Under the pieces are notes generated by a model. It was not told the origin of the DNA and did not search any database. It was given only the letters and a program-made list of their open reading frames with translations. The position numbers and the translations under genes are program-made. From NCBI GenBank assembly GCA_015067825.1, contig SVLQ01000003.1, positions 161,944 to 225,943 of the forward strand: 64,000 bases of DNA, read 5' to 3'. Shown here piece after piece: positions 1-64,000 of the stretch (positions are counted from its first letter, which is position 1; each line of letters opens with the position of its first letter). Origin of the DNA: Oscillospiraceae bacterium. GTDB taxonomy: Bacteria > Bacillota > Clostridia > Oscillospirales > QAMX01.

Positions 1-227
1 AGCAGGTCGTAGATCGCGTCTTCCGAAAGCACACCGCGTTTTAGATCCTTCGGCAAAAGTCCGGCGCGGTCTGCGTCGTAATCGGCAAACCAGTCCTTGC
101 TCCCGTAATACGCCGAAAGTTCTTCAATCTGTGGGTGCAGTTCAAAGAGAGTCTTGATCGCTTCCTCGGCTTTGTTGAGAATTTGCTCCATGTGCGCAAT
201 GCGCGCAATCTGTTCGTCTATGTTCAT
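1..227 (-). CDS. DUF4298 family protein, 3' part cut by window edge
   Basis: This ORF is not in the supplied track because it runs off the left edge. Reading the minus strand from the ATG at 227 gives about 75 residues starting MNIDEQIARIAHMEQIL. It is Glu-rich and helical, then has a conserved-looking tail (YYGSKDWFADYDAD, LPKDLKRGVLSEDAIYDLL). That pattern matches the small cytoplasmic DUF4298 family of Firmicutes, whose function is unknown. The start is supported by GGAAGGAGC about 5 bases upstream. The stop codon lies outside the window, but family length suggests only a few residues are missing. Family call is from memory of the motif; fairly confident. Confidence 0.8.
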   Translation of the reverse strand, partial: MNIDEQIARIAHMEQILNKAEEAIKTLFELHPQIEELSAYYGSKDWFADYDADRAGLLPKDLKRGVLSEDAIYDL

Positions 228-247
228 CTGTGCTCCTTCCTGAAAGC

Positions 248-670
248 TTATTCAGCCGACAGAACGCTCGCCAGCCTGCCAAGTCCTTGAAATCCGTTGG
301 GATCGTCGTAATCTTGGGCGAAATTGCGGAGTGCGTCGATCAGCGTGGGAAGATGCTCGTGTATCGCTTCCGGGTGCAGAAGCATTTCGCCGTAGACCGC
401 GTTGCACCAAAGATATTCCGCTTGGCTGGCCGTATCCGTCAAGCAAAGATACGTCGTCATGTAGCTGCGAAACTCTGCCACACCGGCGAGATAATCGCTT
501 TCCTTGCGCCCGGCATCGTATGCCTCAAAATGCTCCAACGCGGCATTCACGCTCGCCTTGCACATAACTTCCAGCTTTGTGCGTTCGTTTTTGCTGTGCT
601 GCCAAAATCCGATGCCTGTCATAAGGAGCAATACGATCAGAATACAGCAGACCCACGTTTGCTTTTTCAT
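248..670 (-). CDS. Small membrane-anchored protein of unknown function
   Basis: 140 residues. Residues 4-24 form one hydrophobic segment after a short basic start (MKKQTWVCC), so the protein is probably a single-pass membrane protein or an uncleaved signal anchor with an extracellular helical domain. The rest is Ala/Glu/Leu-rich with no motif I recognise. The start is supported by GAGGTGA a few bases upstream. It lies 20 bases upstream of the DUF4298 gene on the same strand and 23 bases downstream of the GNAT gene, so it is probably part of the same transcript. Function unknown. Confidence 0.7.
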   Translation of the reverse strand: MKKQTWVCCILIVLLLMTGIGFWQHSKNERTKLEVMCKASVNAALEHFEAYDAGRKESDYLAGVAEFRSYMTTYLCLTDTASQAEYLWCNAVYGEMLLHPEAIHEHLPTLIDALRNFAQDYDDPNGFQGLGRLASVLSAE

Positions 671-693
671 ACGTCACCTCAATCCAAAAAAGC

Positions 694-1131
694 TTACAAC
701 GTTTTCTTCATATAGCCGGGGACATACTCTTGATATCCGTGTTTGGGATAAAACGCGTAAGATTCAAACCACTGTTCCTTTGGTGCACCTAAGTGGACAT
801 GCGCAACTGTAATCCCGCGCTCTCGCATAGCAGTCTCTGCCGTATGCAGAAGCGCCGTGCCGATTCCGCAGTGCTTACGCGAGGCCTTTACGTACAATCG
901 GTGGAGAATGGCTTCGGTCGTGTTGGGAATTTTGGAATAACCGATACACCCAATCACTCTGTCTGTTTCGCCCACGGCCAGCCAAAATAAGTCGCCGCGA
1001 TCAAAATAGCATTCTTGAATGTGCAGCAGGTCTTCGTTGATTCTTGGTTTTCTCCCGAGCGCATCCTTGGCCTCCAACACCATGAAAATCAAGTCGTCTC
1101 TGTATGCTTCTTCATACGGTATAATTTTCAT
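694..1131 (-). CDS. GNAT family N-acetyltransferase
   Basis: 145 residues with the GNAT fold. A central beta strand (LHRLYVKASRKH) leads into the acetyl-CoA pyrophosphate-binding turn of the R/Q-x-x-G-x-G/A type, here KHCGIGTALL, followed by the usual helix and a C-terminal segment (WFESYAFYPKHGYQEY) typical of enzymes that acetylate small amines or peptide N-termini. The substrate cannot be told from sequence. The start is supported by GAGGAAGG just upstream. It follows the APH-like kinase gene by 10 bases on the same strand, which suggests co-transcription. Confidence 0.85.
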   Translation of the reverse strand: MKIIPYEEAYRDDLIFMVLEAKDALGRKPRINEDLLHIQECYFDRGDLFWLAVGETDRVIGCIGYSKIPNTTEAILHRLYVKASRKHCGIGTALLHTAETAMRERGITVAHVHLGAPKEQWFESYAFYPKHGYQEYVPGYMKKTL

Positions 1132-1141
1132 AGCCTTCCTC

Positions 1142-2188
1142 TCACAGTCTGAATCTTCCGTCGTCCGCTTCCGTCATATCCTTGAGCATGTTTGCAAGCA
1201 GGCGGTTGGCGGCTGCGTAGTCGTTTCTTGCGACAAGCTTTTCCAGCGAATCTTCGTGGTAGACGATCCGCGTAAACCAAAGTGCGTGGTAAAGCGTATA
1301 TGCGATCCATGCTGTGTCTGCTTCCTCGATGCTCAAACTTCTGCGCGAGAGGTATCCCTTCAGCAAAGCGGGGAAGAAGGTCTCGCGCACTTGCGGATCG
1401 GTTCCGGCGGGCAGCTCCATTTCATACGCCGTCAAAAGCCCTTCCATGACCAAATCGGAAATTAAAACCTCGTCGCCGGCGTTGTTGTAGTCAAATACCG
1501 TCAATTGATCTTCGCCGTACACGAGGTTGTTAATCGAGATATCGCCTTGTACAGCGGTTTTCGGCAGCCGATCCCACACCACTCGCAGCATTTTCAATTT
1601 TTGGCTGCGCAGTTCTTTGATCTCGGTAACGACGGTTTGGTCGAGGTGTTCGTTTTCGCAGATCTGGCAAAACTCTTCAAAGGCGTCCACGTCGTTTTCG
1701 TATGCCGCCGAAAAGAGTGTGCCGCAGCCGATTTCGCAGTGATTTGCGAGTGAGAGAAGATGCATCTCGGCCATCATCTCGCCGATCCTGTAAGCGATCT
1801 CGGCGTTGATCTCCGTGATCTCCTCGCCGCACCAGTCCTCAACCGTGACGTTGCATGGGAGAGCGTAACAGCTAATCTCATTGCAGTATCTGCCGTTTGC
1901 CCGGTAGCGCCTTGGCGTACGGATGCCGTTTTGCCGCATACACTCCGAAAATGCGCTCTGTCGCTCGATCTCCTCCCGGTCGGCAAGCAGATCGCCCTCT
2001 TCGTGCAGGATCTTTACGACAACGCGCTTTTCTTCGGCAAGCCAAACGGAGAAGATCAACTTGACTAACTTCTCGTCGTCATCGACGAAACTGATATATT
2101 CTTTTGGTTCACAAAACGCACCGTCAAAGCCGTACATTCTGAGTACGGCCTGAACGGTGCGCTTGGGGAAAATCGTTTCTTTTTCCAT
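1142..2188 (-). CDS. APH-fold phosphotransferase (aminoglycoside/choline kinase-like)
   Basis: 348 residues with the aminoglycoside phosphotransferase/choline kinase fold. The catalytic loop reads VQGDISINNLVY, with the Brenner-type Asp and Asn kept but the usual His replaced by Gln. The metal-binding Asp follows in VFDYNNAGDEV. A MAEMHLLS helix precedes the loop, as in the family. The N-terminal lobe has a plausible ATP lysine in RVVVKILHEEGD. Members phosphorylate hydroxyls on small molecules such as aminoglycosides, homoserine, choline or sugars; the substrate here is unknown and nothing nearby points to drug resistance. It lies 23 bases downstream of the pyrophosphatase-like gene on the same strand. 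Confidence 0.85.
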   Translation of the reverse strand: MEKETIFPKRTVQAVLRMYGFDGAFCEPKEYISFVDDDEKLVKLIFSVWLAEEKRVVVKILHEEGDLLADREEIERQSAFSECMRQNGIRTPRRYRANGRYCNEISCYALPCNVTVEDWCGEEITEINAEIAYRIGEMMAEMHLLSLANHCEIGCGTLFSAAYENDVDAFEEFCQICENEHLDQTVVTEIKELRSQKLKMLRVVWDRLPKTAVQGDISINNLVYGEDQLTVFDYNNAGDEVLISDLVMEGLLTAYEMELPAGTDPQVRETFFPALLKGYLSRRSLSIEEADTAWIAYTLYHALWFTRIVYHEDSLEKLVARNDYAAANRLLANMLKDMTEADDGRFRL

Positions 2189-2211
2189 GTGTTTTCACCG
2201 CAATAGGGGAC

Positions 2212-2538
2212 TTACGACATCCGGATTTCTGTGTGGAAAAATTGCTCCTGGAAGGCAACCTTGCGCATAATTTCGTCTTTTGTAAACGATGCGCCATCCG
2301 GTGCGACAACCCATTTTTCTTCAATATCGTCAAATCTGTGAATGATCGCAACGACTCTGCCGGTAAATTCCGCAACAGGCTCGCCGACACCGAGCACGTA
2401 TGCGTCTTGCTCTTCGCCGTCGGCCGCGAATACTCCGGGGATATATCCGTAGTTGACCGGGTAGAGAAGATCCTTGTACTTGGGATGGTAAGTTCCTAAC
2501 GGCCGGTCGATCGTAACCTGAACAATTTTGCCGATCAT
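2212..2538 (-). CDS. Short inorganic pyrophosphatase-like protein
   Basis: 108 residues. The middle carries the family I soluble pyrophosphatase signature: YPVNYGYIPG followed by DGEEQDAYVLG, matching the metal-binding Asp cluster. Canonical bacterial enzymes are about 175 residues, so this version lacks roughly the last third, including the later substrate-binding strands. Short members of this kind occur in Clostridia and their real substrate is uncertain. A cytoplasmic phosphoanhydride hydrolase is the simplest guess. The start is supported by GAGGTGA about 6 bases upstream. It precedes the APH-like kinase and follows the GH106-like gene. Confidence 0.8.
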   Translation of the reverse strand: MIGKIVQVTIDRPLGTYHPKYKDLLYPVNYGYIPGVFAADGEEQDAYVLGVGEPVAEFTGRVVAIIHRFDDIEEKWVVAPDGASFTKDEIMRKVAFQEQFFHTEIRMS

Positions 2539-2572
2539 CTTTTGTCACCTCGATCAAACAACGGAAATACCA

Positions 2573-4696
2573 CTATTTCAGGAGTATGAATTTTCCTTCA
2601 CCCGATGCAATTTCCAATGCGACAGATGTCGTCGTGCCGTCGGTAGGCGCCGCGATCGGCACAATGTCACCGGTGTGGCAGTTTGCAAGGCAGGCGGTTG
2701 CGTATTCACCGTAGAATGCAATATCTCCGCAGAACGTTTCCTTCCCCATGTTGGCGATGAAGATGATCTTTTCGCCGCGTTCCGTCACCCTGACGTGCGA
2801 GAGGATCATGGGATTATTATCTTTGGTGATCACCGAACGGCTCTTGGCAGGGAAATGTGCATCAAGGAGCGCGCCGAACGCTTCGATCTCTTCGGCGAGA
2901 TAAACGTTTTCTTCCGCGTTATACATCTGGCGTAGCATGGCGGTGTATTCGGTTGCAGCACCGGATTCGCGCGAAATCTGCGGAAGCTCCTTGCAGCAAA
3001 AGATCGCAATGCCGCTCTTGGCGATGGCAATCAGCTTCTGCACTGCCGCATCTTCCAATACTCTTGCGCAAGGCAGAATCACGGCCTCGTATTCGCGGTC
3101 GCGGTAAGTGAGCTTGCCGTTTTTGATTTCAGCATGAACCAGGATATCCACATCGATATAGTCGAAGTCGACCTGCCTGTGCAGCAGCTCCCAGGATGCT
3201 TTTTCAAACGAGGACTGAACAGACATCATCCGCTCGGAATCATCCACAGCTCTTTTATCGGTCGACGGCTGGTAGGAATCCCACATGGCCGCTTCGGGAT
3301 AGAGAATCGCCGCCTTGCTGTCGCGTTTTCCTTGGCGGAGAAGGTAACCGGCGCGCGCGGTATAGCGGTTGAGGCAGCGCTTTTCTTCGTCCGTAATATT
3401 CTGCCAGGTATAGTAACTGGTGAAGTTATTGATGCCCATGGCGTGGTGCCAGTTGACCGACTGATAGTAATAGTCGATTGGGGCGATCTCGCCGCGCATC
3501 CTGACGCAATGGTCGGAAAACTCGGTAAAGGTTTCATGTTCACCGTTGATATCGGCAAACGATGCGATAAATCTGGCAATGGGGATTTGGTGTTCGCCCA
3601 TCAAGTATTCCGGGACGGTTTCCAACTGGTCAATTCCGGGCCAGTCCATGTGCTTCATGCTGCGATAGAAGGAACCGTAATTAAATACGTGCGCCTGCAG
3701 CCGCTCTTCTTCCAACATATGCCCCGAAGACTTGAGGTTGTTTTGGTGACACCAGTCTTGAATGGTGGCGAAGAAACCGTTGGCCACCGTGTCGGCGATG
3801 TATTCCCAAAAATCACAGCGGCGCTTCGTCTGATCGTTTCCCATTCTGAGAACGACCGCAACGCAGGCGAGAGAAAAATCATATCCGTACCGCGCTTGGA
3901 ATTCATCGGGATATTTTTCGTGCCAGGGGAGAATTGGGAACACGCCGTGGCGGATGTTCCAGGAAATCAAAGAAGGCTCATCGGTAAAAGTTGCAAGAAC
4001 GCTCTTGCCGAATTCGTCGCCGAGAACCTTGCGATAGTGCTCGTGCGTGGATTCGATAAAGGCTTTGGTCGCATCCATATCGGAGAGGCTGATATAGTTG
4101 CGCGGTTCGCTGAAGCTTTCTGTCGCGTGTGTTCCGTCGAAGAGTCTGCGCTTGCTCATCATAAAAAGATGGTAAGAGCCTTTGGGAACAGGGACGTAGA
4201 GGACGTTATTCTCGTTGAGATATTCGGTAACGTCGATGGCATCACCACCGTCGGTTGGCAGAAGAAGCGCTTTCCAAAGCTGATCGCCGGGGACATCGGC
4301 GCGGTACACGCTCGGACCGTAAATAACGCGCCAATAATCATAGCAGTAAAGTCCTTTGGCGATGTATTCCGGGTGCTGCTCGGTCACGTAACCGCCGCCG
4401 GTACCGGAGGGATATCCTTTTTCGTCATAGATCCATGTGTGCATGCCGCGCTTGGCAAAACTGCGAAATCCGTCTGCTGTTTTCTGCCAAGCATCTTCGT
4501 CGTCGGGAAATCCTTTTGCAGTGCCGTCGGTCGGTGATGGCACGGTATAGGCAACATTGCCGACGACACCGGCAAAACCGCTGCGGTCATAGTAGTCAGC
4601 GTCAGCATGGGCAATGTAGTCGTGAATGATCTGGTAGATCGCGTAACGGCGATCCGGATTTTTGAAGTGCTCCTCAAAATGCTCAAAACCGTTCAT
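2573..4696 (-). CDS. Putative glycoside hydrolase, GH106-like (alpha-L-rhamnosidase-related)
   Basis: About 707 residues. The N-terminal half has the TIM-barrel hallmarks of the GH106-related family: WIYDEKGYPSGTGGG around residue 90 and FTDEPSLISW around residue 235, which would supply a candidate catalytic Glu. The C-terminal half resembles the glutamine-amidotransferase-like and beta-sandwich domains of such enzymes. There is no signal peptide, so it would act in the cytoplasm on imported oligosaccharides. The track starts at 4714, but AGGAAGG lies 8 bases before the ATG at 4696, so I chose that start (MNGFEHFEEHF). It lies about 150 bases downstream of the GH42-like gene on the same strand. 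Substrate specificity (rhamnoside or other) is inference. Confidence 0.72.
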   Translation of the reverse strand: MNGFEHFEEHFKNPDRRYAIYQIIHDYIAHADADYYDRSGFAGVVGNVAYTVPSPTDGTAKGFPDDEDAWQKTADGFRSFAKRGMHTWIYDEKGYPSGTGGGYVTEQHPEYIAKGLYCYDYWRVIYGPSVYRADVPGDQLWKALLLPTDGGDAIDVTEYLNENNVLYVPVPKGSYHLFMMSKRRLFDGTHATESFSEPRNYISLSDMDATKAFIESTHEHYRKVLGDEFGKSVLATFTDEPSLISWNIRHGVFPILPWHEKYPDEFQARYGYDFSLACVAVVLRMGNDQTKRRCDFWEYIADTVANGFFATIQDWCHQNNLKSSGHMLEEERLQAHVFNYGSFYRSMKHMDWPGIDQLETVPEYLMGEHQIPIARFIASFADINGEHETFTEFSDHCVRMRGEIAPIDYYYQSVNWHHAMGINNFTSYYTWQNITDEEKRCLNRYTARAGYLLRQGKRDSKAAILYPEAAMWDSYQPSTDKRAVDDSERMMSVQSSFEKASWELLHRQVDFDYIDVDILVHAEIKNGKLTYRDREYEAVILPCARVLEDAAVQKLIAIAKSGIAIFCCKELPQISRESGAATEYTAMLRQMYNAEENVYLAEEIEAFGALLDAHFPAKSRSVITKDNNPMILSHVRVTERGEKIIFIANMGKETFCGDIAFYGEYATACLANCHTGDIVPIAAPTDGTTTSVALEIASGEGKFILLK

Positions 4697-4848
4697 AAAC
4701 ATTACCTTCCTCATAAAAAATATTTATGGATTCGTCTGAATACAAGGCACGGTTGTTTGGAGCGGGGGCTATACGCCGGATTGGTATGATGCTTTGCAAT
4801 ATATAGGCATTAAAACGGGCAGGCAATAACAAGTGCCGAAAATTTCTG

Positions 4849-6882
4849 TTATGATCGGTGTGGGAAGTCTGTATTTCGCATCAGCAAATACGCACGAAGC
4901 CCGCGAAGTGGCAATCGAAGAATTCCACGCTCTGCCGTAAACGCTTCGTTTGTAATTTGATCAATATAAACACCGTCCAGCGGAACAAAGAGGACTGCAT
5001 CCGTGTCGGAGGCGTTATACACACAGACTGCATCCGCATTTACATATGTGTAAACAGAAGGGTTGGTACTGTATACAAAAATGCCTTTCTTTCGCACGAG
5101 ATCGCGCAAAAGCTGCGACGGCATAAATGGCACCGCTGCATAGATCGAGCTTCCGTCCCTTGTCGCAGCAACGGCCGCAGCGCCATCCTCAAAATATGCA
5201 AGGACAATGGCATTCTGATCCTCGATCGAAAAATAGGGTGCTGCCACCTTGTTTTCGATCACCGTGCCGCTATAGACAAGTCCACCATGGCTTTTATCAC
5301 GTTCCGCAACCTTCATGCCAACCGCTTCGGAGATTTGTCTGACACAGTTTTTTCTGTCGTGTGCATAATCCGGAGCGTACATCCAAAGAACGGCAGCACC
5401 GTCATTTTGCAGTTTTCGGATTTTTTTCATACGCGCCTCGGGAATCTCGTAAGCATTCAGCAATATGATCAAGCGATACTTACCGGAACTACAGGTATCC
5501 AGATCTGCGATTGAATAAAGATCGTACGGAGCACCCATCTCCGTAAAGCTTCTCCGCATATCTGACAGACAGACTGTGGCAATTCCGGAGGATTTGCGCA
5601 CATGGTACATGGATTCGCCCTCGGCATATACTGCTATCTGCGCGATACTTTGCTTTTCTTTTCCGGAAAGTGTCTGATGCAGCGAAATCATCTTTTCTAT
5701 CGCGCCCATCATTTCGTCCGAACGGAACCACCCGTCAAACATGTCGAACCACCACATTGCCGCTCCATTGGCATAGCACAGAATATAATCCCGCCACATT
5801 AAATTAAGCGATTCGGCGGCATCCCTGCACTTACTATCGGCACCGGGAATTTTCTTGAGTGCGGCGTTTCCGTTGGCGTCCACACAAGGCTCGGCAACCA
5901 TGGTCGGGGCGATGTGTGTGATGTGGTCAAACTCCAGAAAATAGAGTTTATTATGCGCATCCAGCGTCTTTTGTGTCACCATAAAGGCACTGGGATCATC
6001 GAGTTTGCGATAGCCGTAAGCGGAGGGACTGGAGATCATGTCAATATCGGGCGACAAAAAGACCCTTTCGTAGCCAAGATGCCCGTCGTTGAACAGGCGT
6101 TCTCCGCCAAGCTCGAACAAATAACCGTAGTATAGTCCAAGCAGCTTTTTGTGATGAAGCACGCTTTGCGCCTCTGACGCAAAATACAGAACGAGGTCCG
6201 CAATGCTTTCGGCATGGAATCTGCGTGCGTGAAAGACGTTTTCTTCCTCGTTTTCCAGGAAAACGCCTCCGGCCCGCGTCAGCTCTTGGATCGTTGGCAG
6301 TGCCGCTGTCGCTGTACCGAGATACTTTTTGTATCCTTCCTCCTTGATGGGATGCGAAGCCTCATGATCTCGATTGGAAAACCACTCGGTCGTGGTACCG
6401 CCCAGCATAAAATAGCCGTAGATGCGCTCACCGTATTTTTCTTCACAATGGCAAATTGCCGCCTTTAAGTAATTTGCAGCCGCCTGTTTCCATGCCGCAT
6501 CAGTTGCGATCTGCGAAAGATGCGTAAAGGAATTGGGCACTTCGGGGTGTACCGCCAGATACCACGGACGGGTGTCGAGCTGGAACATCGGTGCAAAATA
6601 ACCGTCGGGCGCGTTTTCGATAAACATATCCATCTGGCGATCAATGGCGGAAAAATCGTATGAGTTTTCCCCGATCCAGGACTCTCCGAATTTGGAATAC
6701 GGCACCCCCAAAGCGGATATGATGCCGCTGGAAAGCACACTGAACAGGCGTACGCCTGCCTTGTAGAATTCGGATATATTCTGAGGATTTGGGCGGAAGG
6801 ATTTGAAAGACAGCGGCGCATACAGTGTGCCGTTGATATCTACCTTCAACATTCCGTGGTCTCGCGTGATGGAAACTGTCAT
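4849..6882 (-). CDS. GH42-like beta-galactosidase family protein
   Basis: About 677 residues in GH42-type order: a TIM barrel to about residue 385, a trimerisation-like Rossmann domain (about 410-590, with IAVYAEGES and LIILLNAYEIP) and a small C-terminal beta domain. Candidate catalytic acids are the Glu in GGTTTEWFS and the Glu in LYFLEFDH. No signal peptide, so cytoplasmic. The track begins at a TTG at 6897. GGAG sits 9 bases before the ATG at 6882, so I chose that start (MTVSITRDHG). Likely acts on beta-galactosides or related glycosides entering the cell. It precedes the GH106-like gene and may be its partner in degrading one branched glycan. The exact family could be a GH42 relative rather than GH42 itself. 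Confidence 0.75.
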   Translation of the reverse strand: MTVSITRDHGMLKVDINGTLYAPLSFKSFRPNPQNISEFYKAGVRLFSVLSSGIISALGVPYSKFGESWIGENSYDFSAIDRQMDMFIENAPDGYFAPMFQLDTRPWYLAVHPEVPNSFTHLSQIATDAAWKQAAANYLKAAICHCEEKYGERIYGYFMLGGTTTEWFSNRDHEASHPIKEEGYKKYLGTATAALPTIQELTRAGGVFLENEEENVFHARRFHAESIADLVLYFASEAQSVLHHKKLLGLYYGYLFELGGERLFNDGHLGYERVFLSPDIDMISSPSAYGYRKLDDPSAFMVTQKTLDAHNKLYFLEFDHITHIAPTMVAEPCVDANGNAALKKIPGADSKCRDAAESLNLMWRDYILCYANGAAMWWFDMFDGWFRSDEMMGAIEKMISLHQTLSGKEKQSIAQIAVYAEGESMYHVRKSSGIATVCLSDMRRSFTEMGAPYDLYSIADLDTCSSGKYRLIILLNAYEIPEARMKKIRKLQNDGAAVLWMYAPDYAHDRKNCVRQISEAVGMKVAERDKSHGGLVYSGTVIENKVAAPYFSIEDQNAIVLAYFEDGAAAVAATRDGSSIYAAVPFMPSQLLRDLVRKKGIFVYSTNPSVYTYVNADAVCVYNASDTDAVLFVPLDGVYIDQITNEAFTAERGILRLPLRGLRAYLLMRNTDFPHRS

Positions 6883-6940
6883 CGTTGTGTTCTCCAACTC
6901 AGTTGAATATCGTATATTAACAATACTTGTTGGAACGCTG

Positions 6941-8305
6941 TCATTTTCTCGTCAGCCAGGTGACGGTTTCTACGTTGGCCGTGCGCGGGAAGAGATCAAA
7001 CCCGGCCGCCTTTTTCACCGTGAACCCGCTTTCGCCCAATCGGCGCACGTCGCGCGCGAGAGTCGCGGGATCGCAGGAGACGTAGACGAGGTTTTGAATA
7101 TCGAGCGCGGCGAGATACCCCGTAACCTCTTCGGCCAGGCCTTTGCGCGGCGGGTCGACGACGACCAGATCCGGCGCAAAACCACGTTCGCGGCAGATCG
7201 CGGCGGTATCTTTGGCATCGGCGCAGACAAACTGTGCATTCGTGATCCCGTTGCGTGCGGCGTTTGCCTCGGCATCGCGCACCGCATCGGCGACACATTC
7301 GATCCCAAGGACCGCATCTGCCTTGCGCGCGAGCGCCAGCGTGATGCTGCCCGCACCGCAGAAGAGATCCAAAACCTTTAGTCCCTCCAGACTGCCGCAT
7401 TCGGCAGCGTAGGCGAGGATCTGGGCGTAGAGCTTTTCGCACTGTGCATGGTTGACCTGATAAAAGGTGTGCGGCGAGAGCGAGAGCTCGTTACCGGCGA
7501 GCGTATCCACGATCGTCGGCTCGCCCCACAGACAAAACACCTTGTCGCCGATGAGCTTGTTCGTGGCCTCCGGCTGGTGCGAGAGCATCACGGAAGTGAG
7601 CTCCGGCGCGGCGGCTTTCAGGTAGGAAACAAGCGCTTCGCTTTCGCGGATGCGGCGCTTGGCTGCGTTGATGCAGACCATGATCTGTCCGCTGACTTCG
7701 CCGCGGCGCACGAAAACGCTGCGGACAACGCCTTTTTTCGTCTCTTCGTTGTAGGCTTCGATGCCGAAATCGTTCAAGAATTTGCAAACGGCCGCGGCAA
7801 TCGCGCTGAATACCGGCGGATGGATGCGGCAGAGATCAAACGAAATGAGCTTGTGCGAGTTGGCGCGGTAGAACCCGCAGACCGCCTTGCCGGATGCGTC
7901 AGGGGCGACCGGGAAAACGGCTTTGTTGCGGTAACCGTCAACCGTTTCAGCGGGGAAGTAATCAATCGCATCGATCGCGCAGCCGCCGAGCTTCTGGAGT
8001 GTGGAGAGGATGCGTTCGCGCTTGAGCGCCGATTCGGCCTCGTAGGAGATGTGGCGGTAGTTGCAGCCGCCGCAGGCGGGAAACGCCGGACAATCGTTTT
8101 CGATGCGGTCGGCCGACGGCGTGATCAGTCGTTCGACTTTGCCGATCGCACGGTTGGAGAGCAGCTTGACCACACGGATCTCGGCGACGTCGCCGATGGC
8201 CGTACCGGGGATAAAAACAGCCATACCGTCGTCCGCACGGGCAACACCGTAGCCATCATACGTAGCGCCGGTGACAGAGAGCGTTAAAATGTCATTTTTT
8301 TTCAT
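6941..8305 (-). CDS. rlmD: 23S rRNA (uracil-5-)-methyltransferase RlmD/RumA family
   Basis: 454 residues. An N-terminal TRAM domain (about 5-60) is followed by the iron-sulfur cysteines C72, C78, C81 and probably C159, then a SAM-binding Rossmann domain with LDLFCGAGSITLALA and VVDPPRKGL. The catalytic cysteine is C411 in YVSCDPATLARD. The family methylates C5 of uridine in 23S rRNA (U1939 and/or U747 in E. coli numbering); Gram-positive members can do both, so the precise site is not certain. It lies 6 bases after the lipoprotein gene on the same strand, with a weak ribosome binding site (GGGATGA). Confidence 0.93.
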   Translation of the reverse strand: MKKNDILTLSVTGATYDGYGVARADDGMAVFIPGTAIGDVAEIRVVKLLSNRAIGKVERLITPSADRIENDCPAFPACGGCNYRHISYEAESALKRERILSTLQKLGGCAIDAIDYFPAETVDGYRNKAVFPVAPDASGKAVCGFYRANSHKLISFDLCRIHPPVFSAIAAAVCKFLNDFGIEAYNEETKKGVVRSVFVRRGEVSGQIMVCINAAKRRIRESEALVSYLKAAAPELTSVMLSHQPEATNKLIGDKVFCLWGEPTIVDTLAGNELSLSPHTFYQVNHAQCEKLYAQILAYAAECGSLEGLKVLDLFCGAGSITLALARKADAVLGIECVADAVRDAEANAARNGITNAQFVCADAKDTAAICRERGFAPDLVVVDPPRKGLAEEVTGYLAALDIQNLVYVSCDPATLARDVRRLGESGFTVKKAAGFDLFPRTANVETVTWLTRK

Positions 8306-8311
8306 AGCAAA

Positions 8312-9373
8312 TCATCCCATGTACAGCGGATTGATCTTTAAATCGTCGCTGTATTCGTCATACGGAAGCACAAATTCCACGATGCCCTTGTCGTATCCGG
8401 CGATCTGGAAGGGGTCAAAGAAAATAACGACGCCGTTTTCGCCGAGATACCAGTGGTCGGAGAGATCAAAAAACTTGGCGAGATTCTGATAATCGGCGTA
8501 GAACGCATCGGGCGCAGCGGCAATCTTGGCAAAGACCGCTTTGTAGATCGTTTGCGTATATGTCGAAGCGCCGCCGGAGAAGACGTCGGAGAGTGTCATG
8601 ACGGAATTGTCGATCGGAGAGAACATGCACGCGCTGCGGGCATACGCTTCGCGGGTCTCGCCGGTATGCTCGGTTTTGGTGAAGACGACCGAAACCGCCA
8701 TCGCCGACGAAACGGCGACTTCGTAGTCAACAGAGAAGGTAAACGGCAGCATGCTGTCGCCGGCTTTGTGCGCCTGCTGGGCAAAGGGGAGCAGAACATC
8801 CTTGGCGTAGGCCTCAAACTCAGCCGCAGCGGCTGCGACGGCGGCGTTGAGCGCGGACGGCGAAGTGCTGTTGTTGGAAGAGAAGGTCGGATAGTTGATG
8901 GAATAGCGCAGGATGACAGTGCCTTCGACCTCTTCCGCGCCGGAAATCGTCTGGCTTGCATCTTCCGTGAAAATGGTCATCGTCGGTTCGGTGGTGGCTT
9001 CCGGAGTGGATTCCGTCGGTGGTTCGGTGGTGTCGGGCGTGGTGACCGGCGTCGTTTCGCTGGTTTCGGTGTCGGAACCGTCCGGCGTGGTGGCGGGTGT
9101 CGTCGGGTCGGTGGTCACGAGCGAGATGGTTGCACCGGTTGTTGCGGGCGTGGTGGTGGCCGACGTATCCGGAGCAGAGGTACCCGATGCGACACCGATG
9201 GTGACCGGGGGCAGGGTGGCGGTGGGATCGTAGTCGATGCGAGAAGCGGTCGTAGTGGCCGGGGTCTGCGTGGTGGTTTCAGCCGGTTCGCCGCTGCCAC
9301 AGGCGGTCGCGACGGATAAGAACATGGACAGAATCAGTATCAGAGAAAGCATACGGAAAGCAGGGTGTTTCAT
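8312..9373 (-). CDS. Lipoprotein with Thr-rich linker and DUF3298/RsiV-like domain
   Basis: 353 residues from the ATG at 9373 (MKHPAFRMLS); the track start at 9490 adds an unlikely 39-residue extension. A hydrophobic signal ends in SVATACGSG, a plausible lipobox. Residues about 25-145 are a low-complexity Thr/Pro/Ser linker. The C-terminal half looks like the DUF4163/DUF3298 pair of RsiV and peptidoglycan-associated proteins: ILRYSINYPTF, an Ala-rich helix, MTLSDVFSG, then WYLGENGVVIFFDPFQIA and FVLPYDE. It is probably a cell-surface ligand-binding lipoprotein. No sigma factor gene is nearby, so an anti-sigma role is not supported. A TATAAT on the minus strand at 9452-9457 may be its -10 element. 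Confidence 0.82.
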   Translation of the reverse strand: MKHPAFRMLSLILILSMFLSVATACGSGEPAETTTQTPATTTASRIDYDPTATLPPVTIGVASGTSAPDTSATTTPATTGATISLVTTDPTTPATTPDGSDTETSETTPVTTPDTTEPPTESTPEATTEPTMTIFTEDASQTISGAEEVEGTVILRYSINYPTFSSNNSTSPSALNAAVAAAAAEFEAYAKDVLLPFAQQAHKAGDSMLPFTFSVDYEVAVSSAMAVSVVFTKTEHTGETREAYARSACMFSPIDNSVMTLSDVFSGGASTYTQTIYKAVFAKIAAAPDAFYADYQNLAKFFDLSDHWYLGENGVVIFFDPFQIAGYDKGIVEFVLPYDEYSDDLKINPLYMG

Positions 9374-9521
9374 ATCGTTCAGTTCCGCAAATGCGGATCC
9401 TTTCGTCAAAAAATAAAGTATAGGGCAGATGAAAAAAATCATATCAAGTATATTATAGCACAATCCGACAAAAAAGGAAAGATGCCGCACAATTTATTTA
9501 CAACCAAATCGGTGGCAGTTA

Positions 9522-9550
9522 TTGACAAAAACATGGGAAAATTATATAAT
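9522..9550 (+). promoter_or_regulatory. Consensus sigma-A promoter for the HAD/lipid kinase/GH27 operon
   Basis: TTGACA (9522-9527), 17 bases, TATAAT (9545-9550): a perfect consensus promoter 35 bases before the ATG at 9585. It should drive the three genes up to the terminator at 12360. Confidence 0.9.
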
Positions 9551-9584
9551 TATTGTCTGGATAGAATGAAAGTGAGGGAAACGG

Positions 9585-10226
9585 ATGACGCGTATACTCT
9601 GGGACTGGAACGGCACACTGCTCGACGACACCGAAATCAGCCGTGGTGTCTTGAACGGTATGCTGTCGCGCCGCGGACTTCCGACGGTTTCGTTGGAGCG
9701 TTACCGCGAGATCTTTACCTTCCCGATCATCGATTATTACCGCAAAGCCGGTTTCGATTTTTCAGTCGAGCCCTACGAGGTGTTGGCGGCGGATTATATC
9801 GAACAGTATCCGATCGCCGCGCGCAACGCAGGCCTTGCCGAGGGTGCGGCCGAGCTTTTAGCGGAGATCCGTGCCGCCGGTTTTTCCCAGACGATCATTT
9901 CCGCAGCCGAATCCGATTCGCTGCGTGCGCAGGTGGCGTCGCTGGGAGTTGATTGCTATTTTGATGCGATCTGCGGGGCGGATAACGGCCTTGGCGGCGG
10001 CAAAGAAGCGGTTGCGGCGCGGTGGCTGGCGGAGAACTCTACTGAAAACGAACGCCGTTTCTATATCGGCGATACGCTCCACGACTTCGAGACCGCCCGT
10101 ATTCTCGGCTGCACGCCGATCCTCGTCACCTCGGGACATCAGGACCGCGCCCGGCTGGAAACGAGCAGGGCGATCATTGTCGATTCGTTTGCCGAACTTC
10201 GTCCGATCATTTTCGCAGCGAACTGA
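9585..10226 (+). CDS. HAD superfamily phosphatase (phosphoglycolate phosphatase-like)
   Basis: 213 residues with the HAD fold and a helical cap after motif I. Motif I is DWNGTLLDD (D7, N9): the nucleophile Asp is present but the second Asp, normally the acid/base, is Asn, a variant common in Firmicutes HADs of this subgroup. Motif II is in TIISAAE, motif III near GGGKE, and motif IV is GDTLHDFETA. Likely dephosphorylates a small phosphorylated metabolite. First gene of an operon with the lipid kinase (15-base gap) and alpha-galactosidase. Confidence 0.88.
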   Translation: MTRILWDWNGTLLDDTEISRGVLNGMLSRRGLPTVSLERYREIFTFPIIDYYRKAGFDFSVEPYEVLAADYIEQYPIAARNAGLAEGAAELLAEIRAAGFSQTIISAAESDSLRAQVASLGVDCYFDAICGADNGLGGGKEAVAARWLAENSTENERRFYIGDTLHDFETARILGCTPILVTSGHQDRARLETSRAIIVDSFAELRPIIFAAN

Positions 10227-10241
10227 AATAAGGAGAATCTC

Positions 10242-11150
10242 ATGACACAGAAGTTACTGTTTATCGTCAACCCCAAAGCAGGCAAGGGCAAGATCAAGCC
10301 CAAGCTCGCCGACGTGATCGACCTTTTTAATAAATACGGCTACGACGTTACCGTCTATATGACGCAGTCGCAGGGCGATGCCAAACGCGTGGCGGCGCTC
10401 CGTTACAGCGAGTTTGACCTCATCGTCTGCTCCGGCGGCGACGGTACGCTGAGTGAAGTCGTCGGCGGACTGATCGACTGTTCCGGCCCGAAACCGGCGA
10501 TCGGTTATATCCCGATGGGAACGACCAATGATTTTGCCCGCACGCTCGGAATCCCCACGACCAATATTCTCAAAGCAGCCGACCTCGCCGTGCGCGGCCC
10601 GGCATACCCTTGCGACGTTGGCCGCTTTAACGACCGCAGCTTCACCTATACCGCGGCGTTCGGTGCGTTCAGCGACGTTTCCTACGCAACGCCGCAGTCG
10701 ACGAAGAGCATTCTCGGCCACGCTGCCTACGTTCTGCAGGGGCTCGAAAGTATGCCCTCGATCAAATCGTATCTCTGTACGGTGACGATCGGCAACCGCA
10801 CGATCACCGACTGGTTTATCTTTGGTGCGATCTCCAACTCCGAGTCGATCGGCGGCTTCAAAGGCCTGTGCGGCATGGACGTCGAGCTCTCTGACGGTCA
10901 GTTTGAAGTCCTGCTGATCAAGCACCCGAATACGCTGGCCGAGCTCCACGGCATTGCCCGTGCGATCCTTACCCACGATATGACCGCCAAAGGCATCGTC
11001 GCCTGCCGCACCGCCTCGATTGAGGTCGCCTGCGAAGAACCGCTGGCGTGGACGCTTGACGGCGAATACGGAGGAACCGTAAACGAAGCGAAGATCTCTG
11101 TCGATAAAAAAGCCATCCGCTACGTCACCCGTATGGGCAAACGCGGATAA
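10242..11150 (+). CDS. Diacylglycerol kinase family (DagK/YegS-like) lipid kinase
   Basis: 302 residues. The N-terminal DAGK catalytic domain shows IVNPKAGKGK, the nucleotide-binding CSGGDGTLSEVV and the conserved GYIPMGTTNDFARTLGIP. The C-terminal beta-sandwich carries the LDGE-type motif (WTLDGEYGG) used in metal and substrate binding. Length and motifs fit soluble Gram-positive DgkB, which phosphorylates diacylglycerol to phosphatidic acid and recycles lipid released by lipoteichoic acid synthesis. A related lipid or sphingosine-like substrate cannot be excluded. Clear ribosome binding site (AAGGAG). Confidence 0.9.
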   Translation: MTQKLLFIVNPKAGKGKIKPKLADVIDLFNKYGYDVTVYMTQSQGDAKRVAALRYSEFDLIVCSGGDGTLSEVVGGLIDCSGPKPAIGYIPMGTTNDFARTLGIPTTNILKAADLAVRGPAYPCDVGRFNDRSFTYTAAFGAFSDVSYATPQSTKSILGHAAYVLQGLESMPSIKSYLCTVTIGNRTITDWFIFGAISNSESIGGFKGLCGMDVELSDGQFEVLLIKHPNTLAELHGIARAILTHDMTAKGIVACRTASIEVACEEPLAWTLDGEYGGTVNEAKISVDKKAIRYVTRMGKRG

Positions 11151-11175
11151 ATCGGAGCGAAAAGGAGAAAACCAT

Positions 11176-12351
11176 ATGTTCATCAATACCCCTCCGATGG
11201 GATGGAATTCGTGGAATACGTTTGCCGAGCAAATCAACGAAAAGCTCGTGATGGAGACGGCGGACTTCATCGTGGAAAACGGTTACAAAGATTGCGGCTA
11301 TGAATACGTCATCATCGACGACTGCTGGAGCCTGCACGATCGCAACGCCGACGGCGAGATCGTCCCGGATCCCGAAAAATTCCCGCACGGGATGAAATAT
11401 CTGGCCGACTATATCCATTCCAAAGGGCTCAAATTCGGGATGTATTCCTGCGCCGGTCCGCTCACCTGTGCGGGTTATCCGGGGAGCTACGACCACGAAT
11501 TTGTGGACGCCAAGTGTTTTGCCCGCTGGGGTGTCGATTATCTGAAGTACGATTACTGCTTCCACCCGGAATCCACGCAGGGTCACTATCTCTATAAGCG
11601 GATGGCCATTGCGCTTGCCAACAGTGGCCGCGATATTGTTTTGGCGGCGTGTTCCTGGGGTGCCGAAAACACCAAGACCTGGATCAAAGAGACGGGCGCG
11701 GACACGTTCCGTTCCACCGGCGATATCGTTGATTCGTGGGAGTCCATCAAAGACCTGTGCGTGAGCCAGATGAAGGTTGCGGAGTATAACGGCCGCGGCT
11801 GCTTCAACGATATGGACATGCTGGTTGTCGGTATGAACGGCAAAGGCCACGTCGGTCTGACCGGCTGCACGACCGAGGAATACAAGACCCATTTTGCGTT
11901 TTGGGCGCTGATGGGCTCGCCGCTGATCATTGGCTGCGACCTGCGGAACGTCGACCAAACCGCGCACGATATCTTGAAAAACAAAATGCTCATCGCAATC
12001 GATCAGGACGCGGCCTATCGTCAGCCGTTCTTCATCAACTGGGCTCGCCGCGAAAATACCCACCGCGTCGGCGATCAGCCGCTGCTCGAATACTATCCGA
12101 CGGAAAATCCCATCATGGCGCGAATTCTCTCCAACGGCGACGTCGCGATCGGTGCCTTCAATTTCTCCGATCAGCGCAGAACGTTCTCCGCGCAGCTCGA
12201 TTCGCTCGGCCTGGGCGAATGCACCGGAAAAACGCTGGAGCTGACGGACGTGTGGACTGGAGAAAAACAAATTGTGCCGCACAGCACGATCACCGTCAAC
12301 CTGGATGCCCACCAGTGTACCGTCTACCGCGCGAGTGTGGTGGATAAATAG
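11176..12351 (+). CDS. GH27 alpha-galactosidase
   Basis: 391 residues, full length for a single-domain bacterial GH27. The N-terminal TPPMGWNSWN signature, YVIIDDCW and the nucleophile motif YLKYDYC (D126) are present, with the acid/base D183 in FRSTGDIVDSW. A C-terminal beta domain follows from about residue 300. No signal peptide, so it cleaves terminal alpha-1,6-galactose from imported raffinose-type or galactomannan-derived sugars in the cytoplasm. The galactose could feed galK at 31326. Alpha-N-acetylgalactosaminidase activity is a less likely alternative. Last gene of its operon. Confidence 0.92.
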   Translation: MFINTPPMGWNSWNTFAEQINEKLVMETADFIVENGYKDCGYEYVIIDDCWSLHDRNADGEIVPDPEKFPHGMKYLADYIHSKGLKFGMYSCAGPLTCAGYPGSYDHEFVDAKCFARWGVDYLKYDYCFHPESTQGHYLYKRMAIALANSGRDIVLAACSWGAENTKTWIKETGADTFRSTGDIVDSWESIKDLCVSQMKVAEYNGRGCFNDMDMLVVGMNGKGHVGLTGCTTEEYKTHFAFWALMGSPLIIGCDLRNVDQTAHDILKNKMLIAIDQDAAYRQPFFINWARRENTHRVGDQPLLEYYPTENPIMARILSNGDVAIGAFNFSDQRRTFSAQLDSLGLGECTGKTLELTDVWTGEKQIVPHSTITVNLDAHQCTVYRASVVDK

Positions 12352-12359
12352 AAAATAGA

Positions 12360-12395
12360 AAAACGGAGGCAGGGATTTTTCCCTGCCTCCGTTTT
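12360..12395. terminator. Bidirectional rho-independent terminator
   Basis: A 16-base inverted repeat (AAAACGGAGGCAGGGA and its complement) with a TTTT loop. The A-run on one side and T-run on the other make it work on both strands, closing the GH27 operon (plus) and the methyltransferase gene (minus). Confidence 0.95.
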
Positions 12396-12401
12396 GCGTC
12401 T

Positions 12402-13586
12402 TTATGCTTCGTACAAAAGTTTTACGATCAGCGGTGTGTATCCGAGCAGCGCGCAGAGCGCGTCGAGCTCGGCTTTGGCTTCGGTCTTGCGCTTTTCTTT
12501 GGCCGCTTCGCTCGGAAGCTGGGCGCGTCGGGCGCGCAGAAGGATGTTTTTCGGCGAATGCTCAATGTCGATGAACTCCGCCACGTCCGTTTTGTATCCT
12601 CTGCCTTCTACAGCACGGGCGCGGAGCGCGTCGGTCGCGAGGGCGGAGATACGTTCCTTCAAAATACCGTATTTCGTCAGCAGCTTCAGCGACGGTGCGT
12701 CGATACCGCCGTTGAGCTCGTGCTGGCAGCAGGGGACGGCGAGGATATAATCCGTGTCCCAGTTGACGGCATTGGCGAGTGCGAAGTCGGTCGCGGTGTC
12801 GCAGGCGTGGAGCGAGATTACCATGTCCGGCTTTTTCTCGGGCGTATAGCCGTGGATGTCGCCGAGCTGGAATCTTAATCCGGTCATGCCGTAGCGCTCG
12901 GCGAGCTCACCGCAGCGCTTGATGACGTCGGCCTTCAGGTCCAGTCCGACGATCTCGGCCTTGACCTTTCGGATCTCGGTCAGATAGTGGTAGAGTACGA
13001 ACGTGAGGTAACTCTTGCCGCAGCCGAAGTCGATGATGTTCCAAACCTCGCGGTCATCATTGCGGACGATGTCGTCGATGAATTCGATATAGCGGTTGAT
13101 CTGGCGGAACTTGTCGTACATCGCCGAATGTACGCGGCCGTCGCCGGTCAGCACACCGAGATCCTCAAGCATGGGGAAACGGTCGCTTTCGCGGATGATA
13201 TAGTTCTTGGCGCGGTTGTGCGCGAGCTGCGGTGCGGCGGGCTTGGCGGCGTTTTTCTTGCGCGTGATAAAAAGCTTGCCGCCCTTCGAGAGCTTGACTG
13301 TGAGCGCCTCACCCTCGGTCAGTGCGTTGAGCTCGCGGTAATTACCGGTATACTCTTCCGAAACGCGCGCTTTGCAGTCCTCAGCGGTGAGGTTTTCGTG
13401 GAAGACCTGCTTGGCGGTAAATTTCTCCAGGCGGAAACCGTACTTGCTCGGCTTGAAAACGAGCTTTTGGTACACCACGTCGCTGCCTTGGGGGCAAGAG
13501 AGCGTGATGCGCAACGGCCCGGCCGCAAACAGGCGGCCGAGCTCGCCGGAAAAGAGTTCGAGTTGGTCGTTGGGGATCTGGTTCAT
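12402..13586 (-). CDS. SAM-dependent methyltransferase (Methyltransf_32-like)
   Basis: 394 residues. A poorly conserved N-terminal half (about 1-150) is followed by a Rossmann methyltransferase domain with the SAM-binding WNIIDFGCGKSYLTFVLYHY, the acidic VGLDLK, and SLHACDTATDFAL, AVPCCQHEL. This resembles Methyltransf_32 proteins (GSTCD-like), several of which are thought to act on RNA; the substrate is unknown. Start supported by GGGAGGA. It lies 40 bases downstream of ypeB, so probably shares its transcript. Confidence 0.85.
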   Translation of the reverse strand: MNQIPNDQLELFSGELGRLFAAGPLRITLSCPQGSDVVYQKLVFKPSKYGFRLEKFTAKQVFHENLTAEDCKARVSEEYTGNYRELNALTEGEALTVKLSKGGKLFITRKKNAAKPAAPQLAHNRAKNYIIRESDRFPMLEDLGVLTGDGRVHSAMYDKFRQINRYIEFIDDIVRNDDREVWNIIDFGCGKSYLTFVLYHYLTEIRKVKAEIVGLDLKADVIKRCGELAERYGMTGLRFQLGDIHGYTPEKKPDMVISLHACDTATDFALANAVNWDTDYILAVPCCQHELNGGIDAPSLKLLTKYGILKERISALATDALRARAVEGRGYKTDVAEFIDIEHSPKNILLRARRAQLPSEAAKEKRKTEAKAELDALCALLGYTPLIVKLLYEA

Positions 13587-13626
13587 GTCGGATTCCTCCC
13601 GCGTGGATTGGCGGGAGAAGCCGATC

Positions 13627-14961
13627 TTAAATCGTCAGAACGCCGTTTTCATCCTCGATGAGGACAAAGATCGTTTCTTCGATCCCGCTGTGTGCGTTGA
13701 TATAACAGAGATAGTGCTTGCCATTTTCGCCCGTCGCCCGGAATTCGTAGCAGAGGAGCTCGTGCTTGCCGGGCGAGGGAATGATGCAGAGACGGCCTTC
13801 GGTCTGCGGCAAAAGCGATGGGTTCAGCTTGGCCAGGGCATCTGCGAGGGAAAGGGTCGGTGTCAGATCGGTGCGTGTGCGGTGGTTGTTCCAATAGCCG
13901 TCTGCCTGAAAATAGGTTACCTTACCGCTGTCGAGTGCGACTCCGACCTGGATCAGATCTGGGTACACCGTTACGCTACGGTCTGTGTAGGCGAAATTAA
14001 TATACAAAATTCCGCCGGCGGCGTAGTAATACGACGGTTCCATATCGGCGTAGCCGCGGGCGACGAGAAAGTTTTGCGCGAACCCGACCGCATCCTCGTG
14101 TGCAACGGTTTCCGCCGCGGGGACAACGTTTTGCGAGTAGCTGATGACGTGGCCTCCGACAGCCGTGACCGATGCGATTACTTCGTCGTTTTCAAAGGTG
14201 TAGATCACCGGATCGGTCGTTTTGCAGGAAAGATGCAGCGAATCGGCCGAAACACCGAGAAAACGCGCGGCAACACGGCGCGCATCAACAGCGTCGATCA
14301 CCTCGCCGCCTGCCTGCAGATATTGCGGCACGGTTTGGGTGATGTGTTCGGAATAAGGCCCATCGTAGATGAGAACGGGCGATTCCGGGAGGTTCTGCTC
14401 CATTGCGGTCATACCGCCGGAAAATCCGGAAACGCGTTCGGCTTCGGCTGCCAACGCCTCACCTGCGCTGACGTCGAAAAATCCTTCGGCGTCGGAATGG
14501 GTATAGATCTCGTCGAGCTCGGCGGCAATTTGTGCGGCGGTATCATTCAAAGAAACCAAGCTTGCCCGTGATTCTGCGGCGATCTCTTCGCCGCGGGCAG
14601 CCGAGCGGGCGAGCGAAAGCGAAAAATCACCGACCTGCGAAACAAAAACCGCCGTTTTCTCCAACGAAACGTCCGACGTCGGCAATGCGGCGAGCGCATT
14701 TTTTGCCGTTTCGGCGTGGCGGTAGATGTCGGTGGCAATGGTGACGAGCATGGAAGGACTTTGCGCGTAAATACTTTTGGAGAGGTTGGAATCGATGTGC
14801 GCCACGCTGCCGACGAGTTCGGTCAGGGCGCGGCGGTAGCTGAGCTCATAGGCGAGCTTATAACGGCGGACGTCGCTCTTGTATTTGAAAACAAATCCGA
14901 CCGCAATCGCCAGCGCACCCGCCGCAAAAACAGAAATCAGAATTTTTGCCGTTTTTGTCAT
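13627..14961 (-). CDS. ypeB: Germination protein YpeB
   Basis: 444 residues from the ATG at 14961 (MTKTAKILIS), which has GGAGG 10 bases upstream; the track start is a TTG further up with no ribosome binding site. Residues 5-25 form a membrane anchor. An Ala/Glu-rich helical region follows (about 30-170), then repeated PepSY-like domains (for example VDARRVAARFLGV, AVGFAQNFLVARGY, SLADALAKLNP). This is the YpeB architecture. In Bacillus, YpeB stabilises and localises the cortex-lytic enzyme SleB in the spore. No sleB is present next to it here. Implies a spore-forming lineage. Confidence 0.88.
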   Translation of the reverse strand: MTKTAKILISVFAAGALAIAVGFVFKYKSDVRRYKLAYELSYRRALTELVGSVAHIDSNLSKSIYAQSPSMLVTIATDIYRHAETAKNALAALPTSDVSLEKTAVFVSQVGDFSLSLARSAARGEEIAAESRASLVSLNDTAAQIAAELDEIYTHSDAEGFFDVSAGEALAAEAERVSGFSGGMTAMEQNLPESPVLIYDGPYSEHITQTVPQYLQAGGEVIDAVDARRVAARFLGVSADSLHLSCKTTDPVIYTFENDEVIASVTAVGGHVISYSQNVVPAAETVAHEDAVGFAQNFLVARGYADMEPSYYYAAGGILYINFAYTDRSVTVYPDLIQVGVALDSGKVTYFQADGYWNNHRTRTDLTPTLSLADALAKLNPSLLPQTEGRLCIIPSPGKHELLCYEFRATGENGKHYLCYINAHSGIEETIFVLIEDENGVLTI

Positions 14962-15029
14962 GGTAAGAAAGCCTCCGTTACACGAGAATTCTCTCTTTAT
15001 CATGGACAAAAACGGCAAAAATATACAGC

Positions 15030-15980
15030 TTAGTCGACGTCGTCGATGATCTCCGCCGGACGTTCGCTTAAAACGGCGGGATTTTTCAGCAGGTGCTTGA
15101 CGTACTTCAACGCCGAAGCGTAATAGTAGCCGTCGCAGATGCGTTCGTCGGTGACGAGCGTGTAATCAATGTAGCGGCGCTCGGCGATCGTGCCGTCGCG
15201 CTGCGGCTCATAGGCGACGCGTTTGGCGCCAAACGCCCAGAAAAGCGGGACGTTGCCGAAGTCATAGAGGTGATGGTAGATCGGCGGGATGCCGAGCGAG
15301 CCCATCGAGGTGATAACGAGCGAGCCGTGGAAGGGGCTCAGCGAGAGCAGGGACTTGGGCAGCCAGCCGAAGTAATCGAGAATCTCGAGCAGGCGAACGA
15401 CGAACTTCAAAAGCAGGCCGGGGATGAAACGCAGGGCCTTGGCGAGACCGTCGAAGGATGAATCGAGGTTGGCCGAGTCCTTTTCCTTGGCGATGGTGGC
15501 ATCGATCTTCTGGTAGATCTCTTCGGCCGTTTCCCACGGTTCAAAGACCATCTTTACGCACGTTTCTGGGGCATCGCGGCGCATTTCCTTCTTGATCGTC
15601 ATCGCGACTTCAATGTTGTTGCGCGCGTAGATCTTCTGTCCGCTGACAAAGCGGTTGATCGCCGGGCGCTGGGAAACGGTGCGAACATAGGACGCCAGAA
15701 AAACGTGCATTGCGCCGAAGTTTTTGTAGCCTTCCTGGCGCTTTTTGCGGATGTAGCGTTCCATGTTGGTGATCTCAACGCTGTCGGCAATATAGTTCGA
15801 AGAGCCGACGCGCGTTTTCATGAGATACGGGGAGAGGCTGGCGATGGTGTCGATGTTGCGCACTCTGCGGCCGTCTTTGCGGTCACGGAAGCGGCGCTTG
15901 CGCTTGGGCGGGAGCGGGGGGATGGGGAGATCGGGCGGGGTCGGTGTGGTGGATGCTGCGGTGGTTTCGGGGGTGCTCAT
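15030..15980 (-). CDS. E2-like acyltransferase domain protein with altered HxxxDG motif
   Basis: 316 residues from the ATG at 15980 (MSTPETTAAS), preceded by AAGGA. A Pro-rich, then very basic N-terminus (PPKRKRRFRDRKDGRR) leads into the CoA-dependent acyltransferase fold of 2-oxo acid dehydrogenase E2 and chloramphenicol acetyltransferase: MHVFLASYVRTVSQRP, RPAINRFVSGQKIYARN, SMGSLGIPPIYHHLY. There is no lipoyl or subunit-binding domain and no E1/E3 gene nearby. At the catalytic HxxxDG position the protein reads DERICDGYYYA, so His is replaced by Glu. It may be an acyltransferase with different chemistry or a binding protein. Function unknown. Confidence 0.78.
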   Translation of the reverse strand: MSTPETTAASTTPTPPDLPIPPLPPKRKRRFRDRKDGRRVRNIDTIASLSPYLMKTRVGSSNYIADSVEITNMERYIRKKRQEGYKNFGAMHVFLASYVRTVSQRPAINRFVSGQKIYARNNIEVAMTIKKEMRRDAPETCVKMVFEPWETAEEIYQKIDATIAKEKDSANLDSSFDGLAKALRFIPGLLLKFVVRLLEILDYFGWLPKSLLSLSPFHGSLVITSMGSLGIPPIYHHLYDFGNVPLFWAFGAKRVAYEPQRDGTIAERRYIDYTLVTDERICDGYYYASALKYVKHLLKNPAVLSERPAEIIDDVD

Positions 15981-16166
15981 AGGGCATACCGTCCTTTCTT
16001 GAGATCCCGCTGCAAATCCATATGGCTTCTCTCTTTTTGATACGGATCGGATCAGCGGGGTATATCGTCGACGGAGACTGCACACAGCCGGAAGATCGCG
16101 TGAATCGATGGCTGTTTTTGCGTGCAGAAGTCCGTGATCAAACGGGCGGATCGCAGGGGGAGAATG

Positions 16167-16409
16167 TTAGGAGATCGAGCGCACCGGATAACCGGCGGCA
16201 ACGACCGCATCAGTCAGCGCTTTGTTGTCGACCGACGCCGAGAGGGTGACGACAGCCTGCTTCTTTTTCAAGTTGACGACCGCCGCCGAGACACCGGCAA
16301 CGCCCAAAAGCGCTTTTTCCACGCGGGCGGAGCAGTGCGGGCAGGTCATGTTGTCAACGATCAAAACACGCTGGTTTTCGGCAACTTTCGATTTCTTCTG
16401 GAAAAACAT
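16167..16409 (-). other. Candidate internal ORF: CopZ-like HMA domain within copA
   Basis: In-frame with copA. The ATG at 16409 (MFFQKKSKVAENQRV) is preceded by GAAAGG at a 9-base spacing and would give an 80-residue soluble HMA protein with the CxxC copper site. The sequence suits translation initiation, but the spacer region is also ordinary coding sequence, so use of this start is an inference. Confidence 0.4.
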
Positions 16410-18626
16410 AGATTCAGACCTTTCTTTCTTGACAAAAACGGGGCGGAAACGGTAGATCCGCAGTGCATTGGAAACAACGAAGATTGAGCTCATGCTCATC
16501 GCCGCCGCACCGAACATCGGAGGCAGCGTGAACCCAAACACACCGGCAGCCAAAGGGATGCCGATCGTGTTGTAAACGAGCGCCCAAAAGAGGTTTTGCT
16601 TGATCACGCGCATCGTCTTTTTGGCGAGCATCCGCGCGTGGTAGACGCCGGAAACCGAACCGCCGGTGATGATGATGTCCGCCGATTCAATGGCCACGTC
16701 CGTACCGTCCGAGACGGCAACACCGACGTCCGCCAGCGTAAGAGCGGGGGCATCGTTGATCCCGTCGCCGACCATACAAACCGACTTGCCGGCGGCGTTG
16801 TACTCTGCGACGACCTCAGCCTTGCCGTCCGGCAAAACAGATGCGCGCACGTCGGTGATCCCGACGGCTGCGGCAACGGCAGATGCTGCCGCAGCGGCAT
16901 CCCCCGTGACCAAAACGACAGCCGCACCGGAATCCTGCAAGCCGGCAACGATCTGTCGGCTGTCGGTACGCGGTGCATCGTAGACCGCAAACAGACAGAG
17001 AACGTCGCGTTCGGAGCAAAGGGCAAGTGCGGTTTTGCCGCCTTGTGCAACACTTGCGAGGTGTTCACCAAAGCGAGCGCTGAGGCCGAGGACGGCAAGC
17101 TGGCGTTCACCGCCGATCCAGAAACGTTCGCCGTCGATGACCGCCGAAACACCGACACCGGTCTCAGCGAGAAAATCGCCCGCATCAGGCACTTCTACGT
17201 TGCGGCTGCGGCAGAAATCGAGCACGGCAGCTGCGAGGGGGTGCGAGGCGAGTGATTCGACCGCTGCTGCACGGGCAAGACAGTAAGCTTCCGATTTGTC
17301 CGAAAGCACCTCAAACGTTTCGACCACGGGCGTACCGTTGGTGAGCGTACCGGTTTTATCAAAGAGGATCGTATCAACGCCGGCGAGTGCCTGCAGAGCG
17401 GCGGCATCTTTGACCAAAATACCGTTGGAGGCGGCCACACCGGATGCGACGGTCACCGCCGTCGGCGTCGCAAGCCCGAGCGCACAGGGGCAGGAGATCA
17501 CGAGCACGCTGATCGCGCGCATGATCGCCGTGTAGGTATCGGCACCGAGGATCAAATTTGCGATGAGCGCAAGCATGGCCGCGATTATCACGCACGGTAC
17601 GAAGACTGCGCTCACCTTATCGGCGAGGGCGGCGATCGGCGCTTTCGACGCCGCTGCATTTTCCACGAGCGAGATGATCTTGGCAAAAACGGTGTCGGCA
17701 CCGACCGATTCGGCGCGGAACGTGAAGGTGCCGCTGGTGTTGACCGTACCGCCGATGACTTTGTCGCCGACCGTTTTTTCCACGGGCAGCCCTTCGCCGG
17801 TGATGGCGGCCTGATTTACGTACGAACTGCCCGAAAGGATCACGCCGTCGGCCGCTACGGTCTCGCCGGGGCGCGTGCGGATGATATCGCCGATCGCAAG
17901 GTTTTTGGCGTCGATCGTTTCTTCGCTGCCGTCGGGCCGGATCACACAGGCCGTTTTGGGCGCGAGCGAGACGAGCGCACGAACCGCGCCGGTCGTTCTG
18001 TGCTTGGCGCGCGATTCCAGCCATTTTCCGAGGGAGATGAAGGTGAGGATCATTGCCGCCGAATCAAACGGAGCCATTGCGTGGCTGCTGTGCCCGAGGG
18101 CGTGGAGATAGATTGTGACGATCCCCGAAACGGTCGAAGCGATCACGCCGAGCGCGACCAGCGAGTTCATGTTCGGCGAACGGTGCCAAAGTGCGGTCAG
18201 ACCGGAGACGAGGATCGCACGGCCGATATACAAAACCGGGATCAGCAGCAAAAACTGCGTAAAAGCATTGACAAGATGGTTCTCGGCGAATACCGCAGGC
18301 ATCGGCAACGAGAGCATCGGCCCCATGCCGAGGTAAAAGAGCAAAACCGAGATGACGGCACCGAAAACAAGCGGTGCGGCAGACTGTGTTTTTTCCGTGG
18401 CGGTTTCTGCTGCGACCGGCGTATTTTCCACACCGTAGCCGGCTTTTTGGATCGCAGAAATGATCATCTCATCCGTTACCGAGTCCTCGCAGACGATCTT
18501 CAGCTTTTTCATCAAAAGCGAGACCTCCGCACTTTGCACGCCGTCCACCTCTTTTGTGTGGCGTTCAACGGCGGCGGAACAGGCAGAACAGGTCATACCG
18601 GTCACGGTAAAGGTCTTCTCGGTCAT
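16167..18626 (-). CDS. copA: Copper-translocating P-type ATPase with N- and C-terminal HMA domains
   Basis: 819 residues from the ATG at 18626 (MTEKTFTVTGM); the longer track ORF overlaps the PAP2 gene. HMA domain 1 carries GMTCSACSAAV. Membrane helices surround the metal-site motif SCPCALGLATP. The phosphorylation motif is DKTGTLTNG, with TGD and the hinge VGDGINDAPAL. This is the P1B-1 pattern for Cu(+) export. Unusually, a second HMA domain with NMTCPHCSARV is fused at the C-terminus (about 745-819). An in-frame ATG at 16409 with AAAGG 9 bases upstream could start that domain alone as a CopZ-like chaperone. No CsoR or CopY gene is visible. Confidence 0.93.
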   Translation of the reverse strand: MTEKTFTVTGMTCSACSAAVERHTKEVDGVQSAEVSLLMKKLKIVCEDSVTDEMIISAIQKAGYGVENTPVAAETATEKTQSAAPLVFGAVISVLLFYLGMGPMLSLPMPAVFAENHLVNAFTQFLLLIPVLYIGRAILVSGLTALWHRSPNMNSLVALGVIASTVSGIVTIYLHALGHSSHAMAPFDSAAMILTFISLGKWLESRAKHRTTGAVRALVSLAPKTACVIRPDGSEETIDAKNLAIGDIIRTRPGETVAADGVILSGSSYVNQAAITGEGLPVEKTVGDKVIGGTVNTSGTFTFRAESVGADTVFAKIISLVENAAASKAPIAALADKVSAVFVPCVIIAAMLALIANLILGADTYTAIMRAISVLVISCPCALGLATPTAVTVASGVAASNGILVKDAAALQALAGVDTILFDKTGTLTNGTPVVETFEVLSDKSEAYCLARAAAVESLASHPLAAAVLDFCRSRNVEVPDAGDFLAETGVGVSAVIDGERFWIGGERQLAVLGLSARFGEHLASVAQGGKTALALCSERDVLCLFAVYDAPRTDSRQIVAGLQDSGAAVVLVTGDAAAAASAVAAAVGITDVRASVLPDGKAEVVAEYNAAGKSVCMVGDGINDAPALTLADVGVAVSDGTDVAIESADIIITGGSVSGVYHARMLAKKTMRVIKQNLFWALVYNTIGIPLAAGVFGFTLPPMFGAAAMSMSSIFVVSNALRIYRFRPVFVKKERSESMFFQKKSKVAENQRVLIVDNMTCPHCSARVEKALLGVAGVSAAVVNLKKKQAVVTLSASVDNKALTDAVVAAGYPVRSIS

Positions 18627-18666
18627 CTTTTTCTCCTTTACAGATAGAAAGCGCTGAAACAAGAGT

Positions 18667-19392
18667 TCAGCAGAGCGGATCGGAGCTTTTGTTGCGTTTC
18701 GTGTTCTTGCGGGAAGTCCGATATGATTCCCGTAAGAATTCGGCAGCGTCGCTACCTTCGAGGAACTTCCATCGCACGCAATAGGCGATGGGATAAAGCA
18801 CAGCGGCGAGCGCAATCGCGCTGAACAGATCTAGGATCGAGTGCTGCTTGATAAACAGCGTCGACAAACAGATCAGCACGCAGAGGACACCGGACGAGAT
18901 CTTTGTCCAAACAAATCTTCCGATTAGATCGGATTTCCACACGGCGATTGTGATGCCGATCGCGCCGAAGCAGTGCATGCTGGGGAACACGTTCCACGGA
19001 TGATCCATAGAATACGTAAACTCCACCAGCCAGATCAGCGGGTTGGAACGGTCAAAAGAGGTCGGGCGGAAGGGGATCGCGGTGGGGAAGACCACGCAGA
19101 TGGCAATACAAACGGCCATACCGCCGATGGTGCAGATCGCCATGCGCAGAAAGTCTTTGCGCGAGACGAATAAGAACGCGATCATACCGCCGAACAGATA
19201 GATATACCAAAGATAATAGGGGATCACGAACCACTCGCAGAACGGGATATAGGCGTCAAGCCGGGATTCGATCATATAGCGGTCAACGTCGTATAGCCCG
19301 AGCAGAAAAAATGCCAGAATATGCAGGAGCGGATAGACCGCGATCAAAGCGTAGGGGTAGGTACGCAAAAAGCAGCGGATCTTAGCGAGCAT
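18667..19392 (-). CDS. PAP2 superfamily membrane phosphatase
   Basis: 241 residues, about six membrane helices. The C2 and C3 phosphatase motifs are present: FPSMHCFGAIG and QHSILDLFSA (His and Asp). The first motif ends in the usual RP (IPFRP) but lacks a clear upstream Lys, as in the PAP2_3/AUR1-like branch. Members dephosphorylate lipid phosphates or transfer phospho-head groups at the outer face of the membrane. The ATG at 19392 overlaps the end of psd by 11 bases, implying translational coupling and a role in phospholipid metabolism, for example phosphatidate or phosphatidylglycerophosphate dephosphorylation. The longer track ORF is disfavoured. Confidence 0.85.
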   Translation of the reverse strand: MLAKIRCFLRTYPYALIAVYPLLHILAFFLLGLYDVDRYMIESRLDAYIPFCEWFVIPYYLWYIYLFGGMIAFLFVSRKDFLRMAICTIGGMAVCIAICVVFPTAIPFRPTSFDRSNPLIWLVEFTYSMDHPWNVFPSMHCFGAIGITIAVWKSDLIGRFVWTKISSGVLCVLICLSTLFIKQHSILDLFSAIALAAVLYPIAYCVRWKFLEGSDAAEFLRESYRTSRKNTKRNKSSDPLC

Positions 19393-20209
19393 GCGTTTCT
19401 CCGATCTGTTCGCCGAAACGAACGGATTGTTCCTCGCCGCCGAGCACAAATTTGTCATCGAGCTTGGCGGCATCTTTTTGGAGGAGCAAAACGACGGTCG
19501 AACCGCCGTATTCAAAGAGCCCCTTTTCTTCGCCGCGCGCAAACGTGCAAACGTCGCGGTTGACGATGCGGCCGACGAGCATCGCGCCGACCTCCACTTG
19601 TGCGGCGAGACCGAAGTTCTCGGTTCGCATCACCGTGACTTCGCGGCTGTTTTCCACAAAGACCGGACGAGCCTCCAGTGCAACGGGACGCACCGTATGC
19701 AGGATGCCGTTGACGAAATAGCGGCGCAGAACCTTGCCGCTGTCAAAGAAAGCATAGCGGTGATAGTGGTCGACACAGAGGCGGAAGACCAGGCAAAGCC
19801 CGCCGTCGAATTTTTCAGCGAGCTTTTTCGAGCGCAGAAGCCCCGCGACCGAATACTCCACACCCTTGATCGGACAGACCGTGCCGTCTTCGATCGGGTA
19901 GACGCTCAACAGGCCGTCGCTGGGGGCGATCAAATGCGACGGCGTATGGTCGACCGCGCGCTTACCCGGCGCAAGGCGACGGGTAAAGAAGGCGTTGAAC
20001 GACGCAAACGGGCCGCTTTCGTAGTCGGAAAGGTCGATTCCGTTGCTTTTTACAAACGGATCGATCAGCACGGTCGAGGCGGACGTGTCGAGAAAACGAC
20101 CGGCCAAACGCGAAAGAGCCGGCGCGGTCAACACCTTTAAGATGCAGCGACCGGCCGGTTGATTGTAGAGCTGATATAACATATTTTTCTGTGGATCAGA
20201 CTTTTTCAT
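19382..20209 (-). CDS. psd: Phosphatidylserine decarboxylase proenzyme
   Basis: 275 residues from the ATG at 20209 (MKKSDPQKNM), which has GGAG 6 bases upstream; the track's GTG at 20236 overlaps the pssA stop and has no such site. Family motifs are the N-terminal SFNAFFTRRL, the Asp-containing IAPSDGLL, the His in VDHYHRYAFFD and the self-cleavage site in FEYGGSTVVLL, where the Ser becomes the pyruvoyl group. It converts phosphatidylserine made by PssA into phosphatidylethanolamine at the membrane. Placed directly after pssA (16-base gap). Confidence 0.95.
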   Translation of the reverse strand: MKKSDPQKNMLYQLYNQPAGRCILKVLTAPALSRLAGRFLDTSASTVLIDPFVKSNGIDLSDYESGPFASFNAFFTRRLAPGKRAVDHTPSHLIAPSDGLLSVYPIEDGTVCPIKGVEYSVAGLLRSKKLAEKFDGGLCLVFRLCVDHYHRYAFFDSGKVLRRYFVNGILHTVRPVALEARPVFVENSREVTVMRTENFGLAAQVEVGAMLVGRIVNRDVCTFARGEEKGLFEYGGSTVVLLLQKDAAKLDDKFVLGGEEQSVRFGEQIGETHAR

Positions 20210-20225
20210 AGAAAACTCCGTTATG

Positions 20226-20849
20226 TTAGCAAGCACGCAGGATGATGATGACTACAAAGATCACGATGCCGATCGCAAGCAGGCCGAGCATACCCTTGGA
20301 CATCAGCTTCTTCACCTTGAAGCGGCCGACGAATGCAAGCGCGGTCAGACCGAGCACGGCGGCATAGACCGGGGCAAACCAAGTCGCGCCGATCAAGCCT
20401 TTGAAGCAGTAGAAGAGCGGGAAGATGAGGGCGGAAGAAGTGACCGGCAGACCGACGTATGCGGTGCGGGCTTCGGTCGTTTCGTCCTGGCGTTCTTCTT
20501 CGGTAACACCGTAGTAGGCGAGGCGGATGATCGCCGTCAGGATGAAGAGCGCAAAGAGCGGCACATAGCCCCAGTGTGTCATACCGACGGAGTAGCCGAT
20601 GATCGCCGGCAGAACGCCGAAGGCGATGACGTCGGCGAGCGAGTCGATCCAGATGCCGAAGCGCTTTTCCTGCTTGGTGCGTTCGCGCGTTTTGGCGACC
20701 ATGCCGTCGAACATATCGCAGATACCGGAGATCATCAGACAGATGATCGCGGCAAAGCTGTTCTGCTCGATTGCAAAGATCAGACCGGCTGCGGCGGAAA
20801 CCGCGCTTATGTAGGTTAAAATGACAGTATAGTTATAAAATCCGATCAT
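20226..20849 (-). CDS. pssA: CDP-diacylglycerol--serine O-phosphatidyltransferase
   Basis: 207 residues, mostly membrane helices. The CDP-alcohol phosphotransferase motif is present as CDMFDGMVAK, then RFGIWIDSLADV, giving the four Asp residues that bind the CDP-lipid and metal. The usual Arg after Ala is Lys, and the loop between is a little longer than in Bacillus, as in clostridial PssA. It makes phosphatidylserine from CDP-diacylglycerol and serine. First gene of pssA-psd-PAP2. The ribosome binding site is not ideal (GGAG 13 bases upstream). Confidence 0.93.
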   Translation of the reverse strand: MIGFYNYTVILTYISAVSAAAGLIFAIEQNSFAAIICLMISGICDMFDGMVAKTRERTKQEKRFGIWIDSLADVIAFGVLPAIIGYSVGMTHWGYVPLFALFILTAIIRLAYYGVTEEERQDETTEARTAYVGLPVTSSALIFPLFYCFKGLIGATWFAPVYAAVLGLTALAFVGRFKVKKLMSKGMLGLLAIGIVIFVVIIILRAC

Positions 20850-20963
20850 ATCTCATCGAAAACTCCACTTTTTTCTCTCGCAGAGCCTTCTGCCTCAACT
20901 TTCCAATGTAATTATATATCCGTTTACAAACCGTATAGACACACGAACAGATTATACACTAAA

Positions 20964-20992
20964 ATTATACCATAGATCTTGTGATTCGACAA
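20964..20992 (-). promoter_or_regulatory. Promoter for pssA-psd-PAP2
   Basis: Minus strand TTGTCG (20987-20992), 17 bases, TATAAT (20964-20969). It leaves a leader of about 110 bases before pssA. Confidence 0.75.
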
Positions 20993-21007
20993 GTCTTTTC
21001 AAAAGAA

Positions 21008-21036
21008 TTGACAGGGATATTTTTCTATATTATAAT
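21008..21036 (+). promoter_or_regulatory. Consensus promoter for DUF6054-ade operon
   Basis: TTGACA (21008-21013), 17 bases, TATAAT (21031-21036), a perfect consensus match. Its -35 lies 15 bases from the -35 of the divergent pssA promoter. The leader of about 110 bases can form hairpins (see findings). The region 20850-21156 holds nothing else that I can identify. Confidence 0.9.
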
Positions 21037-21156
21037 ATATCATAGTAGATTCGCGGCGACTTGAAACGGTGTTTTCAAATCGGACCCGCTGCTGCGGGTG
21101 ACTGCTTGGTTTTTATTCCGACATATAGAATTGCTTGGATGTGAGGAGAATTTTCG

Positions 21157-21495
21157 ATGGCGACCTATGAATTCTTTGTTTCCCTTCCCGTCACGGAAGC
21201 TGCCGACAGGATCGTCGACCAGATCGTCAACAATACCGCTTCCGGTGAGCTCGTCGATCAGCATGCGCTGCACCAGCCCAACGGGAACTGCCGGATTCTC
21301 GTGTTTGAGCGGTACTATTGGCGGGCATCCAACCGTGTGACCCTTACGGTCACTGTCGACGACTTCACCGGCCGCACGCGTGTCCATACGGTTGGCAGCG
21401 GCGGCAGCGAAGCTGCGTTCTTCCGCTTTGACTGGGGTGCTTCGGCATCCTTTGCCGGCTTGCCGCAAAAGGCGCTGGCCGATTTCATTTGCTGA
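21157..21495 (+). CDS. DUF6054-like small protein
   Basis: 112 residues, no signal or membrane segment. The pattern of a short N-terminal strand (ATYEFFVS), CRILVFERYYWRASNRVTLTVTV and a Gly/Ser motif TVGSGGSEAAFF resembles the small DUF6054 family of Firmicutes, whose function is unknown. Strong ribosome binding site (GAGGAGA). It is the first gene after the promoter at 21008 and is followed by adenine deaminase 48 bases later. The family call is from memory and moderately confident. Confidence 0.65.
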   Translation: MATYEFFVSLPVTEAADRIVDQIVNNTASGELVDQHALHQPNGNCRILVFERYYWRASNRVTLTVTVDDFTGRTRVHTVGSGGSEAAFFRFDWGASASFAGLPQKALADFIC

Positions 21496-21543
21496 AACCG
21501 CAAACAATAATCACAAAACTCAGATAGAAAGGCTCGTATCATT

Positions 21544-23337
21544 ATGTACCACCATTTCACCAAAACAAAACTCCACGAGGTCAGCGCGACGCTTTCCAAG
21601 GTCGCCATGGGCGTGATCCCGGCTGAGACCGTTATCCGCGGCGCAACGCTGGTCAACGTCTGTACCTGTGAACTGCTCGAAAACACCGACGTCGCCGTTT
21701 GGGGCGGCCGTATTGCCCTCGTTGGCGATGCGTCGCACTGTATCGGCGAAGGCACGGAGGTTGTCGATGCGGCCGGCAAGTTCATTGCCCCGGGCTTCCT
21801 CGACGGCCACATCCACGTCGAATCCTCTATGATGAGCGCCGGTGAATATGCCCGCGCCGTCGTTCCGCATGGCACGACCGGTATCTACATGGATCCGCAC
21901 GAGATCTGCAACGTCCTCGGCCTCGACGGCGTGAAGTGGATCATGGAAGACGCTGCCCGTTCGCCGCTGAAGGCGATGCTCACCGTGCCGTCCTGCGTTC
22001 CGGCTGTCCCGGGCTTTGAAGATACCGGTGCGGAAGTCGGCCCTGCCGATATCCGCGAAACGATGCAGTGGGATAACGTTGTGGGTCTCGGTGAAATGAT
22101 GAACTTCCCGGGCATTGTCAACGGTGATGCGCGCACGCACGCGATCGTCGGCGAAACACTCGCTGCCAACAAAGTCGCAACCGGCCACTATTCGATCCCC
22201 GAAACCGCCCAAGGGCTGAACGCCTATATTGCCTCGGGTGTGCGCTGCTGCCACGAATCGACCCGTGCCGAAGATGCGCTGGCGAAGATGCGCCTCGGCA
22301 TGTACGCGATGCTCCGTGAAGGTTCTGCATGGCACGATCTCGTCGAGGTCATCCGCAGCGTCACCGAACACGAAGTCGACTCCCGCTTTGCCGTCTTGAT
22401 CTCCGATGACGCCCATCCGCACACGCTGGCGGGTCAAGGTCACCTTGACCATATTATGCGTAAAGCGCTCAGCTACGGCCTCGATCCGATCCGCGCGATC
22501 CAGATGGTCACGATCAACTGTGCGCAGTGCTTCCGTATGGATCACGAACTCGGCTCAGTCACGCCGGGCAAGTGCGCCGACCTCGTTCTGCTCGACAATC
22601 TGGAAGAAATGAAGGTCGCCAAGGTCTGGATCAACGGCGATCTCGTCGCCGAAAACGGCAAACTCACCGAAGAACTCGCGCCGTACACCTATCCGGAACG
22701 CGCTGTCCATACGATGCATATCGCCGGCGAAGTCACGCCCGAAACCTTTGTCATCCGCACCGAAAAGGCCGAGACCAAAGTTCATACGATGGAAGTCATG
22801 GGCGGCAAGGTCAACAACTTCATGCACGTCCGCGAAATGACAGCCGTTGACGGCAAGCTCTGCGCCGATCCTTCGCGTGATATTCTGAAAGCCGTCGTCT
22901 TCGAGCGCCATAACGAAACCGGCAAGGTTGGTTACGGCTTTGTCGAGGGCTTCGGCATCAAAAACGGCGCAATGGCTTCGACTGTGGCGCACGATGCGCA
23001 TAACCTGCTCGTCGTTGGCACCAACGACGAAGATATGGCCGTTGTCGCCAACGCCCTGATCGAATGCGGCGGCGGTATGGCCGTTGCCAGAGACGGCAAG
23101 CTCGTCGCGCTGCTGCCGCTGCCGATCGCCGGTCTGATGAGCGACCGTCCGGTCGAAGAAATGACGGAAGCCGTCGCCGCGATGGAGGCGGCGTGGGCCG
23201 AGATCGGCTGCACGATGCCGTCGCCGTTCATGACGATGGCGCTGATTCCGCTGGCTTGTCTGCCGGAACTGCGCCTGACCGACCGCGGTCTCGTCGATTG
23301 CACCACCTTCCGTTTCCTCCCGCTGGAAGCCGAATAA
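21544..23337 (+). CDS. ade: Adenine deaminase
   Basis: 597 residues, full length for bacterial adenine deaminase of the amidohydrolase superfamily. The metal-binding motif is PGFLDGHIHVESSMM, with further ligands in TGHYSIPE and SDDAHPH. The C-terminal domain contains HDAHNLLVVGTNDEDM and MALIPLACLPELRLTDRGLVD, characteristic of the family. It converts adenine to hypoxanthine in the cytoplasm for purine salvage. The guanine/hypoxanthine-type permease at 29292 would fit the same pathway. Weak AGAAAGG-type ribosome binding site. Confidence 0.96.
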   Translation: MYHHFTKTKLHEVSATLSKVAMGVIPAETVIRGATLVNVCTCELLENTDVAVWGGRIALVGDASHCIGEGTEVVDAAGKFIAPGFLDGHIHVESSMMSAGEYARAVVPHGTTGIYMDPHEICNVLGLDGVKWIMEDAARSPLKAMLTVPSCVPAVPGFEDTGAEVGPADIRETMQWDNVVGLGEMMNFPGIVNGDARTHAIVGETLAANKVATGHYSIPETAQGLNAYIASGVRCCHESTRAEDALAKMRLGMYAMLREGSAWHDLVEVIRSVTEHEVDSRFAVLISDDAHPHTLAGQGHLDHIMRKALSYGLDPIRAIQMVTINCAQCFRMDHELGSVTPGKCADLVLLDNLEEMKVAKVWINGDLVAENGKLTEELAPYTYPERAVHTMHIAGEVTPETFVIRTEKAETKVHTMEVMGGKVNNFMHVREMTAVDGKLCADPSRDILKAVVFERHNETGKVGYGFVEGFGIKNGAMASTVAHDAHNLLVVGTNDEDMAVVANALIECGGGMAVARDGKLVALLPLPIAGLMSDRPVEEMTEAVAAMEAAWAEIGCTMPSPFMTMALIPLACLPELRLTDRGLVDCTTFRFLPLEAE

Positions 23338-23355
23338 GCAAAGGAAAAAAAGAAA

Positions 23356-23847
23356 ATGCCTGAAATTTTGAACCAATACGGTAATATTTATTCCGATCCG
23401 CCGGAACGTATCCGTCATTCCGGCCGTGGGCTCGTCGTCCGCGACGGCAAAGTGCTCCTCTCCTACGAACGCAATACCGGCGTCTATATGTCGCCGGGTG
23501 GCGGTTGGGAAGACGGCGAAACGCTGGCGGAATGCTGTGTGCGCGAACTCAAGGAAGAAACCGGGTGCATCGTGGAGACGATCGGCGACGAATTCGTGAC
23601 GATCAACGAGTACAGCTTCGAAACACTTTACATCGGCCACTATTTTCTCTGCAAGGTTGTGAGCGAAGGGGAGTACCATCTGACTCCGACCGAGATCGAC
23701 CACGGCATGCAGCCGGTCTGGATCGACCTCGACGAAGCCGTTGCGATCTTCGAGACCTATCCGCAGAAACGTGAAGACCATCGGAGCCTTTATCTGCGCG
23801 AACTCACCGTGCTTAGAAAGTATCTTGCGGAGAAAGCGAAACCGTAA
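23356..23847 (+). CDS. NUDIX hydrolase
   Basis: 163 residues with a complete Nudix box, GGWEDGETLAECCVRELKEE followed by TGC, at about residues 55-77. This Mg2+-binding helix hydrolyses nucleoside-diphosphate-linked compounds. Substrate unknown. It begins 18 bases after ade and continues the same transcript (AAGGAAA ribosome binding site). Confidence 0.92.
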   Translation: MPEILNQYGNIYSDPPERIRHSGRGLVVRDGKVLLSYERNTGVYMSPGGGWEDGETLAECCVRELKEETGCIVETIGDEFVTINEYSFETLYIGHYFLCKVVSEGEYHLTPTEIDHGMQPVWIDLDEAVAIFETYPQKREDHRSLYLRELTVLRKYLAEKAKP

Positions 23848-23854
23848 AACGAAT

Positions 23855-24307
23855 ATGGAATTTTTCAACACCGATTTTTTGGAAAACGATGAGATCAAAT
23901 TGGTTTTGGAAAGAACTGACGCGGGCGACCCGGTACGAAACTGGGTCCCCGCGTATCATTTCCGGATCTTTGACCGCGAGGAAAATCAAGTGGGGCAATG
24001 CGATCTGCGCGTTGGCTATACCGAAAACCTCTTCTACGGCGGCCATATCGGTTACCGCGTGGAAGAGGCGTACCGGGGGCACCGGTACGCCGCCAAAGCC
24101 TGTCGGCTGCTCTTTCTGCTGGCGAAAAAGCACGGTATGGCGTATCTTTATATTACCTGCAACCCGGATAATTTGCCGTCCCGCAGAACGTGCGAGATCC
24201 TCGGCGGCGAATTCCTCGGCGCAGTCACGCTGCCGGCCGACAACGATATGCGGGTAAATGACGGCGAAACCGAAAAATGCGTTTTCCGATTTCAGATGGA
24301 GGCGTGA
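23855..24307 (+). CDS. GNAT family N-acetyltransferase
   Basis: 150 residues from the ATG at 23855 (MEFFNTDFLENDEI); the longer track ORF overlaps the NUDIX gene. GNAT features: GHIGYRVEEAYRGHRYAAKACRLL, with the acetyl-CoA binding turn RGHRYA, and NLPSRRTCEILGGEF, the usual C-terminal Asn and helix. Similar to acetyltransferases of the RimJ/RimL branch. Substrate unknown. The ribosome binding site is weak, suggesting coupling to the preceding gene 7 bases upstream. Confidence 0.85.
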   Translation: MEFFNTDFLENDEIKLVLERTDAGDPVRNWVPAYHFRIFDREENQVGQCDLRVGYTENLFYGGHIGYRVEEAYRGHRYAAKACRLLFLLAKKHGMAYLYITCNPDNLPSRRTCEILGGEFLGAVTLPADNDMRVNDGETEKCVFRFQMEA

Positions 24308-24311
24308 ACCG

Positions 24312-24545
24312 ATGCTGACTGTGGTGATCTTTTGTCTGGCGGTACTGGTCATTGGCGCGGCCGGGATTTGTGTGCTGATCGCCAAACGGCAGGGGAGGCA
24401 TCGTTTCCGCTGCAAGCATTGCGAGAGATCCTTTCAGCCTGCGTGGAAGGAGATGCTCTTTGAGGTCCATGCGCTGAACGCACATAAAATCCGCTGTCCG
24501 TTCTGCGGGATCAAAGATTTCTGCGAAGACGAGGGGAAAAACTGA
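24312..24545 (+). CDS. Small membrane protein with zinc ribbon
   Basis: 77 residues from the ATG at 24312, which has GGAGG about 10 bases upstream. Residues 2-24 form one membrane helix. The cytoplasmic tail carries two CxxC pairs (CKHC and CPFC) separated by about 28 residues, a zinc-ribbon pattern. Function unknown. It begins 4 bases after the GNAT gene and is the last gene before the valS leader. Confidence 0.75.
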   Translation: MLTVVIFCLAVLVIGAAGICVLIAKRQGRHRFRCKHCERSFQPAWKEMLFEVHALNAHKIRCPFCGIKDFCEDEGKN

Positions 24546-24587
24546 CCGTATCTGCCGAAAGTGCCGGAATTTTCCTCGACGAATAAG

Positions 24588-24616
24588 TTGACATTTTACA
24601 CGCTTTGTGCTATAAT
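24588..24616 (+). promoter_or_regulatory. Consensus promoter for valS
   Basis: TTGACA (24588-24593), 17 bases, TATAAT (24611-24616), perfect consensus, just upstream of the T-box leader. Confidence 0.9.
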
Positions 24617-24622
24617 ATCAAC

Positions 24623-24925
24623 CGTATATGCAAGATGCGTTGAACAAGAGGAGTAGCCTTGGAAGTCCGGAGCAGAGAAGGGCGGCCGAACGGTGACGTT
24701 TGGGTGCGAGCTGCCCGTGCCGGTAAGCTTAGGCGAAGGTCGCTTGTGAGCATTTCGTGCCGAACGGCGTTGCGCTGAGTAAGTGCGAAACGGGCTCTCC
24801 CGTTACAGAGAAACGAGGTTTTTGCCTTGCTGAGTGTGCGGCGCTGCCGCAAATTTGGGTGGTACCGCGGGTTTGTTTTGTCAAACACCCGTCCCGAGAT
24901 GTTCGTGGACGGGTGTTTTTCTTTT
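24623..24925 (+). ncRNA. T-box riboswitch (tRNA-Val sensing) upstream of valS
   Basis: The 5' leader of valS holds the diagnostic T-box sequence AATTTGGGTGGTACCGCGG (24852-24870), whose UGGN bulge pairs with the uncharged tRNA 3' end. Upstream lies a long Stem I with AGAGAAGGGCGG and GGTGCGAG elements and a GTC trinucleotide at 24739-24741 that could be the valine specifier codon. Downstream is the terminator hairpin at 24883-24918. Uncharged tRNA-Val would favour the antiterminator and expression of valS. The specifier assignment is tentative; the T-box itself is clear. Confidence 0.95.
24883..24923 (+). terminator. Regulated terminator of the valS T-box
   Basis: AAACACCCGTCC pairs with GGACGGGTGTTT across a 12-base loop, followed by TTCTTTT. 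It is the alternative structure to the T-box antiterminator. Confidence 0.92.
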
Positions 24926-24961
24926 ACAAAAAAACCTCAACAATTGAAAGGAGTTTGGAAT

Positions 24962-27595
24962 ATGGCAAAAGAACTGGAAAAAGTCTACAATCCTGCCGAC
25001 GTTGAAGACAGGATATACCAAATGTGGGTCGAGAACGGCTGCTTCAACGCCGAAGTCGACGAGAAGAAACCGCCTTACTGCATCGTGATCCCGCCCCCCA
25101 ACGTTACGGGTCAGCTGCACATGGGCCACGCGATGGACGAGACACTGCAGGATATCCTAATCCGCACCAAGCGTATGCAGGGCTATTCCGCGCTTTGGCT
25201 GCCGGGCACCGACCATGCCGGTATCGCCACGCAGATCAAGGTCGAAGAAAACCTCAGAAAAACGAGCGGCAAGACCCGTTACGACTACGGCAGAGATGCC
25301 TTTATCGATCTCGTCTGGGATTGGAAGCGCGAATACGGCAGCCGCATCATCAACCAGCTCAAAAAGCTCGGTGCCTCTTGTGACTGGCGCAGAGAACGCT
25401 TCACGATGGACGAAGGCTGCTCCAAGGCCGTCCGCGAAGTGTTTGTCCGCCTGTGGGAAAAGGGTCTCATCTACCGCGGCAACCGCATTATCAACTGGTG
25501 CCCCAACTGCACGACGGCTCTCTCCGACGCCGAAGTCGAATACAGCGAACAGAACGGCCATTTCTGGCATATCCGCTATCCGTTTGCCGACGGCAGCGGC
25601 TATCTGACGATCGCCACGACCCGTCCGGAAACACTGCTGGGCGATACCGCAGTCGCGGTCAACCCGGAAGACGAACGCTACACCGATATCGTCGGTAAAA
25701 ATCTCATCCTGCCGCTCGTCGGCCGTGAGATCCCGGTCATCGCCGACGAATACGTCGACCGCGAATTCGGTACGGGCTGCGTGAAGATCACGCCGTGCCA
25801 CGACCCCAACGACTTCGAAGTCGGCAAACGCCACAACCTGCCGGAGATCCTTGTCCTCGACGACGATGCCAAGGTCATCAACGGCGGTGTCTACAACGGC
25901 CTCGATCGCTACGAAGCGCGCAAACGCATCGTTGCCGATCTCGAAGCGGCCGGCCTGCTCGAACGCATCGAAGCCCACGCCCATAACGTCGGTTCCTGCT
26001 ACCGCTGCGGCACGACGGTCGAACCCATTGCCTCGAAGCAGTGGTTTGTCAAAATGAAGCCGCTGGCGGAAGATGCGATCAAGGTCGTCAAAGACGGCAA
26101 GATCGAATTCGTGCCGGAACGCTTCAACAAAACCTACATGAACTGGATGGAAAACGTCCGCGACTGGTGTATCTCCCGTCAGCTTTGGTGGGGTCACCGC
26201 ATCCCGGCGTGGTACTGCGCCGACTGCGGCGAGACCATCGTCGCTCGCGAAACGCCGACCGTCTGTCCGAAGTGCGGCTGCACGCACCTCACGCAGGACG
26301 AAGACGTCCTCGATACCTGGTTCTCCTCGGCTCTTTGGCCGTTTGCCACGCTCGGCTGGCCGGAAAAGACGCCGGAACTCGACTACTTCTACCCGACGAG
26401 CACGCTTGTCACCGGCTACGACATCATCTTCTTCTGGGTCGCGCGTATGATCTTCTCCGGCATGGAGCATATGGGCAAAGAACCGTTCAAGACGGTGTTC
26501 TTCCACGGTCTCGTCCGCGATGCACAGGGCCGCAAGATGTCTAAGTCGCTTGGCAACGGCATCGACCCGCTGGAGATCATCAGCCAGTACGGCGCCGACG
26601 CGCTGCGCTTCACGCTCGTCACCGGTATCAGCCCGGGCAACGACACGCGCTTCACGATCGAACGCGTCGAAGCCAGCCGCAACTTTGCCAACAAGCTCTG
26701 GAATGCCACTCGCTTCGTTCTGATGCACACCGGCGATACCGCCTATCCGCTGCCGGAGAATCTGCGCCGCGAAGATAAGTGGATCCTCACCGCTTTGAAT
26801 CAGCTCATCGCCGAAGTCACCGAAAACCTCGACAAATTCGACCTCGGTGTCGCCGCCCAGAAGGTCTATGACTTCGTCTGGGACAGCTTCTGCGACTGGT
26901 ATATCGAGCTGGCCAAGCCGATGCTCTTCGACGGCGGCGAAGCTGCCGATGCCGCCAAGGGTGTTCTGCTCCACGTGCTCGACAAAGTCCTGCGCCTGCT
27001 GCATCCGTTCATGCCGTTCGTCACCGAAGAGATCTACGGCTGCCTGCCGGGTTCGGAAGGCAAGCTGATCACGGCGGAATGGCCGAAAGCCGATCCGTCG
27101 ATGATCTTCGAAGAAGACCGCGTCAAGACCGAACAGATGATGGACGTTATCCGCGCCATCCGCAACCGCCGCGCCGAAATGAACGTTCCGCCGTCCAAAA
27201 AGGCCACGCTGACGGTCATGACCGCCGATAAGGATGCCTACATCCACGGCGAACCCTTCATCTGCAAGCTGGCCTCCGTCTCCGAGATCCGCTTTGCCGA
27301 CGCAAATGACGCGATCGATGAAAAGAAGATGACGCGCATCATCTGCGGCTCGGACAATCTGTTGATCCCGACCGGCGAACTCGTCGACCTTGAAAAGGAA
27401 CTCGCCCGCTTGAAGAAGGAACTTGCGAAGAACGAGACCGAGCTCACCAAGCTCAACGCCAAGCTCGCGAACCTCGGCTTCGTGTCCAAGGCCCCGGCCA
27501 ACGTCGTCGAAGCCGAACAGCGCCGCGCTGTCGCCCTTGCCGAAACGGTCGAAGCTGCCAAGGCTGCCGTTGCCGCACTCGAACAGAACGCGTAA
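24962..27595 (+). CDS. valS: Valine--tRNA ligase
   Basis: 877 residues from the ATG at 24962 ([11 protein letters not shown]), with AAGGAG 8 bases upstream; the track start lies inside the T-box leader and is false. Class I synthetase motifs: [17 protein letters not shown] (HIGH-type) and [11 protein letters not shown] (KMSKS). An editing domain ([19 protein letters not shown]) removes mischarged threonine. The C-terminal coiled-coil tRNA-binding arm is present ([20 protein letters not shown]). Charges tRNA-Val. Expression is under T-box control. Confidence 0.98.
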
Positions 27596-27608
27596 CGAAA
27601 CGAACAAC

Positions 27609-27644
27609 AAAAACCGCCGACGGATATTTCTGTCGGCGGTTTTT
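27609..27644 (+). terminator. Terminator after valS
   Basis: AAAAACCGCCGAC pairs with GTCGGCGGTTTTT across a 10-base loop, 14 bases after the valS stop. Confidence 0.92.
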
Positions 27645-27660
27645 CGTATGAATAGGGAAG

Positions 27661-27697
27661 AAATAAAAAAACGCCCGGAGCAAATTGCTCCGGGCGT
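27661..27697 (-). terminator. Terminator after the uracil-type permease gene
   Basis: A 13-base inverted repeat (ACGCCCGGAGCAA) with an A-rich flank that reads as TTTTTTATTT on the minus strand, placing it downstream of the permease gene that ends at 27763. Confidence 0.88.
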
Positions 27698-27762
27698 TCT
27701 GGCGTTCTCTTGTTTGCCGGGGCGTTTGCCTGCGGCGGAGAACGGTCAGTTCGGGGATAAAC

Positions 27763-29205
27763 TTAGATCTTGAAGGTGGAAGCTTCGGGGACTTCTTCTT
27801 CGGTCTTGAACTTGTAGTCGTTGCCCGGCAGGATCGCGTTGAGCAGGATGCCGAGGATCGAAGCGACGGCCAGAGCCGACAGGGTGATGGTGACACTGCC
27901 GATACCGAAGGAGACGGAGCCGAGACCAAGGGCGGCGACCAGGATGACCGCAGCGATGATGAGGTTGCGGCTCTTGGTGAAGTCGACCTTGTTTTCAACG
28001 ATGTTGCGGACACCGACGGCGGAGATCATACCGTAGAGCATGAAGGAGATACCACCGATGATCGCGGTCGGAATCAAGTTGACGAGAGCGGCAAATTTCG
28101 GCGAGAGCGAGAAGATGATCGCAAAGCAGGCAGCGATGCGGACGACCTTCGGGTCGTAAACGCGCGAAAGCGCGAGAACGCCGGTATTTTCGCCGTAGGT
28201 GGTGTTGGCCGGGGCGCCGAGGAGGGCGGCGAGAGCAGTGGCAACGCCGTCACCGATGAGGGTTCTGTGCAGGCCCGGATCTTTGATGTAGTTCTTGCCA
28301 ACGGTGGAGCTGATGGCGGAGATGTCGCCGATGTGTTCCATCATGGTGGCGAGAGCGATCGGCATGATCGCAACGATCGAGCTGATGATCAGCGAAGCAT
28401 TCGACCAGTCAACACCGCCGAAAACGGTCTGTTTGCCAACGATCGGCAGGCCGATCCAGGCAGCGGACTTCAGATTTTCAATGGCGCCGACGCTGAAGAG
28501 CTTGAGGCTTTCGTTGCCGCCGAGAGCAATGTACTGCGAACCGTCGGCAAGGGTGATCGTTTCGCCGAAGCAGATCGCCAGGATCGCGGCGACTGCGCAG
28601 GAACCGAGAACACCAATAAGGATCGGGACGATCTTGGCCATGCCCTTACCCCAAATGTTGAAGACGATGATGATCGCGAGCGCAATGACCGCGAGGAGCC
28701 AGTTGTTCTGGCAGTTGGAAACCGCACTGCCGGCGAGGCCGAGACCGATGGCGATGATGATCGGACCGGTAACGATCGGCGGGAAGAAGCGCATAACTTT
28801 GTTGATGCCGTAGAGCTTGAAGAGGCCGGAGAGAATCAGGTAGACAAGACCGGCGCAGGCGACACCGAGACCGGCGTAGGGGAGGAGCTCGGCGTTGCTC
28901 ATGAAGACACCGTCAACTTCTCTGCCCGCCAGCGGCGCGACAGCGGCGTAACCGCCGAGGAACGCAAACGAAGAACCGAGGAAGGCCGGAACCTTGCCCT
29001 TGGTCACGAGGTGGAAGAAAAGGGTACCGACGCCTGCCATCAGCAGGGTCGTGGCAATGCTCAGGCCGGTGAGCATCGGGACAAGGACGGTTGCGCCGAA
29101 CATGGCGAAAGTGTGCTGAACGCCCAGGACGAGCATTCTCGGGACGCCAAGTTCTCTCGCGTCATAGACAGGGCCGTCAATGACTTTTTTCGGGGAACGT
29201 GCCAT
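27763..29205 (-). CDS. uraA: Uracil/xanthine-type permease (NCS2 family)
   Basis: 480 residues with about 12-14 membrane helices. NCS2 family features: VQHTFAMFGATVLVP near the N-terminus, the substrate-site region MEHIGDISAISSTVG with the conserved Glu and the NTTYGENTGVLALSRVY motif. This last motif is typical of the UraA/PyrP uracil branch. Proton-coupled nucleobase import. Ribosome binding site AGAGG, a little distant. It lies downstream of the AzgA-like permease, separated by a perfect hairpin (29237-29267). Confidence 0.9.
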   Translation of the reverse strand: MARSPKKVIDGPVYDARELGVPRMLVLGVQHTFAMFGATVLVPMLTGLSIATTLLMAGVGTLFFHLVTKGKVPAFLGSSFAFLGGYAAVAPLAGREVDGVFMSNAELLPYAGLGVACAGLVYLILSGLFKLYGINKVMRFFPPIVTGPIIIAIGLGLAGSAVSNCQNNWLLAVIALAIIIVFNIWGKGMAKIVPILIGVLGSCAVAAILAICFGETITLADGSQYIALGGNESLKLFSVGAIENLKSAAWIGLPIVGKQTVFGGVDWSNASLIISSIVAIMPIALATMMEHIGDISAISSTVGKNYIKDPGLHRTLIGDGVATALAALLGAPANTTYGENTGVLALSRVYDPKVVRIAACFAIIFSLSPKFAALVNLIPTAIIGGISFMLYGMISAVGVRNIVENKVDFTKSRNLIIAAVILVAALGLGSVSFGIGSVTITLSALAVASILGILLNAILPGNDYKFKTEEEVPEASTFKI

Positions 29206-29236
29206 TGGGGATCAATCCTCTCTTTTGTTTTTTGTA

Positions 29237-29267
29237 TATAAGGCGCGCCACAAAGGCGCGCCTTATA
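29237..29267. repeat. Perfect 13-bp hairpin between two permease genes
   Basis: TATAAGGCGCGCC and its exact complement separated by ACAAA. It lies in the 86-base gap between the two nucleobase permease genes. No T-run follows on either strand, so it is not a normal terminator. It could be a processing or mRNA-stabilising hairpin that sets different expression of the two genes. Confidence 0.8.
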
Positions 29268-29291
29268 AGTTACGGTGTTAAAATGTTGCTC

Positions 29292-30632
29292 TTACAGAAC
29301 GTAGCTCAGAACGTAGAGGCCGATGAAGAGCAGGGAGATGATGTAGACGAGAACCGGAACTTCCTTGGCTTTGCCGCGGCAGATCTTGATGATCGAGTAG
29401 AAGATGAAGCCAATACCGATACCGTCGGAGATGCTGTAGGAGAAAGCCATCAGGACGATCGTCAGGAAGGCCGGGATCGCTTCTTCGAGATCGCTCCAGT
29501 TGATTCTGGCAGCACCGGCGAGCATGAAGACGCCGACGATGATCAGAGCCGGGGCAGTCGCGGCGGTCGGGATGATACCGGCGACCGGGGCGAGGAAGCA
29601 GGCCAGCAGGAAGAGAACGCCGGTAACAATAGAGGCGAGACCCGTGCGGGCGCCTTCGGAGATACCGGTCGAGGATTCGACGAAGGTGGTAACGGTCGAG
29701 GTACCGAGCGCAGCACCAGCACAGGTGCCGATCGCGTCGGCGATCATGGCGCGGTCGCCGCCCGGGAGTCTGCCCTTTTCATCGAGCAGGCCGCAGTTGG
29801 TGGCAGTGCCGATGAGGGTGCCGGCGGTGTCGAAGCAGTCAACGATGAAGAAGCTGACGACAGCCGTGATCAGAGAGAGCAGGCCACCTTCAACCGACAA
29901 CAGACCGGCGAAGTCCATTTTAAACGCGGTTTCGCCGAGCGTAGAAAGGCTGATGGATTCCCAAGCAAAGGTTGTCTGGCCCATGGGGATACCGATGATG
30001 GTGGTGATGATGATACCGATGAAGATCGCGCCCTTGACTTTCCAAACGAGGAGCAGGGCAGTGATCAGCAGGCCGATGAGGGCGAGCAGCGGGGTACCGT
30101 TGAGGATGTTGCCGAGGTCAGAGTAGTCGGTGCCGACAACAACGCCGTCAACAACGGTGTCACCGAACAGCTTGACGATGTCAGCGTTCAGGAGACCGAT
30201 GAAGGTGATGAACAGACCGATACCGGCGGAGATGGCGCTCTTGAGGAAGGCCGGGACCGATTCGATGAGCTTGGAGCGCAGCGGGCTGAGGGTGAGGACG
30301 AGGAAGAGGATACCGGAGATGAAAACGATCGCCAGACCCTGCTGCCAGGTGTAGCCCATGCCGAAGCAGATGGTGTAGGTGAAGAAAGCGTTGAGACCCA
30401 TACCCGGAGCCTGAGCAAACGGAACGTTAGCGAGGAACGCGGTAAGGATCGTGCCGATCGCGGCGGAGAGACAGGTGGCGAGCATGACGGCCGTGAAGTT
30501 CATGCCGGCCTGCGAGAGGTAGCTGGGGTTCACGAAGATGATGTAGGCCATGGCGAAGAACGTGACGATACCGCCGATGACCTCTGTGCGGATATTCGAT
30601 CCGCGCTCTTTGATTTTGAACAACTTTTCCAC
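29292..30632 (-). CDS. Guanine/hypoxanthine-type permease (AzgA-like NCS2)
   Basis: 446 residues from a GTG at 30632 that has TGGAGG 6 bases upstream; the track's longer start adds promoter sequence. Twelve or more membrane helices. AzgA-branch motifs: FAMAYIIFVNPSYLSQAGM, FAQAPGMGLNAFFTYT, FDTAGTLIGTA and TSTVTTFVESSTGISEGARTG. Imports hypoxanthine, guanine or adenine by proton symport. Sits upstream of the uracil-type permease on the same strand; pairs logically with adenine deaminase at 21544. Confidence 0.93.
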   Translation of the reverse strand: MEKLFKIKERGSNIRTEVIGGIVTFFAMAYIIFVNPSYLSQAGMNFTAVMLATCLSAAIGTILTAFLANVPFAQAPGMGLNAFFTYTICFGMGYTWQQGLAIVFISGILFLVLTLSPLRSKLIESVPAFLKSAISAGIGLFITFIGLLNADIVKLFGDTVVDGVVVGTDYSDLGNILNGTPLLALIGLLITALLLVWKVKGAIFIGIIITTIIGIPMGQTTFAWESISLSTLGETAFKMDFAGLLSVEGGLLSLITAVVSFFIVDCFDTAGTLIGTATNCGLLDEKGRLPGGDRAMIADAIGTCAGAALGTSTVTTFVESSTGISEGARTGLASIVTGVLFLLACFLAPVAGIIPTAATAPALIIVGVFMLAGAARINWSDLEEAIPAFLTIVLMAFSYSISDGIGIGFIFYSIIKICRGKAKEVPVLVYIISLLFIGLYVLSYVL

Positions 30633-30650
30633 AAAAATCCTCCATTCAGT

Positions 30651-30685
30651 TTTTTTGGTAAGTTTAATATAATTATACCAAAAAA
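30651..30685 (-). promoter_or_regulatory. Promoter region with inverted repeat for the permease pair
   Basis: On the minus strand a TATAAT (30672-30677) lies 40 bases before the GTG start. It is bracketed by an inverted repeat TTTTTTGGTA / TACCAAAAAA (30651-30660 and 30676-30685, 15 bases apart), suggesting an operator. The -35 element is weak (TGGCAT at 30695-30700). Confidence 0.55.
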
Positions 30686-30809
30686 AGTTTACAAATGCCA
30701 TTGTCGAAATGATGTTAATATGCGGAAAAATGCCGTCGAAATGTGACGGTTTTTGTGGAAAGTCAACATGTAAACTGTTTGTAAACAAAAAGGGTACGAA
30801 TTGTCCTCC

Positions 30810-31145
30810 CTAAAACACGACGATCGTGATCCCATTGTTGTATTTTTCGAGGTCTTTGTCGCGGGTGACCTCCGGGCAGCGGGCAATCAGCGCACGGGTA
30901 CTTTCCTCAAAAATCGAGAATTCCTCGCCGCGGACGTAGAATTTGATCGTACCCTTTTTGCGGCACTCATCTAAGTGGCGGCGCACCTCCGTACGGATCT
31001 TTCCGCCTTTGCCGGAGGAACCGTAGCCGTGGATCAGCTTGATCACGCGGGTGCGCAGGGCGCGTTGGGTTGAGAGGATTGAGGTTAGGCGGCGGATCGC
31101 GTCGGCGGCGGTCGGCATACCGGCTTCCAGGTTGAATTCGGTCAT
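30810..31145 (-). CDS. Smr domain protein
   Basis: 111 residues from the ATG at 31145 (MTEFNLEAGMP), which has AGGAGG 4 bases upstream. The Smr signature is RVIKLIHGYGSSGKGGKIRT, the H-G-x-G glycine-rich loop of MutS2/Smr endonuclease domains. It stands alone, without the MutS-type ATPase. Smr domains bind or cut branched DNA, or cut mRNA on collided ribosomes. The family's usual upstream D-L-H motif is not obvious here. Which role applies is unknown. Confidence 0.85.
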   Translation of the reverse strand: MTEFNLEAGMPTAADAIRRLTSILSTQRALRTRVIKLIHGYGSSGKGGKIRTEVRRHLDECRKKGTIKFYVRGEEFSIFEESTRALIARCPEVTRDKDLEKYNNGITIVVF

Positions 31146-31245
31146 AGCTCCTCCTTTTGGAGATTTGGGTGGGGAAGATGTGTGATTACCATATATTATA
31201 CAGAAAAAAACTTTGCAAAGCAACCCGAAATCTCCATGCGGAGAC

Positions 31246-31274
31246 TTGGCGGCATTGACGAAATATGGTATAAT
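31246..31274 (+). promoter_or_regulatory. Promoter for galK and downstream genes
   Basis: TTGGCG (31246-31251), 17 bases, TATAAT (31269-31274), 52 bases before galK. Confidence 0.7.
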
Positions 31275-31325
31275 ATAATAGTACAGTTACGTACAAACGA
31301 AATTGAACACGGAGAGTGCTTTCTT

Positions 31326-32507
31326 ATGGAACATACGACCTATCAGCGCTTGCTGGAAAAATTTGAATCGCTTTACGGTGCGGGTGAAACGCCCCGTCTC
31401 TTTTTTGCTCCCGGCCGCGTCAATCTGATCGGCGAACATATCGACTATAACGGCGGCTTTGTTTTCCCGGCCGCTCTTACCATCGGCAACTACGTTCTGA
31501 TCCGCGAAAACGGCACCGACCTCGTGCGCATGGCCGCCGACGATCTGCCGGACACCTTCGTCTCCATCGCTATTGCCGATATGGAAAAGATGCGCGGCAA
31601 GGAATGGGGCGCCTACCAGCTGGGTGTGCTCTTTGAACTGGCCCAAAAGGGGATCACGCTCAAGGGCTTCGACATGCTCTTCTACTCGACGCTGCCGTTC
31701 GGCGCCGGCCTTTCGTCCTCCGCTTCGATCGAGGTCGTCACGGGCTTTGCGGTCGAGACCCTCTGCGGCGGTACGCCCGACCTGCGCGAGCTCTCGCTCC
31801 TGACCCAGCGCGCCGAAAACCGCTTCGTCGGCGTCAACTGCGGCATTATGGACCAGTACGCCTGTGCCAACGGCAAACCGGACTGCGGCATCATGCTCGA
31901 CTGCGCAAAGGTCGAAAGCGAGATCGTTCCGCTGAACATGGACGGTTACGCCATCGTCATCGGCAACACCAACAAAAAGCGTTCGCTCGCCGATTCTAAG
32001 TACAACGAACGCCGCAGCGAATGCGACGCCGGTCTGGCCGCGCTGCAGACGCTCAAACCCGAACTGACCGCCCTCTGCGAACTGACCGAGGACGAGCTCA
32101 ATTCGCTGTCGGCGGCAATCACCGACGAGACCGTCTGGAAGCGCGTTCGCCACGCCGTCACCGAAAACGACCGCGTCAAGCGCTCGGCCGAACTGCTGGC
32201 CAAGGGCGACATCGTCGCGTTCGGCAAAATGCTCAACGCCTCGCACGCTTCGCTCAAGGATGACTACGAAGTCACCGGAAAAGAGCTGGACGCCATGAGC
32301 GAATACGCGCAGACGGTCGACGGCTGCATCGGTTCGCGTATGACCGGCGCAGGCTTCGGCGGCTGCACGGTCAGCATCGTCGAAAAGGACAAGGTCGACG
32401 CCTTTATCGCCGACGTTTCCGCCGCCTACGAAAAGGCGACGGGCCTGAAGCCCGAATTCTACGTTTCCGAAGCCGGCGACGGTGTCAGAGAACTGACGAT
32501 CGGCTGA
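31326..32507 (+). CDS. galK: Galactokinase
   Basis: 393 residues from the ATG at 31326 (MEHTTYQRLLEKF), with GGAGAG 9 bases upstream; the longer track start crosses the promoter. GHMP kinase motifs: the galactokinase signature PGRVNLIGEHIDYNGG, the ATP loop LPFGAGLSSSASIE, the catalytic Asp region NCGIMDQYAC and the C-terminal GSRMTGAGFGGC. It phosphorylates galactose to galactose-1-phosphate, the first Leloir step. galT and galE are not adjacent. Galactose could come from the GH27 and GH42-like enzymes in this window. First gene of a co-directed run to 38606. Confidence 0.96.
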   Translation: MEHTTYQRLLEKFESLYGAGETPRLFFAPGRVNLIGEHIDYNGGFVFPAALTIGNYVLIRENGTDLVRMAADDLPDTFVSIAIADMEKMRGKEWGAYQLGVLFELAQKGITLKGFDMLFYSTLPFGAGLSSSASIEVVTGFAVETLCGGTPDLRELSLLTQRAENRFVGVNCGIMDQYACANGKPDCGIMLDCAKVESEIVPLNMDGYAIVIGNTNKKRSLADSKYNERRSECDAGLAALQTLKPELTALCELTEDELNSLSAAITDETVWKRVRHAVTENDRVKRSAELLAKGDIVAFGKMLNASHASLKDDYEVTGKELDAMSEYAQTVDGCIGSRMTGAGFGGCTVSIVEKDKVDAFIADVSAAYEKATGLKPEFYVSEAGDGVRELTIG

Positions 32508-32541
32508 ACTACACTACCGAAACGAAAGGCAGGTTCATAGT

Positions 32542-33117
32542 ATGGGAGAACTGGGCTATATCCGGGACAAACTGGACGTGAAATATCTGATCCTGTTCGT
32601 GATGTCCTGTCTTGATATTCAAGTGACGTTTGACGACGTGGCGGAAATGGCCATGATCGACAACGCGATGACGTATTTCGACGTCTCCGACGCCTTCTAC
32701 GAAATGGTCGAAAGCGGCCACGTTGCTGCCGACGGCAACTACTATAGCATCACCGAGCGCGGCCGTCAGGTGCTGACCGGGTATGAACGCCGCTTGCCGG
32801 CGAGCGTGCGCAGAGATGCGCAGAAAGCTGTTATGAAAACGGTTGCCCGTCTGAAGCGCGACGCGATGATCTCGACCTCTACCAAAGAAGTCGGGCCGGA
32901 CAATTTTGTCGTTACGCTGAAGATGAGCGACAGCGTCGGTGAACTGATCAGCCTGGATATGATGGTGGTCAACAAACGTCTGGCACTGCTGCTTGAAGGC
33001 AATTTCAAGGCCAACGCCGAAGTCATCTACAATGAGATCCTCAATGCTGTCATGCGGGATTATTCGCAGACGGTTCAGCCGACTGCGGAACCGGAACGCC
33101 CGGCTGACGATCGCTGA
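32542..33117 (+). CDS. DUF4364 family protein (winged-helix-like)
   Basis: 191 residues. The N-terminus (GYIRDKLDVKYLILFVMSCL) and a short winged-helix-like region (FYEMVESGHVAADGNYYSITERGRQVL) match the DUF4364 family of Clostridia, predicted DNA-binding proteins of unknown target. It lies 34 bases after galK and 23 bases before the DUF3048 lipoprotein. Confidence 0.85.
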   Translation: MGELGYIRDKLDVKYLILFVMSCLDIQVTFDDVAEMAMIDNAMTYFDVSDAFYEMVESGHVAADGNYYSITERGRQVLTGYERRLPASVRRDAQKAVMKTVARLKRDAMISTSTKEVGPDNFVVTLKMSDSVGELISLDMMVVNKRLALLLEGNFKANAEVIYNEILNAVMRDYSQTVQPTAEPERPADDR

Positions 33118-33140
33118 TAAGCAAAAGATTGGAGATTCCT

Positions 33141-34382
33141 ATGCTGAGAAAGTTTTTGGCGCAATCCCGTGTGACCGTTGTACTGCTGCTTGTGCTGGCA
33201 TCACTGCTGACAGCCTGCGGTGGCGGAGAACCCGCCGTGACCACAACGGCAACTCCGGCCGCAACGACCGGAACCACCACTACCGCTGCCACGACCACTG
33301 CCGCAACCACCACACCTGCGACCACAACGGTTCCGCCGACAACGCTGCCGACTGGAACGCTTTCGCAGAACACGGCCGTGATCGTCACCCAAACGACAAC
33401 TCCGCCGGAAACGACGACGGTTGTGACAACGCCGGAGCCGGTGCCTTCCAATGTCAACTTCCTGACCGGTCTGCCGCTGGAGGATCTCTCCGTTAATCAG
33501 GCGCGTCCGGTTGCCATAGTCTTTAACAATCTGCGCATCGCGCTGCCCCAGCACGGGATTGCTGCCGCCGATATCGTGTTTGAGGTCGAGGCCGAAGGCG
33601 GCATCACACGCCTTGTCGCGGTTTATTCCGATATCGCCTCTGCCGGTACGATTGGTTCGGTGCGTTCTGCCCGCCCGGTCATGATCAACCTTGCGATGGG
33701 TCTTGACTGTGTGTTTGTGCACTCCGGCGGTTCGCCCCAAGCCTATACCGATCTGAAAAAATACGGTGTGACCGACATCGACGGTCTCTATGACCCGGGT
33801 ATTGTATTTTACCGCGATTCGCTCCGCGAGAGCTCCATGGGCTACGAACACGCTCTGATGACCACTGGCACGCGTCTGGAAAACCAGCTCAACAAATTTG
33901 CCTCGTCGGGCAAGCGTGTGACCCTAAAAGACGGCTATACTGCGCCGTTTGCGTTCTACGATGCCTCCACTGTGCCCAACGGTGCAACTGCGGCAGCGAA
34001 AGTTACGACAAAATACGGCTCCTACCAGCCGTTCTTCCGCTATGATGAGGCTTCCGGCAACTATCAGCGGTATCAGTACGGCGCACGCCATATCGACAAC
34101 AACGGCGGCGAACAGCTTTCCTTTAAAAATGTCATCGTTTTGTCGGTTCCCTCGCATGTGATCTCCGGCGATACGGCCGGTCGTCGCCAGTTCAGCGATG
34201 TCGGCTCCGGTATCGGCATCTATGCGACCAACGGTGTTTCGATCCCGATTCAGTGGTCGAAAGCCAGCGCTTCCGCACCGCTCGTGCTGACGACCGCAAG
34301 CGGCGAAACGCTCAAGCTGAACCCGGGCAAAACCTTTATTTCCTATGTCAACGGCGAAAACAATATCGTTGTCGGCAACTGA
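33141..34382 (+). CDS. DUF3048 family lipoprotein (YerB-like)
   Basis: 413 residues from the ATG at 33141 (MLRKFLAQSR), with GGAG 6 bases upstream. The signal peptide ends in the lipobox LLTACGGG. Residues about 30-105 are a Thr/Pro-rich linker. The DUF3048 domains follow: FLTGLPLEDLSVNQARPVAIVFNN, FEVEAEGGITRLVAVY, GSVRSARP and FVHSGGSPQAY. The fold has been compared with cell-wall-binding or periplasmic-type proteins, but no reaction is established. Located at the outer face of the membrane. Confidence 0.9.
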   Translation: MLRKFLAQSRVTVVLLLVLASLLTACGGGEPAVTTTATPAATTGTTTTAATTTAATTTPATTTVPPTTLPTGTLSQNTAVIVTQTTTPPETTTVVTTPEPVPSNVNFLTGLPLEDLSVNQARPVAIVFNNLRIALPQHGIAAADIVFEVEAEGGITRLVAVYSDIASAGTIGSVRSARPVMINLAMGLDCVFVHSGGSPQAYTDLKKYGVTDIDGLYDPGIVFYRDSLRESSMGYEHALMTTGTRLENQLNKFASSGKRVTLKDGYTAPFAFYDASTVPNGATAAAKVTTKYGSYQPFFRYDEASGNYQRYQYGARHIDNNGGEQLSFKNVIVLSVPSHVISGDTAGRRQFSDVGSGIGIYATNGVSIPIQWSKASASAPLVLTTASGETLKLNPGKTFISYVNGENNIVVGN

Positions 34383-34412
34383 TTCCATACAGATTTGTGA
34401 GGACAAACGCTT

Positions 34413-35486
34413 ATGTTTGAAAAACTACTGCTGCTCGAACAGCGGTATGAAGAAATCAATACCCAACTTGCTCAGCCGGAGGTCTATTCCGACCCGAAGC
34501 TGATGGCATCGCTGCAGAAAGAACTGAAGGATCTCACTCCGATCGTCGAAAAGTTCCGCGAATACCGCGACGCCAAACAGGCGATGGAAGAGGCGGTTGA
34601 GCTTCTGAACAGCGGCGACAAAGAGCTGCACGAGCTCGCACGTGAGGAGTACGATACGTCCAAAGAGGCGATCGAACGCTGCGAGGAGGAGATCAAGGTG
34701 CTCCTTTTGCCCAAGGATCCCAACGACGATAAAAACGTCATCGTCGAGATCCGTGCGGGTGCGGGCGGTGAAGAAGCGGCACTGTTTGCCGGCTCGCTCT
34801 ACCGCATGTATGGCATGTATGCCGATGCCCGCCGATGGAAGATCGAAGCGATCAACGCCAACGAGACCGAACTCGGCGGCTACAAAGAAATCAGCTTCTC
34901 GATCGAAGGTACCGGTGCGTATTCTCGCCTGAAGTACGAAAGCGGTGTCCACCGCGTCCAGCGCGTGCCGGAGACTGAATCGTCCGGTCGTATCCACACC
35001 TCAACGGTCACGGTCGCCGTTCTGCCGGAAGCCGAAGACGTTGAACTGGAAATCAACCCGACCGACCTGCAGATCGATACGTTCCGCTCCAGCGGCGCGG
35101 GCGGTCAGCACGTCAACAAGACGGAATCGGCGATCCGCATCACCCATCTGCCCACCGGTCTGGTCGTCGAATGTCAGGATGAACGCAGCCAGCATAAGAA
35201 TAAGGAACGTGCGCTGAAGGTGCTCCGCTCCAAGCTTTACGACCAGATGCTTGCCGAGCAGAACGCCGAGATCGCTGCCGAACGGCGCAGCCAGGTCGGC
35301 ACGGGTGACCGCAGCGAGCGTATCCGTACCTATAACTTCCCGCAGGGCCGTGTTTCCGATCACCGTATCAACCTGACCCTTTATAAATTGGAAAACTTCT
35401 TAAACGGCGACCTCGATGAAATGATCGACGCCTTGATTACGGCGATGCAGGCCGAAAAACTCCGCAACAGCGAGGCCGAAGCGTAA
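34413..35486 (+). CDS. prfA: Peptide chain release factor 1
   Basis: 357 residues, full length. The GGQ motif (residues 230-232, in [16 protein letters not shown]) enters the peptidyl transferase centre. The stop-codon reading PxT motif appears as PET (186-188, in [11 protein letters not shown]). RAGAGGEEA is the domain 2 start. It terminates translation at UAA and UAG. Followed by tsaC, not by prmC, the gene for the methylase that modifies the GGQ glutamine. Confidence 0.97.
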
Positions 35487-35520
35487 GACCGCGCAAAACG
35501 GACACAAAAGTGAGAAAACC

Positions 35521-36546
35521 ATGAACACAAAGCTTTTGACAACCGAAGATATTGCCGAAGCCGCAGCGATCCTGCAGCGCGGCGGATTGGTAGCGATCCC
35601 GACTGAAACGGTCTACGGTCTCGCCGCCGACGCGTTCAACAGCCAAGCTGTGGCCTCAATATTTGCGGCCAAGGGCCGCCCGCAGGATAATCCGCTGATC
35701 GTGCACATTTCCGATCTTTCACAGCTTGCCGACCTCGCCGAAACGGTGCCGCCGGCAGCTATGCTGTTGGCCGAGCGTTTCTGGCCCGGCCCACTGACGA
35801 TGGTTCTGCCGCGCAAAGCGTCGGTGTCCGATACCGTGACGGCGGGGCTTGATTCCGTGGCGATTCGCTTCCCGGCACACCCGGTGGCCCGTGCGGTGAT
35901 CGCCGCTGCCCAAACACCGCTGGCGGCACCGTCGGCGAATCTTTCGGGGTCTCCGAGCCCGACGACTGCGCAGCACGTGATGAACGATCTCGCCGGTCGC
36001 ATCGAGGCGGTGCTCGACGGTGGTGCTTCCGACGTCGGATTGGAATCGACTGTGCTCGCGCTGACGGGGGAGAAGCCGGTGCTTCTGCGTCCCGGCGGCG
36101 TGACCTACGAACAACTGACCGAAGTTCTCGGCGAGGTTATCATCGACAAAGCCGTTCGCCAGCAGATCGACGATACCGAGCGAGTCTCCTCGCCGGGGAT
36201 GAAATACCGTCACTATGCGCCCAAAGCGCCCGTGCAGGCGATCTGCGGCAGCGGAGACGCGACCGCAGCGTACATTCGCAGCGCTGCCGCCCAAACGGAG
36301 GGGCGCGTCTGCGTGATCTGCTACGATGAAGCGGTGGGGACCTTTGGCGAGGCCGAATGCATTGCCTACGGCTCCGAAGCCGATCCGGCGGCACTTGCGC
36401 ATAACCTGTTTGATGCGCTGCGCCGGGCGGATGAAGCCGATGCCGACCGCATCTTTGTCCAATGTCCGTCCGACGACGGGATCGGTCTGGCGGTTGCCAA
36501 CCGCATTAAAAAAGCGGCGGGCTTTGACGTTGTCATGCTTGGCTGA
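35521..36546 (+). CDS. tsaC: L-threonylcarbamoyladenylate synthase (TsaC/Sua5 type)
   Basis: 341 residues: an N-terminal YrdC domain (GGLVAIPTETVYGLAADA, KGRPQDNPLIVHI, AAPSANLSGSPSPT) plus a C-terminal SUA5 domain (from about 210, SSPGMKYRHYAPKAPV). This is the two-domain Sua5 form found in Firmicutes (YwlC). It makes threonylcarbamoyl-AMP from threonine, bicarbonate and ATP for t6A37 modification of ANN-reading tRNAs. Next to prfA, a conserved Firmicutes neighbourhood. Confidence 0.95.
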   Translation: MNTKLLTTEDIAEAAAILQRGGLVAIPTETVYGLAADAFNSQAVASIFAAKGRPQDNPLIVHISDLSQLADLAETVPPAAMLLAERFWPGPLTMVLPRKASVSDTVTAGLDSVAIRFPAHPVARAVIAAAQTPLAAPSANLSGSPSPTTAQHVMNDLAGRIEAVLDGGASDVGLESTVLALTGEKPVLLRPGGVTYEQLTEVLGEVIIDKAVRQQIDDTERVSSPGMKYRHYAPKAPVQAICGSGDATAAYIRSAAAQTEGRVCVICYDEAVGTFGEAECIAYGSEADPAALAHNLFDALRRADEADADRIFVQCPSDDGIGLAVANRIKKAAGFDVVMLG

Positions 36547-36563
36547 CAGGGGAGGAACCGATC

Positions 36564-37148
36564 ATGCTGCTTGGAATTACCGGGGGCAGCGGCTGCGGCA
36601 CGAGTACGGTCGGAGCCCTGCTGGAAAAACACGGTTTTTATTTTGTCGATGCCGACCAAGTCTACCGTGAACTGCTGGCCGAGGATCACTCGCTGCAGCA
36701 GGCACTTGCGTCTCGTTTCGGCGACTCGATCCTGCGGGACGGTACGGTCGACCGCAAGGCGCTGGCTGCGATCGTGTTTTCCGATCCGGCCGCTCTTGCC
36801 GATCTGAACCGCATCACCCACGCCGCGATCATCGCGGAAGTGGATCGCCGTATTGCTGCGGCGAGTGAACAACATGCTGCGGTCGAGGCGATCGCGCTGA
36901 TCGAAAGCGGGATGGCGGATTCGTGCGATGCTGTGGTTTCCGTGCTGTGCGGCTTTGAAACGCGTCTTGCGCGCATCATGGCGCGCGACGGTCTGACGGA
37001 AGATGCTGCGCGTGCACGGCTGAATGCGCAAAAAGCGGACATCTTTTTTATCGACAACAGCGACTACGTACTGACCAACGATGGCAGCCTGCAGGATCTG
37101 GAAAAACAGGTCGCCCTGATGCTTGCTGCGTTACATATACAAGCGTAA
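36564..37148 (+). CDS. coaE: Dephospho-CoA kinase
   Basis: 194 residues. The P-loop is GITGGSGCGTST, followed by YFVDADQVYRELL, which contributes the catalytic Asp, and a lid region with RARLNAQ. It phosphorylates the 3' hydroxyl of dephospho-CoA, the last step of CoA synthesis. Slightly shorter and more divergent than usual, but the domain order is intact. Starts 17 bases after tsaC. Confidence 0.92.
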   Translation: MLLGITGGSGCGTSTVGALLEKHGFYFVDADQVYRELLAEDHSLQQALASRFGDSILRDGTVDRKALAAIVFSDPAALADLNRITHAAIIAEVDRRIAAASEQHAAVEAIALIESGMADSCDAVVSVLCGFETRLARIMARDGLTEDAARARLNAQKADIFFIDNSDYVLTNDGSLQDLEKQVALMLAALHIQA

Positions 37149-37208
37149 ATACCAAAACAGAATCTTTTGTGCCGCTTGCGGTACAGACGATATAAGGAGG
37201 AAATAACT

Positions 37209-38606
37209 ATGGCTGATACCGAAAACCTGAGAGATTCCCTGCTTTTTAAACGTAAAAACGGCTACGAGACCGTTTCCGGTGCAGAAGTTGCCGAAATCGG
37301 CGAGTACTGCGAAGGCTACAAGCTCTACCTCGACCGCGGCAAGACCGAACGCGAAGCCGCTGCCGCCGCCGCTGTGATGGCGCAGGCCAAAGGCTTTGTC
37401 CCGTTCAAACGTGGTATGGCGCTGAAGGCCGGCGACCGTGTGTTTGCGCTCAACCATAACCGCGCTTTTGTAGCGGCGGTCATCGGCGAAGAATCGATGG
37501 ACAATGGTGCGCTGATCGCCGCTTCTCATATCGACTCTCCGCGCCTCGACCTCAAGCCCTATCCGCTTTACGAAGAAGCCGATATGGCCTACTTCAAAAC
37601 GCATTACTACGGCGGCATCCGTAAGTATCAGTGGGTGACGATCCCGCTGGAGATCCACGGCGTCGTGATCAAAAAGGACGGCGAGACCGTTGAAGTCAAC
37701 TTTGGCGGCCGCGATGACGAGCCTGTCCTCGTGATCAACGATCTGCTGCCGCACCTCGGCAGAGACCAGGGCGCCAAACCGCTTGCCACCGCCTTCACCG
37801 GCGAAAGCCTCAACGTGCTCGTCGGCGGTATGCCTTACAACGATGACGGCAGCGATAAAGTTAAGCTCGCCGTTATGAGCCTGCTCAACGAAAAATACGA
37901 CATCTGCGAAGAAGATTTCCTCTCCGCCGAGCTGTCACTGGTTCCGGCCGGCAAAGCCAGAGACGTCGGTTTTGACGCGAGCTTTATCGGCGCTTACGGT
38001 CAGGATGACCGTGTCTGCGCCTACACGACGCTGACGGCGCTGCTGGAAATGACCGAAACGCCGAAGCGCACCTGCGTCTGTATCCTCGCCGACAAAGAAG
38101 AGATCGGTTCGGAGGGCATTGCCGGTATGCAGTCGGAGTGGTACGATACCTTCATCGCCGACCTCTGCGAAGCCACCGGTGCCTCGCTGCGCGCCTGCTA
38201 CGAATCGAGCGCCTGCCTCTCGGCCGACGTCGGTGCGGCGTTCGATCCCAACTTCGCCGAAGTGTACGAAAAGAAAAACAGCGCGGTCGTCAACGGCGGC
38301 GCGATTCTGATGAAGTACACCGGTTCCGGCGGCAAGGGCGGCTCCAACGATGCCAACCCCGAATACATCGCCGCGATCCGCAAGTCCTTTGACGAAAACG
38401 GTGTTCTGTGGCAGATGGGCGAACTGGGCAAGGTCGATCAGGGCGGCGGCGGTACGGTCGCGAAATACATGGCGCAGCGCAATATCGACACGGTCGATAT
38501 CGGTGTTCCGGTGCTTTCGATGCACGCTCCGTTCGAAGTCACGGCGAAGCTCGACGTTTATATGATGTATAAAGCAGCAAAAGCGTTTTTTGCTCTTGAA
38601 AAATAA
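37209..38606 (+). CDS. M18 family aminopeptidase
   Basis: 465 residues from the ATG at 37209 (MADTENLRDSLL), with TAAGGAGG upstream. M18 metal ligands and catalytic residues are visible: ASHIDSPRLDLKP, VLVINDLLPHL, LADKEEIGSEG and the C-terminal SMHAPFEVTAK. This matches the clostridial M18 branch of aspartyl-aminopeptidase relatives: cytoplasmic, two zinc ions, a dodecameric shell. It removes N-terminal residues from peptides. Last gene of the run before the fba promoter. Confidence 0.93.
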   Translation: MADTENLRDSLLFKRKNGYETVSGAEVAEIGEYCEGYKLYLDRGKTEREAAAAAAVMAQAKGFVPFKRGMALKAGDRVFALNHNRAFVAAVIGEESMDNGALIAASHIDSPRLDLKPYPLYEEADMAYFKTHYYGGIRKYQWVTIPLEIHGVVIKKDGETVEVNFGGRDDEPVLVINDLLPHLGRDQGAKPLATAFTGESLNVLVGGMPYNDDGSDKVKLAVMSLLNEKYDICEEDFLSAELSLVPAGKARDVGFDASFIGAYGQDDRVCAYTTLTALLEMTETPKRTCVCILADKEEIGSEGIAGMQSEWYDTFIADLCEATGASLRACYESSACLSADVGAAFDPNFAEVYEKKNSAVVNGGAILMKYTGSGGKGGSNDANPEYIAAIRKSFDENGVLWQMGELGKVDQGGGGTVAKYMAQRNIDTVDIGVPVLSMHAPFEVTAKLDVYMMYKAAKAFFALEK

Positions 38607-38624
38607 GAAGAGTTGGTATATAAT
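38596..38624 (+). promoter_or_regulatory. Promoter for fba
   Basis: TTGAAA (38596-38601, overlapping the end of the aminopeptidase gene), 17 bases, TATAAT (38619-38624). Confidence 0.8.
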
Positions 38625-38638
38625 ATAATGTGGAAAAA

Positions 38639-38675
38639 ATCAGACGGGGGAGAGTACCGCTTGAGCTCGTCTGAT
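38639..38675 (+). other. Hairpin in the fba 5' leader
   Basis: ATCAGACG (38639-38646) pairs with CGTCTGAT (38668-38675) around a GGGGGAGAGTACCGC-containing loop, near the expected 5' end of the fba mRNA and 30 bases before its start codon. No T-run, so not a terminator. Possibly a stability element or a small regulatory RNA structure. Confidence 0.6.
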
Positions 38676-38704
38676 CGCAATAAAAAATAAGGAGTTGCAA
38701 AAAA

Positions 38705-39640
38705 ATGCCGATTGTCACGTCAAAAGAGATGTTCAAAAAAGCATATGAAGGCGGCTACGCCATCGGTGCTTTTAACGTCAACAACATGGAGATCATCCAG
38801 GGCATCACCGAAGCCGCTATGGAAGAAAAGTCTCCGCTGATCCTTCAGGTTTCCGCCGGCGCCAGAAAGTACGCCAAGCACGTTTACCTGATGAAGCTCA
38901 TTGAAGCCGCCGTTGCCGATACCGATCTGCCGATCTGTGTCCACCTCGACCACGGTGATAGCTTCGAAATCTGCAAATCCTGCATCGACGGCGGTTTCAC
39001 CTCCGTTATGATCGACGGCTCCAAGCATTCCTTCAAGGACAACATCGAACTGACCCGCCGTGTCGTTGAATACGCGCACGAACGCGGTGTCGTCGTCGAA
39101 GGCGAACTCGGCAAACTGGCCGGCATCGAAGACGCTGTCAACGTCAGCGACGAAGATGCGCAGTTCACCGATCCGTCCGAAGTTCAGGAATTCGTCGAAA
39201 AGACGGGCGTCGACTCGCTCGCCATCGCCATCGGCACCAGCCACGGCGCTTATAAGTTCAAGCCGGGCCAGACCCCGCGTCTGCGTTTCGATATCCTCGA
39301 AAAGATCACCCAGCTGCTGCCGAACTTCCCGATCGTTCTCCACGGCGCTTCCAGCGTTATCCCGGAATTCGTCGAACAGATCAACGCCAACGGCGGTAAA
39401 ATGCCCGACGCCATCGGTATTCCGGAAGACATGCTCCGCCAGGCGGCCAAGAGCGCGGTCTGCAAGATCAACATCGACTCCGACCTGCGTCTTGCCATGA
39501 CGGCTTCCATCCGCAAGTACTTCAACGAACATCCGGATCACTTCGACCCGCGTCAGTACCTGACTCCGGCTCGCGCCGCGATCAAGGGCCTGGTTGCCAA
39601 CAAGATCCGCAACGTTCTCGGTTCCTCCAACACCCTGTAA
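38705..39640 (+). CDS. fba: Class II fructose-1,6-bisphosphate aldolase
   Basis: 311 residues. Class IIA/B features: IGAFNVNNMEIIQGI, the zinc and catalytic region VHLDHGDSFE, SVMIDGSKHSF, VEGELGKLAG, GTSHGAYKF and the phosphate loop FPIVLHGASSVIP with KINIDSDLR. It splits fructose-1,6-bisphosphate into dihydroxyacetone phosphate and glyceraldehyde-3-phosphate (or the reverse). A tagatose bisphosphate aldolase role is less likely. Ribosome binding site AAGGAG. Own promoter and terminator. Confidence 0.96.
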   Translation: MPIVTSKEMFKKAYEGGYAIGAFNVNNMEIIQGITEAAMEEKSPLILQVSAGARKYAKHVYLMKLIEAAVADTDLPICVHLDHGDSFEICKSCIDGGFTSVMIDGSKHSFKDNIELTRRVVEYAHERGVVVEGELGKLAGIEDAVNVSDEDAQFTDPSEVQEFVEKTGVDSLAIAIGTSHGAYKFKPGQTPRLRFDILEKITQLLPNFPIVLHGASSVIPEFVEQINANGGKMPDAIGIPEDMLRQAAKSAVCKINIDSDLRLAMTASIRKYFNEHPDHFDPRQYLTPARAAIKGLVANKIRNVLGSSNTL

Positions 39641-39658
39641 GTCAACGCAATTGAATTT

Positions 39659-39700
39659 ATGCCCGGAACGCGTATTTTGCGCGTTCCGGGCATATTCTTA
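39659..39700 (+). terminator. Terminator after fba
   Basis: A 14-bp stem (ATGCCCGGAACGCG) with a 7-base loop, followed by a weak T-rich stretch (ATTCTTA). Confidence 0.75.
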
Positions 39701-39734
39701 TGTTGGGACCAATGACCGGAGGTGTTTATTTTAT

Positions 39735-40229
39735 ATGAAGGAATTTTTGCTCCGCGCGAGCGAACATGCAGGGGATATCACGCGTTTGCTCAATTCGATC
39801 GACCGCAACGCCGTAGCGGGTGGCCGCTTTGTTGCGCGACCGCACATGATCGCCGATGTGTTGACGATCCTGACGGGAGATGCGCTTCGCTTGGGCGAAA
39901 TCGTGATCGCCAACGACGGAACGATTCGGCTGAATGCCGTCTACGGTGGAATGACGCTTGCGTATACGCTGAAGATCTTGCAGTTTTCTGTCGCCAACGG
40001 TGCGGTGGAAGGGCGGATCACTTATGCCGAACAGCGCCGTGGAGGTGGAATCGGCGGTGCGTTTTTGGGTTTTACCGGAAAAAGCGGTCTTGCCGTCGCT
40101 TTGGCGAAGTACCCGGGAATCAAAGTAACAGACGACGAGCTCCGTTTTTCTACCCACGGAGTACCGCGATTTTTGCGGGCAGTCTTTCACTCCGCATCTC
40201 CGGAGGGTGTATTATTTCGGGTGTCGTGA
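39735..40229 (+). CDS. Protein of unknown function
   Basis: 164 residues from the ATG at 39735 (MKEFLLRASEHAGD), with GGAGGTG upstream. No signal peptide or membrane segment. The middle is alpha/beta in character (FVARPHMIADVLTILTGDAL, IVIANDGTIRLNAVYGGM) and there is a Gly-rich stretch (RRGGGIGGAFLGFTGKSG). I do not recognise the family. It stands alone between the fba terminator and its own terminator. Confidence 0.7.
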   Translation: MKEFLLRASEHAGDITRLLNSIDRNAVAGGRFVARPHMIADVLTILTGDALRLGEIVIANDGTIRLNAVYGGMTLAYTLKILQFSVANGAVEGRITYAEQRRGGGIGGAFLGFTGKSGLAVALAKYPGIKVTDDELRFSTHGVPRFLRAVFHSASPEGVLFRVS

Positions 40230-40232
40230 GGA

Positions 40233-40270
40233 ATCGGCGCAGCGCATATTTGCTGCGCCGATCTTTTTTG
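40233..40270 (+). terminator. Terminator after the unknown gene
   Basis: ATCGGCGCAGC pairs with GCTGCGCCGAT over an 8-base loop, followed by CTTTTTTG. Confidence 0.93.
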
Positions 40271-40288
40271 TTTCGTTCGCTTTGGGGC

Positions 40289-40317
40289 TTGCATTTTCTG
40301 TGATAAAGTGGTATCAT
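40289..40317 (+). promoter_or_regulatory. Promoter for the isomerase-like gene
   Basis: TTGCAT (40289-40294), 17 bases, TATCAT (40312-40317). Confidence 0.65.
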
Positions 40318-40372
40318 GTAGAAGCTGATTTTTGCGGAAAAGCCCATCACTTTGTTAGCGGAGGAAACTACT

Positions 40373-41203
40373 ATGTTGAACTTTGGTATCACCACGCGTT
40401 CCTTCAATGGCCTCAGCGCAGAGGCTTGTGCTGCGCGTATGCGCGAAATTGGTCTGAAGTGCACGGAGCTTTGCTTTGTGTTCAGCGATCTCAACTGCTG
40501 GGCCTATAACGGCGTTGCCGACATTTCCGTCCTGACCTCCGAAACGGTGCGTTCTGCGGTCGAGACGATCCGCGCGGCCGGTGTCGAGATCGTTTCTCTC
40601 GGTGTTTTCTCGAACCTTTTAGAGCCGGATGCCGAAAAACTGGAGCAGGTCTTTGCCTACTACCGCCGTTTTATCGAATTGGCTGCTGAAAATCATATTC
40701 CGTACATCGCCACGGAAAACGGTTTTGTCCCCGGACAGCGTGGGATCTGTGCCGATACCTTTGAAAGTAAGTTTATATATTTCCGTGACAATATGGTGCG
40801 GCTTGCTGACATGGCGGCAGAATACGGTGTCTCGGTTGCGTTCGAACCGTGTGTTCTCGACCTTACCCCGTCGGCCAAGCGCACGCGTGATTTTCTCCTG
40901 CAGTGCGGCCGAGAGAATCTGAAGATCCTGCTCGATCCGGCCAATATGATCGCCAACTGCGATGAAGAAGATATGTTTAAATATCTGGCGCCGTATGTTG
41001 CATATTTCCACGGAAAAGATCGTCATGTGAACGATACGTATGGCTGTAATCTCGGAGACGGCGAGATCGACTGGGCAAAATTCCTTTCGCTTTACCACCG
41101 GCATACCGACGGGAGACCCTTTATCCTCGAATACGTCAAAAACGAAGACTGCGAGGAAATCCGCGACCGAACCTTTGCTTTTGATCGCGCTGCCGGCTGT
41201 TAG
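40373..41203 (+). CDS. Sugar phosphate isomerase/epimerase-like TIM barrel protein
   Basis: 276 residues from the ATG at 40373, with GGAGG upstream. AP endonuclease family 2/xylose isomerase-like barrel. The metal-ligand pattern is visible as the Glu in VSVAFEPCVLD, the Asp in LKILLDPANMI, the His-containing YFHGKDRH, LGDGEIDWAKF and a final Glu in FILEYVKNED. Members epimerise or isomerise sugars, keto-acids or inosose. Substrate unknown. Its place just before the sulfatase/ABC operon suggests a role in the same sugar pathway. Confidence 0.85.
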   Translation: MLNFGITTRSFNGLSAEACAARMREIGLKCTELCFVFSDLNCWAYNGVADISVLTSETVRSAVETIRAAGVEIVSLGVFSNLLEPDAEKLEQVFAYYRRFIELAAENHIPYIATENGFVPGQRGICADTFESKFIYFRDNMVRLADMAAEYGVSVAFEPCVLDLTPSAKRTRDFLLQCGRENLKILLDPANMIANCDEEDMFKYLAPYVAYFHGKDRHVNDTYGCNLGDGEIDWAKFLSLYHRHTDGRPFILEYVKNEDCEEIRDRTFAFDRAAGC

Positions 41204-41258
41204 TGACAGTATCCGTGTTCGACCTTGATTTATATAAAAACGCACAAAAATAACGGAA

Positions 41259-41313
41259 GTTTTCAAATTGAAAACGATTTTCTCTTGCGCCGGGCTTCAA
41301 AAACTATTATAAT
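41259..41313 (+). promoter_or_regulatory. Promoter with overlapping palindromes for the AraC-sulfatase-ABC operon
   Basis: TTGCGC (41285-41290), 17 bases, TATAAT (41308-41313). Directly upstream is a perfect palindrome GTTTTCAAATTGAAAAC (41259-41275), overlapped by GAAAACGATTTTC (41270-41282), which resembles LacI/CcpA-family operators. Likely the control point of the operon. Confidence 0.75.
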
Positions 41314-41385
41314 AATATTGTAATGGGTTGGATTTATGCAGCGTTTGGTTTTTGCCGGGATAAGCAAAGAGGAGATGTATTTACC

Positions 41386-42258
41386 GTGCTGGATAAGCTT
41401 CTGAAGTTTTCAAAACACTCGACCAATGGATCGGTTCCGATCTACGTGATGAGCGCAAGCCATGCAGAACCGATCAATATGCACAGTCACGATTACTACG
41501 AACTGGTCTACGTCCGTGAAGGGTTTACCGTGCACTACTATGAGGAATCCACAACGATCCTCACCGAAGGTGATCTCTTTATCGTCTGTCCGGGGGTGCA
41601 GCACGCTTATACGGGTCTGCACTATACCGACGTCTATAACTGTATCTTTACAGATGATGCCCTGCGTGATGTCCGAGAACGCTTCCGCCACATGCCGGGC
41701 ATGGAGTGGCTGATCGAAGGAACGCTGCCGGATGGTGTCGTTATGCGTGTGCGTCTCGATACCTCTGAACGCATGCGTGTTTTAGCGGTCATCGAACGCA
41801 TGAAGGAAGAACAAGATTCCCATCGTCTCGGTTGGGAGATCATGATGGAAACGCTCCTTGTGCAGATCCTGACGCTGTTTTCCCGCAGCTATGCCGTGCA
41901 TTACCTGTCCAACCCGGCCGAAAAAGCCTACCTCAGCTACGTTTTGCGCGTGCTGACTTTTATCGAAGAGCATTACAACGAGCCGATCGACCTCAAAACG
42001 ATGGCGGCGCACGTCGATATCTCACCGGACTATCTCTCGCGCCAGTTTAAAAAGATCGTCGGCCTCAGCCCGGCGGTATTCCTGCGCAGCTACCGCCTTG
42101 CCCGCGCGATGGATATGATCCGATCCGAACGTTCGGAGAACTTCGGTGAGATCGCACAGGCCGTCGGCTACAAACACCTGAGCCATTTTTCGCGCGAATT
42201 TAAGTGCTTTACCGGTGTAACACCCAGTGAGTACAAAGTCAACTGCTATAAGATCTGA
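41386..42258 (+). CDS. AraC family transcriptional regulator
   Basis: 290 residues from a GTG at 41386 (LDKLLKFSKHS), which has AGAGGAG 11 bases upstream; the track ATG at 41323 lies almost on the promoter. The N-terminal cupin sensor (HAEPINMHSHDYYELVYV, GDLFIVCPGVQHAY) binds an effector. The C-terminal tandem helix-turn-helix is complete: TFIEEHYNEPIDLKTMAAHV, SPDYLSRQFKKIVG, IAQAVGYKHLSHFSREFK. Probably activates the sulfatase and transporter genes downstream in response to a sugar. Confidence 0.93.
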   Translation: MLDKLLKFSKHSTNGSVPIYVMSASHAEPINMHSHDYYELVYVREGFTVHYYEESTTILTEGDLFIVCPGVQHAYTGLHYTDVYNCIFTDDALRDVRERFRHMPGMEWLIEGTLPDGVVMRVRLDTSERMRVLAVIERMKEEQDSHRLGWEIMMETLLVQILTLFSRSYAVHYLSNPAEKAYLSYVLRVLTFIEEHYNEPIDLKTMAAHVDISPDYLSRQFKKIVGLSPAVFLRSYRLARAMDMIRSERSENFGEIAQAVGYKHLSHFSREFKCFTGVTPSEYKVNCYKI

Positions 42259-42278
42259 TTGTTCCGGGAGGGTTCGCC

Positions 42279-43664
42279 TTGACCAATGCCGAAAAACGCC
42301 CTAATTTTCTGATGATCGTCGCCGACCAGCACCGTGCCGATATGATCGGTGCGGCAGGGAAGTTCCCGGTCGAAACGCCGAACCTCGACGCACTCTGTGC
42401 GCGTGGGACGCGGTTCGAGAATGCGTTTACGCCGCTGCCGGTCTGTGCGCCTGCGCGGCAGTCGATGCTTTGCGGGCTGAACCCCGATAGCTACGGTGCA
42501 TATTGGAACTTTGGCTTTTTTGCAGCGGCGTCGCTTTCTCCCAACGATTACTGGCCCGCTCAACTGCAAAAGAGCGGTTACCGTACGGCGTTTTTTGGGA
42601 AGTGGGCGGCTTCGCAGCACCACGGTGCGACCGAATTCGGCTACGATTCTTATACCGGATTTGCCGAACACAGCGCATTGATCGCCGAAAAATTCCCTGA
42701 ACACAAGGGCCACGGCTGGTTTGGCGGTAAGAGCGATCTGCCGTTGGAATTCTCAAAGACCCATTGGCTTGCCGGAAAAGCGGCTGAGCAGATCCGTTCC
42801 TATGCCGATGCGGACGAGCCTTGGCACATTCGAATCGACTATACCGACCCGCATCTTCCGTGCGAGGTGAGCGAACCGTTCTACAGCCGCTATGCCGAGG
42901 CGGATCTGCCCGAATGGGGCGGTTTTTCCGATCCGCTGACGGGAAAACCGTATATCCAAAAGCAGCAGCAGCTCAACTGGGGGCTGGACGGCATGACCTG
43001 GGAAGATTGGCTGCCGTGCGTGCGCAACTACTACGGTATGGTCAGCCAGATCGACGACAGCATCGGCTTGATGCTCAAGGCCTTGGAAGAAAGCGGTCAG
43101 CTCGACAACACGGTGATCTTTTACCTTGCCGACCACGGCGATACCTGCGGCAGCCGCGGTATGATCGATAAGCATTATATTCTCTATGACGACGTGGTCA
43201 AGGTTCCGCTGATCGTCTGCGGGCCGGCAATCGCACAAGGAGCCGTCGCGGACGAGCTCGTTTCGATCGGCCTCGACCTGCCGCCGACGGTCGATGCGCT
43301 CTTTGGCGTGACTTCGCCGGAAGCGCAAGGGCAGTCGATGATGCCTCTGATGCGCGGTGAGCATCCGGAGGACTGGCGCAAAGAGATCGTCGCGTCGTCC
43401 AACGGCCAGCAGTTCGGCTTCTTCAACCAGCGCATGCTCCGCGATCATTCGTATAAGTACGTCTGGAATCTGACGGATATCGACGAGTTCTACGATCTGA
43501 CCGTCGATCCAGACGAAAAAGAAAACCGCATCCACCTCCCTGAATATGCCGAACGCATCAGCGCAATGCGCAAGCGTTTGGCCGAACTCCTGAAGGAGCA
43601 GGGCGATCCCTTTGCCAAGAGCAGTTGGCTTGACCGGCAGCTCTATGAAGACAAAAAACAGTAA
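42279..43664 (+). CDS. Type I sulfatase (cytoplasmic)
   Basis: 461 residues, starting at a TTG at 42279 with GGGAGGG 6 bases upstream. The N-terminus FLMIVADQHRADMIG gives the first metal Asp. The formylglycine motif is C56-A-P-A-R60 in PVCAPARQSMLCG, the Cys type matured by an anaerobic sulfatase-maturing enzyme (not in this window). YLADHGDTCGSRGMIDKHY supplies further metal ligands. No signal peptide, so it would act on sulfated oligosaccharides after import. Placed between the AraC regulator and the sugar-binding lipoprotein. Sulfated glycosaminoglycan fragments are a plausible but unproven substrate. Confidence 0.92.
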   Translation: MTNAEKRPNFLMIVADQHRADMIGAAGKFPVETPNLDALCARGTRFENAFTPLPVCAPARQSMLCGLNPDSYGAYWNFGFFAAASLSPNDYWPAQLQKSGYRTAFFGKWAASQHHGATEFGYDSYTGFAEHSALIAEKFPEHKGHGWFGGKSDLPLEFSKTHWLAGKAAEQIRSYADADEPWHIRIDYTDPHLPCEVSEPFYSRYAEADLPEWGGFSDPLTGKPYIQKQQQLNWGLDGMTWEDWLPCVRNYYGMVSQIDDSIGLMLKALEESGQLDNTVIFYLADHGDTCGSRGMIDKHYILYDDVVKVPLIVCGPAIAQGAVADELVSIGLDLPPTVDALFGVTSPEAQGQSMMPLMRGEHPEDWRKEIVASSNGQQFGFFNQRMLRDHSYKYVWNLTDIDEFYDLTVDPDEKENRIHLPEYAERISAMRKRLAELLKEQGDPFAKSSWLDRQLYEDKKQ

Positions 43665-43725
43665 GAACCCAACCGCAATGTGCGGTGGAAATAAAAGATC
43701 AGAGTTATTAATGGGGGATATAACC

Positions 43726-44973
43726 ATGAAAGTGTTGAAAATTCTGCTTGCCTGCTTGCTTTCTGTGGCGATGCTGCTGCCGATGTGCGCTTGTTCCGGC
43801 GACTCCGGCGACGTCATCGAGCTCAACTTCCTGCGCCTTGGCAACGACGAAGCCGAAAAGCAGTTTTGGCTCGATGTAATCGCGGAATACGAAGCGACCC
43901 ACGAAAACGTGAAGATCAACTACGATGACGCTGCCATCGGCGATGCGATGGACGTCAAGCTCAACAGCGGCTTTACCTCGAATTCCGGCCCCGATATCAT
44001 CGGCCATGGTATTCTTTCGGTTGCCAGCCGCGTGGAGGCCGAACACTATCTGCCTATCACCGAATACTACAATAACTGGAGCGAAAAGGACGACCTGATG
44101 AGCGCTTTGGTCGATCTCGGCACCTATGGCGGCGAGATCTACGGCCTTGCTTACCAGCCGACGCCCTACGTTTTTGCTTACCGCACCGATCTGCTTGCCG
44201 AGGCCGGCTTCGACGGCCCGCCGAAGACCTGGGCGGAACTGGAAGAATACGCCCGCAAGCTGACGGTCGTGGAAGACGGCCGTATCGTGCAGGCCGGCTT
44301 TGCGTTCCCGACCGCCGGCGGCAATATGGTTGAGTACGATATGTTTGCCTTCTCCAATGGCGGCCGCTTCTTTACCGCCGACGGCCAGCCCACGCTCAAC
44401 ACCGAAGCCAATCTCGGTGCGCTTTCCTATATCGCCGACCTCGTGCCGGAAGTCAGCATTCCGTACAACAACAACGAAACCAACCCCTTTATGGTCGGAA
44501 ATGCCGCAATGACCTTTATCGATAACGTCAAGCTCGCGCCGATGTTCTCCGACCCGGAATACGCCGATAAGATCGCCATCGCCATGCCGCCGGCAAACGA
44601 AGGTGCTTCTTCCATGACCTTCTCCGGCTGCCGTCTGCTGTTCATCGGCAAAGACTGCAAAAATCCCGAAGCGGCGTTTGATTTCATCACTTACGCGCTG
44701 TCGTCCGACGTCGTGCTGAAGCGCGCCAACGAACTCAAAGTTCCGGTCGTGCTCAACTCGCTGCTCGACGAATACGCCGCACTCGACCAGTTCAACGATG
44801 TCCGTGCCGAATGTGTTGCCAACGGTATCGGTATGCCGATCACGACGTGGTCGACGATGTTCCAAAAGGTGCGCAACGAAATGCTGCAGGCCGTTCTGAA
44901 CGGCAGCGATCCGGCGACTGCTATCGCGGATGCTCAGACAAAGCTGGAGCAGGAGATCGCAAACGCCAACTAA
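43726..44973 (+). CDS. ABC transporter sugar-binding lipoprotein
   Basis: 415 residues from the ATG at 43726 (MKVLKILLAC), with GGGGGAT upstream. Signal peptide ending at C21/C23 (LPMCACSGDSG), a lipoprotein site. Family 1 extracellular solute-binding protein: EKQFWLDVIAEYEATHENVKI, NSGPDIIGHGILSV, YGLAYQPTPYVFAYRTDLL, AAFDFITYALS. Captures an oligosaccharide outside the membrane and delivers it to the two permeases that follow. Substrate likely a sulfated or acidic sugar given the neighbours. Confidence 0.93.
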   Translation: MKVLKILLACLLSVAMLLPMCACSGDSGDVIELNFLRLGNDEAEKQFWLDVIAEYEATHENVKINYDDAAIGDAMDVKLNSGFTSNSGPDIIGHGILSVASRVEAEHYLPITEYYNNWSEKDDLMSALVDLGTYGGEIYGLAYQPTPYVFAYRTDLLAEAGFDGPPKTWAELEEYARKLTVVEDGRIVQAGFAFPTAGGNMVEYDMFAFSNGGRFFTADGQPTLNTEANLGALSYIADLVPEVSIPYNNNETNPFMVGNAAMTFIDNVKLAPMFSDPEYADKIAIAMPPANEGASSMTFSGCRLLFIGKDCKNPEAAFDFITYALSSDVVLKRANELKVPVVLNSLLDEYAALDQFNDVRAECVANGIGMPITTWSTMFQKVRNEMLQAVLNGSDPATAIADAQTKLEQEIANAN

Positions 44974-45006
44974 AGATTTGAAAACTGATGAGCGGAGGTG
45001 AGAGAA

Positions 45007-45906
45007 ATGGCCGCAAAAAAAACGAAGATCAAAAACCGCGATAACCTGGCTGCGTACCTGATGTTGTCGCCGTTTCTTCTGTTTTTTGCGCTGTTTGTGC
45101 TCTATCCGCTCATCAAAAATTTTTATTACAGCTTTACGAATTATAACCTCGGCAACAAAACCGACTGGGCCGGCCTGAAAAACTATAAAGAGCTCTTCAC
45201 CGACCATTGGTTTTTGGAAGCGATGAAAAATACCGCTGTCTATGCGGTGTTCAGCGTGATCTTTCTCACGGTATTGGGGCTTTTTATCTCTGTTCTCTTA
45301 AACAGCCGCTCCAAACTCGTCAAGGTTGCCCGCACGGCAATGATCATTCCGTACGCAACCAGCATGGTCGCCGTATCGATGATCTGGCTCTATCTGCTTG
45401 ACCCGACGACGGGCTATATCAACAAGCTGCTGGTGGAGCTCGGCGTCTCGAACCCGCCAAACTGGCTGGGTGAGCTCGATCTCGCGCTGCCGTCGCTGAT
45501 TTTCATCAACGTCTGGAAGAATCTCGGCTACTGCATGATCATCTACCTCGCCGGCCTGCAGAATATCCCGCCGGAGCTCTACGAGGCCGCTACGGTCGAT
45601 GGTGCCGGTTTTCTGCAGAAGCATCTGAAGATCACGCTGCCGCAGATCGCACCGGTCACCTTCTTCGTCTTCGTCAACAACTGCATCGAAGCCTTCAAAA
45701 CCTTCGAGCAAGTGCAGATCATGACGCAGGGCGGCCCGGTTACCGCGACGACGACGGTCGTCCACCAGATCTACCTCCGCGCATTCAACGATTTCCGCAT
45801 GGGCTATGCCGCGGCGATGTCGGTCGTTTTGTTCCTTGTTATTTTCGCTGTCACGCTCTTGAATTTCCGTGCGTTCAAAAGCAGTGCCGACGGCGACGAC
45901 GCATAG
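45007..45906 (+). CDS. ABC sugar transporter permease, MalF/UgpA-like
   Basis: 299 residues from the ATG at 45007, with GGAGGTG upstream. Six membrane helices. N-terminal LMLSPFLLFFALFVLYPL and the EAA loop ELYEAATVDGAGFLQKHLKI, which contacts the ATPase. First of two permease subunits; 33 bases after the binding protein. No ATPase is encoded in the operon, as is usual where one shared MsmK/UgpC-like ATPase serves many sugar importers. Confidence 0.95.
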   Translation: MAAKKTKIKNRDNLAAYLMLSPFLLFFALFVLYPLIKNFYYSFTNYNLGNKTDWAGLKNYKELFTDHWFLEAMKNTAVYAVFSVIFLTVLGLFISVLLNSRSKLVKVARTAMIIPYATSMVAVSMIWLYLLDPTTGYINKLLVELGVSNPPNWLGELDLALPSLIFINVWKNLGYCMIIYLAGLQNIPPELYEAATVDGAGFLQKHLKITLPQIAPVTFFVFVNNCIEAFKTFEQVQIMTQGGPVTATTTVVHQIYLRAFNDFRMGYAAAMSVVLFLVIFAVTLLNFRAFKSSADGDDA

Positions 45907-45918
45907 GGGAGGGGACGT

Positions 45919-46782
45919 ATGGGTGAAAAGATTTTCCGCATCGTTTCCGGCCTGATTGCGCTGATCGTTGTTTTGGTCGTGGCGTTTCCGTTTGTGGTCA
46001 TGCTGTCGATCTCGCTGCAGTCCCGTGCCGAATTGTTCTCAACTTCGGCGAGTCTGATCCCGGAAAAATGGATGTTTTCCAACTACGTTGAGGCCTTTAA
46101 AAGCGCAAACTGGGGTCGCTATTTCTTAAATTCTTTCGTCATTACGGCGGTAGTCACGGTTGTCAGCCTCGTCATCAATTCGATGGCCGGCTATGTGTTC
46201 GCCCGTATCCGCTTCCGTTTTTCCAAGGTGCTGTTCCTCGTGATCCTCGCGGGCATGATGATCCCGCCGCAGGTGACGATGATCCCGGTGTTTTCGATGC
46301 TGCGCGGATTTCCGCTCGTCAACGGCAACGATATCCTCGGCAACGGCGGCAGCGGTCTGATCAATACCTACGCCGGTATGATCCTTCCGTTTATCGCCGG
46401 TTCTTTCGGCGTCTTCCTTTGCCGGCAATACTACGTCGGATTCCCGCGTGAACTCGACGACGCCGCCACCGTCGACGGCTGCGGCCGCGTGCGCGCGTTC
46501 TTCCGCATTTATCTGCCGCTGTCCAAGCCTGTGCTCGCCTCTCTCGGCGTGCTGAAATTCACCGGCACGTGGAACGAATACACGTGGCCGCTGATCATGG
46601 CGCGTTCCGACTCGATGAAGACCGTACAGGTCGCGCTGACGCTCTTCCGAAACGAATCGGAGATCCGCTGGAACCTGATGATGGCCGCAACGATCATGAT
46701 CAGCTTGGCGGTCTATATCGTCTTTGGCTGTGCGCAGAAGCATTTTGTCAACGGTATTCTCGCCGGCAGTATCAAAGGATAA
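45919..46782 (+). CDS. ABC sugar transporter permease, MalG/UgpE-like
   Basis: 287 residues, six membrane helices. The EAA loop is ELDDAATVDGCGRVRAFFRI, followed by TGTWNEYTWPLIM, typical of the MalG branch. Second permease subunit, 12 bases after the first, with GGGGAGGGG upstream. Last gene before the terminator at 46787. Confidence 0.95.
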   Translation: MGEKIFRIVSGLIALIVVLVVAFPFVVMLSISLQSRAELFSTSASLIPEKWMFSNYVEAFKSANWGRYFLNSFVITAVVTVVSLVINSMAGYVFARIRFRFSKVLFLVILAGMMIPPQVTMIPVFSMLRGFPLVNGNDILGNGGSGLINTYAGMILPFIAGSFGVFLCRQYYVGFPRELDDAATVDGCGRVRAFFRIYLPLSKPVLASLGVLKFTGTWNEYTWPLIMARSDSMKTVQVALTLFRNESEIRWNLMMAATIMISLAVYIVFGCAQKHFVNGILAGSIKG

Positions 46783-46786
46783 CACG

Positions 46787-46814
46787 AAAAGAGCACTGCG
46801 GTGCTCTTTTTTTG
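46787..46814 (+). terminator. Terminator of the sulfatase/ABC operon
   Basis: AAAAGAGCAC pairs with GTGCTCTTTT over a TGCG loop, followed by TTTG. Confidence 0.93.
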
Positions 46815-46843
46815 TTGCTCTTTTGGAACAGCTGTGTTACAAT
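46815..46843 (+). promoter_or_regulatory. Promoter for the deaminase gene
   Basis: TTGCTC (46815-46820), 17 bases, TACAAT (46838-46843), 32 bases before the start codon. Confidence 0.65.
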
Positions 46844-46875
46844 AGAGAAGAAATTCAGCCAAAGGAGGAAGACCT

Positions 46876-47286
46876 ATGGAGCGATATCCGTTGACGGAAA
46901 TGGACAGGCACTTGATCCAACTTGGCCTCGAGGTACTGGCCAAAAACTTTGATGACGGGATCTACCACCATACGGTCGGTTGTGCGATCCTCTGCAAAAA
47001 CGACAAGATCTATCAAGGCGTCAACTGCGACGGGATCCACGGTTCGTGCGCGGAGTTTGTGACGATGGGCATGGCGATCTCGGCAGGCGAGAGGGAATTC
47101 GAAACCATCGTCGCCGTACACGAAAAAAGCCCGAACTCTGTGATTCCTCCTTGCGGCAACTGCCGGCAAATGCTCTTTGAGTACTGCCCGGAGATCAAAG
47201 TGATCGTCAACGATGAAAACGGGCAGCTGATCAAAGTGAAGGCACGCGATCTGCTGCCGTTTGCCTGGGAACCGGTGGTTTGCTGA
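46876..47286 (+). CDS. Cytidine deaminase-like protein (blasticidin-S-deaminase branch)
   Basis: 136 residues. Zinc-binding deaminase motifs: HGSCAEFVTM (Cys in place of the usual His before Ala-Glu, as in tetrameric cytidine deaminases) and PPCGNCRQML. Length fits tetrameric cytidine deaminase or the blasticidin-S deaminase-like group. Likely deaminates cytidine or a related nucleoside. AGGAGG ribosome binding site. Single gene with its own promoter. Confidence 0.88.
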   Translation: MERYPLTEMDRHLIQLGLEVLAKNFDDGIYHHTVGCAILCKNDKIYQGVNCDGIHGSCAEFVTMGMAISAGEREFETIVAVHEKSPNSVIPPCGNCRQMLFEYCPEIKVIVNDENGQLIKVKARDLLPFAWEPVVC

Positions 47287-47295
47287 CTGTGCTCC

Positions 47296-47324
47296 TTGCT
47301 TTTTTGCGGGCAGGATGATATAAT
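47296..47324 (+). promoter_or_regulatory. Promoter for rodA
   Basis: TTGCTT (47296-47301), 17 bases, TATAAT (47319-47324). Confidence 0.75.
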
Positions 47325-47365
47325 AAACATGTCTCTGAAATGCAACAATTTGTGAGGAATCATTC

Positions 47366-48514
47366 ATGCGGAAGCTCTGGTTTTCCATCAAAGAATATTT
47401 TGCCAAAGCCGATCTTTTTCTCCTGCTGCTGGCGTTGGTGACTTCGGCTTACGGCCTTGTGCTCATCAGCAGTGCGATGCACGCCAGCGGCAATATGCGT
47501 CCGCTGATCGTGCAGGGGATTGCCATTGGCCTTGGCGTTGCGGCCTATTTCATCATCACACTCTTTGACCTTGAGCATCTGTCGTTTTTATGGAAGGCTG
47601 TGTTCGTCGGCAATCTGCTGCTGCTCGCAACAACGCTCTTTTGGGGCGTCGGTTTGGAAACGACCGGTAACAATAGCTGGATCCGTTTTACCCTCGGCGG
47701 CGTCGAAACCGGTCTGCAGCCCGGTGAAGTCGGCAAGATCCTCTTTATCTTCACGCTGGCCAAGCACTTTAAGTCCCTTGGCGACGATCTTAATTCTCTG
47801 CGCGGGCTCTTGATGCTGGTGCTGCACTGCGTGATTACGGTGGCGTTTGTCTACCTCTTCTCCAAAGACGACGGTATGGCGCTTTCGTACCTCTTTATCT
47901 TCGTTCTGATGGCGTTTGCCGGCGGTATCTATCTGCGCTATTGCGCGATTGGCTTGGTCGGCGTGGCTGCGGCATTGCCGCTGGTGTGGACATTTGTGCT
48001 CGGCCAGTACCAGCGCGACCGCTTTATCGTGCTCTTCGATGGTACGTATAAGCTCGACAGTGTCGGTTACCACCAGCAACAGAGCCTGATGGCGATCCAA
48101 AGCGGTGGGCTTTGGGGCGATGGGCTCTATCAGGGGACTGTCACGCAGTATGGTTATCTGCCGACCAAACAGACCGACTTTATTTTCTCGGTCGCCTGTG
48201 AAGAACTGGGCTTTTTCGGCGGCCTGTTGATCATCCTCCTGCTGGGGGCGATTATTGCCGTCTGCGTCATTGCAGCAGTCAGAATGCGCGACGATAAGTT
48301 CTGTATGCTCATGTGTATCGGTATTGCCGCGATGTTTACCTTCCAGACCTTCATCAACATCGGCATGAATCTGCGCATTGCGCCTGTTGTCGGCTTGACC
48401 TTGCCGTTTATCAGCTACGGCGGTACCTCTGTGGTCACGATGTATGTTGCCATCGGCATTGTCGCCTCGCTGAAAAAACACTATAACCGCAAGAGCTTTC
48501 TCTCCGATCGCTGA
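47366..48514 (+). CDS. rodA: FtsW/RodA/SpoVE family peptidoglycan polymerase, RodA-like
   Basis: 382 residues with about ten membrane helices. SEDS family motifs: GNNSWIRFTLGGVETGLQPGE with the conserved catalytic-region Asp/Glu area, YHQQQSLMAIQSGGLWGDGL, PTKQTDFIFSVACEELGF and PFISYGGTS. Polymerises lipid II into glycan strands with a class B penicillin-binding protein. Called RodA-like from the lone context and the YHQQQS motif, but FtsW or SpoVE roles cannot be excluded. Start supported by GAGGAA. Confidence 0.88.
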   Translation: MRKLWFSIKEYFAKADLFLLLLALVTSAYGLVLISSAMHASGNMRPLIVQGIAIGLGVAAYFIITLFDLEHLSFLWKAVFVGNLLLLATTLFWGVGLETTGNNSWIRFTLGGVETGLQPGEVGKILFIFTLAKHFKSLGDDLNSLRGLLMLVLHCVITVAFVYLFSKDDGMALSYLFIFVLMAFAGGIYLRYCAIGLVGVAAALPLVWTFVLGQYQRDRFIVLFDGTYKLDSVGYHQQQSLMAIQSGGLWGDGLYQGTVTQYGYLPTKQTDFIFSVACEELGFFGGLLIILLLGAIIAVCVIAAVRMRDDKFCMLMCIGIAAMFTFQTFINIGMNLRIAPVVGLTLPFISYGGTSVVTMYVAIGIVASLKKHYNRKSFLSDR

Positions 48515-48550
48515 CAGCAGAGAAAATTTGCGAAAAACGGGAAATAGGGC

Positions 48551-48578
48551 TTGATTTTTTTAGAAAGTATGGTATAAT
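48551..48578 (+). promoter_or_regulatory. Promoter for tRNA-Pro
   Basis: TTGATT (48551-48556), 16 bases, TATAAT (48573-48578), 34 bases before the tRNA. Confidence 0.75.
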
Positions 48579-48612
48579 ATATAAGTCGTTTGGGATATCC
48601 AAAACGCCATTT

Positions 48613-48689
48613 CCGGGTGTAGCGCAGCTTGGTAGCGCGCTTGAATGGGGTTCAAGAGGCCGCAGGTTCGACTCCTGTCACTCGGACCA
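48613..48689 (+). tRNA. tRNA-Pro (anticodon GGG)
   Basis: A 77-base cloverleaf. The acceptor CCGGGTG pairs with CACTCGG (one G-U), discriminator A, encoded CCA. The anticodon stem CTTGA/TCAAG has loop ATGGGGT, so the anticodon is GGG, reading CCC and CCU proline codons. The T arm carries GGTTCGACTCC. Its own promoter and terminator make it a single-gene unit. Confidence 0.96.
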
Positions 48690-48728
48690 AAAAACGACAG
48701 ATTCTGAAAAGAATCTGTCGTTTTTTTA
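48689..48728 (+). terminator. Terminator after tRNA-Pro
   Basis: AAAAAACGACAGATTCT pairs with AGAATCTGTCGTTTTTT over a GAAA tetraloop, starting directly at the CCA end. Confidence 0.95.
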
Positions 48729-48830
48729 TTTCTTCGTTCTTCGTCCGGAGGATATCCTGTTCGCAGTTTGCAGAATAGATATTTTTTTGACGCTTTACAA
48801 TTATGAGAGAAAGTTCGAGGTTTTCAAAAA

Positions 48831-49577
48831 ATGAAACATTTTATTGCGCTGCTTCTGGTACTGATGATGTCCATATCCCTGTGCGCTTGCGGCGAACGTG
48901 AGGGTTCTTCCGCAACTGTCGAATCTACCAAGTCTCCAATCAATACCACCGTTACAACGAATGAGCCGGTTACCGCGAGCAGTCCGGTTTCTACGAGTGG
49001 CGTAACCACTGCGCCTAACGCGACATCTGCGGAAGAAAGCACCGCCGAAGAGTCCACGACGGTTTCGACGCGCCCCGACATTCAGCTGAGCGACAAGATT
49101 GACGATTTTACCGCAAGCATCGACGGACTTGTATACCAGCTTGGTTGCGGCATTGATGTGCTCTTAAACGATGAATGGATTCCGAAGTCCGGTTATGTGC
49201 TGGAAGAAGACTACAGTGTTCCTGCAGGGGAAACTCGTGGAGTCATTGTTTACCGGGCGAATCCGGATAATATGGTTACTGCTCTTTCGTATTATCCCGG
49301 TGCGGAAGCCAGTACTTATCAGGAAGGGATCCTCTATGGTTTCCATAGCGAAGCCGGCAGTACTGCTGAAGTTGTGTTGTCTGGTGGAGTAAAACTTGAC
49401 GAAAACACGACTTTGCGGGATATTGTTCTGGTATTTGGTGAGGATTATACGTATTCTCAGTTTGACGGAAATCGTTATGTCTACAAACTGGAATCCAAGG
49501 GACAGTATATTTTTACCTTCCAGAATGACCATTTGGTCTATTGGGAATTCAAATTGAATAAAGATACGCTTGGTTGA
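48831..49577 (+). CDS. Lipoprotein of unknown function with Thr/Ser-rich linker
   Basis: 248 residues. Signal peptide ending in the lipobox SLCACGERE. Residues about 25-85 are Ser/Thr-rich. The C-terminal domain (about 90-248, with LPYQ-like IDGLVYQLGCGIDVLLND and RDIVLVFGEDYTYSQF) is beta-rich and unrecognised. The phrasing around KLDENTTLRDIVLVFGED recalls clostridial surface lipoproteins that track small structured deviations, but no function is known. AT-richer than its neighbours. No good ribosome binding site is visible (AAAGTTCGAGG). Confidence 0.78.
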   Translation: MKHFIALLLVLMMSISLCACGEREGSSATVESTKSPINTTVTTNEPVTASSPVSTSGVTTAPNATSAEESTAEESTTVSTRPDIQLSDKIDDFTASIDGLVYQLGCGIDVLLNDEWIPKSGYVLEEDYSVPAGETRGVIVYRANPDNMVTALSYYPGAEASTYQEGILYGFHSEAGSTAEVVLSGGVKLDENTTLRDIVLVFGEDYTYSQFDGNRYVYKLESKGQYIFTFQNDHLVYWEFKLNKDTLG

Positions 49578-49625
49578 TCAATTAGCCGCGAGAGATGGGC
49601 AAAGCCTTTTTAACCCGGTCAAATA

Positions 49626-49670
49626 AAAAGAAACGACAATTTTCGTCAGAAAATTGTCGTTTCTTTTGTT
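49626..49670. terminator. Bidirectional terminator
   Basis: A 19-bp inverted repeat (AAAAGAAACGACAATTTTC) with a GTCA loop and T-runs on both strands; closes the lipoprotein gene (plus) and the small gene ending at 49680 (minus). Confidence 0.95.
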
Positions 49671-49679
49671 TTGGCCTTT

Positions 49680-50126
49680 TTACTGTGGGACTGCAATACT
49701 TGCAAGAAGGCGTCTCACGTCCGTATCCTCCAAAGAAATTTCGTATTCGCCGTTTTTGGTGAGGATCATCACCTGGAACACGCATCCGTCCGGTCTTGCC
49801 TCCAACATCGTGTAGGGGTAACCAAGGCTGGTGCAGGTATAACCGCCCCATGTGTAGTTACCGAGCATAAACTGCTCGATGTCGACGACATTGTCATAGA
49901 AATCTTTGGGGGAGAAGTAGAGGTCTTCTTTGCCAAAGAAGCAAATCGTGATACCGGCGTGCGTGAAGATATCGGTTTCGCAGGATGCGCCTTTGTAAAG
50001 AAAGACCTTTTTCGGCGTTGGTTTTCCGTCGCTGTCGGTTCCGCAAAACAACTTCCAGCCGTCCGGCACCTCCACGCGGAATTTTCCGCTGTCAAATACC
50101 TGCGCGCTCATAACGGTTGGTGTCAT
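49680..50126 (-). CDS. Small protein of unknown function, translationally coupled
   Basis: 148 residues from the ATG at 50126 (MTPTVMSAQVF), which overlaps the stop of the preceding gene as ATGA; the longer track start lies inside that gene. Beta-rich and without a signal peptide: SGKFRVEVPDGWKLF, KVFLYKGASCETDIFTHAGI, DGCVFQVMILTKNGEYEISL. The pattern resembles small proteins that bind or report stress in the DUF1795/PsbP-like style, but I cannot assign a family. Works with its partner upstream, judging by the coupling. Confidence 0.72.
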   Translation of the reverse strand: MTPTVMSAQVFDSGKFRVEVPDGWKLFCGTDSDGKPTPKKVFLYKGASCETDIFTHAGITICFFGKEDLYFSPKDFYDNVVDIEQFMLGNYTWGGYTCTSLGYPYTMLEARPDGCVFQVMILTKNGEYEISLEDTDVRRLLASIAVPQ

Positions 50127-50560
50127 TCGGCCTTTTTGAATTTGGTCGTGATGAAAACGACAAAGCCTTCGTCGTCCGAACCTCTCGTCCAACCGTCCTC
50201 GCTGAGCTCGGTTGTGTACCAAAGAACGCCGTCGCGTTCTTCCCATGTTCCGGGCTCCTGCGTCATCATGCCGTCGCGCAGCATAATCTCACCGGCCTGA
50301 ACCGCTTCGTCAACTTCTTCCTTCGTAACACCTTCCGGCAGGGGCATCAGCATGTACATCTTGCCGTCTTCGCAGAACTCGATCTGCGTGCTGATCATCG
50401 TGTTCCGATCGCGCAGCTCTTCCGCGACCGCTTCTTCATCCGTCTCATCCACATACGGCATCGGGGATTTTAGGTATTCTTCCGGTGTGAGATAGACCAT
50501 AGTGTCTTCATCCGAAATCGTACCGATCGAGTGAACGACCCATTTTCCGACAAAACTCAT
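50123..50560 (-). CDS. Small protein of unknown function (lipocalin-like start)
   Basis: 145 residues from the ATG at 50560 (MSFVGKWVVHSIG), with AAAGGAGG at a good distance; the track start at 50779 is unsupported. The N-terminus VGKWVVHS and the C-terminal WYTTELSEDGW, GFVVFITTKFKKAE suggest a small beta-barrel binding protein. A Glu-rich helical middle separates them. No signal peptide, so cytoplasmic. No family recognised. Its last codon overlaps the start of the next gene. Confidence 0.72.
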   Translation of the reverse strand: MSFVGKWVVHSIGTISDEDTMVYLTPEEYLKSPMPYVDETDEEAVAEELRDRNTMISTQIEFCEDGKMYMLMPLPEGVTKEEVDEAVQAGEIMLRDGMMTQEPGTWEERDGVLWYTTELSEDGWTRGSDDEGFVVFITTKFKKAE

Positions 50561-50750
50561 AGAGCTTCCTCCTTTATTCGCTTGGCCGAAAAGCAACGAC
50601 AGCAAAACGTCGACCAACAGCACTGTGCTGCCGCGCATAGAGCGGACAATTAACGCAGAAAAAAGACGTCTATGCTTCGCCTTCTTTTGCGTTTTTGCAT
50701 AAAAACAGTACACAAGGATGTTTATAACGGAAAGTAAAATGTTTGATTTT

Positions 50751-50779
50751 ATCGTATCACATTTATAATGGAATGTCAA
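50751..50779 (-). promoter_or_regulatory. Promoter for the coupled small-gene pair
   Basis: Minus strand TTGACA (50774-50779), 17 bases, TACGAT (50751-50756). It leaves a leader of about 185 bases before 50560, with a CAGCAC/GTGCTG hairpin. The rest of 50561-50908 holds only this leader and the inverted repeat at 50851-50891. Confidence 0.75.
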
Positions 50780-50850
50780 TTACTTTTTCACAAAAATGAG
50801 CTCTTTTTCGCATAAATTCATTTGGATTTTTAAATCCGAAGAAATGACGG

Positions 50851-50891
50851 AAAGAACCGGCAAGCTTCGGGAAGAAACTTGCCGGTTCTTT
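50851..50891 (-). terminator. Terminator after the protease gene
   Basis: AAAGAACCGGCAAG pairs with CTTGCCGGTTCTTT over a 13-base loop. On the minus strand it follows the protease stop by 17 bases; the T-run is short. Confidence 0.75.
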
Positions 50892-50908
50892 GGATAACAG
50901 CGTATAGA

Positions 50909-52555
50909 TTAATACTGAACAAAGCCGAGATCCGCAGCGGTGATATCGATGGGCTCGAGATCTTCGGTGATAAATGAGCACAGAAGATCGACTAAAATCG
51001 AGGCAGTGTCACGAAGAGAATTGAGTTCGTCCTGTGTGCTGATGTTTTCGTAGTTGGTGACCCCGAGCAGCATGTTTTCGTTGAAGGTCTCAGCAGTAAC
51101 TTGACCGCTGAGAACCCGATCGTAAACATCAAAATATTCCCAATAGTAGGTACCGTTCAGATCTTCATAGAATTCGATATAAACCCAATAGGTTGTCGTT
51201 CCGTCCAAGGTAACGATCAGGTCCAAAGTGACGGAGTTGTCGCTCTCGTAATAATAAGCTCTGCGGTAGTATTTGTAAGAATCAGTCGGTGTGCTGTCGA
51301 GATCAACGATGTAACACGCATTGTCTGCGTCGTATTCGCCGCTGTCGATAATCGCGTCCTTCAGCGTTTCAAACGTGTTGGATTCATTGCCGAAAAGATC
51401 GATCAAAGTCAGTGGTGCGCCGTATTCTAAATTATCCAGCTCCGTGACAAACACGGAGAAGTTCAGGTTTTGCGAATCGCGAACGAGGAAGGTATTGATA
51501 CCGATGACCTCACCGTAGGAGTTGATCAGCGGACCACCGGAGTTGCCGGGGGACATCGCCGCATCGTGCTGCACGTACGTTACGCCATCCATCACTCGCT
51601 CAGCGTACGTAATGATACCTTGAGCATACGTATTGGTCAAACCGCGGGAAGAACCGAGCGTATAAACCGTTTCGCCAACCTTGACGGGATTTTTGCAAAC
51701 AGTCGCAACGGTCAGGCCACTTGCATCGATTTTCAAAACCGCCAAGTCAATGACGGCATCGAAGGCCAAAACCGTGTCAATATCGTAGACCTTGCCGTTG
51801 AGCGCAATGTCTGCGTAGTAAGCGCCTTCGATGACGTGGTAGTTGGTGACAATTGTGCCATCGGCGGTGATGACAAAACCTGTGCCTGTAGCGAAGGCAT
51901 CGCCGTTTTTGTCATAGACCGTGATCTCACCGACATATTCGATCGACTGCGTATACAGATCGGTAGCAGTAATCGTGGGCAGGGTGTAAGACTCTGTATA
52001 CAGATCTCCGCACACGGAGCAGGTATATTCCATCGTGCCTTCGGCAATACAGGTAGCCGGAACGACGACAACGCCTTCGCCGTAGCTGTGGTCGGCAAGA
52101 TCGGTTTTCGACTGCGCAACGATCGTCACGCCGCAAACGGCGCAGTGGCGGCCTTCGGTCATACCGGCGGAGGTACAGGTCGCTTCGATTGCTTCGTCGA
52201 TCACTTCTTCGTGGCCGAGTGCAGGAACAACCGTCTGCGCGACGATCACGTCGCCGCAGGCCGAGCAGTGCTTGCCCTCGGTTTTACCTTCGGTGGTACA
52301 AGTCGCCGTAACGGCGGCATCCGTCACTTCCACGTGGCCCAAAGCTTCCGTGACCTTCGAATCGGTGTATCCGCATTTTTCGCAGGTACGGCTCTGCAAA
52401 CCGTTGCTGGTGCAGGTAACGGTGCGTTCGACCGTCCATTGGTCGTATTTGTGGTTGCATTCGCCGTTGCCGCTGCTGGCGCTGCAGGCGACAAACAGAG
52501 CCAAAAACGCTGCAAATAGCGTGATGGTTGTTAGGCGCTTAACTGAGTGCTTCAT
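50909..52555 (-). CDS. Secreted HtrA-like trypsin-fold protease with cysteine-repeat domain
   Basis: 548 residues. A signal peptide with a possible lipoprotein Cys (C24, ALFVACSAS). Residues about 45-190 hold four repeats of the form TCT..G....C..CG followed by a LGH-type segment, likely a metal- or disulfide-stabilised surface domain. The trypsin/HtrA protease domain (about 200-370) has the triad H240 (NYHVIEG), D270 (VIDLAVLKID) and S339 (SPGNSGGPL). The C-terminal region (about 380-548) is unrecognised and there is no PDZ domain. A surface protease, probably for protein quality control or processing. Strong ribosome binding site (GAGGAGAGGA). Confidence 0.9.
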   Translation of the reverse strand: MKHSVKRLTTITLFAAFLALFVACSASSGNGECNHKYDQWTVERTVTCTSNGLQSRTCEKCGYTDSKVTEALGHVEVTDAAVTATCTTEGKTEGKHCSACGDVIVAQTVVPALGHEEVIDEAIEATCTSAGMTEGRHCAVCGVTIVAQSKTDLADHSYGEGVVVVPATCIAEGTMEYTCSVCGDLYTESYTLPTITATDLYTQSIEYVGEITVYDKNGDAFATGTGFVITADGTIVTNYHVIEGAYYADIALNGKVYDIDTVLAFDAVIDLAVLKIDASGLTVATVCKNPVKVGETVYTLGSSRGLTNTYAQGIITYAERVMDGVTYVQHDAAMSPGNSGGPLINSYGEVIGINTFLVRDSQNLNFSVFVTELDNLEYGAPLTLIDLFGNESNTFETLKDAIIDSGEYDADNACYIVDLDSTPTDSYKYYRRAYYYESDNSVTLDLIVTLDGTTTYWVYIEFYEDLNGTYYWEYFDVYDRVLSGQVTAETFNENMLLGVTNYENISTQDELNSLRDTASILVDLLCSFITEDLEPIDITAADLGFVQY

Positions 52556-52661
52556 GATTTCCTCTCCTCAATTTCTGTTTGTCTTGAGAAAAAACTGAGC
52601 ATGAAACAATTTTGTATCCTGTGGGCGTAAAAATTGCTTTATGCACCTCGTTTCACTTTAT

Positions 52662-52690
52662 ATTGTACTCCCAAATACGAACTTTGTCAA
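52662..52690 (-). promoter_or_regulatory. Promoter for the secreted protease
   Basis: Minus strand TTGACA (52685-52690), 17 bases, TACAAT (52662-52667), about 105 bases before the start codon. Confidence 0.85.
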
Positions 52691-52762
52691 TCTTTGTCGA
52701 AGTGATCTCTGACGACGTTTTGCAGAAAACCGCTATCAAAGAAACCGGATATCCCAATTCTG

Positions 52763-52791
52763 TTGAAAAACGATGCGTGATATGGTAAAAT
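52763..52791 (+). promoter_or_regulatory. Promoter for the first SGNH hydrolase
   Basis: TTGAAA (52763-52768), 17 bases, TAAAAT (52786-52791), 31 bases before the start codon. Confidence 0.75.
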
Positions 52792-52822
52792 TAGAGAAAC
52801 AATTCATAAGCGAGGGATTCCT

Positions 52823-53446
52823 ATGAAGACATTTTTGTTCCAAGGCGATTCTATCACCGATGCCAACCGCAATCGCGACCACCGCACCCATCTCGGCTGC
52901 GGCTATGCGATGCTGACCGGTTCCCAACTGATGTACGACTATCCGGGCGAGCTGCGCTGCTTGAATCTCGGCGTCAGCGGCGACCGAATTACCGACGTCT
53001 ACGCCCGTATCAAAGAAGATATCATCAATCTGAAACCCGACTATATGACATTTCTGATCGGATTTAACGACGTTTCGCACGAACTGACGATGCAATGCGG
53101 CCTTAGTACCGAAAAATTTGAGATGATCTACTGCATGATGATCGACGAAATCAAAGCGGCTTTGCCGGAGATCAAGATCATCATCCTCGAACCCTTCGTC
53201 CTCAAAGGTCCGTCGACGGAACGGCTTTGGGAAGCGTTCGACCGCGAGGTGAAAAAGAATGCCGCAGCAGCCAAGCGCGTCGCCGAAAAATACGGTCTTC
53301 CGTTTGTCGCGCTGCAGGATAAATTCGATGCCGCCTGCAAACTCGTCGACACCACGTGGTGGAGCGGCGACGGTGTGCATCCGTCGTTTGCCGGCCATCA
53401 GCTGATCACCAATGAACTCTTGCCGGTCATCCGTTCGCTGCTCTGA
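52823..53446 (+). CDS. SGNH/GDSL hydrolase
   Basis: 207 residues. Block I FQGDSITDANRNR (nucleophile Ser), block II LGVSGDRI, block III LIGFNDVS (Asn) and block V DGVHPSFAG (Asp and His) are all present. No signal peptide. Family members deacylate carbohydrates or lipids; the QGDSITDA.R start resembles carbohydrate acetyl esterases of the rhamnogalacturonan acetylesterase type. Tandem paralogue of the next gene. Confidence 0.92.
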   Translation: MKTFLFQGDSITDANRNRDHRTHLGCGYAMLTGSQLMYDYPGELRCLNLGVSGDRITDVYARIKEDIINLKPDYMTFLIGFNDVSHELTMQCGLSTEKFEMIYCMMIDEIKAALPEIKIIILEPFVLKGPSTERLWEAFDREVKKNAAAAKRVAEKYGLPFVALQDKFDAACKLVDTTWWSGDGVHPSFAGHQLITNELLPVIRSLL

Positions 53447-53497
53447 TTTGAGCGTGGCGAAAGGGTAGAGAAATTCGCAGAAACCTGTAAAAAGGAA

Positions 53498-53526
53498 TTG
53501 TATTTTTGATATTGCTGTGCTATAAT
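53498..53526 (+). promoter_or_regulatory. Promoter for the second SGNH hydrolase
   Basis: TTGTAT (53498-53503), 17 bases, TATAAT (53521-53526), 38 bases before the start codon. Confidence 0.75.
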
Positions 53527-53564
53527 GAAACCAATCATTCAGAAATAAAACGGAGGTAAGATTC

Positions 53565-54194
53565 ATGAAAATCAAACTTCTTTTCCAGGGCGACAGCATC
53601 ACCGATGCCGGCCGCGACAGAAATAACCCGCACGATCTCGGACAGGGCTATCCGAAATACGCCGCCGCGATCCTGAAAGAAAACTATCCCGAAGTTGATT
53701 TTGAGTTCATCGATCTCGGCATCAGCGGCGACCAGACCAAAGATCTGGTGGCTCGCCTGCAGTCCGATTTCATCGACGTGCAGCCCGATATCGTTTCTAT
53801 CATGATCGGTGTCAACGATACATGGCATCATGCTGCCGACCGCAGCTGGATCCCCAACGAAGTGTTTGAGGAACGCTATCGCACGGTTCTGAAAGCGATC
53901 AAAGAAAAGACCAACGCAAAAATCATGATCATCGAACCCTTCCTGATCCCGGTTGAGGATAAGCTCTTCTTCCGTGAAGACCTTGCCCCCAAGATCGAGA
54001 TCATCCGCAAGCTCGCGCGCGAATACGCCGACGCCTATCTCCCGACCGACGGTCTGCTGCAGTCCGCCTTCATCGGCGACGACCCGCTTTCCTACGCCGC
54101 CGACGGCGTCCACCCGACCGCCAAGGGTGCTGCCTACATCGGCGAACTCTACGACCTCTATATCAGCGATATCCTCGAAGAACTGGTCGACTAA
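53565..54194 (+). CDS. SGNH/GDSL hydrolase (tandem paralogue)
   Basis: 209 residues with the four SGNH blocks: FQGDSITDAGRDRN, LGISGDQTK, MIGVNDTW and DGVHPTAKG. It is the more canonical of the two copies and lacks a signal peptide. Probably a cytoplasmic carbohydrate esterase removing acetyl groups from imported oligosaccharides. It has a strong CGGAGG ribosome binding site and its own promoter, so it is regulated apart from its neighbour. Confidence 0.93.
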   Translation: MKIKLLFQGDSITDAGRDRNNPHDLGQGYPKYAAAILKENYPEVDFEFIDLGISGDQTKDLVARLQSDFIDVQPDIVSIMIGVNDTWHHAADRSWIPNEVFEERYRTVLKAIKEKTNAKIMIIEPFLIPVEDKLFFREDLAPKIEIIRKLAREYADAYLPTDGLLQSAFIGDDPLSYAADGVHPTAKGAAYIGELYDLYISDILEELVD

Positions 54195-54197
54195 ACG

Positions 54198-54233
54198 AAA
54201 ACCGCCGCTGTCCAATCGGACAGCGGCGGTTTT
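54198..54233. terminator. Bidirectional terminator
   Basis: AAAACCGCCGCTGTCC and its complement with an AATC loop; between the convergent SGNH gene and the alpha/beta hydrolase gene. Confidence 0.93.
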
Positions 54234-54237
54234 ATAG

Positions 54238-54966
54238 TTACGCGTGTTTCAGAATAAACTCAACGACCGGGGTCGGATCTTCAAGGCCGTGCGGATGGTG
54301 ATTGCAGCCGGGTTTGATGTGCTCGATGTATTCCACACCGGCATCCTGGTAGGCACGCACGACGAAGACGCCGTTTTCGCAGTATGGGACGACCGTATCG
54401 CTGTCGCCGGCGACCATCGCGAGTGGGATCCTTGCGGCGACCAACGCAGGCAAACGGTCGAGGGGCATATCGCGGTAAGCCATCAGCTCGGCAATGCTCG
54501 CAAGCCCCAACGCGTCCAGAACTTCTTGGTGTTCGCGTTCACTCATCGGATTGCCGACACCGAAACCGCACGGGCAGCTCATGTAGTTGACGACCGGCGC
54601 ATCCGCATAAATGCACGCGGTCAGCTCCGGGTATGATGCGGCAAACTTGATCGCGATCAATCCGCCGCAGCTCATGCCCACAGGGACGATGCGTTCGCTG
54701 AGGCCGTATTTTTCTGCGACAAATCGCACAAAGCGTGCCTGACGGTCGAGATTATCCTGCGTGCCCCAACGGTTGGTGTTGTCAACGAAGCAGAGGTGGA
54801 ATCCTTTTTCCAAAAGCGGAATCTCGAGTTCATCGGGAAAAGCGTTCCAGTATTCCGTTTTCAGCGCCAAACGGCCGCAGGCGGGAACGGACGGAAACAC
54901 CACGATGGCCTCGCGGTCTTCAAACAAAAAGCTTTCGGCTTCAAAACCGTGCCAGTTTTCTCTCAT
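54238..54966 (-). CDS. Alpha/beta hydrolase (prolyl oligopeptidase-like)
   Basis: 242 residues. The nucleophile elbow is VGMSCGGLIAIKFA (G-x-S-x-G-G), with the acid in MVAGDSDTVVPY and the His in NHHPHGLED. Cap-like insertion between. No signal peptide. Substrate unknown; the S-C-G-G elbow is typical of small esterases and dipeptidases. It is divergent from the XRE regulator with a palindrome on its promoter. Confidence 0.88.
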   Translation of the reverse strand: MRENWHGFEAESFLFEDREAIVVFPSVPACGRLALKTEYWNAFPDELEIPLLEKGFHLCFVDNTNRWGTQDNLDRQARFVRFVAEKYGLSERIVPVGMSCGGLIAIKFAASYPELTACIYADAPVVNYMSCPCGFGVGNPMSEREHQEVLDALGLASIAELMAYRDMPLDRLPALVAARIPLAMVAGDSDTVVPYCENGVFVVRAYQDAGVEYIEHIKPGCNHHPHGLEDPTPVVEFILKHA

Positions 54967-54980
54967 AACAAAGCTCCTTT

Positions 54981-55024
54981 TATCATACTAAACGTATGAT
55001 ACATGATTTTTTCGCAGTTGTCAA
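54981..55024 (-). promoter_or_regulatory. Promoter with palindromic operator for the alpha/beta hydrolase
   Basis: Minus strand TTGACA (55019-55024), 17 bases, TATCAT (54996-55001). The palindrome TATCATAC-5-GTATGATA (54981-55001) covers the -10 element and the start site, as expected for a repressor site. Confidence 0.8.
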
Positions 55025-55101
55025 GAAAAGAATGGTGCATAACATATGCATGTCAATTGAAAAAATCAACTCACAGTTAAAACGTGTCTCGCGTCTGTAC
55101 C

Positions 55102-55129
55102 TTGTAAGTTTTCTTTTTTGCTGTATAAT
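55102..55129 (+). promoter_or_regulatory. Promoter for the XRE regulator gene
   Basis: TTGTAA (55102-55107), 16 bases, TATAAT (55124-55129), about 48 bases before the start codon. Confidence 0.7.
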
Positions 55130-55176
55130 ATAGTCAGAACACCGGTGCTTCAATTCTGAGAAACGAGGCAAATTAT

Positions 55177-56304
55177 ATGCAGCTTTATATCGGAGAAAAC
55201 ATTAAACGCCTTCGCAGGCAAAAAGGAATTACACAGGAAACTCTCGCGGAACGCATGCACGTTTCGACAGCCGCAGTTTCAAAATGGGAAAGAAACGAAA
55301 CCTTTCCCGATATCAGTATGGTGATTCCGTTGGCATCCTATTTCGGGGTGTCGACCGATGAATTGCTTGGATTGAATGCGGCCAAAAACGAAGAAACGAT
55401 CAAACAGTATATCGCGGAATCCGAGCATTTGGCCGCACTCGGAAAAGAACTCGACCGATTTGAACTCATCACAAAAGCATACAGCGAGTTTCCAAATGAC
55501 TGGAGAATCGTTGAATTGTATATGTGGGAGTTGAACTATGATCCGCACTATCGTGAAGAACCTTACGGAAACGAAATCCACAAAGATGAACTATATCGTT
55601 TGTGTGAGCGGGTTCTGGACGAGTGTAATCTTGACCAAACAAGATACGCTGCGCTTTCGATCATCGGAGGTCTGTATCTTCTTGATGGGGAAAAGGAAAA
55701 AGCCATCGAAACGGCCATGCGCTTTCCTCCATATTGGAGCACGCAAGGTGAGGAACTTGAGGGCTGCTATGACCGTGAAAAAGAAACGGAGGAGTGGTTT
55801 GCTCAACTACGAGAAAACATTTGGAGGCTTACATCCGCATTGTACGTAAAACTCCGAAATGCCACGTTGTATGCAAAAGATATCACCCCATACGAGCAAA
55901 TCGAAAATTTTAAAAAGGCAGTGTGCTTGATAAAAATGGTTTTTGACCAGGGTGATTTCGGTTGGTATCATTACGATCTGAGTGATTTGTATCTCTGGAT
56001 TGCCAATCGCTATGTCTTGATCAATGATTTGGACAGAGCGTTTGAGAATTATGAGCTGGGCTTCAAACATGCCAAATCGTATGACACGCTTCCCAAAATC
56101 ACTACGCATACGTCCTTCCTTGTGAGAGGGAAAAACTTCGACAAAACCAAAACCAATTCCTCTACTGAAAAGAATATGGTTGCAATGCAAATCGATCGTC
56201 TGTATTCGTGGGATGTTTACGGAAAGGTAAAAGATGACCCTCGAATGAAAAAACTTCTCGCAGAATATGAACCGCTGGCAGGGAACAAAAAAGATCATCC
56301 GTAA
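55177..56304 (+). CDS. XRE-family transcriptional regulator with helical C-terminal domain
   Basis: 375 residues. An N-terminal HTH (about 5-62): IGENIKRLRRQKGITQETLA, HVSTAAVSKWERNETFPDIS, YFGVSTDELLG. The remaining 300 residues are helical and TPR-like (for example YAALSIIGGLYLLDGEKEKAIE and DLYLWIANRYVLINDLDRAFENYELG), resembling sensor domains that bind peptides or protein partners. More AT-rich than its neighbours, which may mean recent acquisition. Could bind the palindrome at 54981, but that is inference. Confidence 0.9.
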   Translation: MQLYIGENIKRLRRQKGITQETLAERMHVSTAAVSKWERNETFPDISMVIPLASYFGVSTDELLGLNAAKNEETIKQYIAESEHLAALGKELDRFELITKAYSEFPNDWRIVELYMWELNYDPHYREEPYGNEIHKDELYRLCERVLDECNLDQTRYAALSIIGGLYLLDGEKEKAIETAMRFPPYWSTQGEELEGCYDREKETEEWFAQLRENIWRLTSALYVKLRNATLYAKDITPYEQIENFKKAVCLIKMVFDQGDFGWYHYDLSDLYLWIANRYVLINDLDRAFENYELGFKHAKSYDTLPKITTHTSFLVRGKNFDKTKTNSSTEKNMVAMQIDRLYSWDVYGKVKDDPRMKKLLAEYEPLAGNKKDHP

Positions 56305-56368
56305 ATATTTCTCTCGTCGCCCTTGCGCGGTGCGGTCTTTTTTGGCCCAAAATAAGCAATGCCTATGA

Positions 56369-56405
56369 AAAAAGGAGTACGAACATTTTGTTCGTACTCC
56401 TTTTT
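56369..56405. terminator. Bidirectional terminator
   Basis: AAAAAGGAGTACGAACA and its complement over a TTT loop, between the XRE gene and the convergent CNNM gene. Confidence 0.93.
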
Positions 56406-56436
56406 GATCATCGGTATATATCCTTTGTCTCGTGAT

Positions 56437-57735
56437 TTACTCTTTGTCTCGGCGTTTGGACGAAGATTCGTCCTCGTCCTCTTCATCGGCTTTCGGCTGA
56501 ACCAAAACTTCAACCTCCAGAATTCGCTTGGCATCGGCATCGAGAACCGTAAAGTCGAGGTTCTGATAGCTGAGTTTGTCGCCGACGGAGGGGATCGTGC
56601 CGAATTGCTCGATCAGCCAGCCGCTGACGGTCGAGGAAGAAATTTCGTCTTTATCAATCTCTTCCAGGTCGAATTGCTCAAACATATCTTCCACTTCGGC
56701 GATGCCGAGAACCTTGTATTTGTTCTCTTCAAGTTTGATAAAGTTCTCGACGATCTCGTCGTGTTCGTCCCAAATATCGCCGACCAGCTCTTCGAGGATA
56801 TCTTCCATCGTGACCAAGCCCACCGTACCGCCGTATTCGTCGGTGATAAATGCCATGTGTGATTTCGTCTGCTGCAGCAAACGGAGCAGGTCGAAGATCT
56901 TCATGCTGCCGGTGATGAAGACCGGAGGCTTGACGATTTCGGAGAGGGGGAGATTGCGGCGCACCACACGGTTGAAGAAGTCCTTGTGGTGGATCACGCC
57001 GACGATGTTGTCGAGCGTACCGTCGAACACCGGCAGACGCGAATAGCCGGAATCGGCAAACGCATCGGCGATCTCGTCGCGGGTCGCATCCGCGGGAATT
57101 GCGACAAAGTCGACGCGGGGGGAAAGGATATCCTCGGCCGAAAGGTCGGTGAATTCGATCGCGCTACGGATCAGTTCGCCTTCTTCTTCGTCGATGTCGC
57201 CTTCGGTCTCGGCTTCGTCGACGATCGTGATCAGCTCTTGTTCGGTGTCGCGTTTGATCTCTTTGGTGCGGAAGATCTTGGACATCAGCACCTTAACGCC
57301 GGCAAAGATAAAGTTCAGCGGCGCGAGTACGATCATGATAACGCGGATGATCGGGGCGGTGAAAAGTGCAAACGAATCGGCGGCGTCTTTGGCCAGTCCT
57401 TTGGGTGTGATTTCGCCGAAAATCAAAACGACGACCGTGACAACGACCGTAGAGATCGTGGCACCATTTGTCTTGAACAGACTGACAAAGAAAACGGTAG
57501 CGATCGTCGAAAGGGCGATGTTGACAATGTTGTTGCCGATCAAAATCGTCGAGATCAGCTTGTCAAAATTGTCGGATAAGCGCAGAACGAGTGCGGCGCG
57601 CTTGTTTTTTTCGTCTGCGAGTGCCTTCATGCGGATGCGGTTCATCGAGAGGAAGGCCGTTTCCGTTGCCGAAAAATAAGCCGACATGATGACCAGGCAG
57701 ACCATTGCGATAATTGTATAAACGTAATTTTCCAT
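56437..57735 (-). CDS. CNNM/CorC (HlyC) family membrane protein with CBS domains
   Basis: 432 residues. An N-terminal DUF21/CNNM membrane domain (about 1-190, four helices, with IISTILIGNNIVNIAL and FGEITPKGLA), a CBS pair (about 210-330: LSPRVDFVAIPA and LRLLQQTKSHMAFITDEYGGTVG) and a C-terminal CorC_HlyC domain (about 345-420). The family is linked to Mg2+/Co2+ export or Mg2+ resistance (YfjD/CorC, MpfA). GGAGG 10 bases upstream of the ATG at 57735. Its leader is unusually long and contains a small ORF. Confidence 0.92.
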   Translation of the reverse strand: MENYVYTIIAMVCLVIMSAYFSATETAFLSMNRIRMKALADEKNKRAALVLRLSDNFDKLISTILIGNNIVNIALSTIATVFFVSLFKTNGATISTVVVTVVVLIFGEITPKGLAKDAADSFALFTAPIIRVIMIVLAPLNFIFAGVKVLMSKIFRTKEIKRDTEQELITIVDEAETEGDIDEEEGELIRSAIEFTDLSAEDILSPRVDFVAIPADATRDEIADAFADSGYSRLPVFDGTLDNIVGVIHHKDFFNRVVRRNLPLSEIVKPPVFITGSMKIFDLLRLLQQTKSHMAFITDEYGGTVGLVTMEDILEELVGDIWDEHDEIVENFIKLEENKYKVLGIAEVEDMFEQFDLEEIDKDEISSSTVSGWLIEQFGTIPSVGDKLSYQNLDFTVLDADAKRILEVEVLVQPKADEEDEDESSSKRRDKE

Positions 57736-57789
57736 GCAGTTATTTCCTCCGGTTATGTTCGGTTGTTGTGAAACTTGCCGCTGCGGGTA

Positions 57790-57909
57790 TCAGGGCCGTC
57801 TGCACAACCGAAGCGAAGAAGGTTGGTGGAAATAACTGCCGGCGAAGTCGGAAAGCAGCCAAAGCTGCGATCGTCGCGGCGAATCAGCGGGTAACGGAGA
57901 CTCGTCCAT
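57790..57909 (-). CDS. Small upstream ORF (39 residues) in the CNNM leader
   Basis: Too short for the ORF track. The ATG at 57909 has GAGG 6 bases upstream and opens a 39-residue frame (MDESPLPADSPRRSQLW...) ending in TGA 54 bases before the CNNM start. The peptide is rich in Pro, Arg and Ser. It lies downstream of a good promoter, so it would be the first thing translated from the transcript. It could be a leader peptide or a chance frame. The following 54 bases can pair with the end of the ORF (TTCGGTT with AACCGAA). Confidence 0.45.
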   Translation of the reverse strand: MDESPLPADSPRRSQLWLLSDFAGSYFHQPSSLRLCRRP

Positions 57910-57969
57910 AAAAATCCTCTTTCATTCAAAAATTAAATCTGCATTTTCTATAAAAATGCAATTTTATAT

Positions 57970-57998
57970 ATTATATCATAATCGTTCGGTTCTGTCTA
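57970..57998 (-). promoter_or_regulatory. Promoter for the CNNM gene and its upstream ORF
   Basis: Minus strand TAGACA (57993-57998), 17 bases, TATAAT (57970-57975). The mRNA would start with a TGCATTTT/AAAATGCA hairpin (57940-57960). Confidence 0.75.
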
Positions 57999-58125
57999 AC
58001 CTGAAATCAGCGGAAAACCGCGTTGAATCGGCGAAAATACCTGAAAAAGTGCGGCAGCAGCGCTTTCGTCGATGAAATCGGCGTTTTCCGCTCGTTTTCA
58101 CACGCGCTTTCGCTATTCGCCGGGG

Positions 58126-59475
58126 TCAATTCCGGTAGTTTGGCAAATAACCGCCGATATCAACCAGACGCTTTTGAACCTCATGTACATCAACCTCGTG
58201 TATGTTTTCCGAATGGGCATCACAAACAACCGCAGCTGCGATCCCTGCGGCCTGTCCGGTAATGTAACATCCGGGCATCACACGAATGGAAGACTGCATA
58301 TAGCGGTCGCTTCCGATGCAGCGTCCGGCAGTCAGAAGGTTTGCGATTCCCTTGACCGCGAGTGAACGATAGGGGATGCCGTAACTCTCGCCGACCTTAT
58401 ACCGGAACGCCGTGTGTTCTTTCATAAAGTTTTCGTATCCGGCTTTGTCGTTGGTAGGGGAATGGATATCGATGTTGTAGGCGAACCGTCCGATTTCGTC
58501 GTCGAACACCGTCTGCCGCTGAAAGTCATCAAGCACCAAACGGTAATCGCAGGTGATACGCCGGCTTTCGCGGATACCAAGATACGGCGCGGTGCCGACG
58601 AGTTCTACTTCTTCGAAACCGTCCAGATACTCTTTGTAGTATCGACGGTATTCCAAAAGCTGCTTTCTGCCCTTGATGATTCCTTGTGTCAGCGAAGCCG
58701 CATCCCTGGCGTCCACATCGTAAATATGGCCGGCATTTGATACGCCGAAGCCGTTGGGTAGGCTTATACCGTTGACATCCTTACTCTCTTCCATGATACG
58801 CTTGATCCCGACCAGATGGCGGTCTTCGTTGGTAAAAACGTGGTCGGCGAATGCGGCGTCCAGCTTGCTCTTGTCAGAGACCACAACTCTGCTCCAGTCA
58901 ATTGCGGTCCATTGGCCGCACAGCGTTGTTGCCATTGTGCGACCGTTTTCGTCGCCGTATTCCCAATCCGCACCGGCGTAGTAGGCGAGATCGCCGTCAC
59001 CGGTACAGTCGATGTAGATCTTGGCTTTTACGGCAAATGCCGAACCCTTTGCGGCGCAGACAACGTATCGGATCTTTCCGTTTTCCGTTACCGCATCGAT
59101 CAGATTGGTATGGAACATAAACTGTACGCCGGCCTCTGTGACCATATCATCATAGATGATCTTCAGTGTTTCGGCGGGGATTGCCTTTGGGCAAAAACGC
59201 CGGAACTTTGGCAGCGCCTCGCGCTTGATAGCGTCATACACTTCCAGTCCGATCCCACCGGCGAGAAAGTGTTCGCCGTCGGTGAAGTCCATGAATACGG
59301 GGACAAGCATGGTGACTGCAGCTCCTCCGAGCGCAGAAAAGGATTCTGCCAAAAAGACGCTTCGGCCTTGGCGGGCGCAGCTCACGGCCGCGGCGATTCC
59401 GGCCGGACCGCCGCCTGCCACAAATACGTCGACGTCATATTTTACAGGCAACGACTTTGTGTAGGTGATCTCCAT
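58126..59475 (-). CDS. FAD-dependent oxidoreductase
   Basis: 449 residues from the ATG at 59475 (MEITYTKSLPV), with AAGGGG upstream; the longer track start is unsupported. The N-terminal dinucleotide-binding motif is VDVFVAGGGPAGIAAAVSCARQG, with YIDCTGDGDLAYYAGADWEYG in the middle and LLTAGRCIGSDRYMQSSIRV, MPGCYITGQAAGIAAA at the C-terminus. These match the large FAD_oxidored family often found in sugar-utilisation loci. Substrate unknown. It lies 57 bases downstream of the HAD gene on the same strand. Confidence 0.9.
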   Translation of the reverse strand: MEITYTKSLPVKYDVDVFVAGGGPAGIAAAVSCARQGRSVFLAESFSALGGAAVTMLVPVFMDFTDGEHFLAGGIGLEVYDAIKREALPKFRRFCPKAIPAETLKIIYDDMVTEAGVQFMFHTNLIDAVTENGKIRYVVCAAKGSAFAVKAKIYIDCTGDGDLAYYAGADWEYGDENGRTMATTLCGQWTAIDWSRVVVSDKSKLDAAFADHVFTNEDRHLVGIKRIMEESKDVNGISLPNGFGVSNAGHIYDVDARDAASLTQGIIKGRKQLLEYRRYYKEYLDGFEEVELVGTAPYLGIRESRRITCDYRLVLDDFQRQTVFDDEIGRFAYNIDIHSPTNDKAGYENFMKEHTAFRYKVGESYGIPYRSLAVKGIANLLTAGRCIGSDRYMQSSIRVMPGCYITGQAAGIAAAVVCDAHSENIHEVDVHEVQKRLVDIGGYLPNYRN

Positions 59476-59532
59476 AAAAAGCCCCTTCTTTCTTGCCGGG
59501 TCTCGAACGTGCAAAACCTGTTTGGATCGGTG

Positions 59533-60264
59533 TTACATCTCCTTGACCAGTTCGATCAGCTGATCCCAATGGCCGATGTGCAGATATTCTCCGGTCTCGC
59601 ACGAGAGGATCTCGGCGTCGCCGGTATAATCCTTGTCGTAGAAGACCGCAAACATACCGGCACCGGTCGAACCGCGTACGTCGGCTTTGAAATCGTTGCC
59701 GCAGTACCAGCAGGCTTCCGTCGGCAGGTTGGCGCGGCCGGCAGCCGCTTGGAAGATAAGCGGGCAGGGCTTGCAGAAGACCTGGTCGGCGCTGGTCATG
59801 ACGAATTCAAAGTGCTGGTTGGGGATCTCGTCGTCAATGCCCATCGTCAGCGCATCCGCCGACATCACGAGGTTGGAGATGACTCCCGTGCGGATCCCTT
59901 TTTCTTCGAAGAGATCCAAAAGCTCGCCAATCGATTCTTTGGCAAAATGCGTGGCGTTGCCGCGGTGGAATGCGATCTCCAGCTCTGCGGGCGTACAGTT
60001 GGTTTTGAAGCCGGCAAGGTTAAAGATCGTGCGCAGCAGCGGCTGCAGATGGACTTCCAGCCCAACGCCGTCCTCATGCGATCTCTTGCTGATGATCGCG
60101 TTGGTCTGGTTCCAGTAGCGTACGAACAGCTCCGCTGCGTTTTCGGGCGGATCGATCAGACAGGAGACGATTCCCTTGGCGCCGCCTTCGGCTGAAAATT
60201 TGCCCTCGGTGATCAAAGTGCCGCCGAAGTCGAATAAGACCATTTTCGGTCGTTTTAACAGCAT
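59533..60264 (-). CDS. HAD superfamily hydrolase
   Basis: 243 residues from the ATG at 60264 (MLLKRPKMVLFDFGGTL), with AAGGAG 8 bases upstream. Motif I is DFGGTLI (D12; the second Asp is Gly14), motif II is GVISNL, motif III is in QVFCKPCPLIF and motif IV is YCGNDFKADVRGST. The loss of the second Asp of motif I should lower phosphoryl-hydrolysis speed, though such variants are known among active members. Substrate unknown. First gene of the operon with the FAD oxidoreductase. Confidence 0.86.
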   Translation of the reverse strand: MLLKRPKMVLFDFGGTLITEGKFSAEGGAKGIVSCLIDPPENAAELFVRYWNQTNAIISKRSHEDGVGLEVHLQPLLRTIFNLAGFKTNCTPAELEIAFHRGNATHFAKESIGELLDLFEEKGIRTGVISNLVMSADALTMGIDDEIPNQHFEFVMTSADQVFCKPCPLIFQAAAGRANLPTEACWYCGNDFKADVRGSTGAGMFAVFYDKDYTGDAEILSCETGEYLHIGHWDQLIELVKEM

Positions 60265-60304
60265 ATCCAAAACTCCTTTTTCTAGGTTGTTGTGGTTTTG
60301 TAGT

Positions 60305-60333
60305 ATTGTATCATCCGGTATGGCCATTGTCAA
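60305..60333 (-). promoter_or_regulatory. Promoter for the HAD-FAD oxidoreductase operon
   Basis: Minus strand TTGACA (60328-60333), 17 bases, TACAAT (60305-60310). Confidence 0.85.
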
Positions 60334-60355
60334 GGAAAAGTAACAGATTTTGTGG

Positions 60356-60384
60356 TTGAATTTTACCAGAAAAGATGGTAAAAT
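60356..60384 (+). promoter_or_regulatory. Promoter with operator-like palindrome for the envelope cluster
   Basis: TTGAAT (60356-60361), 17 bases, TAAAAT (60379-60384). A palindrome ATTTTACC-9-GGTAAAAT (60360-60384) fills the space between the two elements and overlaps both, as an operator would. Confidence 0.75.
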
Positions 60385-60433
60385 GTTAACTGGAAAAATA
60401 ATCTGCACCGCAGACGATATAAGGATGATTCGC

Positions 60434-61891
60434 ATGCAAACTTCAACTCTCAAGCGTTGGCTCAAACGCATTTTTTCTGCGATCGGCATCACCGCGGCTA
60501 CACTCGTTACCACGATTCTTGTGGCCTTTTTTGTGTTGCTCTACGGCCCGTTCCATCAGCTCCGCGATCTCTATGTTATCACAATGCTCGAGACGAGCGC
60601 GGCGAAGTTCATGGCGACATGGTTTTTCAGCGATGAGACGATTGAGGCGATCCTGGATTCCAATCGCCTCGAAGTTGTCGATGAACCGTCCGACCCGTCG
60701 CTGGTCAGCATTGCCGTGACTCGCCCGAAACAGACGACGACGCAAACTCCGCCGACGACCGAACCGCCGGCTTCCTCCACGACCGAATCGACGACTTCCG
60801 CAACGATCGCACCGACAACCGCGATCACCACCGAGACGACCATTCCGGATGTGCAGGGGAGTGAGCCGACCGTAACTACAACAGAAGCTACCACCACAGA
60901 GCCACCGCAGACGACGACCGAAGCGACGACCACCACTCCCGCGACGACAACGATTATCACCACGATCGACCCGCTGCACACCGAAGCGCCTGCCCCGGAC
61001 GAACTCTTTGCCGACCATCCCGATGCCATGCCGCAAACCGACGGTCTTGACGGCCTGCAGCTCGTTTCCGTCAGCAGCAGTACCTTTAATGGCTATATGC
61101 TCGTTATCTCCGACCCGTCGCGCGTGTCGCTCTGTGTGTCCTATTCGATCCTCTACGGTCGTCAGGCCGGTTGGGATGCGACCTACGGCGAACAGCTGCG
61201 CTCGATGGTCAAGCGCTACGGTGCCGTTGCGGGTATCAACGGCGGTGCATTCTACGATCCGGACGGCGAAGGCAACGGCGGACGTCCTGACGGTGCGCTT
61301 GCTGTCGACGGCGAATTGATCTACTGGGGCCCGGAGATCGAGAGCGAAGAAGCCTACCTCGCCGAGATTGAGCGCATTGAAGCCGCAATCGAAGCCGGCG
61401 AGATCGCACCCGATTCTCCCGAAGCGCAGATCCCCGAAAAACACGACTGGCAAAACGACCGTGTCAATATCATCGGCATCAACCAAGACCATATCCTGAT
61501 CCTTGGCCGCTTCACGAAAGCCGAATTTTTGGAACAGGGTTTCCGCGATGCCGTTTCGTTCGATAACCCCAATCCGCCGTTTTTGGTCATCAACGGCAAG
61601 GCCTCGACCGTTGTCGGCACCGGCGGCAGCGGTATCCAACCGCGCACCTGCATCGGTCAGCGCGCGGACGGTGCGTTCCTCTTCCTCGTCATCGACGGAC
61701 GCGGTGCCGGCGGCAGCCTTGGCGCGACCCAAAAGGAAGCCATGGATCTGATGATCGAATTCGGTGCGGTCAACGCGGCGAACCTCGACGGCGGTTCTTC
61801 GAGCGAGCTTATCCTCAACGGCGAAACGATCTCCAACCCCTGCTCGATCTACGGCCCGCGCTATATGCCCGACGGCTTCATCGTGCGCTGA
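60434..61891 (+). CDS. Membrane-anchored phosphodiester glycosidase (NAGPA domain)
   Basis: 485 residues from the ATG at 60434 (MQTSTLKRWLKR), with AAGG 9 bases upstream. One N-terminal membrane helix (about 15-40), then a long Thr/Pro-rich linker (about 97-185), then the NAGPA-type phosphodiester glycosidase domain (about 210-485): AVAGINGGAFYDPDGEGNGG, IDGRGAGGSLGATQKEAMDLM and LDGGSSSELILNG. The domain uncovers or cleaves phosphodiester-linked sugars, for example in wall teichoic acid or exopolysaccharide. A charged helical insert (about EIESEEAYLAEIERIEAA) interrupts the domain. Extracellular, anchored. Confidence 0.9.
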   Translation: MQTSTLKRWLKRIFSAIGITAATLVTTILVAFFVLLYGPFHQLRDLYVITMLETSAAKFMATWFFSDETIEAILDSNRLEVVDEPSDPSLVSIAVTRPKQTTTQTPPTTEPPASSTTESTTSATIAPTTAITTETTIPDVQGSEPTVTTTEATTTEPPQTTTEATTTTPATTTIITTIDPLHTEAPAPDELFADHPDAMPQTDGLDGLQLVSVSSSTFNGYMLVISDPSRVSLCVSYSILYGRQAGWDATYGEQLRSMVKRYGAVAGINGGAFYDPDGEGNGGRPDGALAVDGELIYWGPEIESEEAYLAEIERIEAAIEAGEIAPDSPEAQIPEKHDWQNDRVNIIGINQDHILILGRFTKAEFLEQGFRDAVSFDNPNPPFLVINGKASTVVGTGGSGIQPRTCIGQRADGAFLFLVIDGRGAGGSLGATQKEAMDLMIEFGAVNAANLDGGSSSELILNGETISNPCSIYGPRYMPDGFIVR

Positions 61892-61902
61892 GAGGGGAGC
61901 TT

Positions 61903-63171
61903 ATGAAGCTGTATTTCCGTTTTTGCGCCGCTGCAGCAGCGGCGGCAACTCTGCTTTCCGTTACAGCCTGCAATACCGTCTCTCCTGCAACGGCCACCAC
62001 GCCACCGATAACTACTGCGCAGACGGTACCGCTCACAACCGAAGCGACAACGACTTCGGCAATTTTGTCCACCGAGCCGACAACGACGGTAACCGTACCG
62101 CCGCAGACCGTTCCGACAACCGTCCAAACGACTACGGCAACCACGCCGGTAACGACAACCGCGACTACGCCGGTAACTACCACCGTTCCGACGACCGAAG
62201 CGACGACCACGACGGTTGATCTCTACGAAATGGTGATTGAACCGCCGACGGACACGAACGCAGCCGAACCGCTTGCGATCAAAACCTACGACGGCTACAA
62301 CCAACCGTGCCATCCGAAGGTCTTGTACTTTGCCGATGGCTGGAACGGCTATCGCTATTGGATGGCCTACACGCCGTACCCTTACTGCGAGGACAGTCTG
62401 GAAAATCCGTGTCTCGCCGTATCCGACGACGGTTACACCTGGTTTGCGCCGGATGGGGTCAAGAATCCCGTAACAGGTTATCCGCCGACGTTTGAAAACA
62501 GCGCCCATTATTCCGATCCGCACCTTCTGATGAACGGTGAGACGATGGAACTGTGGTTCCGTTACAATCCGTCCTACGGTGACGGGGTCAACGCTGACTC
62601 CAACGAGGGTATCATCCTCCGCATCTGTTCGACCGACGGGATTCATTGGAGCGAAGCCGAGCAGCTCTACCAGAGCCGTGCCGACCGCGATCCCGTTTTG
62701 AGCCCGATCGTTGAGCTGGTCGACGGTGTGTACACGATGTGGTACGCCAAACGCGACGGCTGCCTCTACAAGACGACTTCTGCGGATGCCCATACGTGGA
62801 CACCGCTGGAGAAAACCGACCTCCATGCGCCCGACGGCCGCATCTGGCACCAGGATATGATCCGCACGGAGCTCGGCTACGAGATCGTTTTCTGTGCCCG
62901 CCCGGCCGGAGCAAAATCGAATCTGCACGATCTCTCGCTCTATTACGCTGCGAGCGAAGACGGTGTGCACTTTACCGAGCCGGTTCTGATCGTCGCGCCC
63001 CGCAAGGGAACCGACGCCTACGACAACGCGTCGATCTACCGCGCATCGATCGTCAAGGCCGACGGTCTTTACCGCATCTACTACAGCTCGATGAGCGAAC
63101 GCTATATCTGGAAGATCAGCCTCTGCGAGGGCGAAAGCATTTCTTCGCTCAAAGGTATGGGCAGAGAATAG
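61903..63171 (+). CDS. Lipoprotein with Thr-rich linker and GH43/GH32-like beta-propeller
   Basis: 422 residues. Lipobox in LLSVTACNTV. Residues about 25-105 are Thr-rich (TTTATTPVTTT type). The C-terminal 310 residues look like a five-bladed propeller with repeated WFAPDGV, WSEAEQLY and WTPLEKTD strands and SDDGYTWF, STDGIHWS, SADAHTWT turns, the pattern of GH43/GH32/exo-sialidase-like proteins. Acidic residues that could be catalytic are present (for example DPVLSPI, SDPHLLMNG), but I cannot fix the family. Probably binds or cuts a surface glycan. Encoded 12 bases after the glycosidase gene. Confidence 0.82.
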   Translation: MKLYFRFCAAAAAAATLLSVTACNTVSPATATTPPITTAQTVPLTTEATTTSAILSTEPTTTVTVPPQTVPTTVQTTTATTPVTTTATTPVTTTVPTTEATTTTVDLYEMVIEPPTDTNAAEPLAIKTYDGYNQPCHPKVLYFADGWNGYRYWMAYTPYPYCEDSLENPCLAVSDDGYTWFAPDGVKNPVTGYPPTFENSAHYSDPHLLMNGETMELWFRYNPSYGDGVNADSNEGIILRICSTDGIHWSEAEQLYQSRADRDPVLSPIVELVDGVYTMWYAKRDGCLYKTTSADAHTWTPLEKTDLHAPDGRIWHQDMIRTELGYEIVFCARPAGAKSNLHDLSLYYAASEDGVHFTEPVLIVAPRKGTDAYDNASIYRASIVKADGLYRIYYSSMSERYIWKISLCEGESISSLKGMGRE

Positions 63172-63189
63172 TTCCGGAAAGGACACACT

Positions 63190-64000
63190 ATGACCACAAA
63201 AGTACTTCTGATCGCGCTCGCCGGTCTTGCGGAACGCGATCTTTCCCGACTGGTGCTGCCGACGGATCCAGCCAAAGTATCCTTGCAGCCGATCAGTCCG
63301 GCATCCGTTTGCCCAACGCTGACCTCGTTGGTGACTGGGGTATATCCCGAACGCCATGGTGTTGTCAGCGATGCGCCGTGTTCCGTCGGCATCGTGTCGC
63401 CTTTGCCGCATCGCTTGAAGAACGCCAACCGCGCCAAAACGATCTTCTCCTTGGCGCACGCTGCCGGGCTGAAAACCGCTTCCGTCAACTGGCCGCTGAC
63501 GGAAGGGGACGCCGATATCGATTTCCTTTTGCCGAACTGTAACGGCGACGAGACTGCCGTTAATCAACTGGCAACGATCCTTGCGGGCGACGTACCCGAC
63601 TTTGCCGCGCTGCAACTGCACGGGGTGCTCGATGCAAAGCTTCAATACGGTGTGGACAGTCCGGAAGCTGATGCTGCGGTGAAAATGCTGCAGGCGCAGC
63701 TGTCGGCACTTTTGCCGCTGGCAGAAAACGTTTTGCTTGTCGGTGCGGTCTCGCCGCAGACGATCACGCGGAAGGTTTCTCTCAACGCCGAATTTGTCCG
63801 CCGTGATCTGATCTCGCTCGACGAAAACGGCTGCTTTGCCGATTACAAGGCATGGTGCCAGTCCAACGGTCTGAGCAGTTTTGTCTATCTGAAAAACCCG
63901 TCCAACATGGGCGTGCACGACCAAACCGAGGCTCTTCTCGACTCCTTGCAGAAAAACGGCAGCTTCGGTATCGGCGAAGTGCTGACGCGCGAGGATGCCG
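63190..64000 (+). CDS. Alkaline phosphatase-fold protein with degenerate active site (3' end outside window)
   Basis: The open frame starts at the ATG at 63190 (AAAGGA upstream) and runs off the right edge (about 270 residues seen), which is why it is not in the track. Layout matches type I phosphodiesterase/nucleotide pyrophosphatase proteins: VLLIALAGLAERDLS at the start, PTLTSLVTGVYPERHGVVSD, YGVDSPEADAAVKML and ENVLLVGAVSPQTI. In active enzymes the matching positions read as D-G, D-x-x-G-H and S-D-H-G metal motifs; here they are A-G, a degenerate G-V-L-D-A-K and G-A-V-S. No signal peptide. Third gene of the envelope cluster. Confidence 0.78.
   Translation, partial: MTTKVLLIALAGLAERDLSRLVLPTDPAKVSLQPISPASVCPTLTSLVTGVYPERHGVVSDAPCSVGIVSPLPHRLKNANRAKTIFSLAHAAGLKTASVNWPLTEGDADIDFLLPNCNGDETAVNQLATILAGDVPDFAALQLHGVLDAKLQYGVDSPEADAAVKMLQAQLSALLPLAENVLLVGAVSPQTITRKVSLNAEFVRRDLISLDENGCFADYKAWCQSNGLSSFVYLKNPSNMGVHDQTEALLDSLQKNGSFGIGEVLTREDA

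Follow-up and report, generated by a model that had tools for sequence, protein, structure and literature searches.

The open reading frame that runs off the end of the window (the whole stretch of 64,000 nucleotides that was analysed) encodes a protein that is, by profile comparison, a full-length member of the NPP-like (PF01663) family of Bacillota in which, by alignment, the catalytic set has been lost entirely. We consider it probable that this protein is a retained cytoplasmic NPP-fold pseudoenzyme, putatively binding a ligand or a partner through its cap. The tree shows that Bacillota have evolved comparable metal-free proteins on at least two further occasions.

Gene and locus organization

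The window holds the ATG start and the first part of the gene (Table 1). The remainder, whose sequencing had been proposed in the earlier note, was recovered from the same genome, and the complete gene has an intact frame of 365 codons with no internal stop. Only 18 nucleotides lie between the stop codon of the preceding gene and the ATG; this spacing and the good Shine-Dalgarno sequence in front of the gene suggest that it is probably the last member of a three-gene transcript, in which it follows the genes of a NAGPA protein and a GH-like lipoprotein. The next gene, of the MerR type, is on the opposite strand. The codon usage of this putative pseudo-NPP gene (0.726) is similar to that of the adjacent genes.

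Table 1. Coordinates of the putative pseudo-NPP gene, its altered sites, its upstream neighbours and the metal-free proteins of other genera. Unprefixed positions are those of the window; the locus or contig is given before the colon elsewhere.
Feature	Position	Strand	Basis
NAGPA (phosphodiester glycosidase) protein, membrane-anchored; annotated start uncertain	60350..61891	+	
422-aa lipoprotein with Thr-rich linker and beta-propeller/GH-like domain, upstream gene	61903..63171	+	
Shine-Dalgarno-like GGAAAGGA, 6 nt upstream of ATG	63176..63183	+	sequence
NPP-fold protein without catalytic residues, 5' 270 of 365 codons	63190..64000	+	ORF, Pfam, hhalign
Ala11 at the first zinc-ligand Asp site (Asp54 of Xac NPP; Asp in 50/50 relatives)	63220..63222	+	alignment
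Val40 at the nucleophilic Thr site (Thr90 of Xac NPP; Thr in 50/50 relatives)	63307..63309	+	alignment
Leu44 at the family-invariant His of the TYPxH motif	63319..63321	+	alignment
QLHGVLDAKLQYG replacing HxxxxDxxRHxxG (motif 3): Gln142 for His, Leu147 for ligand Asp, Leu151 for ligand His	63613..63651	+	
Ala186-Val187 replacing the ligand pair Asp-His of S-D-H-G	63745..63750	+	alignment
Cap region, as conserved as in active relatives; its end, near residue 293, is outside the window	63751..64000	+	comparison with active relatives
Complete pseudo-NPP gene in host assembly	L002:5134-6231 (end at G000:C22:226230)		
Metal-free NPP-like protein, genus g311	L100:9240-10529, L101:1147-2427, L102:1235-2527		
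Metal-free NPP-like protein of G045, genus g36	L104:6042-7046		

Family membership

The alkaline phosphatase/NPP-type layout that had been recognized from the letters alone was borne out by two comparisons. The protein matches PF01663 with 41.9 bits, above the curated Pfam cutoff of 23, and hhalign against a profile of 24 active relatives aligned all 365 residues (probability 100, E=1.5e-48). When the PDB is searched with the active-family profile, Xanthomonas NPP and the ENPP family match best. A weak match to PF25294 RENR_N (15.9 bits) stays under the cutoff of that family. Searches of the window protein against NCBIfam and with PADLOC gave no match, and no relatives were found in viral contigs.

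Other PF01663 matches exist in the host genome. The motif set of the one on contig C9 is apparently intact, and the host cell may therefore still possess NPP-type chemistry. A further PF01663-like protein of the host (L111:1246-2073, contig G000:C7) has an odd N-terminus (CYNPDAIALW), and its later motifs (DGTMH, PDHG) are apparently intact.

Loss of the catalytic residues

In Xac NPP, as is established for that enzyme, the nucleophile is Thr90, and Asp54, Asp210, His214, Asp257, His258 and His363 are the metal ligands; in the PDB alignment the motifs of the family come in the same order. The window protein was aligned with translated relatives from the host family, order and class and with two found by scanning genome contigs. 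Every one of the 50 active relatives in the alignment has the first six residues unchanged (Asp, Thr, Asp, His, Asp, His). The seventh, the last His, can be read in 48 of them and is there each time; of the other two sequences, one is truncated and one masked. The wider phylum-level set also retains the motifs, the exceptions being two distant members with ambiguous alignment and one partial sequence.

None of the seven residues is kept in the window protein, which has Ala, Val, Leu, Leu, Ala and Val at the first six positions; the loop with the last His, which belongs to the C-terminal H-G motif and lies beyond the window, is either deleted or devoid of His. Other conserved columns are kept in 27 of 55 cases, as against 0/7 for the catalytic ones (Fisher p=0.014). 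Two further family-invariant His residues are replaced, by Leu and Gln, and there are several deletions relative to the active relatives. Thus the first Asp, the nucleophilic Thr/Ser, the DxxxH pair, the S/G-D-H pair and the C-terminal H-G His of an active NPP are all missing. The three altered motifs named in the earlier note (LIALAGL, GVLDAKLQYG and VGAVS) had been correctly aligned and its metal-motif losses hold, but its list lacked the replacement of the nucleophilic Thr by Val40 and the missing last His. Lacking the nucleophile as well as every one of the six metal ligands, this protein would be incapable of two-metal phosphodiester hydrolysis.

A re-purposed enzyme, which would catalyse a metal-independent or differently coordinated reaction through other residues, appears decidedly unlikely. 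In its favour, motif 3 still contains a His and an Asp that are displaced by one or two positions, and the structure model, built for the 270-aa window part and two homologues (L019 and L020), is too poor to exclude a rearranged metal site (mean pLDDT 46, pTM 0.41). On the other hand, no cluster of Asp, His, Glu or Cys replaces the lost core ligands in the alignment, and the five remaining ligand positions are now Ala, Leu or Val.

Neutral decay versus retention

Gene decay under neutrality was simulated in 1200 replicates, starting from three real active genes. The first stop codon appeared at about 0.02 substitutions per site, whereas losing all seven residues took about 1.2, by which time a median of 15-16 stops had accumulated. 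In none of the 1200 simulated decays were all seven residues lost with the frame still open, and an analytic bound puts the chance of a seven-residue loss without a stop at about 1e-7, however long neutral evolution runs. This excludes simple local decay, as far as such decay is neutral. The earlier note had held that homologues with normal motifs would point to local decay; most homologues are indeed normal, but the neutral form of such decay does not survive the simulation. This outcome implies that the protein was still under selection after, or while, catalysis disappeared, and together with the intact frame it suggests that the protein was kept once catalysis had been lost.

Neither 1316 genome searches nor the genome-contig scan turned up an orthologue that shares the substitutions of the window protein, so purifying selection on the window gene is supported indirectly. 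The gene nevertheless encodes a homologous protein that has lost its catalytic residues and appears, by these indirect arguments, to be maintained, as expected of a pseudoenzyme. The tree gives the window protein a very long branch (2.42 changes per column), a length that is also compatible with strong relaxation.

A relict, whose function is lost and whose frame is open by chance or through weak residual selection while decay is under way, would account for the very long branch, for the several deletions and for the absence of the same form from congeners (one genome of the host genus was searched). We nevertheless judge a relict to be unlikely, since purely neutral loss of the seven codons is excluded, the codon usage of the gene is normal, the conservation of its cap is selective and g311, another genus, stably maintains a comparable form (the last two points are described below).

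Cap region

We defined the cap as the stretch between S-D-H and DGYTSF and computed the identity of the core without the catalytic columns. The window protein is more similar to its active relatives in the cap (0.36, at the low end of the relatives' own range) than in the core (0.26): conservation of the cap is on a par with active enzymes, and it is the catalytic core that has eroded. The resulting cap/core ratio of 1.41 compares with 0.82-1.15 across 25 active relatives (permutation p=0.007). In NPP enzymes the cap sits beside the active site, and its retention is the ground for the binding role proposed here: through it, the protein would most likely bind either a partner protein or a phosphoester-like ligand, which it would leave unhydrolysed. 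Of the metal-free proteins, the window protein alone shows the cap bias; both other lineages lack it, and we therefore do not extend the idea of cap binding to them.

Independent losses in other lineages

Two further metal-free lineages were found, in the genera g311 (L100/L101/L102) and g36 (L037/L077). In g311, six of the seven residues are missing in corresponding ways in all three species examined, whose proteins are 59-65% identical. The first Asp of motif 3 is retained, and the replacement residues differ from those of the window protein. The catalytic-loss form is here conserved among orthologues under purifying selection, with a dN/dS near 0.27-0.29 (NG86), a rough value given that dS (0.7-1.1) approaches saturation. 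The g311 genomes are small (1.5-1.7 Mb) and AT-rich, with a local GC content of 24-25%. The gene stands in a fixed synteny of a CAAX-protease-like membrane-protein gene, pseudo-NPP and PAP2.

The CAAX-protease-like gene upstream of it (L100:8046-8981 and orthologues) has LExxY(R/K/I) in place of EExxxR, the canonical motif of CAAX proteases, and its product may be degenerate too.

In g36, the protein of genome G045 keeps none of the seven residues and, as in the window protein, has no last-His loop, and that of its congener G132 keeps three and is an apparent intermediate. For the L037 protein, which keeps 3/7, the Fisher test of residue retention is not significant (p about 0.3). The g36 genes have QueT/HDOD neighbours.

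In a tree built without the catalytic columns, the metal-free forms need a minimum of three changes, although their exact placement is unsure because of long branches. A single origin of all metal-free forms was rejected (AU p=0.0006), and the grouping of the window protein with g311 was weakly rejected (p=0.04). There are thus three independent losses within one family, and the loss of the catalytic set is complete or nearly so in two of them. The earlier proposal of a pseudoenzyme, or of binding without hydrolysis, is thereby strengthened by these parallel losses, in addition to the total loss of catalytic residues, the intact frame, the neutral simulation and the selective conservation of the cap.

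Neighbouring genes and predicted compartments

The pseudo-NPP starts at the first core strand and has no signal peptide, and is on this account assigned to the cytoplasm. By contrast, the NAGPA protein is membrane-anchored and the GH-like protein carries a lipoprotein signal; as read from the sequences, the pseudo-NPP is thus probably cytoplasmic and its two neighbours exported, in different compartments. Both upstream proteins (60350-63171) carry long Thr-rich linkers behind the anchor or lipoprotein signal, a design for display on the cell surface.

It had been considered plausible that the protein is a sensor or specificity subunit working with the adjacent NAGPA phosphodiester glycosidase on a phospho-glycan. 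The close gene spacing, which suggests a shared transcript, speaks for such a subunit. The gathered homologues did not support this suggestion. The GH-like gene has orthologues in two genomes, G009 and G014 (56-60%). In G014 the contig ends, which leaves G009 as the single relative that can be read beyond the NAGPA-GH pair. Its HAD (divergent), NAGPA and GH-like genes are conserved, but they are followed by a gene for an LRR lipoprotein and not for an NPP protein. Moreover, phmmer found no NAGPA or GH-like neighbour beside any NPP homologue whose neighbourhood was examined, so that the adjacency of NPP and NAGPA genes is seen in the host genome only. Several active relatives adjoin apparent ABC transporter genes, as judged by reading their sequences. 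Given the predicted cytoplasmic location of the pseudo-NPP, its exported-looking partners and the gene order of G009, we regard the glycan-sensor role as highly improbable.

Relation to known systems and significance

The NPP phosphodiesterases (PF01663; Xanthomonas NPP, PDB 2GSN/2GSO; ENPP1-7) share their family profile with the window protein over its full length. Unlike them, the window protein has neither the nucleophilic Thr nor any of the six metal ligands, and it is shorter (365 versus about 440 aa), with the last-His loop and a mid-protein insert deleted. Phosphonoacetate hydrolase (PDB 1EI6, 3SZY), a weak match of the active-family profile in the same superfamily, is an active zinc enzyme and far more distant than NPP. 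The g311 and g36 proteins come from the same parent family by separate losses and differ from the window protein in replacement residues and neighbours.

The ectodomain of the (pro)renin receptor ATP6AP2 has been described as a pseudo-alkaline phosphatase without the conserved Asp and His metal ligands (PMC10073018). The window protein resembles it in its alkaline-phosphatase-like fold and in the missing ligands, but ATP6AP2 is a eukaryotic extracellular/membrane protein, and a sequence relationship between the two is neither significant nor claimed. The precedent indicates that the fold can persist without its metal site. In the open-access literature we found nothing specific on bacterial pseudo-NPP proteins, which is no proof of absence.

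Annotation pipelines would label all these metal-free proteins as phosphodiesterases. The three independent losses in one family amount to a natural experiment on the role of the fold without metals, for which the three species of g311 provide a conserved test case. We tentatively suggest, at slightly less than even confidence, that metal-free proteins with a binding or regulatory role have repeatedly been made by Bacillota from a single family of NPP-like phosphodiesterases, at least one form being conserved genus-wide, and that among bacteria this set would parallel the human (pro)renin receptor with its pseudo-alkaline-phosphatase ectodomain.
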